Source: Limanda limanda (taxonomy: Eukaryota > Chordata > Actinopteri > Pleuronectiformes > Pleuronectidae). Taken from it: a stretch of DNA of 64,000 nucleotides. The notes below the pieces were generated by a model. It had not been told where the DNA came from and made no database searches. It saw only the letters and a program-made list of their open reading frames with translations. Each line of letters opens with the position of its first letter. Position 1 is the first letter of the stretch. A program made the translations under genes and the position numbers. The stretch covers positions 11,379,393 to 11,443,392 of the forward strand of contig NC_083656.1 of assembly GCF_963576545.1 (NCBI RefSeq), read 5' to 3'. Positions 1-64,000 of this stretch are shown one piece after another.

Positions 1-2524
1 GGGAAAAAAAGAATAAAAAGAAAAAATTTGCTCTCATGCATTTGTGAAAATAAATAACTCCTCATAGCACCTCACCATATTTATACATCCCTCTCTTATA
101 GCCAGCACCTGCAAGGTTTCACTTAAAGTGGATGTGACAAACATAAGTCAGTTCATTTACTGCATGTATTGGCTGTAATAGCACAGTTTCAACTCACTGT
201 AGCCACCAGGCACTGAAGTTAACATTTAGATTTATTCTGCACCGTGTGCCAGAAGGCTCTATGAAGCAGTTTACAGTCCAGCTGCTCTGGCTTAGAATCG
301 CACTCTCCTCCTTGAATGTGACATTCACTTGATCTATAGCTGTGATATTTATATAACCATAACTACTATTTGTGTATCTGTATCTGTGGGACGAAAAATC
401 ATTCGATGAAGCCTTACAGTGCAATCTTTTCACAGTGAAAAACTCAAGATATTGTGATTTACAGTACTTCATTAAAGGTATTAACATCTATCTATTGTGG
501 TATTGTAAGTAGGTCTGAGGTTGGATCGTACCAAAAAGGAAAATCAAGACAACTTCAGATGGTTGAGAAAATATTGCACATCGTAAATTTGGGGGATTTT
601 TTAAGACAAAAACAGACGAATAAGGGATAAAATGGCAGCATTTTGTTTTAAACTGTCCCGGCCTACATTGAAAAAACGTAATATATATTTAGAACAAAAG
701 AACAAGCCACACATCAGGGCATGCACAGTACACTAGTGGTGTCCTTTGAACGCGTCATTTTAGTTTCCTAGCTCTTACAGTTGAAGCTGGTAAAAGACGC
801 GAAGATGAGAGTTACACCAAAAGTCGTAAATTGCAGCAAAAAACATTTTTAAAAAATTGCCTTTTAAAAGACGTCGAGGTAAAAACGTGAGACGAAGGAA
901 CACAGTACAGAAAACGTTACTTTGCAAATGCGTTGATTTACTTTGAGAGGGTGAATGAGCAATACTTATCATTCATACAAAAATGTATATTAACTGTTGA
1001 AGAAATGTGCAAACAAAGCTTTAATAAAGTATGCCTCAACATGCTCTCTGATGCTGGCATTTGGAAAAATATACAGTTAGAAATATATACACATCCAAGA
1101 GTAGCACGTCTACATACTCAGTGTGGGCATCAGCAAGAATCTGCTTGCATAGTTAAGTGCATGCATAAGCAATTTCAGCATGCAACAACGGTCGTATACT
1201 TCGTGACAGGTGTGTTTTATTTATTTTTTTCTCAGTGCATTCAGTGTTTATCTATGCGTTTCGATGCAAGGTAGAGATGTGCGCAAGCTGCGATGTCACA
1301 CGTGAAAGACAGAGAACTGAGGGTGGGGGTGGGGAGGGGGAGGGGCTGACTAAAAACGCATCGTAAATGTTCTACGTACATGTGTGGTGTTCAACCAAGG
1401 CAAAACACAGCTGTCTATGAATATGTCGTCTTAGCGTGTAGTGGCTTTTTTTTTGTTGTTGCCGTTGTTGTTTTTACATAAACCCTGTGTTCATCTGAGA
1501 GGAATGTTTGGAGATGTCTGGCAGTCTGAAGATGCTGGTCCCCATGAGGAGCATGGGCAACCGCCGGTAAGTGGTGGCATCAGCAGCTGGAGGGCAGAGG
1601 TGGTGACGGGTGGGGGGAGCTCGTCTTAGGGGGGTGGGGTGGGAGTTAACAGGTTATCACTGCTAAATCAAACACAAAACATTGAAGAGTCATTACAAAA
1701 ACCCAGGTCTCCAGACATTAAACACCAACGACACATGCTTCATTCCTGCACCTCCATGACAGACTCCCCCCTCTTCTTCCCCATCTCCTTAAAGGCTGTT
1801 GCACAATTACTACACCGAGGAGCATATGTAAACAGCAGTTCAGGTTAAATAGGCTAAATTGTGTTTTACTTGAAATAACATTTTCAGTGCTAAGTAAATA
1901 TTAAAATTGAATTATAAATCGTTCTACACCTGCAGTTATAGAATTTAGGTTAAATACTACACTATGATTATCTGAGGCACTGATGTTTGTTGTTGACATA
2001 TGGGTCTCGATATTGAAGGAGAGCTATATGTTATTTTTGGAAATAATTCAGCATTTCACTGCATCTGCATGTTAAAAATTGCCAGTAAACTTCCTTTGGT
2101 GACTGAGTGGTCCATGTTTGACAGTTCTCAAAAGTATCCCGCTACCTTTTACAGTATATTTGCTTTCCATCTTGTGCAAAGTCACCTTTATTTTCACCTC
2201 CTACTGAGATGTACATCTCCCAACTATGCTACAGACAGAGCAAGGCAATCATTTCAATACATGTGGAGTCCATGCTTATTTACAATACATTAGAATATTC
2301 CTCAAAATCAATGCAATCCATACAAAGTGCTTTGTTAAAATCCATTCCTAAATAACTATTTAACAATGTGGACAGTACGCGTCCAGTATGGCAGCTGGTA
2401 TTCAGTAACCACTGAAAAGCTACAGGTGCTTTAAAGATGTTGGTCAGACACTCAGGTCTAGTTTGATGGTTAAAACACCTCGGAGCTGCACTTGAGAAAT
2501 TGTTATCGAGTCTTCGATGCAACA
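1..2524 (-). other. usp31 3' UTR and downstream sequence
   Basis: This stretch follows the usp31 stop codon (read on the minus strand) and holds no convincing coding sequence. It is AT-rich with several minus-strand AATAAA-like motifs (for example near 1217 and 2190), so one or more poly(A) sites are plausible, but I cannot choose between them. A G-rich tract lies near 1320-1345. The short open frames here lack domains or splice support. Confidence 0.5.
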
Positions 2525-5500
2525 TCACTTGGACCTCTGGCTGGATTGTGTAGAGTTGATGGGGATCTTCCTGGACTGCATTGTCTTTTTAACAGGCTCC
2601 TTCTTTGAAAGGTCCTTTGCATTGGCGGAGGACTGGGTTGTCGTTTCCGCTCCAGAAAGCTTGGACTTTGTAGAGGGCAGCAGTGAATGCTTGGCTGCGG
2701 CAGATGCCTTCGAGGATTCCTTGTCTTTGGCTGTTGTCACGTTACTCGGGGCCTCTGAAGCCCCATTCTGAGATTTCCTGCTTGCTGCATGTTGGCCTCC
2801 TTCTTTAGCTGCATCACCAACACTTTCCTCTGGACTTCCTTTAGCCTCTGCTGTCCCTGATTTTCCACCATCAGCTGACTTACGGGTCTCCTTGGGCCTC
2901 AGAGCAGTTTTGAAGAAGGACAGACCTTTGTCCTCCGTCTTACTGTTTATACGAGGTCCCCTTAATGGTGGTGCTGAGCTCGAAGACGAGACGCCAACGC
3001 TCGAGGATCTGAGACTAGTCACAGAGGAGCTACTGCTAGAGTTAGGGGCCACCTCCCTGTTCTCCGAAGCCCGACCCGGCCTGCCCTCCGCTCTACTAGC
3101 GGCACTTGACCTGGAGGGAGGTCCTCCGTGGCTGACCTTTCTCTCCGAAACTGCATTGGGCCGTGAGGAATCACGGCTTGCACTCCTTTCTGCTGCTCTA
3201 GTCCTTGCAGAGGCGGTGCTTTTCTCGCCACCACCTCTAGGTGATGCCCTTCTCGGAGGATGTGAGCTTTGCGCTCCTGGAGGACCACCCTTCCTCTGTT
3301 GGGCAGAGTCTGGATGTAATGCGTCTGGGTTTTGAGAGGACCCTTTTTTGGAGGGCGTTGCTGTTTTCGAGGAACCAGCCTTGCTAGTTTTAGGGGGTCC
3401 ATCACTCTTGTCCTTGGGGTTTGATGCTGATGCTACACCCTTCTGTGTTCGAGACGGTGACTTGTCAATGGCCGGGGAAGCAGGAGAGCAAGAGCTGGAC
3501 GATGTTGAGGAGGTGGTGGGACGCTTCTTGGGACTCCTTTCACTCTCTAACCCAGTCTTTGCTGAGGTCCTTTTACCACCTGTGCTATCTGCAGCCCCGT
3601 TTCTTTGTTTCGGCTCTTTAGCAGCTGCCCCATGTCGAGGACTAACTGGCTCAGCAGGAGTGACTATGTTGTTGTTATCCCCAGCCTGGATGGAGCTCCT
3701 CTGCTCCGCCTGAATCACAGCCTTGGAGTGAAGCTGCTCTATCAACCTCTTACTGCCAGGATTACTATCCGAAGCTGCAAGGGCCAACTTGCACCCTGAC
3801 AGTCTGTCCGGCTTAGGCGATCCAGTGTAGCAGGGGGTTGATAGCTGGCTATCAACAACCTCTCCTATCACATCCAGAGTTGGGGAGGAGGAGTGGGACT
3901 CCAGGGAGAAGCGTGAGGGAGAGTTGGAACGAAGCTGGAGCTTAGCAGAGTGGGACCAGGATGGTTTAGTGCCATTTTCACTGAGAACCAACGGACTGGC
4001 GATGGAAGATCTCGAGGTGAAGGTTTGCCTCTGCATGCCTCTCACTGCTGGGCGGCTCGATAGGCCTGCTTTGTAGAGAGACACAGACAAATGTTAGACT
4101 CTCAAAGAAAAACATTGATGAAATCCTCCGAGAAATATCATAAGTCTCCCTCACCATCGTCCTCGCTCCGTTCAGCAGTAAACTCAGCGGATTCAGAGAG
4201 GGAGGCCAATGAGGTGCGTCTGGAGGAACCAGATGAGGCTTGGCTGGGGGGACGGCTGCCCATCAGCCGACTAATCCAGTGCTCACACAACGAAGAACTG
4301 GTGGAACCTTAAGTCCCAAACAGAGAGTGGCTGAACATCTGCAATTCATCCCATTGACAAAACCCAAAAATATACTGTTTGAGAGGCAGTGTCGAGCCTC
4401 ATATCAATAAAAGTTACCTCCCACAGAGCTGTTGGCAGACCAGGATGGAATAGTGGCTCGTCTTTGATAGAACAAGATGTAAGCAGTCTGCTTGCAGACC
4501 TCATCTTCAGACATGGGATGAACGTCACTATCATCAAAGCAGTACCACTGTCCGTCGATGGAGTTCTTACAGTGAGCTACAAGACACATATAAATAAGAT
4601 ATGATAAATATATTGTGAAGGTTTTATAAAAAACAAACCAGTTTAAGGTACAAGGAAGGTAAGCGAGCCTAATTAGTCCATTGGTTAACTAGTTAACTGG
4701 CTAACAGTGTTCATCATTTGATCCAGAAGTCGTACTAGAGACAGGCAAAGCACAAGTGCATTTGTTGGATCTAAAAGTTTGGGTTTGAAATTAAACTTCC
4801 TATTACCTTAAATAACATTTGAGGATTCTCTTTGGGTAAGTGCACATGTCAAAAAATATATAAAATAGGTATTTTTTAAATATATTTTAATGAAGAATTG
4901 CTACATATTATATCTTTAATACAATAACCATATAGGGACGTCTGTAACCGGTGGTGTGTGTCATGGGGCTCTGTTACCTGTGTAATGACCTCCCTGCATG
5001 GTCCCGTGGTGGTTACACACCGCGTACAGGTCATAGAGGAAATCCTCCGGATCACGACCCATCCCATAGGGCCGTCGCCATGGTGACCAGTGGGAGGGGA
5101 GGCTCCAGCTGCTCTGGCTCCTCTTTACCATGTGGGGTGCCATGTCCATACCGGTGAGCGGGAACTTCACCATGTTCTGCATCTTCATCCGTCGATCTGC
5201 ATCCTGAGGAACACAACAACGTTCACAGCGTTGAATTCCACAGCAAGTTCTTCTACAAGCACCTCGTACAGAAATGTAAAAATGCATTGTGTCTCACTAC
5301 CTGTCTGAAGCGCTTCAGGTGGAGTATGAGGATGTCTGGCAGGGTCCACAGACTGAGCTTGATGCTGCCCTGCTGAAGCTGCTTACAGTGTGGACATCGC
5401 CACGCGTCATCCGGAGCCAGCTGAAATGTGGAGAACATCAGTTATTAAAGAGTAACGATTATAAAGTCTACCTCATGTTCTCTGGTCTTGTTTTTGTGTC

Positions 5501-8500
5501 ATGAAAGCTCAGCTCTTTCAAATTTTTAGAACCATAGAATCTCTGAATCTCAGCACACCTAGAGCGGGTGCCCCTACATTGTAAATGTAAGCAACTTTTA
5601 TTTCTAATTCTAAACAGAGATGACTGGGCCTTTTGCTGCATGTCCTCAGCATTCCCTCTTTCTAACCCTAACCCTTCTTAAAATAGATTTTAAAAATAAA
5701 AAAATATACAGCAAAAAAACATTGAAAACTAATAGGGCCAAACGTAAATATGGCAGAGATATAACTCACCAAACAATCATACACTGTCTTTGCTGATTGG
5801 TTTCTAGACCTCTTCGTTTATATATAGACGATCATGTCTTATACTGTCCCTCACTCTGATGACTGCTTATATCTGAAAACCCTTGTTTTTGTCCCACAAT
5901 AAACAAGATTATATGATACATATCTTTTGAAATCGAATCAAAAAATCCATCTGGAAACTTCATAGGGGCTAAAACAAGCACAATGTAATTGTATGCGAAA
6001 CAAAACTGGGAAAAGGAGGGAAACCTGGAAATAACTAATAAGAAAAGGTGAACGTGCTTGAGCTGCAAGTTGAAAACTTCAAGTTCATATATATGGAGAG
6101 AGAATTGTTGGAATAACCTGATCTTGATTACTCCAGTACAATAGAAACATTTTAGAACCCGTCTCTTTTCACAGGAGATGGAGTCATCTGCCTAAATCAA
6201 GCCACATATTTTTTCCCTGTCTTTGATAATATCCAAACTACTAAAGACCCCATCGCCCCACGTCTCAGGCTACCTGTTCCTCTTTGGTGTAGAGCTGAAA
6301 GCACTGGGCGAGCGAGCAGGTCTGAGGCTGCAGGTGCTGCTCCTTCACCTGACGCACACTCTCAGCGTCCGGGATGTATTCGTCCTCGGTTCTTTTGAAG
6401 AGACTGCAGACACAGCGCGGCACAAGTCACAGAGGGATCACACAGAATTCCGGAAGCAACAAACATCTGCCAGGAGCTTAGTGAAGTGGGTGTGTTTCAC
6501 TTACTAGTCTTTTGTCTCCTTGTCCCATTCAACCACAATCTTGACATGAGGTGGTCCTCCAGGCCCGCAGGACTTGTACGCCCTGTTAAATAATATAACA
6601 TTGAGAGAATTACCCATAACATTTTATACACTTAGTTAAAATAATAAAACTGTACAGAGCAATTGAAAGATACACTGGAGTAATATTCCACTGGAGATCC
6701 CAACTACAAGCCTCTTTTATGAATTGTTGGAAAGTGTGTTTTGAAATCAAATATGCATTTTGATCTGAAATGGCTTCCATAGGCCATGATGAAGAAAAAA
6801 CTAACCTAGTACAATATAATATAATAAATGGAAATGGAAATCTAAAGTCTGATACACCAAACAAGCACTGAAGAGTAGGACTACATACTGTAACTATTCA
6901 ATCCATTTTAAGTGGTTTGAACACAGTGCAGGATTTTATGTAACAACTACTCAACTGAGGCAACACTTCTCCCTTGTGGTAAAAAGTGGTATTACCTCTC
7001 CACAGAGGGATGGCAGAGTGGCTGTTCCTCCTGAGGCAAGAGATACGTGATTCCAACCACGCCCACCACACGTAACGTGAAGGGCCCCACCTAAAGACCA
7101 CCAGGGATGAGACATGATCAAATATAACCCATTTACAAGATTGCTAAAGAAATAAAACATAATCAAAGGGTGTAGAAAGCAGGTTGGGAGTTTGAACCTG
7201 CACAAAGGCTCCTGGTCGCAAAATGTGACGCATCTTCTCCAGGATCTCTTTCTGAAGAACGTCCCAGGTCACAGTTCGCTCTAAATACAGAATGAATGGA
7301 TTTCCAAACCTGCAGGGAAACAAAAGCAGTGAGGGTTTTTTTGAATTACTATTATTATATAAAATGTATTCAATTTAAATTTGTGTTCCAAAGTATTTTA
7401 TTACTTTGTATATTTGTTTGTTTGTTTGTTAGCAGGATTACGCAAAAACTTCACCACACGGATTACCACAATCCGGCCATATTGTAAGAAAGGGTTTTTT
7501 CCGTTGATTTTTTAGAAAACAATTCACGGATCAGGGATGTTTAGGGGGGGTATTTATGAGCAGATCTTTGGTGACATCTAAATGACATTCCAGGCTTAGT
7601 AAATGTAAATATGGTTTCTAGTGTGAACTGTAGGTTAAGTCCGTTGCTCATTTATAGATAAGTGTAGGAGGGCAAATTACCATGGGGACTCCTTGAACAA
7701 ATCAAGTGCACAACAATGCATCGTCAGCTTTCGGTAGATTTCTATACATGAGTTCAAAAGTAATAAGATAATGGGGGCGACTGGATGTCTTAGAGGAACT
7801 GTATAATTACTGACTAATTAATGCATTTGTACGCCAACATTTTGACAATGGGGTTATAATTGCATTATTACATGTTTATGATTCATTAAAATATGTGCCT
7901 GTAGACTCCAGTCATGTGCCTGTAGACTCCAGTCATGTCAGCTCCATATCCCATAAGTGAATTAGGTCGGGGTCAGCCCCTGATATTAGATCATACCTGC
8001 GTCCTTGCTGTCCAGCGCAGGCTCTGTTACACACCAGCAGGACGATCTTCTCCACCTGCCCGCTGTTCTTGTTAGGACTCGCCGGGGGTGTCGTCGGCTC
8101 TTGTATTTGCGTGGGAATCCTGTTGTTGTCTGTGCCGTACTTCAAGTTGTTCTGGTTCAGATTTGCATGTGGGCTCCCTGAAATGAACAAGTGAAAGTTA
8201 CAAACTCTCCAAAAATCAGTGTGGGTGAAAACCACCCACACTGCTGGGTGACTCAATCCAACGTGCAGGTCAGAGTGTGTGTGTGGCAGCTTCCTGAACC
8301 GGGCGTTTCTCCAATATATGGCCAGTTCTAACCTATACCCTCCACTCCCACGACCGTAATGAGACAGAGAAACTGATTTCTGACTGGGGAAGGGGAGGGG
8401 GGGGGATGTAAACAGGATGTTGTACCGCTTCTCTTGGAGCGGATCTGCTCGGGTCTGAAGAGCTCCGGTGTCTCAAAGGCAAAGATGGAGTCGCTCTCCT

Positions 8501-11500
8501 GAATGATCTCCAGGTCGTCGTCGTCGTCGCAGAAGGAGCGATGGAAGCCGTCGAAGTACATTTCAGTGAGGGCGATCTGAACAGAGACGGGTGACATTAG
8601 GTTCATTCATTTGATTAGAATTTGCGGCAGTTAAAAGCAGCAAGTTATTAATAAAGAGACTTTATTCTGAAACATAGAAGATTGACATGTTTACTTGGTG
8701 TTAATTATAAAACGGTGGCTCAAATCAACTGAGATAATTCTCGTCTCCCATTAAAAAACAAATCAACCCGCTGAATTCTCTCATGGCAAACACTTCCATC
8801 CAATTTCCTCAAAGAACTTTAATCCTCTTAATTTTAATGCATTAAAAAAAGTTTCCCAACGTGGCAGCACCTGTTGCGCAGGGATTTTGGTCTCTTGGGC
8901 CACAGCTTGTCTCAGCCTGGACACGGTGCCGGAGAGCGGCACCGCCACCCCGACTCTCATACAGTGGGAGCACTTTCCTTGGTACACCACTGTCACATAC
9001 AGCGGCCTGCAACACAGACACATTGAAATTAATTGGCTGTTCCATAACCGCGGCAGGACTGATGTTTCAAAGGTCCATGGCATCTCCTAATTTTAGCTCC
9101 CTCCTGTCACATCTCTCCTGGGTTTTTGCTAATCCAGGGTTGACACTCTTTTTAATTCTACGTCCAGAATACATCACGTCTCCTCGCATTTTTGGATGTT
9201 TGTTTTTTTCGTCTGACAGATATTTCCCTACTCGTATAAAGTGGATGCAGAGCCGGCTTACCGTGTGTGAGGTACCGGGATTGGCAGTGAGATGCAGAGG
9301 AAAGGATCGAAGGTGTTGCTCTGTTTCTGGCAGTGAGGGCAGGTCAGAGACGACCTGCACAGAGACATGTCCCAGAACTGTTAGTGAATAAGTGGTTAAT
9401 TAATTATAATTAATAATTAATAATAATTAGTTGAAAGTTTTGGAAAGTGAACTCAATCATTTTATTGCTGAGAGTTAGAGGAGAAGATGTATACCTATGA
9501 CATGTATGTACATACAGAAAATATAAGCAGTCGATTAGCATAGCTTAGCATAAAGACTGGAAAGGGGGGACCCAGCTAGCCTTGCTCTGTGTTACTTCCC
9601 ATTGTGAAAAAATAAACACAATGTGGCATGACAAATTACATTTGCAACAGATCAAAAAAACATAATACATCATGTAAGCGACTTTGATATCTGCTGGGAG
9701 GGGGATTTTGTTACTTGTAGAAAAAGTCAGATTTCCTGTTTCCTGTTCCCAAGCTAAACAAAACCAGCTGCTGGCTTCCTTTTTTAAAACACTTCCTTCA
9801 GAACTGAATTGTGTACAAAAACATGGAAAACAAATAGAACCTCTGGCATCACAACAAAGGAAATTTGATGTTTAGAAAAATAGATTGAGATTTTTTATGA
9901 ATTTAATCGACTCAGAATGTTTATTATCCATCTACATCAGAGTGATATCAACCTTCTTCTAACTAGCAACACGTAGCACATGAACCAAGATATTGGAGGA
10001 TTTCCTTTTCAATTAGTGGAAATAAGAGGAACATTTTAAATGTAACTTCCATTTCCTGTGGTAGGCTGGTTATGATAATGTAGTGTAATGTAGTAATTTG
10101 ATTTGTGCTATACATTAGTACATGTAGTGGATAAAATATCCTGTTGTCTGAAGACGGCCATTTGGAAATTAACGAAAGGAAGGTTTAGAATATTTCATAA
10201 TATTGTGTTATATGTTAATCACTTATTGTCTTGGAAGACGCATCTTTGTTTGATTCCTTGTAAATGTTGTGCATTGATTTTCACATAATAAACATGTATG
10301 AACGCTGGTAATAAATGTGTATTTACATTTGGTCTAAACGGATCGTATACGTATTCCAGCGACTTTAAAATGTCACCTGTATTGTGCCTGAAACAACTCC
10401 TGTACAAAAGAGCCAGGTGCTGGTAGTGGAGATCCTTCAGGGGGATTTTCTTCTTCCACTGGAGGCTGCACATATAACAAACAAGAGTTAGTTGACAAAC
10501 ACGCACAATGTAATGCATGTTAAATAACAACACCATTCACTATATTGTAACAGTGGAAAACACAGAAGGGGTCAAAACATTAAAAATATATCCAGAAATC
10601 TTGATTTTATTTTCCAGTACTGAGCATACATTAGCCTTCACTGGCCTGTGTTGCTGTTTACCTTCCGAGGAGGTCTGATGTCAGGGTGCACGATATGATT
10701 GAGGTCTTCGTGAACTCTGTCCAGCAGCCAAAGGAGGAATTCCTGGGCGTCGTGCTGGGAGTTACCTCTGAACTGAAGGGCACTCTTGGACACAACATTC
10801 TGCAGCACACAAAAAAACAAATCAAATTTCAGCACATCGCTCCAAACCACAGAGACGATTTCACATGGTGCAGCCGAGGCTTTCTTCTCGACATTGCCTG
10901 ATCATAAAATATTCAGTGCGTTTGACCGGGTTGACGATCAGCACAATCCTAAAGGTCAGCGGAGGTGGTGGGGCTCTTTGAGAGGCAGGCGCGGAGAAGC
11001 TTTTTAAAACCAGGACCCAGGGCTGGAAATCGACAGATTAACCGCCCCACTGACCATTAGGGACCAGCGATGAAAACAGTGTGTGCTCGGCGGATATAAA
11101 GTCACCCCTGCTAACCGGATATCGAATGTCACACAAGGTCAAAGATCCAAGTTCTGTGCGTCTTCCCAGCTTCTCCCAGGGGTCTTTCTTTCTCCTCTCA
11201 AGGCATCAGAGAGGCAGCCTCAGCATTTCTGACAAAGTGTGACGCAAACACAGAGCGAGCCGTCCGTCTGAGGCTACACCACAGCAAGGTCTTTCATGAG
11301 ACGGGTTTAAGGCAAAAAAGAAAACACAGATCAATAATGTTTTGTTTTAAGCGTCTGCATCTCTTTGAAACAACTCGATAAAAAATAGCGCATCCTAAGA
11401 ATCCCTGTCATGCAGTTACTGATCCTCTCAATGTTCCTGATGAATAAAAGACGTTTAATAAATACAAGCAGTGTAAATGACAAAAAAAAGATAACACAAA

Positions 11501-14500
11501 AGATTCATGCAACAAATATTTATAGTGTTACTGAACTCGGATGAAGTAACAAAATAGAGATTAATGTATTTCTATAGCAACTATGTTATTGCATGTTCAT
11601 TATAATATATCTTTGATATTTCAGACTGTTCCATCAAATTGATTTTGCAGTGTGGCATTCTATAATAAACTAGAAATAAAAAGAGAGGTGTTTTCTTTCA
11701 TGTTATAATTTACAATTTAATGTGTTTCCAAGGGATTATTGTGTCTAGGGAGGGATTACCAGGCGATTTACGGTACATGGATAAGAAAATCCACACTGAT
11801 TTGAAAATATGAAGATGGGAAATTATGTTACGGGAGATTTTAAGACTGAGGGATTTTTAAGATCACATGAAAGGGTTTGTCTCTAATGCAAAAAACAACA
11901 GGGTAGAAATACTTAAATCCAAAGAAAACTGTTTAGGCAAAGGGGGAAATTGTAACGTTTTCTACTGTATCCAATTGTAAAAAATCAATTCCTTTCGAAT
12001 CTGTGATCAATAATTTATGTAGTATATTGGCACAAATAGGATTCAACCCATTATTACTACATGACATTAAGTATCGCAAATCATCTAGGAGAGTTTGTGT
12101 AGATTCTGCTCAGGGGCAGTTGGGATGCTGCACAACATCCAGATGCTCAGAGCAATTTCTTGAGAAAGAAAAATGGATTCCAAGACACAGTGTTGTTGTT
12201 GTTGTTATTATTTGACCGGATACGTCTCCCTAATGATCTTTGAGTGCTCTCAGTTTAGGCTCAGATTGTGGTCAGAGGCAAGAGGCACAAGCAAGTCACA
12301 TGCAAAGGCTGGGAAGTGCACAAACCAGGAGAAGCTGCATTTATGGTTTTGATGTAGACGACTGAAAGATACATCTAATTTTTGCAAGTGAGAAAGGAAT
12401 CACTTTCAGTCCATCCGTATTTTTTCTGTTTATAAAGAGAACATCTGTAAATATTCAGCTGCACGCCCTCACAAACTATAAGAAAAAACATTCATTTGTA
12501 TATACTTAAAATTCCTCGTTTCTATTCTAAATTGAATAAATGTGCCTGATATAGACTGCAGCTGCACTTTGTTTCCCCACTCAGTTAAACATATTCAAGG
12601 CCTCTCACTGTGAACAGAACAATCTATATCCAATCAGACAGTTTGTTCTCTGGCTGGCAACCAAGGTAGGAAAAAAAAAATGGACGGAAATAGAAACACA
12701 GCGGAGAACGAGAAATGCGGCCCTGTCCAATTTAGGTTCTCTCTATCGTGTATTTTGAGATTCTGAAGGAGACAGAAAAAGACACAGGCACAAAAAAATA
12801 TATCCGTGTTGTGATCGTGACGAGCAGCGTTTCCAGGTTGAAGAGGTTGAAGCGAGGCTGGAGCAGAAGCTGGCGAGCGTTTGACAGACGTTTCAAACAG
12901 TAAATAACGAGAAGAGCTCAGCTTGATGATTCAACGCTCAGATGAGCTCAAAGGGAATTTTAAATAAACGAGTGTTTGGTCTAAAAACACTGACTTTGTC
13001 TTTCCCTCTTGGATTTATTCTCCTAAAAAAAAAGCCTGATCATAAGCACAAATATTACATAAGCTGAGCTGTGGCTCCATAGAAACTGACAGAAGAAAGA
13101 GACCTTCTTGTTTTTTGTTTTTTTTCATATAAAACATTTAAGTAAATAGACGCTTGTTGGCAAACCGGTCAGTCTGGTTGGTACTTAATCACTTCATCTT
13201 ACCCCGTCTGCAATTATTCTGACAGACGAAGAAAGAACAGGATGTTTAATACACCAAGTTCAGATATTTATCTGCATTTGGTTTTGTCAGTGAAAATACT
13301 TTTCTGCAAACATTTATTTGGCAAATAGCTCACTGTGATCTCCTCCCTTCACAACACACATCAGGGTTTTACAGCAAAAGATACAACCTGGGATTGAGGT
13401 GCTTCTGTATCCAATAGTGTTATTTGTAGCATTCTTAACTTTGGTGTCTTTACTTTACTGTTCAGACTTTCAAGTGAGACAATGGATTCAATTGAATATA
13501 ATGAATATCTGGATCCTGATTGTGACAAACATCAGTAAATGTCAGAAATCAAGACTCGTCTAACTTTCTTTTTAGTTTTTTTTTTTTAAATCTTCCTCTA
13601 TTTAAAATCAGACTTATTCTGATCTGTAAATGTACTTTTAGAATAAAGCACTGAAATGTGTGCAGTTTGACTCTATATGCATCATTGATCCTTGTATCCC
13701 TATACTGCATACATTGTATCTACTTTTTTTGGACAGGGGCAGATCCAGGGGTGGGGGCAGGGGGGCCCTACATGAAATCGAATTGCCCCCTGAATTGCCC
13801 CTATCCTGTCAGTAAAGTCTCTTTTTTTTCATAAACTAGTAATTTATTAGACATGAACAATGAATGTGATCATTTGTCTAGAATTCATTTTCTAAGTTTT
13901 ATTAAAGTCTATTATGTGCTTGAACAAGTAGCGATTTTCAACATACAGTAAATAATGTGTGAATGTGCTCAAAGCTACAGAACTAACAACAAACAAGCAC
14001 AAGACTTAAACGTGAACTTAAACTAGTTTCAGACACAGACCAAACTTAAGATAATGTCCTGACATTCTCCAGACGGCAGGAAATTCTCCAGAGGTTTCAT
14101 GGCGATCCAGTGTGCGTGTTGAAGAACATTCCTACACATGACGCAAAACTTTGAATAAATAAAGGGCCGACCCATGTTTATTGTGTTGTAAACAAAAACA
14201 CATGATCTCCACCGCGGAATATATACGTTATGTTTCGCTGAATATATACGTTACATTACGTATATATTCAGCTCCAGAGATTTCTGCGGTGTTGTGAATG
14301 AGTCTGAGCAGAGGACACTGCATTGGTCAAACTCCGTGGAAAGTCCGAACTCCACTCTGCGGACATTCCCTGGAGTTTGTGTCTAGAAAAGGCTACTGGG
14401 CCATCCAACCATTATCTATACCTCTCTATATGTATATATTTGAGGGTCAAAGGGGGAGCTGACATTGGGTGAGAGGTGGAGGAACACCCTGTCTGACCCG

Positions 14501-15165
14501 GGATTCGAACCGGGAACCTTCAGGGCCACTTATAACTGGCCCCTCTGTCTAAAGTGTGGCCCCTGATTCAGAACCATCCCAGCTCCGCCACTGCTTTGAC
14601 ACCACCACACCCGTCCTACCTTGAAGTCCCTGCTGTGCTGAGGTGTGTACTCAAAGGTCCAGAGAGCCCGCACCAGGCCGGACAGCTGCTCCGTCACCTC
14701 CCCGGAGTCCTGCTGCTGCTGCTGCTGGCCGGCCCTCCTCAGCACCAGCACCCCGTTGGGCTTGGCCTTGTCCCCGCTGTTGCTGCTCGTCTCCGCCCCT
14801 CGGAACTGCTCCAGGGCCAGGTACTCGGCGAACAGCTCCGTGTTGCTCAGGCACTGGAGGATCGCGTTCATGAAGCAGGTGTTGCCGTGGTTCTTGAGCC
14901 CGGCCACCCCGGGCACCTTGTCGCCGAAGGGGAACCCCCCGCAGTCGCTGTCGTCGGACGGCACCGACCCCCCGGTGGTGCTCGGCAGGAGGCTGGAGTC
15001 GTCCTTGTCGTCCTCGGCGGCCTGCTCGTCGGTGCTGAAGTGGGACAGGGTGGACAGTGTCCGGAGGACTCGGTTCATGAAGCTGCCCACGGAGCGCACC
15101 GAGCTCCTCCGGAACAGCTTCTTGCTGAAGGATTTCTTCTCCTTGCTGCTGACAACTTTCGACAT
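2525..15165 (-). CDS. usp31: usp31, ubiquitin carboxyl-terminal hydrolase 31
   Basis: A cysteine-protease deubiquitinase of the USP (C19) family that removes ubiquitin from proteins; the human orthologue has been linked to NF-kB signalling. I join 16 exons: 14620-15165, 10662-10799, 10377-10465, 9262-9354, 8871-9006, 8426-8576, 7997-8177, 7198-7309, 6996-7090, 6505-6582, 6274-6403, 5301-5420, 4978-5203, 4418-4576, 4155-4307, 2525-4068. They total 3951 nt, or 1316 residues, close to human USP31 (about 1350). The Cys box (GNTCFMN, catalytic Cys near residue 97) is in exon 1. QHDAQEFLLWLLDRV is in exon 2. Zinc-binding CxxC pairs occur in exons 4 and 12. The His box (HGTMQGGHYT, His near 696) ends exon 13. 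The last exon encodes about 515 Ser/Lys-rich, low-complexity residues, typical of the USP31 tail. The start is the first ATG before the conserved KSFSKKLFRR segment. USP43 is the nearest alternative, but both ends match USP31 better. Confidence 0.93.
10800..13733 (-). other. usp31 intron 1, mostly non-coding
   Basis: Most of the first intron of usp31, between the exon 2 acceptor near 10799 and the repeat that begins at 13734. It is AT-rich. I see no supported exon, RNA gene or complete mobile element in it. Confidence 0.6.
13734..14593. mobile_element. candidate hAT-like non-autonomous element
   Basis: The two ends are imperfect inverted repeats: CAGGGGCAGATCCAGGG at the left, and CAGTGGCGGAGCTGGGA read inward from the right. 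About 860 bp lie between, without a transposase frame. The CAGTGGCGGA-type terminus is common in hAT elements. I cannot see a convincing 8-bp target duplication. A tRNA-like B box (GGTTCGAATCC on the minus strand) lies near 14500, so a composite with a SINE fragment is possible. The right end is about 26 bp from the exon 1 splice donor of usp31. Confidence 0.4.
14237..14272. repeat. perfect 15-bp inverted repeat (hairpin)
   Basis: GCTGAATATATACGT and its exact reverse complement flank a 6-bp loop. It lies inside the hAT-like element in usp31 intron 1 and is probably part of that element. Confidence 0.7.
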
Positions 15166-16080
15166 GGTGCCTGAGATGGTGTGGTGTCTCCCCCCTTCCG
15201 CTTATAACACCGTAATAACCCAGAGATCCCCCCCCCCTTCTTCGTCTGTCCGATTAGCGCATGGCCCGGAGCCTGCTGTGCGATGACAGCACCCTCACGC
15301 TGTGGTGTCGAACACGAGGCCTGGGCATCTTCCACAGAAACACTGGGGCCTGGTGCTGGTCAGGATCACTTCACATCATCTGGAGCCGGCGGAGGAGGAT
15401 GGGATCAGCCCGCGGGCGACACTGCGTCGGATTGCATAAACCTGGAGAGACAGGACGCCGTGCGTAAAAGCCTGAGGTGGTCCCCGCGCCCGCCTGCAGC
15501 CATCCTCCCACAGGGGGGTCCGGGGGAAAGATCACAACACAACAAGGAGGCTGGCGATCAGCGACGCGAGCTTCCACCTCTCACAAGTGGGCAGAGGAGA
15601 TGATCGGGATCCCTCATCATTTATTCAAACCAAACCGCAGCTCCACCCTTTTTAAAGGTATTCCTCCACCCGTCCCTGGTGATGGTTACCACGGCGATGC
15701 TGAGAACGGATCGGCCGATGTTTACCCCGGGGATCGTGGATGGCTTCCGCCCTAAAGCATCGGTCTGGCACACCGAGGAACCCCGCGACCGGAGCGGCTC
15801 AGCCCGCCGCCGCCCCCCCCGCGCCTCTCCGCCCTGGAGGATGTGCTCGTGGTCCAGATGTTCGCGGGTCTCTGTCCCCATCAGAGACTCGTGGACGCGG
15901 TGGTTTCGGTTGTCTTCCTCCTCCCAGAGTCTTCAGCTTCGCCTCAAATAATCCAGCGCCTCCGCCGTCCGGACGGGATTCCCGGCGAGGCCGCTTCCCC
16001 CCCCTGTCTCCATCAGCATCCTCTGTAGGCTCCGCCACTGCAGGCAGGGCGGGGACGGCTGACGTCAGGGGCCCGACACT
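14700..16080 (-). promoter_or_regulatory. GC-rich CpG-type promoter and 5' UTR of usp31
   Basis: The sequence becomes strongly GC- and CpG-rich from the first coding exon to about 16.1 kb, unlike the AT-rich surroundings, as expected of a vertebrate CpG-island promoter. A full palindromic CRE (TGACGTCA) is at 16060-16067. The transcription start site is not resolved. The long open frames on both strands here are GC-driven shadows. Confidence 0.6.
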
Positions 16081-16611
16081 GGTCCATGTCGGAGGAGGAG
16101 AGGAGCTGGTTCAGCGGCGAGTGATGATGCTGCTGCTGGGCGATGATCCGGCTCTCCGGACGGCATGGACACCGATGAACTGATGATTATTATGTCAACT
16201 TGTAAGAGCATTATTTACAGAAATTTAAAAATATAAATGATTATGGCTCAACATTGCAAGTCAGTGCAGGAAGGATTAACCAGTATAATGAGTTCAAGAC
16301 TTAATATTACATGAGCCTATAAAGGCCTTTTTAAATAATTATAATAATAATAATAATAGTTTGGCTCTAGCTCCCACCGTGACCCTCATAAGAAGTACAG
16401 ATGATGGAGGCATGTTTAGATGATGGAGGGATGAATGGTTGAACAGCTGATAAGAATTATAAAGTATATCTATACAGCACCCGTCAAACGAATCCAACAC
16501 ATTGGATCATGTTTTATGTATTTTCTTGTTTTGTTAATTATTTTAATGATTTGTATTGTTTTAGATTATAAATGAAACTGCTTCCCTTAGGTGATGTCTG
16601 ATAGCTGCGTC

Positions 16612-16925
16612 CACCAAGGAGGTTTTTTCGTCAGCAAGATAACACAAAAATAACTAAAGAGATTTCCATGAAATCTGGTAGGAAGGAACGGAAATGGGTC
16701 GGATAAGTACCCATTACATTTTTGGCCAGACTGAGGATTTCTTTTTCATTTGCTTGAACATTAAAACATTTTTTGTGAATTTATAAAGAAATAAAAAAGT
16801 TCTCGATGAAAGAAATGATACACATTTAGGAGAGTGAAATCTGTGAATATAATTTGGTGCAGCTTGATTGAATTCAAGTGTGGGGCCTTGGTGGAGGTGT
16901 GCGCTCTAATGAGTGTCATTCGAGA
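16612..16925 (+). repeat. fish dispersed repeat copy
   Basis: Holds phrases such as CCATGAAATCTGGTAGGA, CCCATTACATTTTTGG and GGCCTTGGTGGAGGT. The same phrases recur around 18600-18770 and 33640-33830, so these are copies of one interspersed family widespread in percomorph genomes. Family name not determined. Confidence 0.6.
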
Positions 16926-17161
16926 TGTTTATCCAAAGAGTCCAAATCCCAAAGATATTCAGTTTACAGTCAAATAAAACAGACACTCGGAGCTGATCTT
17001 TAAATGTGAGGTGAGTCGCATTTAGTCTTAGTAAATAACAAAATATATAAATCTACTTTTGTTTTTGCTCTTTTCTCATACCCCAGGTGTACTTTTATAT
17101 GTATGAGGGAGTGCATGTGTGTGTGTAGGCTCAGGTTGGGGTTGTTTTGAGTGTTGAATGT

Positions 17162-17187
17162 TATTTTGTGTGTGTGTGTGTGTGTGC
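17162..17187. repeat. (GT)n microsatellite
   Basis: A short uninterrupted GT dinucleotide run in the usp31-cog7 intergenic region. Confidence 0.8.
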
Positions 17188-18031
17188 GGTTTGTATGTTG
17201 TCTAAGATCAATTGACTGAGAAATGATCAACGTTCCACCAGTATCTCAAACATGAGATTTAGCCCTTGTGCAAAAACAATAAGGTGAAATCCTCTCAGTC
17301 TGGAGTCTCACCTGTGTGTTGCCATCTCATATTTTTGTGGCAGATGTCACGATTCTCATGGCGTCAAGAGACAAAAAATACATTCAACATAGAACAAACT
17401 CTGCATGTTACCATCCATGAAAAAGATCAAACATTTATTAAACTAGATCTGTTACATCATCAATTCATTCATATCATTTATCCAGCCCTGGCTATAACAA
17501 ACGAGAAAGATCCCCTCTACCTTTTTAGGTCAACTTCTGAATGTGAAGGTCATTTAACAGAAAACAATGCAGCTCATATCAAAATCATTACCTTAATATA
17601 ATTTATCATAATCAAATGAATTATCTTAGTTTGACAAGAAATAAAAAACAAACATATGGTTCATATCGATTTAAAATGCTCTCACACATTTCCTGATGAA
17701 CACTGTGTTACTTACTCAGACGCCTCAGAAACAAATAAATGCAGAAACTAAAGATTTAGAATCAAGACACTTTCTCTTTGACTTGAGTTGAGTTGAAGGC
17801 ATTATCCCAAGTGAGAAGTCACTTAGTCACACTTAGTTGAAAATGAATCAGTATTGTGAAGAAAACAAGACAAAACCAACAGGATTTTAATCTCTTAGCA
17901 GGACAAGAAATCGTAAATGCTGCAGCCCCAAACAATCCAGAAACAGGTCAAACATCCACAAGTCCCCCAGGGGCCAATCTGACACTGCACCTACACGTTG
18001 CCTACAGGGTCCTTCCCCCTCTCCTTCACTG

Positions 18032-25574
<7,543 letters not shown>

Positions 25575-26921
25575 GGCCCCTGCAGCCCTGCTCCCGGGCA
25601 GAGAGACACCTTCCTCAGTCAGTCAACTCTTCTTCTCCTGCTGCTGCTGCAGTGTGTGTGTCATCGACCCATGGCTAACGTTAGCCGCTAGCTAGTTCTT
25701 CCCAAACAACGGCTTCGACACGAATATAAAGTAAATGGCCCAAGAAAAAGAAATGATCATCACTACCAGATAAAGTTCCAGCAATGCGACGGCCTCCTCC
25801 AGAGTTATTTTGAAGTGTCGACGGGTTTTACTGGGAGAAAACCACAGACATCTTTCTGTGTTGGAGAAGATTTGCGCTACTGACACTTGACAACAACTTC
25901 CTGTTTGTGCGCTCTATTTACCCTCCGCGGAAACAAGGACTAGCAGCAACAAAGGGACCTGCCAAATTAAATATTAAATATATGTAATTAAGAGCTTTTC
26001 GACCACAACATTAAAAAATGTGTGTGTTTTTCAATGCTGCTCTGACAGAGGGAGACAAATACACCAACGTGTCTATTTGTACACATATCGGATGGTTTGA
26101 AGTTGTGTCACAAATAAATGTATCCGTTTGGAATCGTGTATCTTTTGTTTTCCTGCAATTTCCTTCGCATTTATTCCTTAATTCATTAATAGCTAAATAA
26201 TTAAACATGTTATACAGGGGGTGGAGGTGGGGGGATACAAAGAACAACAAAGCTAACACTGCCAGGGTTTAAAGTAACACATATGGTGTTGATAGCCTTT
26301 TTGTTAATAGATTTAGAAATCTGATTTAAAGACAATAACTAAATTAGGGTTTGTGTTACTGCATTCACACTTAAAGAAAACCAACAGTTTAATTCATCCC
26401 AGCCTTCTTTCCTTCAGTAAACATTTGCCCATCAAATAATTTAACTTACTAAGACTATGTTAGATTATTTAATATATAGGAGTGTTTACACCCTGTTTCC
26501 AACCTGAGGATAAGCTAATAATAATATAAATAAATAAGTGTACATAATAACAATAGCGATGCTGCTACTACTTATATAAATATAATACAATAAAATAATA
26601 TAATAATAAAGTTTTAAACTCTTTTTGTTTATTGTGTGACTAATAGCTAGGTCGATTACCTCTCTGTAACTATGTCCCTATTTAAATAACTGATGCAAAA
26701 AGAACAATATAAAACTTCAGTTATTTCATATCGGGTGCAGTAGATATTTATCTCTCTCTCTCACGTCTATTATGCAAACCAGAAAGGCAATAAACCGACT
26801 GTAATAACGTAGAAGGAAAGTGGGAGGCAGTGAAACAAGTGGAAACTCTCTTCAAACACCCTCAGCCTGTTTCTTGCAGCTCCCTGGGACATCACAAGCA
26901 TATTTCAGCTCGCCCAGAGAG
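25575..26921. other. divergent intergenic region, cog7 and MYADM-like promoters
   Basis: The start codons of cog7 (minus) and the MYADM-like gene (plus) face away from each other across about 1.3 kb. The cog7 side has GC-richer 5' UTR-like sequence. The rest is AT-rich with no exon or mobile element that I recognise. A TATA-like stretch lies near 26700-26715, but no start site can be fixed. Confidence 0.5.
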
Positions 26922-27818
26922 ATGGGGATAATTGATCAGATCAAGGACACAACGTCCCAAGCGGTGTTTTCTCCTGGTACTCTGCTATCTGGACGCGGCG
27001 GGCTGCACATGGCTCAGGTCATCCTGTCTCTGGTCACCTTTCTCCTGTCTGCCTTCAGAGGAGGGAGCAGCCATACCTACTGGAGCTACGCCATGTTCAC
27101 CTGGGCCTTCTGCCCCATCATGACCCTCATCATCACCATCATCGAAATGTTCAAACTCGATGTCCCACTCAACATGTTTTGCATGGACTGGTCTGACTTC
27201 ACCACGGGCATGGCCATGTCCTCCACGCTCATGACTGTCTCCGTCGCCATCTACTACGCCAACTTCTACCTCTGCTGGACATGTGTGTACGGATGGATAG
27301 TGAGTGGGTTTGCTTTTTTGTGCGGTTTTGTTTACGCCCTTGAAGTGTTGAAGGACAAAATCCTGGACAAGAAGAAGGGGACCTACCTGGCCGCTCTGCC
27401 TGGATTCTTCAAAGTCTCGGAGGCCTTTGTGAGCTGCATAATATTCATATCACTGACGGGCTACAGCAACAGTCCGGCTCTGATCTTCTGCGTTGTAGCG
27501 TACATCATTCCCTTCCCCATCCTCCCACTCATCATAGCCACCAACATCCTGAAGAAGCTGAAGAAGTGTTTGCCTTTTAACTTGGACAGGTTTGTGTTTA
27601 TATTCCTGGTGATTTCCGTTGTGCTGTACATCTTCGCTGCTGTAGTGTTGCCTGTTTTTATGTTCAGGGACAACCCTCGTCCCAGTGACTGTCCGCCCAG
27701 CTCCTGCATCTGGGCCATTCAGTTCATGGTTGCATTCATGACCTATGTGAATCTCACACTCTTCACAGTGGACCTCATTTTTACCTTGCTGGGAATCTGT
27801 GGCTTCAAACGCACATAA
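26922..27818 (+). CDS. MYADM-like protein (tandem MARVEL domains)
   Basis: A 298-residue hydrophobic membrane protein from a single exon. The sequence shows about eight membrane segments in two MARVEL-like groups of four, for example around MAQVILSLVTFLLSAF near the start and FVFIFLVISVVLYIFAAVVL in the second half. Cys-rich extracellular loops include DCPPSSCIWA. Myeloid-associated differentiation marker proteins have this layout and are often intronless; family members act in membrane rafts and cell spreading. I start at the ATG before GIIDQIKDTTSQ, at 26922. An in-frame ATG at 26820 would add 34 residues of non-conserved sequence. I cannot tell whether it is the orthologue of MYADM or MYADML2. 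Confidence 0.82.
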   Translation: MGIIDQIKDTTSQAVFSPGTLLSGRGGLHMAQVILSLVTFLLSAFRGGSSHTYWSYAMFTWAFCPIMTLIITIIEMFKLDVPLNMFCMDWSDFTTGMAMSSTLMTVSVAIYYANFYLCWTCVYGWIVSGFAFLCGFVYALEVLKDKILDKKKGTYLAALPGFFKVSEAFVSCIIFISLTGYSNSPALIFCVVAYIIPFPILPLIIATNILKKLKKCLPFNLDRFVFIFLVISVVLYIFAAVVLPVFMFRDNPRPSDCPPSSCIWAIQFMVAFMTYVNLTLFTVDLIFTLLGICGFKRT

Positions 27819-28094
27819 ATATTGGCAATAAGGTTTTAAGTTGCCAGCTTTTAAACAGAATCTTCCATATAAATGATTGATATTCTGTATCAAATGTGAT
27901 TTATGTCTTGTTTTTCCAATTAATGTACAGTGTGATGTTTAATGAGACGTAAAATTACACATCGGCTACTTTTCCTTTTTTTTTACTCCATTATGCATTG
28001 GCGCAACAGGGACTGCATATTCAAATCTCAACACTCTGGCACTCATTCTGACAGTTGAATGCCAGGAAACCGAGATAGTTAGTGCGTGCACTCT

Positions 28095-28225
28095 GCAGCG
28101 CTCAGACCCTTCAGGCCTCCTCTGGTTCCTCAAACTCCATAGACCCTGGAAACAGAAGTAATGGGAGTTGCAATGGATACGAGACTTATTGAGACTCGAA
28201 CCCACAACCTCTGGTTTCAGAACTG
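28095..28225 (-). pseudogene. decayed copy of the last exon of mss51-like
   Basis: On the minus strand the sequence still reads HCNSHYFCFQGL, as in the true last exon of the neighbouring gene (CNSHYFCFQGLL). It is followed by CTGAAGG/GGAGGCC and similar bases in the same order. Sequence beyond the exon also matches: 28010-28085 resembles 28672-28735 (CATATTCAAATCTCA). The copy is diverged and has no other exons, so it looks like a relic of a partial tandem duplication. Confidence 0.75.
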
Positions 28226-28898
28226 TACCTGGTCGACCTGGTTTTATCCTTGAAATCTCGCTAGACGTCCTTAGGCTACTTAGCTGTGTATAGTGTGTTG
28301 TGTATCAATTGGTGCGATGTTATAATTGATTTATAGCCCAAATCTGAGTGAAACCTTAGCTTTATTTAATTTTCTTTATTTAATAACATAAAGTCTTGCA
28401 TTGTATTCAAGTCAGGAGTGGAAAATATTTTATAATATGTCTTATTGTTGATTGACACTCAATCATACATTTCTTTCTTAGGAGTTATGAATAAATAAAG
28501 TGAACCTCTTGTATAAAATGTGCCTTTTTAAAGTAAAGAAGGGAAAAGTAATGGTTTAACGAGAATGAACTAGAGCCCTTTCTGCACGAACTAGATAGGA
28601 AACCTCTTTGTAGATATCATCATAAATTTAGCTATTTCAACAATATTGTATCGACAATAGTTCACATAGGGCATATTCAAATCTCACCACTTTGGCGGGT
28701 GCATGACATTTAACTGAGATAGTGAATGTAAATGTTTGAGCCAACTTAACATGTACACATTTTTTAAGAATAATACATACGTGCTTTATTACACTATTTC
28801 TAAATTGTGATTAGAATATAGTAAAATACAGTCAAATAGAAATTGCTTCAGTTTCCACATGTGAAAGGCATCAGTGGACACTGCAGCACTCAGCTCCT
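28226..28898. other. intergenic, partly duplicated flank
   Basis: AT-rich spacer between the exon relic and the mss51-like stop codon, probably including 3' UTR of that gene. The part near 28672-28735 is the partner of the sequence at 28010-28085. No coding sequence seen. Confidence 0.5.
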
Positions 28899-32388
<3,490 letters not shown>

Positions 32389-32472
32389 TTTGTGGGATTC
32401 ACACTGGCTCCTGTGTTTCCTCCTCCGCTGCTCCTCGGGTTTGTTATCTGAGCAGCCTGTGTGGGGGGGGGG

Positions 32473-32496
32473 CTGCTGCTGCTGCTGCTGCTGCTG
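32473..32496. repeat. (CTG)8 trinucleotide repeat
   Basis: Eight CTG units just upstream of the proposed first exon of mss51-like copy A, so CAG in the sense of that gene and possibly in its 5' UTR or promoter. A G tract sits beside it. Confidence 0.85.
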
Positions 32497-32639
32497 CCAG
32501 TTTTAACACCTGTGCTTTTCCTTCCAGAAAGATCTGACAACTCCAGACCATTCCTGACTTTCCAAGAGGTGAGCACAAAATATCCTTTACATAAAACACA
32601 TTCATATCTACACACTCATACAGGTTTTTGTGGAAGGAG

Positions 32640-34030
32640 AACAACTTAAACCCATTATTTTATTATTATATTATGCAGGGCACATTTCAACAATTAATTT
32701 CTTTTGATTAGTTTAGGTTAATTTAATTCGTTTTTTTTATCAAATCACCAGGACACGAGTCTGTTTCCACTACTTCTCCTGAGCCTCACTACTACAACAC
32801 AACCTACAGTACACTGTCAGTGTTATGAACACTTTTCTCCACTAGAGGTCCCTGTTCCAAAAGAGATCCGCAGGACTCTTCCTCTTTTTATGAATCAAAA
32901 CAAGAAACACATGCCATCATTTTCTCAATGGTTATGTTTAACACAGTGTGGTAGGGATTTCATAATTGAGCATTATTATAATCATATTTGCACTTGAATC
33001 CAATGAGATTTCTGAGAAGAATTTGCTTTATTATTCAACGATTAGTAAATTATAGGACAATTAAGTCAATCACCAACTGAATCAACACAGAAAGGTTGGG
33101 TGTAAACTACTTTAACATATTTGGATAGCATACTTTCCAAAATTATCATGTTTTGCATTTCATGGTTGCTTAACTGCTGCTTGACCTTTTGTCCTTTTTT
33201 ATTGAAAGTGTAATTGTCTCCACTCCATTCAGCAAACACAGAACCATTACATTGTCTATTTAAAAATTGTGTTCAGGACAGACTTGTGAATTAACCCAGG
33301 TTCGGATGAAGGTCGACAACAGAAAATCACAAAGAATCACAAAGATGAAGGAAGAGAATAACAATGGTTTGGTTGGATTCTGCATCAAGTGGCTTTCATG
33401 ATTTATTTAATTGTGATTTTACATCATGTGGAACCTGCCATGCATCTAATGTGAGCGCTAGGAATAATTTCAGCTGCAAAGCACATTACAGACAACCCAT
33501 CAAATGAGGACTGAACCCATTTTGGTCTCATTATGTTTGTACACCCATGATGCACCTGAGGGCACCAATGAAGTACAAACTCAGGTGGCATCATCCCACA
33601 CAATTAACTTTATTTCCTTCACTTTACTGGATGGATTACTACTAAACCTGGTGGACGGATGCAGTATGCGTCAGGAAGGAAGTCATTACATTTTGGTGCC
33701 GATCCACATTTTCATTTATTTCCCAGGGAAGAATTCATGCATTTCAATGAAAAAAAACAAATATACCTATGAGTGTGCAATTTGGTGCAGCTAGACTGGA
33801 TTCACAGTGGGCCTTGGTGGAGGTCAACCCAATACTGAGCTCTAGAATTCAAGGGACATTACGTAGATATGCAACGAGAATGTAAGCCGCATTTTCCGTA
33901 TCTGCCAAGAAGCTGCACAGATGAGTAATGTAAAGTAAATCTGCAGGAAACCTCACAGTCCACGATGTTCCCAAAGTGCACATCCTTATAGAGAAGGAAG
34001 CTGTGAGAACCAAAACAAGCTCTGATCTTC
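32640..34030. other. intergenic between the two mss51 paralogues
   Basis: AT-rich spacer between copy A's 5' side and copy B's stop codon. Its second half holds a dispersed repeat copy (about 33640-33830). I see no exon. Confidence 0.55.
33640..33835 (+). repeat. fish dispersed repeat copy
   Basis: Holds CCTGGTGGACGGATGCAGTA, TACATTTTGGTGCCGATCCA and GGGCCTTGGTGGAGGT, the same phrase order as the copy at 16612-16925. Confidence 0.55.
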
Positions 34031-41887
<7,857 letters not shown>

Positions 41888-42141
41888 GTTGACGTCTTGG
41901 CTTTCCACTACGAGGAGAATAATGCATCCAAAATAGATAAAAACACACATTAACATTAAATTCACTGTGTTACACTGAGACTGGAGAGATCAGCTCCGTC
42001 CTGGGATAACGCTTTGACCCAGCAGAGGTGGTGGGACATCCCAGAGAATATGTAGTCCATTTTAGTTTCTATATGTTTCTCATATTTTCTCCTAAAATTC
42101 ATTGAAAGAAATACATGAAAAAGGACTTAGTGCAAGTCATA

Positions 42142-42440
42142 TTCAGAATCAGAATCAGAATCAGAATTCTTTTATTTGCCAGGTATGTTTGCACATATAG
42201 GAAATTGACTTGGTGTCGTTGGTGCACTGAACATAAAACAACAACATAAAAAAAACAACAATATATAAGAAATAGAATAAAATAAAATAAAATAGAATAA
42301 AGTAGAATAAGGTATATACATAGATACAGTAACAGAGTAACAGAGTTATGGGCACGTGCTGTGCGAAGGTGCAGAGATTGGTGATAGTGCCAGTAATATA
42401 TAAGTTATAAATTATAAATTATGTGCAGGGAGATACCTCC
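42142..42440. repeat. fish interspersed repeat with (AATAAA)-type tail
   Basis: Starts with GAATCAGAATCAGAATCAGA, then TTTTATTTGCCAGGTATGTT, GGAAATTGACTTGGTG and an A-rich (AATAA)n region. This arrangement is common in fish genomes as the end of a retroelement. Class not determined; it lies upstream of mss51 coding exon 1. Confidence 0.5.
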
Positions 42441-43680
42441 ATGACTGGTCCCGGTTTTTATTCCTTCGAGAAAAAAATCCATCCATCCTCCTTTTACCAA
42501 TACTGCTTATCTATATATATGCTTATCTAAAATGCAAATTCCACACAGGATTGCCACGGCAACTTGCAACCTACTTGCTACATCACCATGCCACCCAAAT
42601 AATAACACATGTATGATTGTATTAGCCATTAATATGACATAGTGTTTCTCCCTAAAGTCTCTCTGCAAACGGTCTCATCTCACCAATGATTACAAGTGGA
42701 TTCTGTCAGGAAAATATGAGGAACGTATCAGACAAACAAAATGATCTCAACATAATGTTTGGACTGGAGAGATATTTAGTTTTAGCAGAAACTACGATGA
42801 AAGTATTTTGTTGACCCCTGTGGTTTGTTTTGTTGCCTTGCTGCAATAATATACATGTGTACTCCTGGTGTAGGTTTTGATCACTGCTGCAACAAATCCC
42901 ATCTCTGACTTTAGCTTGTAGCAAAGAAAAAAATCTAAAATTCAATTACCACATTCGATTTAATTCAAATTTTACTGAAACTAAATGAACATTTTGAGCC
43001 TGTCTTTTCCTTTGAGGAACAGTAACTCGATGTCATCCAGCAGGACGCTGCACGGTCCAGTCAAATACCTAGAATACTTTGTGAGCCATGTTATTTTGTT
43101 ATTTTTTTGCAGTTCCCCCTGTGATCATGGCAACAAAAGATAAAATAACCACGGCGGTGATAACTCTCCAGCATCGCTCAGCCCTGTCACAGAGTATTAT
43201 CAAATGTTATCCACCGGTTTGGTGTCTGTAATGGCTCAGTCAGTCAAACTGGGCCTGGTACCAGGAACAACACACACACACCCCCCACTCCCCACCCTCA
43301 ACAACAGCAGCGCCCTCTGAAATATCGCGTCCATTGGTTTTCAAGGCTTTGTGTGACAGACAGGCAGCAGAGAGAGGGGCTTGTGTGGACGGACAGACTG
43401 ACAAATGAGAAGAAGCAGAGCGGCCTGGACACACAGATCAGATGTATGCACAAAAAGCTATTTCAGAACCGGAATAACATTTTTTTTTAAGCAATACTCA
43501 TAAGGTTCTCCAGGATATGAGATTGTTTTTTTTTTTTCCGGTCTCCCAGTGAAAGAGCTCCACAGGCTGTGTTCCTTCCTATTATACATTGTGTTAATCT
43601 CAAGGCAGTGGTTGGAGTCCTTCCTCTCCGCATAGCTACAGAGGTGTAAAGCAGAGCAGGCTTGCCTATGTGCATTTAAA

Positions 43681-43682
<2 letters not shown>

Positions 43683-43768
<86 letters not shown>

Positions 43769-43778
43769 ACACACACAG
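43683..43778. repeat. (CA)n microsatellite
   Basis: Long near-perfect CA tract with one or two CAGA interruptions at its right end. Confidence 0.97.
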
Positions 43779-44337
43779 TCTCCAGCCTGATGACAGAGAC
43801 TCACGACCAGAGGATCACTTCCAGCCTCAGACAAGCGGAGGCTGCCCCGGGGAATGTTCTTTGCGTTGCGTCACCGTGCCTCATGCCCTTGACAATAAAA
43901 AAAAACCGATCCTCTATCCCCTGAACCCTGGCACCCTCACCCGCACCCCCGCCTCCCCCTGTTTACATGTCACATGATCTATTTACTTGTCTTGACATAA
44001 GGGGAAATAACAGGAGGGGGAGAAATGTGATCATCACAGACACACACGCACACCTAACCCTAAGCCTCCACACACATGTTTGTACTTCTATCTTAGTGAG
44101 GTCACTCATTGACATGATGTACTCCCTAACCCCTTACCCTCACCGTAACCATCCAAACTAAATGCTGGACCCTAACCCAAAAGCCAAGTCTTTTAACCCT
44201 CAAACAGCCCTTGGAAAAAGTGACGACTGGTCAAAATGTCCTCATTTACCAAAAATGTCCTCATTCTGATTGGTCTGTGCATCAAACAGTCCATAAAGAG
44301 ATATCAGTAGAGGTTCTCTCTCTCTCTCTCTCTCTCA

Positions 44338-44514
<177 letters not shown>

Positions 44515-45468
44515 TTTTTGCTGGAGGTTTTTTAGAATCATGTCTGCAACTCCTTTCACATTCAATTTCTAGTTATTGTGATGTGAACTGCATTTACCTC
44601 CAGGCGTCTCGCAGCCATAAAACCTTCTACTTGGCTCGAGAACAGCACAATAAATACTTTATCACACTTAGACACTGTTTTGGCGTCTCAACGCTCCTCG
44701 TTAAAAACACAACAACTGTGTTTCATCCACTTTCCAGGAACTCTGCATCTTTTCAATTTCACATCGAACGTCGCCGGGGATAGATTTTTGCCTCATCACG
44801 TCATCAGACGAAAATTGAATGGCCTTTTATCTAATTAGTTCCCTGGGATCTGCAGAGCGTCTGGGAAATGCATGCACGGACTGAACAGATTTCCCACCGG
44901 AGGGCAGATCTTTCTGTCCTCACACATCTGACCCCGACAGATAAGAGGCCCACCACTGGTGATCTGGCCAAAGCATGATCAGTCAGACTGCCATCATGTC
45001 ACCACACACACACCAAGACACACAGTGTTAGTTTGTACCTGTGATCCCAGACGAGCAGCGTGGATCCTAGAGGATTCTGTGAGTTTTTCTCGGCTGAGTA
45101 CAGAGGAAGCAAAGTGACTGACAGCTCCTTATGCTGGATGTGAGCAAGTCATGGAGCCCTCACCTCCTCTGATGGAGTCTTAAAAAACCCACCCCCCGAC
45201 AGAGCCAAAATTGGGGAGGGTGCAGAGTGCTCCTGGCATCTGAGGTTAGAGGGCGGGGGGAAAGGGAGCTGGATGGGTTAGGGGAGGTGGGTTTGGCCTA
45301 AGAGGAAGGTGGGGGCCGCTAAGGAGAGGAGTGGGGAGCAGGACAGATGCACATTCTGAGAAAAAGCTGGGTGGGGTGGAGTGAAGGGAGAAGAGGGGGA
45401 GACCTGAGGTATGGCAAGCCGATTGAGCATTTATTCAAAATCCTTGATATCAAATTTCAGTCCCCTCC

Positions 45469-46071
45469 ACTAGTTCGGTCTTTGTCTGCACTAGTTGGAC
45501 GTTTGGTCGCACTAGTTCAGCATCTTACTGAACTAGTTGAAAAAAAAATCTAACTAGTCACTCTTTTTCAGCAACTAGTGGCACTTTTGGTCAACTAGTT
45601 ACAACAGAAACCTTACTAGTAACACTGTGCGCTGCACTAGTAGAGCCAAAGTCTCCACTAGGGGGCTTTTTGCTGTACTAGTGGCCCTCTGGACCGAACT
45701 AGTAAGGCTGAAAGTGTTACTAGCTAACAAGTGAGCTGCAAAAGCTCTGACATGTAAGCTAGTCAAACATGGATTCAGCTCACTTGTTAACTAGTGGCCT
45801 CCAATTTGCTGCAGTAGTTAACTAGTGGGAGCCCAAATGCACACTTGCAAACTAGTGCAGCCAAAATCTTCACTAGTTAACTAGTTAACACCTTTTTTGC
45901 ACCTTGCTAGCTAACTAGTGAGGTGCAAAATGTTTACTAGTAAGCTAGTGGGCTTGAAATGTGCAGTAGTTTGCTAGTTGCAGTGTTTTTTGACTGTACG
46001 AGCTAACTAGTGAGGCTGTAAGGGCTTACTAGTATGCAAGTGGCAGCCAAAATGCCTACTAGCTCACTTGT
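45469..46071. repeat. left ACTAGT palindrome array, helically phased
   Basis: Site starts in the outer part: 45469, 490, 511, 532, 553, 574, 594, 615, 636, 657, 677, 698, 719, so steps of 21 with two of 20. From 45719 inward the sites come in pairs offset by 8 bp (45719/727, 750/758, 782/790, 813/821, 843/851, 872/880, 906/914, 936/944, 965/973, 998/46006, 46028/036, 058/066) at steps of 29-34 bp. The pair consensus is the palindrome ACTAGTTAACTAGT. Spacers are not repeated. Likely multimeric binding sites for the element's integrase or another DNA-binding protein. Confidence 0.93.
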
Positions 46072-46088
46072 TACACTCCTGGACACAC

Positions 46089-46171
46089 ATGCAAATGAGG
46101 GGATTAAAATCGAAGCTTCCTATTGGCTCTCCAGCAAGAGCTCCACCCAGCAGAAATTTAACCCTATAAAG
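46089..46171 (+). promoter_or_regulatory. promoter-like cluster in left TIR
   Basis: Octamer ATGCAAAT at 46089-46096, inverted CCAAT (ATTGG) at 46122-46126, and TATAAA at 46165-46170, oriented inward. The mirror copy in the right TIR faces the integrase gene. No gene is evident directly downstream on this side. Confidence 0.6.
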
Positions 46172-46535
46172 CCTGATGAGGTTTCACTGCTGTGAACGGC
46201 CAGCTCCTTGGTTACTATCCAAACAGAATAAAGCACGTACATGTGTGTGTGCGTCAGATTCATTATTTTTTTTGAACAACAATGAAACAAAGGTGAAAAT
46301 GTTTTAGCACTTATTCTTATTTTGAACAGATTCCTAATAGATGTACAGAAAAGTCAAATCTCAGCTCTAGATGAACATTATTAACAGCTTAATCAAAATA
46401 TCCAATAAATCGTGGTACTTTACAGAAAACACTTCAAGTCATAATCTATATTCAATCTAATAAGTGACAGGGTTTTCAGTCCGTGAATCCAATAGTTTTC
46501 CCTCCTGCCTCTTTGAAAATCCCACATCAGTAAAG

Positions 46536-46603
46536 TCCATTTCAATTATATTCTGCTGGCATTACAGGCGCCTGTACTGCCTGCAGAATATAATTGAAAT
46601 GGA
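46536..46603. repeat. 68-bp near-perfect palindrome, left TIR
   Basis: Centred on GGCGCC at 46567-46572. Outer arms TCCATTTCAATTATATTCTG pair exactly with the mirrored sequence; only a few central-flank positions mismatch. It could form a cruciform or RNA hairpin. A counterpart lies in the right TIR. Confidence 0.9.
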
Positions 46604-46940
46604 TACAAAAAAATTATCTGAAGGTGCAGAAATTATCCAAATACAGGAATATTCCATTGTAGGCCCACTGAAGGTATAATGCTATTATATTATGAATAAC
46701 TAATCTGATTTTATTTGGAGGTCAGTGTATGTTGATCTGCTGCAGTATTTGCTATCGCCAGTAGATGGCAGAGTAGATTTTCTTTACTACTTTTCAATTG
46801 AAAACTTGTATTATACAAATGAATAAGGAAATGACTAAACTAGTGATAATACAATACTGTGTTCATAGGAATTACACATCTGTTAACATCCAGAACGCTA
46901 TTTCATATATCTTAGGATGTCAACCATTTACTGTATCATA

Positions 46941-47697
46941 AAACATGAGCACACATGAGCACTGCTTCCATTTTTAACCTAAGGAGTAGTATAACCACCC
47001 ACCAAAGGGGGGCGCACTATGCGTTTTAGCAAATGGAACCCCCCACGAACAAGAAGCCCTTTTCTCCTAGGATTTCTTCATGATACCTGAAGGTCCCGGA
47101 TTTCGGTATGAGATAACATTAAACACTCGAAATATTAACATAGTCTACCTGTTATTATACTAATAAGGTTATTTTTTAACTAGACGTCCAACTTGAGAGT
47201 GTCAACGGAAGTGATTCCATAGTTATCTGCTACTGAAAACTCAGGTGAGTGAGCATACAAGTAGTCACTGCTAGTCACGATTAGCATCATGCTAGCGAAC
47301 TATTAGCATCATGCTAGCGAACGTGGGCAAGAACTAATACTGCTGTTAAGATGCTATTTGAAAGATTACCTCTTTAAAACCAATCGGAGTAATAATATAG
47401 TGATTATTAATGTTACAACGAACTTTAGGCAGCCTGTTAAAATAGTATGCCACTAAGTGTTTAAGGTTCAGCCACGCAGCTTATGTTAAATAGCAAATAG
47501 ATATGGTTTAATATGCAAGTGCACTGCAGGTGCATATAATTTGAAAAGCCAATTCATATGTGAATGAAGTTCAAGTTATACTGTGAACTATTGTCATGTT
47601 TAGTTTCAAGTATAGTGACATGATATTGTAATGATGTTATCATATAACATATTAATGAAAAAGGATAAGCCCTTTGTTTAGTGACGTGCAATAGTCA
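46941..47697. other. unique left segment of the transposon
   Basis: Non-coding sequence between the left TIR and the internal array. It includes a short tandem duplication (22-bp unit with TTAGCATCATGCTAGCGAAC) at 47281-47322. No gene seen. Confidence 0.6.
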
Positions 47698-48293
47698 ACT
47701 AGTTGCGTACACATGTCGACTAGTGAGCAGTTTTGTCCAACTAGTGAGATGATAAACTCAACTAGTGGGCCCAAAATGTCAACAAGTTGGACAAATAGCC
47801 CAACATGTCGATCAAATGTCTTACTAGTTGCGTACAGTCGTTCACTGGTTCTGAGTACAGCTCAACTAGTTGAAGAAAATGCCCAACATGTAAGAAAAAT
47901 GTTCAACATGTTCGGTCAAAGTCCCTACATGTTCTGTTCAGAGTCGAACTAGTGAGACAAAATGTCTTTCACTAGTCACCTAGTCAGGGAAACATCAGTG
48001 TCACTCGTTAACTAGTGGCTCTTTTTGGACCTTACTAGTTAACAAGTGAAATAATGTGACTGTAACTAGCTCACTGGTACGGCAAAAAAAGACCCTAACA
48101 AGCTCACTAGTGGACTTTTAGGCTTCACTAGTATGCAAGTGAGCCATTTAGAGCCTCATCAGTTAACTAGTAAGGTATAAAACAACCTCACTAGTTTGAC
48201 TAGTGGACAATTGTGCCTCACTAGTTAACATGGAAACTGCCAATGCAGCCACTACTGAGCTAGTGGGGCGCAAATGTCCACTAGTTAACAAGT
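47698..48293. repeat. internal third ACTAGT array
   Basis: Single sites start at 47698, 719, 740, 761, 782, 803, 823, 844, 865, 886, 906, 927, 948: the same step order as the terminal array (21x5, 20, 21x3, 20, 21x2). Pairs offset 8 bp (once 9) follow at 47971/979, 48003/011, 034/042, 065/073, 098/106, 127/135, 158/166, 190/199, 220/228, 251/259, 280/288. Several sites are degenerate (ACATGT, ACAAGT, ACTGGT). The spacers do not resemble those of the TIR arrays. It has no inverted partner inside the element and lies about 0.7 kb upstream of the HECT start codon. Confidence 0.92.
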
Positions 48294-48300
48294 GGACTGT

Positions 48301-48370
48301 AAGCAAATGAGGCAGGCGGGACAAGGATTTTGATTGGTCAGTGTTCAAACTGTGTTTCAAAGCCTTAAAG
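48301..48370 (+). promoter_or_regulatory. putative HECT-gene promoter
   Basis: Immediately inside the internal array: octamer-like AAGCAAAT (48301-48308), ATTGG (48333-48337) and a TATA-like CTTAAAG (48364-48370). These have the same order as, and similar spacing to, the cluster beside each TIR array. It points toward the HECT gene ATG at 48983. Confidence 0.55.
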
Positions 48371-48982
48371 TGCCAGCTCTGAATAGTTGCTTCAGTTTTA
48401 GGAGCACTCATTTCAGGAGGTGTGTTCATAAGTTTTATTGTGTTATATTATGAAATGCCAATTAAATGAAAGCTTTGTGGAAGATTAAATGTCCAACAGC
48501 TTAATGCACACATGAGAAGCAAAATTTATGTAACATCAATATTATATTTATACTGACGTCTGTAAATACACACTTAAATATATTTCCCATATTATAACAC
48601 TCATTCTTGCCAGAAGTGCCTTTTGATTACTTAATGCTTTATGTACTAATTTCTAGATTTTTACAAGATATTAGAATATCTTGTAACTGAAATCTAACAA
48701 TGTTTCACATCCAGCCATACCAGTTAATCAATTGAATCTTGTACCACTTTATATTATATTGATAAGTCAGATGGACAGATAGATCTTGATTACCATATTA
48801 AACAATCAATCATGATGCAGCACTTGATTCGTAATTTCGACTTCATTATTCTGATTATATCCTTATATAGCACACTCTGCACATATTGAGGCTGAAGGGG
48901 CTTTTGTGCACATTTACATGGTCAAATATAGCCAGAAGGGGGCGGCAAAAACACAGAGCTTGAAGGCAGGTACTCTGTTATC

Positions 48983-49475
48983 ATGAGCGGGACATCTCAG
49001 GACAATCCTACTGACAGTAGTTTTAATACAGTTATTAATCGAGTTCTAAACGCGCTTGATACTGCGAGACGGGAACTGGGTTCCCGGAGGAACGAGGACA
49101 ACCTGCTGTCAGTGACTAGAAGCACGTTTCGGAGGCGGAGAAGAGCAGGCCACATGGCAGGTAAGTTTAGGCTAACTGTTACCTAGCATTCTAAAAGTAG
49201 GATTTGTATCAGTTTAAAACGTTTACTGAGTTCATTTCAATATTGTCCTTTTCACTGTCACTTCTAACTTTCAAGTGGCTTCTGAAGTCATTATGTAAGG
49301 TGTTTTTCACGACCTGTTAGAGCTAGAACAGTTAGCTAGCGTTAGCATTAGCTTGCTGTTCTAGCCTAAAAAAAGTAATGTGGTGATGGGAGAAAACTTT
49401 ATCGTCATTTCGTTATCAACGTGCGCGATAGAATAGGGAGAAAAGAGAAGTAACAGCGCACCCACAGACCCCATT

Positions 49476-49557
<82 letters not shown>

Positions 49558-52500
49558 GCGCGAACGTTAGAGACTCAGAGAGGAGCAGAGCCCTAGTGGT
49601 TATATGAATGCAATACTGGATCATATTATCATGGGAATACTAATATAACTTTTGGAGAAGCTCCTCTTTCTTATCACCACATGAATATGATAACTTGATT
49701 ATACAGTGCTTCAAGGGGGACAAGCTTCTTGATGTCAGAGGGGTTTTCAGATTTTTTTTGTAGTTATTAAATATGAGGTGCTGTACTGTCGACAGGGACA
49801 TAACAGCAGAGAGAATACAACCTATCATATGACTAGTAACATGTATGTCTGGGGCTCAGACATAAGAAAATGGTCATGCATATGTTTTCTCCTGGCCAAA
49901 CTGTACTCAGCGAAGTAAAAGTGAAATTAAAATTCCTAATTTCATATAGGTGCTACTGGCAAAGTTGTATAACCACATTGTTTTTTGTACAGAAGCATCT
50001 GCAAATAGGACACCCGGTCTTTGGCGAGTAAGGCTCTTCCTGCTGCAAAATGCAGACCAAGCTGTCCTTCCCTCATACACCGAATGCTGCAAACTAAGCA
50101 CAATCGGCTTAGGTAACGTTAATGTACACACTCTGTTGATATTTATGTGAGCATGAACTTCAATCTTATTTATTTATTTAAACAGGAATTGTACTTCCAT
50201 CAACAGCTGATCTGCAAGTGTTGGATATAAAGTGTATTTACATCTCTTTGGCCAGTGTGCAATGTGAAAAAACAATGAAAGGCACTAATTTGCTGCAAGA
50301 GATAAATGCATCAAAATGCATATCAGAGTATAAATATATAAAACCTCAGCCTACGTATACGTACAGTCTTACATCTTTAAAGTGACATGATTTCATTATC
50401 CCATTTATCTTGCACGTATAGTGAGTGACTAATTTGGTCAATCAAACACCGTAAAAATCCAAACAATAAATTTGATCATGAAGCCCTTGTTGTGTATATA
50501 GCACAGATATTGACATCATGTGCTCAATACATAACAAATAAACTTATTTATAGAGCACATTTAAAAATGACAGAAGTTGACCAAAATGCTTTACAGAGAT
50601 AAAAAATAGCTTGAAGATAATAACAATCGAACAAATATATAAAACACTGAAATGATCACTGATCAAATTGCGGCACAAGCAACAGATAAAATACCAAAAT
50701 AAAAAAGCCAGGATGTATTCAAGTAAGTCATTGTGATGACAATCTGAAGGCTAAAGATAAGAGATTGGTCTTAATACAGGTTTTTAAAGACATCAATGAG
50801 AGATCTAATTGTTAGAGGCTAACAATTCCACAATTTAGGGCCAACACGGAAAAAGCCTGATCACCTATGGTTTTTAACTTTGTGAGTGGAATGGTAACTG
50901 TTGAGTGGTCAGTGGATCTTAGGGGGTGAGGCGAAATAGGGGATGAGTAGTTCATTGGCAGGGCCAAAGGTTATGACTTAAGTTTGGTTGAGCTGAAGGA
51001 CATCCTCAATGCAATTTAAAGTGGAGTTCACACAGCATGGCTCACCAAATATACAATAAGGCTTCGATTTAACTGTTAGTCAATAGCTAATAAGACACAG
51101 TACTTTGATTCAGTATATTGACATCATATTGACACTTTTTTTTTTTTTTTTTTTCCAGGTGGCCCGAGTCATGTGAGTGTCCTACAACTATCATGGACCC
51201 TTTCCGAATTAAACAATTACATTTGCCAGAGCTTTCCAGCAGTCAGCCTCAATGTAATTGGATTTCAGCTGGCAAGAGCTGATAAGAGCAGGGTACTCAC
51301 AATAATTCAGGCAAATACATTGAAGGAGCTGAAGGCAGTTGTTGGAAGAAGCCGGCTTTATATAATTCCCCAGGCAAATATAACAATGCCTGTACAGGTA
51401 AGATTTTGTTGTTCTTTTTGGCCAACACTCCTTTTGAATATTAGCACCTTGATAATAATGACTAATTAGGCCCTTTGTTTTGTCCATCTAGGTCTCAGAA
51501 GCTGAAATCAGTCTACCAGGTCCATCCCAATCCGCCGCATCAACATCAGCCATCACACCTCCGGCCTCACTCCCTGTCCCTCAGGTCACAGAACCTGTTC
51601 CTACTGAGCCTGATGGAAGCTCATCACACGTAAGTTATTGCAAAACAATAATATATTTTAGGGCTCCAAACTGCGACCATATTTTTTATGACTAGGTCAT
51701 ATATCATGTGAAACACCAGGAAGGAGCGAGGGGTTGATACCGAGACCTGGTATTAAAAGGGTCCTGGGGCTAAATTATTAAAGGTTAAAATATGATTGTG
51801 TAGAGGGAAAAGTTAGTCTGGAGCCCTTTATTTTGAATGTTGTTTTGATTATTCATATTAAAGTAAAGAGCAATCTTAATGTTGAAGAGTGGGTTAAAAA
51901 GCCATCTGTTCAATTTTCAAATCTAACCTCAATAAAAGACAGTTGGAATAAATGCTAAATCTTGTCAATCAACAGGAGGCAAGTTTGGATCCATCAGAGT
52001 GGCTAAATGCTGGGACCCCAGAAGTAAGAATCTGGACGAATATACTGTAGTTAAATTTTTCTTCAAATGTGGTATTAAATATATTATTCAAATATTGATG
52101 TGTTTAGATATTATTATTTCATGCAGTCTTTGTACTTTCAAGGTGTTTTATAGAAGATCAAGGGTGGCACCACTGATCAGGTACAGTATATTCAAGTTTA
52201 CAAAGTAGAACCATGTGTGACACTTCTTTTTCCACCCATAAACACTGTCAATACTCATCTACTACATATATTTTACAGAGAGGTTTGAAATTAGTTTTTG
52301 ACAAGCCTGAATATGTAATACTGACACTTTGAATGAACAAAATCTGATTTGTTTAGTACTCCCATCAATGACTTCCTCATGGACTCAGAGGATGGGGATG
52401 AGGACGAGGACGGGAGTCTTTCAATTCCCATGGAAAGTGACGGTCCTCCATTGGTAAGTTTTATTTAATTTTGTGCATTCAAGAGTAGTGGTAGGTTTTT

Positions 52501-55060
52501 TATTAAAGAATTTTTCATTACATCCACGTACTTACAATGAAAAAAATTGTATATTGCCCGTTTTTTCAATGATGCATGATGTACTTCATACATTTTATAT
52601 ACTTTAGGAAGAAGTGGATCTTGGAATCTTTTTGAATAAATACCATGAGGATCACCTTTGTGGTGGCCTGGGATCCACCATCTCCATCAGGAGGAAGAGG
52701 CTTCTGGAGGGGGCTATGAAGGCCATCTCCAGAGTCAATTTCTCTTGGACACACTCACCTCATATTGAGTTTGTGGGAGAAGAGGCTGATGACATGGGGG
52801 GGCCACAGCGAGAGTTTTTCAGGTCTGAATACCTCAAGTAATTTATTAAATGTAGAATAATTTTTTTTGCATGTTTTCAGGTTAACTGCACAGTAAAACA
52901 AATTCTTATATTTCTCTTTTCTGTTGATTTCTTCTAGACTCTTGATGATAGAGGTTCAGACCTCTCTGGGAATTTTTGAGGGAAAGGCCGGCCAGGTCTT
53001 TCTCGCTTATGATCAGGCAGCATTGGACCAGGGGAAGTATTATAAAGCTGGCCAACTGATCGCCTGGTCTGTTGCCCACAGATGTCCGTGCCTCAAAGCC
53101 CTGGATCCCAGCCTCTTTCTGCTGATGTGTGGTCAGGATCCCCAACTGGACCAGTTTGACTGGCATGTGCTGCCTGACCCAGAGGTCCAAAGCAAAGTTG
53201 AAAGGGTGCTTATTATCATGTCAAGATTTATTGGGATTTAAAACCAAAAATTTGTTTTAAACTTCTGTTCAAAGTTGACAAAAGCATTAAACAGCGTTTA
53301 TACTAAATGACTACTGCATGACAAATAATTGCTCAATCTGAAACTCCAGCAACATTGTTCTCACTCAGATTTCTCTCTAAGATACAACAGTGCAAGACTG
53401 CAGGGGACCTGACTGCACTTCAGCAGGAATTAGGTGACTGGATCGCTGAGTGCGGCGTCCCAGGGATATTCAGTGCATCATTAGCAGACATCCCAAGAAT
53501 CTACTCCTATGTGGTGAAGCACTACATCTTCCTTCGGTAAACGCATACACAAATGAAATAAGCTTTATTGTACAACACAATAGTAGTCAAAAAGCATTGT
53601 GACTTGGTAATATTCAGAAGTTTGGAATCAGTGAGAAATGTTTATACATGTATTTGTTCATTTGGGACAGAGGTTAATACTTTTTTTATTAACCTATTAT
53701 TTAATTATATGTACGTGTTATGTCTCTGTTGGTTTATAGAACGGCCAAGATGATCCATCAGTTCACTGATGGAGTGAATGCGTTTGGGCAACTGTGGGAC
53801 ATCGTAAAGGCAAACTGGATAGCGTTCCTGCCGTTATTTACAAACATGCAGGAACCGTTATCCAAGGAAGCCTTTAAGGCCATTTTCCTGTACAGCTACA
53901 GCAGTAGTGGTAGCAACGATCGTGATGCAGAGGAGGACACCATCTACTGCTGGGAGATGGTGCTAAACAAGATTGAATGTACATTGTATTCCTTTGGGAA
54001 AATTGTGCGGCAATAATTAGGAAATCTTATCAAAATAAATTACACAATACATTAACATAAAGGCACACTTGAAATGTACTATGAAAGATGGCAAATATTC
54101 ATAGTATAATTTGGGGAATTTTTTCAGATTTCTAACAATGCAAGTTATGTTATGCCAATGTAGCCAAAGCCATTAGAGCAATGGCAACATTAAAGTTTTT
54201 ATGTCATCAACTGTACCTTTTGTGTCAAACCTGAACTGTAAAGCCTGTCATGTTTATGAAGCCAGAACGAGACTGCAGGTCCAGACCACACTGCATTGTG
54301 TCCGGGTGCACAATGACATGCTGGAAACAGGGATATATTGCTGAACTCAGGTTTATTCCTGTGATATAACAAAAGAAGCTAAAAGGCTGTCACATGGATT
54401 TATCTCTTCCCATCAACACTCCTAACGCAGTCAAATACAGCGCAGACTGATGAGAGACTGAAACTTATGTGGTACATACTCCAACCCTCAAAATAAAAGC
54501 TCAACGTTTGTCAAAAAATTACAAAACAAAAGTAAAGAAATGCAAATTAATACTATACTCCCAATACCAAGAAAAAGTAACGTAAAACTGGTGAAAGATT
54601 TTGGTTTCAATTAATATTTATTAATTAATATACATTATAAAACTACACAAACCATAAGAACATTTTTAATTACTGAGGTTACTTACTATCTGTTACATTC
54701 ACATAACCTACATTTTTGAGAAAGGGCTGGCATGAAATATAGTCTTGTTAGACAATCGATTTTATACATGAATGCAAATGTTACTTATATTTTACTTTTT
54801 TCATGGCAGACAAAGAAAGTGAACTAACCTATGAAGAGCTTCTAATCTTCATAACTGGAGCGGATGAGGTTCCGGCGCTGGGCTTCACAAACAAGCCCAG
54901 CATAGACTTTTTCCGGCAAGAGGAAGGCCAGCGTCGGATGCCATATGCATCAACTTGCATGATGTGCTTGTACCTGCCGAGAGGCATCACGGAGGAGGAG
55001 GAACTCCACCAGATGCTTTTTCAAGCACTTCGGGAATCGATGGGATTCGGCAAGGTTTAG
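48983..55060 (+). CDS. transposon-borne HECT-type E3 ubiquitin ligase
   Basis: Twelve exons: 48983-49160, 49993-50112, 51159-51397, 51492-51629, 51976-52023, 52143-52180, 52357-52453, 52608-52822, 52938-53205, 53382-53536, 53740-53978, 54810-55060. They total 1986 nt, or 661 residues, with no stop or frame conflict. The C-terminal half (about 300-655) is a HECT domain: DDMGGPQREFFRLL at its start, TGADEVPALGF, then RMPYASTCMMCLYLPRG, whose TC cysteine (about Cys628) is the expected thioester-forming residue. Before it are an Arg-rich N terminus, a Pro/Ser/Thr-rich linker and an acidic stretch (DGDEDEDG). HECT ligases accept ubiquitin from an E2 and pass it to a substrate. The closest familiar proteins are the multicopy fish G2E3-like HECT proteins. 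The substrate is unknown. Confidence 0.9.
49479..49555. repeat. (TC)n microsatellite in HECT intron 1
   Basis: Uninterrupted TC dinucleotide tract of about 37 units. Confidence 0.97.
50531..51010. repeat. LINE 3'-end-like repeat in HECT intron 2
   Basis: Contains TTATTTATAGAGCACATTTA, CAAAATGCTTTACAGAGATA, then AGGTTTTTAAAGACATCAAT, CCACAATTTAGGGCCAACAC and AAAAAGCCTGATCACCTATG. This phrase order is typical of fish non-LTR retroelement 3' ends. It would be an insertion into the transposon's own intron, made after the intron existed. Family and ends not determined. Confidence 0.5.
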
Positions 55061-55091
55061 TAACTTTCAGGGAGTAGTTTCATAATTTGTT

Positions 55092-55590
55092 AAAGAGTTG
55101 TGTGTGTTTGTTTGCTTGTTATGGTCACTAATAATATTACATGTTAACAATGTTCTGTTCATTGATAAAGTTTTGAATCTCCCTAGCACACACCTGATAC
55201 TTTTCCTTTAAATTTGTTGTTGCATCCATTGCATTCTGCAGTTCCTGCTGTTGTTCAAGTTTTGTGTGTGCTTGTTTGTTTATTATGCTCACTAATAATG
55301 TTTCATGTTAACAATGTTCTGTTCATTGATAAAGTTTTGAATCTCCCTAGCACACACCTGATAATTTTGCTTTAAATTTGTTGTTGCATCCATTGCATTC
55401 TGCAGTTCCTGCTGTTGTTCAAGTTTTGTGTGTGTTTGTTTGTTTATTATGCTCACTAATAATGTTACATGTTACTAATGTTCTGTTCATTGATAAAGTT
55501 TTGAATCTCCCTAGCACACACCTGATACTTTTCCTTTAAATCTGGTGTTGCATCCATTGCATTCTGCAGTTCCTGCTGTTGTTCAAAGCT
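55092..55590. repeat. three tandem copies of a 164-bp unit over the integrase 3' end
   Basis: ATTGATAAAG recurs at 55161, 55325 and 55489, exactly 164 bp apart, with the surrounding sequence. The unit includes the last 40 or so integrase codons (QQQELQNAMDAT) and the stop. The copy nearest the gene is used; the other two are extra copies in the 3' UTR. It lies between the convergent stop codons of the two genes. Confidence 0.92.
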
Positions 55591-57779
55591 TAGGTTATTG
55601 AGTGGTGGTGACACAATAACTGCTCGTTCAAGATCTTCGCTATTCGCTTGTAACTGGGCAAGCTGTATGCCATGTCTTGCCAAGCCAGCTTCCAGATTTT
55701 CTTGGCTGTAAGGGTTATCTCCAAAGATGTTGTTGAGAGCTGTAGAGTCCTGCTCACTGTTGGCTAACATGCCCTCCATCCAAATTTGTGTTGGTGTATG
55801 GTTGTGAGCCGATCTGAGTCTATGGTTGTTCCAAGCGCGTCGGAAAAAGTCTAGACGTTTTTGGATTTCTGGCTTATACACTATTTGTAGTGCCATTATC
55901 TGAGTGTTACATTCAGGATTCAATATTTGTTCATCTTCAAACGAATGGAAAAGTGTGTAGAAGTAGTGCACAACCTGCAGGAAAACATCTCTCCAAAGAC
56001 GTTCAATACGTTGGTTGTGCACCGACCGGCCTGTAATGTGCCTTGCATGTCCACCTTGTCCCTGCAGAAGGTTCATTAAAAGAGCAACCAGAGTGTTTTC
56101 CCCTCCGTGGTCTGATCTCACTCTGGAGGGTAACCCATAAAGGCAGGTGGCTCGAACAAAGTATGTCACAACTGTCAAAGCTGTGTTATCTGTGCTGCAG
56201 TTGATGTAAGTTATTAGTCTGGAGTTCCCGTCAATACCAGCATGCGTCACAAACCCCCACCTGTAAAACAATGGGGGGAAAAAGAATAATGGTTTACCTC
56301 ATTACCTGTAAACAATTTTTACATTTTCACCAACAGATTCATAATAAATAAAAATGTTTTGGATGAGAAAAGATTGAGATTAAGAAAGTGGAAGAGGAAG
56401 GTGAACGAGGCTGGATTTGAAGAGGTCATATTACGTAAGAGTTGTACTTTAAACGCATGCGCAGTGAAATTGAGTGGTCACTAGCCATCCAATATGGCCC
56501 CTAATACTCCCACCAGTAAAAGAAATGCAAGAGCTGACCCCTGATTACCGAATTAGACGCATATGGCCATCTATGTGCCACAAACTATTCGGGAATGGCA
56601 CATAGTATGTTCTCCTTGCCACTGTCTGGCTCCATCTCTGGGCTGCAGCAGCTGGATCAATGCGATTGAGGGTCTCTCGAACTCTTCTTCTTTGTACCAC
56701 AATCCCGTCGGCATGCAGGTATGCCCTCATCATCTGAATGGAGTTCATAATTAAAGACAATTAGGATACAGCACATTTGTTATATAAGTGATACACATAA
56801 CACCTACAAGCGAATATGTTGTAGAATGCTTACTTCTGAGCCTGATCTTGGAAACAGGCTGTGGAGTCTCCTGACGTGCTCCTCCAGGTTATCATCACTA
56901 ATGGGAGTGAATCTCTTTCCCACTGAAAGCTGAAAAGACCTCATTTTTTTATGCAGGTATGAGGAGGAACAGCCCAACATCCTTGCCATGGCTCTCACTG
57001 TAAAGCCTTGAGTGAGAAGCAGCTCAATTTGCTCCCTTGTAATGTCCAGGGCAGGTCTCCCTCGTCTTCCTAAAATAGGGAAATAAAACAATTAAGGAAT
57101 ATCAATAAATGAATGATCACTATAATAGGCTAATTTAATTAAACATGTCATGAAGCCCAGACGAACAAGGACAAAGTTGGTTTGCTGTACCCCCTTCCTC
57201 TACCACAAATATTGTAATTATTCCACATCTTTTGTCTTCCTAAACACTCCAATTTTCCCAGGTTCAAGTTGAATTCACAATATGTCCTCAGCAAAGCCTG
57301 TATGCCCAGTAGTCTAGCTATATGTTAATGCATTTTAAAAGAACGGGTGATTAACAGAGTGGTCTATGTTGTATACTACAACAACAAAATATCAATACTA
57401 TGCACACGTGGGGATGAGGTACGTATTTCATTTTAGCATCCCTTTCTACTATAAAATCAAATGAGTCCATATCTGACGAACAGAGACAGTTAAATATTTG
57501 TACATAAGTCAGCCTACCTGTATGCAAACGATGCGCTGCATGGGAACCAACACGGAGTGCATTGGATGCTGACGGCGCAGCAATGATATCTCTGAGATTT
57601 GTGAGACTCTGAAATATACCCTGCATAGCCTCAGGGCTAATATTAACTTCAACTCTTCTCAGGTTAGCAATAGAGTTGTCGATAGCATGCACTTCTCTGC
57701 GACCTGCAGATCCTTGGTGATATGCTTGTTCGATTGCAATACATCGTCTTCTGATACGTCTCAAGACGGCGTCCACCAT
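55465..57779 (-). CDS. rve-type (DDE) integrase/transposase
   Basis: Four exons: 57518-57779, 56834-57069, 56549-56733, 55465-56260. They total 1479 nt, or 492 residues, with no frame break. Residues 1-87 are Arg-rich and helical. Residues about 90-135 form a helix-turn-helix (GRPALDITREQIELLLTQGF, MARMLGCSSSYLHKKM), as in resolvase/transposase DNA-binding domains. The catalytic core follows with Asp221 (WHIDGH), Asp278 (RSDHGGEN) and Glu314 (NQRIERLWRD). The last two are separated by 35 residues, the D,D-35-E spacing of retroviral and IS3/IS481-type integrases. This enzyme should cut and join the element's ends. It is transcribed inward from the right TIR and converges on the HECT gene. There is no zinc-finger or chromodomain, unlike many LTR integrases, and no reverse transcriptase nearby. 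Confidence 0.9.
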
Positions 57780-58227
57780 GTTAAAACCAGATTTTCGTTT
57801 TAAACTGAGGCAAGTTTGGTGGGGGGTCTTGCAGCTGGTGGTTAGGGTGTAGGAAGCAGAGTGAAGGTGATTAGCATATGAAACAGTACATGGTTGACAT
57901 CCTTAGATATGTGAAATAACGTTCTGGATGTTAACAGATGTGTAATTCCTGTGAACAGTGAACACAATATTTTATCATTAGTTTAGTCATTGCCTTATTC
58001 ACTTGATATGGCAAGTTTTCAATTGAAAAGTAGTAAAGAAAAGCTACTCAGATAATTTACCACTGCCACCTCCTGGCGATAGTAAATACTGCAGCAGGTC
58101 AACATACACTGACCTCTAAACATAAATCAGATTGTTGTTCATAATATAATAGCATTATACCTTCAGTGGGCCTACAATGGAATATTCCTGTATTTGGATA
58201 ATTTCTGCACCTTCAGATAAGTAGGTA

Positions 58228-58295
58228 TCCATTTCAATTATATTCTGCAGACAGTACAGGCGCCTGTAATGCCAGCAGAAAATAATTGAAATGGA
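58228..58295. repeat. 68-bp near-perfect palindrome, right TIR
   Basis: Same length and GGCGCC-type centre as the left copy, with the inner mismatches on the opposite side and one extra arm change (GAAAATAATT). Palindromic character has survived in both TIRs. Confidence 0.88.
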
Positions 58296-58329
58296 CTTTA
58301 CTGATGTGGGATTTTTTTAAAGAGGCAGG

Positions 58330-58760
58330 TTTTGACCTCTGGACACTCCCGAGTCTCCCGAGTCCTGGGACTATAAAAAACTTGAAATATCAAAACATGA
58401 ATGGAGGAGGGGGCTGTATTGTATAGACCTGTTGTTAGGTTTCTGTTAATATGAGCCCTTCTACTAAAGTCGATGCTTTATTATGAAATGACTGGAGCGT
58501 GCCCAATAAAGTGAATCACTTCCAGTTCAGGTAAACACTGATGACGGCTGCGTGCGTTATTCCTCCGTGAAAGCAGGATATCGCTGCCCGGTTATTCAAC
58601 CCTCAATGGTGGCAACCCTAACACCTGCACTGTGTTTAGTGATGATCATGTCAGTGCAGTTTGTGCTGCTGCTGTGATGCCAGTAATTAATATCGGTATT
58701 GAGACGGTATCACTCCCCTCAACAGGAGGAAGCTTGGACGTTTCCCTTTCCAGTAAGAGG
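58330..58760. other. 431-bp block present only in the right TIR
   Basis: The left TIR jumps directly from AGAGGCAGG to AGGGAAAAC. The right TIR has 431 bp between the equivalent points, bounded by short similar words (GAGGCAGG, AAGAGGAGG). A microhomology deletion in the left TIR is simpler than an insertion with no duplication. No coding potential recognised. Confidence 0.8.
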
Positions 58761-59095
58761 AGGGAACACTATTGGATTCACGGACTGAAAACCCTGTCAC
58801 TTATTAGATTGAATATAGATTATGACTTGAAGTGTTTTCTGTAAAGTACCACGATTTATTGGATATTTTGATTAAGCTGTTAATAATGTTCATCTAGAGC
58901 TGAGATTTGACTTTTCTGTACATCTATTAGGAATCTGTTCAAAATAAGAATAAGTGCTAAAACATTTTCACCTTTGTTTCATTGTTGTTCAAAAAAAATA
59001 ATGAATCTGACGCACACACACATGTACGTGCTTTATTCTGTTTGGATAGTAACCAAGGAGCTGGCCGTTCACAGCAGTGAAACCTCATCAGGCTT

Positions 59096-59175
59096 TATAG
59101 GGTTAAATTTCTGCTGGGTGGAGCTCTTGCTGGAGAGCCAATAGGAAGCTTCGATTTTAATCCCCTCATTTGCAT
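59096..59175 (-). promoter_or_regulatory. putative integrase promoter in right TIR
   Basis: On the minus strand, inward from the array: ATGCAAAT, then ATTGG, then CTATAAAG near 59096-59103. This is the mirror of the left cluster. It lies about 1.3 kb upstream of the integrase ATG, so a leader intron may exist. Confidence 0.6.
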
Positions 59176-59192
59176 GTGTGTCCAGGAGTGTA

Positions 59193-59795
59193 ACAAGTGA
59201 GCTAGTAGGCATTTTGGCTGCCACTTGCATACTAGTAAGCCCTTACAGCCTCACTAGTTAGCTCGTACAGTCAAAAAACACTGCAACTAGCAAACTACTG
59301 CACATTTCAAGCCCACTAGCTTACTAGTAAACATTTTGCACCTCACTAGTTAGCTAGCAAGGTGCAAAAAAGGTGTTAACTTGTTAACTAGTGAGGATTT
59401 TGGCTGCACTAGTTTGCAAGTGTGCATTTGGGCTCCCACTAGTTAACTACTGCAGCAAATTGGAGGCCACTAGTTAACAAGTGAGCTGAATCCATGTTTG
59501 ACTAGCTTACATGTCAGAGCTTTTGCAGCTCACTTGTTAGCTAGTAACACTTTCAGCCTTACTAGTTCGGTCCAGAGGGCCACTAGTACAGCAAAAAGCC
59601 CCCTAGTGGAGACTTTGGCTCTACTAGTGCAGCGCACAGTGTTACTAGTAAGGTTTCTGTTGTAACTAGTTGACCAAAAGTGCCACTAGTTGCTGAAAAA
59701 GAGTGACTAGTTAGATTTTTTTTTCAACTAGTTCAGTAAGATGCTGAACTAGTGCGACCAAACGTCCAACTAGTGCAGACAAAGACCGAACTAGT
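59193..59795. repeat. right ACTAGT palindrome array, helically phased
   Basis: Exactly the same length (603 bp) as the left array and its reverse complement with few substitutions: outermost site 59790, innermost pair ending at 59193. The outer single-site section has 20-21-bp steps and the inner section has 8-bp-offset pairs. Some sites are changed (for example the left ACTAGT near 45880 corresponds to ACTTGT here). Confidence 0.92.
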
Positions 59796-59855
59796 GGAGG
59801 GGACTGAAATTTGATATCAAGGATTTTGAATAAATGCTCAATCGGCTTGCCATAC

Positions 59856-62800
59856 TATGGGGGACACGTACACACACACACACACGCGCGCAGGACCAAA
59901 TATATTCCTCAGATGTCACACACACTCGGCTGGGATGAGGGGAGAGATGAGAGGATGCAGGTGGAAGAGAAAAGAGGAGTTAGTGATAAGACACATCAGA
60001 TAGGGGATTTCTCGAATCAGTGAATGTGAAGTAAACAAGTGTGCGATTGAATGAAAAACAATTTTGATGTGTTAATTTATTCTCTTTAGGTATCTGCAGC
60101 GTGACTGCTTTGACTTCAGTTCATTATTCTTTAAATGCAACAGCCGGGACGTGTAAAGTTTCAAAACCAATTTCAGTTTTTGAAAGATCTGCAGCTCGTC
60201 GGGTCATTTCTGTGAATCACAAGCAAACACAAGCCTCTCTGATAGTGTGAGACACATTTGAATGGATGAGTAACACAAAGAGTCAACAACACCCTCGAAT
60301 GAGAAGAAAACCCTGTGTGATACATGAGATATTCACCATCTTGTCCACTGTTCTACAATGACAATAATGACAAACGTTGACTTTTAATTTAAAAAAATTT
60401 ATTTGGTCCATCGGAACCTGAGATTGAAAATTAAACATACATAAGTTTTGTACACATATACACATATCCATCCCACAGAAAAGATCGTTAAAATATATCT
60501 CACATTCATCAGAGATCCAATTTTTCAGCATTAGGTTGTATTGTTTTTAATTTCTACTATTATACTTTTTGTCTTTTATTTTACAAGTTTAAAAGGGTCA
60601 GTTGATCTTTTTCAAATATTTTTTTAAATATTTTTTTTTGTGGCTTATATTTGCAGTCTGTACAATTTACAAGGAGGAAACCAGACATGGGAGAAGAGAG
60701 AAAAGAGAGAAAAGGCGTCGTGTCGGCCTCTTGAACCTTTTCCCCAGCTTGCCGCAGCCTCTTCAGCAGCAGGGGGCGCCGCTGAAGCACAGAAGAGTGC
60801 CCACCACAATTTCAACCAGGAGGGGAGTGAGTTCAAAAGACACAAGCAAGAGCAACAGTGGCAATAATGACACACAAAAAAAAATAAAAATGTATAAAAC
60901 AAAAATCAATCTCAATGTAAATGTAAAGTGATTCAGCAGCGGCACTGAATAATGAGGTGCCTCGTCTTTGCAGGTGTTTCAGTGCACGTTCTCCTCCAGC
61001 TCGTCCCCCTGGGCTCAATCTACAGCCTTAAATTATCACATTCCTTTATTTGTCATTCATCGACGCAGTGATCATCAACAGCATTCATTAGACAACAGGC
61101 CTGCAAATCACTTATACGAATAAATTAGACGCTCCACAGCTGCTGGGGACATCTGGAAGTGGTCATTACACGTCCTGTATCTTTGGGAAAAAACTTATTT
61201 ACAGTCACTTCAGCTTCAGGTTTCTTTCAAGAAAGGTTAACGCTGCTGTAGTAGTTCTCGTACAAATGAAGGTGTCGTGAATTTCAGCATTTGCTCAATT
61301 CAAGGTCGCAAAGTCGAGAGCCGAATCATCTCACGGAGGAACTCTTCACACCCACAACTTTATCGACACGCAAAATTAATTTCTTCTCCCAAAACAGTCA
61401 TCGTCCTATCATAGTCCTCCAGGGATTTTCTTATCAAGTTTTTTTTCTTCTCATGTCACGATGATAATAGTAAGACATCGACTTGGTACTTGTCGTAGCA
61501 CCCGCATTAGTCCTCCCTCTACATCCACGTTGCCATGGTGACGAGTGAAAGATCCTCAGCGAAAGATGACTAACGGCTTTGACAGCGGATAAATAGGAAC
61601 AAACAACTGGGTGGGGCGGGCGTGAAACAGCTGCGGGGGGGAACACATCCTGAGAAGCGACGCAGACGAAAAAACTCAGAGAGAACTAAAGCGTTTTCTG
61701 TGTCACAACACGTCTCAGGAGTCCCTTCGTCTCTCTTATTGCGTGTGCATGCAGTCTGACAAAAATGGAGATTTGTTATTACACGAGGACTCGGTGCTGT
61801 CGCTAATGTGCTGTCAGTGTATTCTTGCGGGAGGACGGCCCAGATGCTGGCGCTGCACCCGAGCAAACAAAAGAGGGGTCCCTGACCTCCCAGAGTAAAC
61901 TCTTAAAAGCTCCCCTGTGGCAGACTGAGTGTTCAAACAGCAAGTCGCTTCTCCAACTACTCGGCAAGTACTAACAGAATGCTCGCTGACCTTCTGTACC
62001 GGAAAGAACCAAACAAAAGGAGGCTCGAGGTGTCACGATGCAGAAGTGCAGGATTCAGCATGAAGTCACTCTGTAGGATGTGTGTTCAAATACGGATCAA
62101 CTGACTCGCCTCCAGCATTTAGACCTCAAACTGAGGTGGAGAGAAATTCATTTCAGAGGGTAAAGACTAGTTTTTTTCTTCTCTGGAGCGATAAAAAGCC
62201 AAAATTGTAGATGGGGACACGAAGATGGGGATTTCATTATAGCTGATTACTGACATGCACATATGAGTTAGTTGCTACAACATTCTCCTTCTGTCAACCC
62301 CTTTGTAAAAGCCTCGGGATAATGTCTGAGTGAAGCCATGTGACAATAGTGCAGGAGATTCTCAGCAGGATTCAGTGGGCACGAGACATTTCTGACAAGC
62401 GAGAGATAGACATAGAGGACAACTCAGAAAGACAACATGACTTGAAAACTTTTGGTGATTAGGGTGCTGTAAACGAAAACTCTCTCTGCAGCCGAATTTA
62501 TACGTCTCCTATGTCTCCTACATGCTGCTTGTTCTGTTGTTTTTCACCAGAGAATCTCCTGCTGCATTCTTCATACGTGAAAGTCAAACTCTGGAGAAAG
62601 CCTTGACCCCACTGTGCGGAAAATGTCCGGGATTCAAGTCTGAAAACGGCTTGTGTGTCAGTTCTCCTCAAGACAAAACCTCCTAAAGCAAAACACCGCC
62701 GTCTACACCTCCATCTACACCACATCCTTCCCAGTGAGCGTTTCTTTATACGAACAAACAGAGATAAAGAGATTCCAGCTACCACACACACCTGTCACTG

Positions 62801-63713
62801 AATCAGCCTGAGGTTTCTGCTGCACTCCAGCCAGCTGTAAAGGTTGTGAGTTTGGTCCTGAGCTACAGAGCGCTTTGACAGCACTGCGGTGATGGAGAGT
62901 GTTGACTCACAGTACTGATATGAATGATGGCTTGTTCGACGATCTCGAAAAAAAACACAAATATGGACAAAACGGCAACAAAGGTCATGTATTGAAGAAG
63001 TAAGACTGATACCGACTGAGTGTATTGTTTAAAAACAAAAAAAAAAAAAACATGTGTAACCAAGAGTAAAACTCGAAGTTGGGTTTGGCTCATTAAGTAC
63101 CGCATCAAGGACAGGGTGAGACAAATCCCACTGAAGTATCCCACTTTGTTAACTGTCTCTGTGCATCACATGGGGGTGTGGGGGGGTGTCCGATCGTTGC
63201 AGGCATACGGCTCAGTAGTTACAGCGCCCCACCCTGGGCTTTGTGAAGCTGGGTCGTCTCCGAGCGTATGAAAACCCGGGGCTGACATCCGTGCCACATA
63301 CAGCGCTTGTACAAAATACCTCCAGAATTCAGAGTGGATCCTCTCCGATGACTTGGTAAAATAATCGTCCTGCGAGTACGTCCCTGTCACTCCACGTGGC
63401 CCGCTTCCCTAATTTATTCCTGACATGGCACATCCACTTGGCAAGGGACAGAGTGCACGAGGGCCGGATGAAGATTTCAGCATTTGCGGAGCATTGGGAG
63501 GAGGGGGTGGGGGGGGAGAGCGCATAAATGCTGCCCGTTCATGCTATACATTCATGTGTGTGTCCATCCAAAAAAAATGGTACACACAAATACACATCTG
63601 TCTGTGTTTCAGGGCTGCGCACGCCACTCGCCCGCCCCGGTCTGGTTTTCCAGTGGTCTTGACAGTTCATTGATGTGGAGTCTGCGTATGTACAGGGGGA
63701 AAGTGGGCGGTGG
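59856..63713 (-). other. probable long 3' UTR of the downstream minus-strand gene, and flank
   Basis: Between the transposon and the last coding exon at 63714. Minus-strand AATAAA near 60391-60396 is a candidate poly(A) signal, which would give a 3' UTR of about 3.3 kb. A short CA/CG tract (about 59871-59891) abuts the transposon. I find no other exon; the open frames here are short and unspliced. Confidence 0.4.
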
Positions 63714-63920
<207 letters not shown>

Positions 63921-64000
63921 TCAAGCTGCTGAGAGGCACATCACGGCTAATCAGGCACATCAAGGCCAAGCAGGCACACGCTGAGCATTCCGAGCACAAG

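Follow-up and report, generated by a model that had tools for sequence, protein, structure and literature searches.

A tip-anchored ladder of helically phased palindromes in a flatfish IS3EU-type transposon: a candidate loading array for an element-encoded protein

Introduction

Why should a DNA transposon carry a long ladder of short palindromes that is kept nearly to the base pair in its spacing, whereas the sequence between the rungs has drifted to randomness? This question is raised by a 64,000-nucleotide stretch of the Limanda limanda genome (NC_083656.1, positions 11,379,393 to 11,443,392; hereafter the window, which is part of contig C21 of the 717-Mb assembly that we searched). A preliminary description had noted ACTAGT arrays near one end of a putative mobile element. 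Our comparisons lead us to propose, with a probability of roughly one half, that these arrays serve the cooperative multi-site loading of an element-encoded, sequence-specific dimer, which would function in end recognition and in promoter control. A long array whose base-pair spacing outlives the spacer sequence, and whose register to the cut end persists while the rung sequence changes between families, would illustrate selection on DNA geometry with unusual clarity. It would also open to direct test how long ends are found and paired by a DDE transposase, and it would provide a natural series of phased arrays for studies of cooperative loading on vertebrate DNA.

The terminal array

The array has two modules. 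The first one (45469..45724) consists of 13 single ACTAGT sites, the first of which is centred 62.5 bp from the transposon tip. Their CTAG cores start at 45470, 45491, 45512, 45533, 45554, 45575, 45595, 45616, 45637, 45658, 45678, 45699 and 45720, and the steps of 21, 21, 21, 21, 21, 20, 21, 21, 21, 20, 21 and 21 bp are exactly those described before. The hexamer is exact in 11 of the 13 singles, and the other two end in G or C. In the second module (45719..46071), CWWG-type sites form 12 pairs with an internal offset of 8 bp. The pairs, typically CACTAGTTAACTAGTG, start at 45720, 45751, 45783, 45814, 45844, 45873, 45907, 45937, 45966, 45999, 46029 and 46059. Number, internal distance and the step of about 31 bp had been claimed in the preliminary description and were all located (steps 29-34 bp, mean 30.8). 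Several pair members are degenerate (CAAG, CTTG, CATG, GTAG, CGAG), and the 13th single doubles as first member of the first pair.

Such an arrangement is not expected by chance. The window contains 69 ACTAGT sites, compared with a mean of 16.3 and a maximum of 25 in 100 shuffles, and the longest CTAG ladder with 20-22-bp steps comprises 13 rungs, as opposed to 3 in 1000 dinucleotide shuffles of the terminal repeat region. Ladders of all other palindromic 4-mers and 6-mers in the window have at most 3 rungs, with the exception of ACTAGT itself, which reaches 9. A genome-wide search for three ACTAGT sites spaced by 20-21 bp gave 359 occurrences, compared with 36 for the reversed control pattern, and among the matches listed (contigs C1 to C3), those with letters shown are by eye copies of the arrays of this transposon family, with the exception of an apparently unrelated tandem repeat at C2:12379354. 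The window also contains a degenerate 15-bp repeat, TACTATACTACACTA, in about 16 copies (31283-31521), for which we saw no connection with the ladder, as well as open frames that match the ubiquitin carboxyl-terminal hydrolase UCH (14530-15165) and the MSS51 C-terminal domain (30173-30712), each a host gene or a fragment of one.

As to helical phase, two earlier statements hold in part. At 10.4 bp per turn, the singles are in phase with R=0.98 and hence share one side of the helix, as had been claimed for all sites, but the two members of a pair do not, as their offset of 8 bp corresponds at this period to about 277 degrees and places them on different helical faces. The pair starts fit 10.3 bp with R=0.84, in this array and in the internal array described below, and the pair step can thus be read as three turns if the period is slightly under 10.4 bp, but not at 10.5 bp, where the phasing of the terminal pairs is poor (R=0.20; internal array 0.53).

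The element and its superfamily

The array is part of an IS3EU-type DNA transposon of about 14.4 kb with the termini TATGG...CCATA (45410..59854), which was delimited by its inverted repeat arms, its tip and termini, and family copies with 6-bp duplications elsewhere in the genome. Inverted repeat detection gave the left terminal inverted repeat (45410..46506, plus strand; the arm was called from 45409, one base beyond the tip) and, together with a ladder scan, the right one (58758..59854, minus strand), which mirrors the ladder of the left end. The 1098-nt arms are 100% complementary after rounding, at least two differences being visible between the ends. Between tip and ladder lies a TTGATATCAA palindrome (45444..45453, hand-counted) with its centre 39.5 bp from the tip, and its core GATATC recurs as a rung core in the related family B.

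The element carries two genes. A HECT-type ubiquitin ligase gene (48932..55060, plus strand) ends in a C-terminal HECT exon (54752-55060, PF00632, E=3e-12), whereas its extent and its other exons were assigned by eye. An integrase-type transposase gene (55465..57902, minus strand) is composed of the open frames 57351-57902, 56804-57091, 56545-56760 and 55465-56298. Two of these four frames match PF24764, ‘Integrase core domain’ (E=1.2e-76 and 1.1e-6), the first frame and the HTH frame match family B, the rve profile matches weakly (E=0.0076), and the catalytic D, D, E residues were recognised by eye only. The HTH exon (56804..57091, minus strand) contains the candidate DNA-binding domain, which matches HTH_38 with E=1.1e-4, under the curated Pfam cut-off, and is helical in a predicted model of low confidence (mean pLDDT 62). 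A PDB sequence search with the integrase exon gave two weak matches to interferon gamma, which we regard as chance. Three tandem 164-bp copies (94% matches, 55087-55586) extend over the end of the integrase frame and repeat its sequence.

According to the portions of the literature drawn on here, IS3EU elements have TA..TA termini, in a fungal set TAYGG..CCRTA (PMC10045372, PMC12730594). The termini TATGGC...GCCATA fit this pattern, and identical 6-bp flanks, i.e. target site duplications, were found in 8 of 12 matched end pairs of the family; as 3 of these 8 sit in CA or CG repeats, where matching is cheap, 5 are informative. The window copy has no target site duplication (flanks CTGAGG and CTATGG). 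With TA..TA termini, 6-bp duplications and an IS3/rve-like DDE transposase, the family belongs to the IS3EU superfamily, whose published descriptions share with it, in the sections used here, the TATGG..CCATA termini, the 6-bp family duplications, the rve-like integrase and an oppositely oriented second gene. The second gene is HECT here but an alpha-kinase in the fungal TET-bearing IS3EU elements of those sections, which, in contrast to what we find, mention no phased palindrome ladder.

An internal array with the same spacing

A further array lies upstream of the HECT gene (47698-48293) and had been missed in the preliminary description. It follows the same two-part plan, with 13 singles (47698..47953; ACTAGT, ACATGT, ACAAGT and one ACTGGT), whose series of 12 steps is identical to the terminal one, and 11 pairs (47971..48293) with a mean step of 30.9 bp. 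When terminal and internal array are set in register, the cores agree at 66 of 78 positions, but the spacers only at 61 of 194 (31%), which is the chance level (30% after random re-pairing, P=0.43). That both ladders have their two 20-bp steps at the same places in the series suggests that they derive from one ancestral ladder. Between their rungs there are 0 net indels, whereas at least 9.5 would be expected if the ratio of 336 substitutions to 24 net indels in the old terminal copies is applied to the 133 differences, a figure that precedes saturation correction. Given common descent, the spacers are randomised since the divergence of the ladders, while the rung spacing stayed free of net insertion or deletion. 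It is this maintenance of placement, while the letters in between drifted to randomness, that suggests a protein reading the ladder. In comparison with the 8.2-kb copies described below, a 1.1-kb segment together with the other half of the internal array was apparently lost at 47689-47693, with a 5-bp overlap.

Could the ladder simply be a functionless by-product of tandem amplification, left by the multiplication of a 21-bp unit with later decay of the spacers? Even spacing is what amplification would leave behind, and TRF finds a weak 21-bp similarity at 45468-45518. However, spacer identity is at the random level within the terminal (0.30) as well as the internal ladder (0.38), so that the array is, as described before, no simple satellite, and sites and spacings survive where the spacers are random. 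Arrays in viral contigs offer a comparison: the three-site pattern occurs in 79 contigs, and among the 60 of 79 listed, runs do not exceed 7 sites, spacer identity is at least 0.6 in 49, the other 11 (below 0.6) are all runs of only 3-4 sites, and the 7 runs of at least 5 sites have spacer identities of 0.87-1.00. We regard these viral arrays as probable coding or simple repeats and not as relatives; searching the viral contigs with the integrase yielded a single stretch but no confirmed relative. As the core columns of the singles, moreover, change at less than half the spacer rate in old copies (see below), functionless amplification is a very improbable origin of what is seen today.

The internal ladder also indicates what may be read. 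Around the centre of its sites, A, C, G and T are each present in 13 of 13 rungs, whereas only 7 of 13 retain the central TA step, the others having AT, AA or, once, TG instead. The terminal rungs keep their first five bases, TA included, in 13 of 13 cases and the last T in 11 of 13. The outer bases AC..GT of the internal rungs thus seem to be what is recognised, with a deformable WW centre that is tolerated. This bears on the main rival explanation, nucleosome-type wrapping, in which the ladder would act as curved DNA or as a signal for nucleosome positioning. TA-centred palindromes at every second turn, with A/T-rich spacer centres in between, would then produce a 10.4-bp alternation by which the DNA is wrapped in a fixed rotational setting, and ends and promoters would be kept in ordered chromatin. 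CTAG and TTAA are classical nucleosome positioning cores, and positioning sequences show a phasing of about 10 bp, as far as covered by the consulted part of PMC2880596. Both motifs are present here, together with a W/S alternation at about 10 bp around TA-centred sites. In contrast to such sequences, however, the outer A..T is fixed here and the TA step, the least kept part of the internal site, is replaceable, which disfavours a signal based purely on TA steps.

Conservation in older copies

To align copies and compare sites with spacers was the check that the preliminary description had proposed. Of 13 regions fetched from the same genome, one (L122, 97.7-100% identical) is young and was excluded, and the other 12 loci provided 14 array segments (BLAST pieces 66.7-93.5% identical). 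In the terminal singles, 54 of 927 core positions mismatch (5.8%), compared with 288 of 2121 spacer positions (13.6%; Fisher P=6e-11, which is indicative only, as the copies share ancestry), and core mismatch is below spacer mismatch in all 14 aligned segments. The terminal pairs show no such difference, with 80/712 (11.2%) in cores and 118/973 (12.1%) in spacers (P=0.59). Short repeats inside the termini that are conserved above their own spacers are hence found in the first module but not in the second, and the expected contrast between sites and spacers is confirmed for the singles only. The internal array, for which two loci provided three old segments, shows a weak tendency in the same direction, with 13/181 in cores and 46/429 in spacers for the singles, which is not significant (P=0.23), and 25/256 and 54/351, respectively, for the pairs.

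The claim that only position and site are kept therefore applies to singles and spacing, but not entirely to the spacers, as their A/T-rich centres also change slowly. For A/T columns, change rates are.039 in the core,.200 in the flank and.067 in the spacer centre; for C/G columns, they are.081,.162 and.119, or.081,.152 and.066 without CpG. There are thus two quiet zones per two-turn unit, the palindrome and an A/T-rich spacer centre half a unit away, and the spacer centres are W-rich by composition in both ladders (z=6.3, 24 spacers). These W-rich and slow-changing centres would fit chromatin wrapping. Outside the array, in the tip and a short stretch after the array, A/T columns change at.111 (48/432) and C/G columns at.052 (12/230), compared with 23/584 and 26/320, respectively, in the core columns. 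C/G in the core is therefore no slower than in the tip region, whereas A/T shows the opposite, and this counts against the loading explanation, although the tip region is likely under constraint itself.

A second family with a tip-aligned ladder

Searching the genome with the integrase revealed 43 matches that fall into several families. The integrase of family B is 58% identical to that of the window family, and one copy with a tip (TATGGCAAGCCG...) was found (L135); a second copy agrees to 99% but is without the first 51 bp. In this family, the palindromes AGATATCT and GACTAGTC/GACTAGGC alternate in steps of about 21.4 bp, and the rungs still include ACTAG sites. The sites are centred 62.5, 83.5, 126.5, 147.5, 169.5, 190.5, 211.5, 276.5, 297.5 and 319.5 bp from the tip, with R=0.996 at 21.4 bp for these ten; an out-of-step eleventh at 367.5 bp was excluded. 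Three rungs are missing or degenerate, so that 13 rungs are counted with the gaps. The 11 sites in 420 bp compare with a mean of 0.29 and a largest value of 3 in 2000 shuffles. The first two rung positions are identical to those of the window family, and later positions drift by up to 7 bp. The ladder lies between the cut end and the transposase gene, the ATG of which is 437 bp from the tip, and the HTH exons of the two families are 52% identical, with a very similar stretch LGCSSSxLxKK.

With the same step series in two ladders, the absence of net indels and a tip-aligned ladder in family B, the earlier claim that the phasing is under constraint stands. For the loading model, family B speaks in both directions. 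It supports loading in that its ladder starts at the same distances, shares the HTH and lies between tip and ATG, but two alternating palindromes would hardly be read alike by one HTH, which counts against this model. TA-centred rungs (GATATC, CTAG) in family B as well would fit chromatin wrapping, whereas a 13-rung ladder that is locked to the transposon tip should not be needed by a nucleosome, and on balance we consider chromatin alone a rather unlikely explanation, although wrapping of nucleosome type may act together with protein loading.

In families C, D and F, a scan for exact palindromic 6-mers and repeats detected no ladder in the 3.5-5.0 kb read upstream of the integrase from a single copy of each, the ends not being located, so that ladders may not be a general feature. 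L138, which we regard as a decayed relative, has no array. Near the IS3EU-like integrase of family C, there are two related repeats (L136:1071-1370 and L136:3837-4125), in which sites of the type CAGTAGTG/CAGTTGTG/CATATG occur at 23, 30 and 51-53 bp and both of which are followed by ATTCTGAATAATGTCCCTCACGGCCCCTCATA. About six 21-bp units with the near-palindrome TTTCAACTGAAA (L136:3710-3835) form a true tandem repeat, as their spacers are alike.

Promoter-like strings and a possible role in expression

The terminal array is followed on the plus strand by a promoter-like string (46089..46170) with ATGCAAAT (46089), ATTGG (46122) and TATAAA (46165), and the internal array by another one (48304..48370) with CAAATGA (48304), ATTGG (48333) and TTAAAG (48365). 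The positions are pattern matches and the function is putative; the two strings are weakly similar (local score 24, shuffle mean 17.9, P=0.04). As each array, in both terminal repeats and inside the element, lies directly upstream of such a string, we propose a promoter role. End recognition alone would not be sufficient, since one array copy is internal and lies upstream of a gene, and promoter control by the same protein would be the simplest addition.

Alternatively, a palindrome-binding host transcription factor could have been captured, the arrays being an enhancer for both genes. That the arrays adjoin promoter-like strings, one of them inside the element, fits this idea, and a non-terminal array is better explained by regulation than by end recognition. 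However, an enhancer does not need to be fixed to the tip, as the ladder is in two families, and the rung sequence differs between these families, which makes a captured host array improbable and, in our view, slightly more so than chromatin wrapping. One candidate is the p53 family, whose half-site consensus is RRRCWWGYYY. It was rejected, as in the single sites a purine is found at -3 in only 7 of 26 cases, at -2 in 15 and at -1 in 26.

Proposed mechanism and comparison with known systems

How could cooperative loading work? A dimeric DNA-binding protein, most likely the transposase with its HTH domain, would read ACWWGT by contacting AC..GT across a deformable WW centre. One dimer per two helical turns, beginning about six turns from the cut end, would assemble into a cooperative filament on one face of the DNA, possibly aided by the flexibility of the A/T-rich spacer centres. 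Both transposon ends would be marked and paired by this filament in the terminal repeats, and the same filament may set or repress the expression of both genes, transposase and HECT. Near the promoters, the pair module could represent a second, looser binding mode. In a more far-reaching and clearly speculative version, the ends of IS3EU elements would be defined by a ruler: about 13 tip-anchored palindromic rungs, each two turns from the next, would carry a long wrapped filament of a self-encoded protein. Rung sequence would be replaceable in evolution if the spacing holds, and the ruler would have been copied to inner promoters, so that a single structure would count rungs at the ends and switch the genes; we find this unlikely.

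Repeated subterminal sites as such are known from several transposons. What appears to be new is a long ladder that is anchored to the tip and the spacing of which outlives the spacers and, between families, even the rung sequence. Among the literature matches listed for IS3EU, GingerRoot, HECT and subterminal or palindromic elements, titles and abstract starts contain no phased palindrome ladder. An analogue is IS607 TnpA, which binds helically phased motifs as a filament: in the IS1535 end complexes of this family, phased motifs about 20 bp inside the end, a cooperative filament and end pairing resemble our proposal, but the protein is a prokaryotic serine recombinase and the four 9-bp motifs are direct and lie about 20 to 60 bp from the end (PMC6188088, in the sections used). 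Here, by contrast, 13 palindromes at 21 bp plus 12 pairs extend over 600 bp, and the enzyme is a DDE integrase. The hAT transposon Hermes also has multiple short transposase-bound sites inside its termini, the exact phasing of which is said to be crucial, but their arrangement differs between the ends and forms no regular ladder in the excerpt considered (PMC10368747). Galileo/Foldback elements share long terminal inverted repeats with repeated transposase (THAP) sites, the first about 70 bp from the end, but of the three sites described in the part of the report used, two lie within long tandem repeats, and there are no two-turn steps (PMC3688188).

A plasmid-like maintenance or replication array on an extrachromosomal form, similar to EBNA1/oriP or to iterons, would be yet another type of multi-site array. 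The family of repeats of EBV oriP has a spacing of about 30 bp. The dyad symmetry sites of EBNA1 are tandem dimer sites 21 bp centre to centre, as in our singles, but on the viral episome there are two sets, each with two sites, according to the text available from PMC3798644. The integrated copies of our family have target duplications, and no replication protein was found among the scanned open frames, which are part of all frames; a replication array is hence highly improbable.

Gene-free derivative copies

Among the 12 regions read, three (L123, L127 and L130) are gene-free near-palindromes of 8.2 kb that carry all arrays in the order terminal array, inverted internal array, central pairs, internal array, terminal array. 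In L133 and L134, most of one internal arm is missing, and rearrangement has gone further in L126 and L131. Given the young age of these copies, they show what is carried and not what is selected. In the derivatives of about 8 kb, the two internal arrays are placed back-to-back with their promoter-like strings facing each other, and convergent transcripts are therefore possible.
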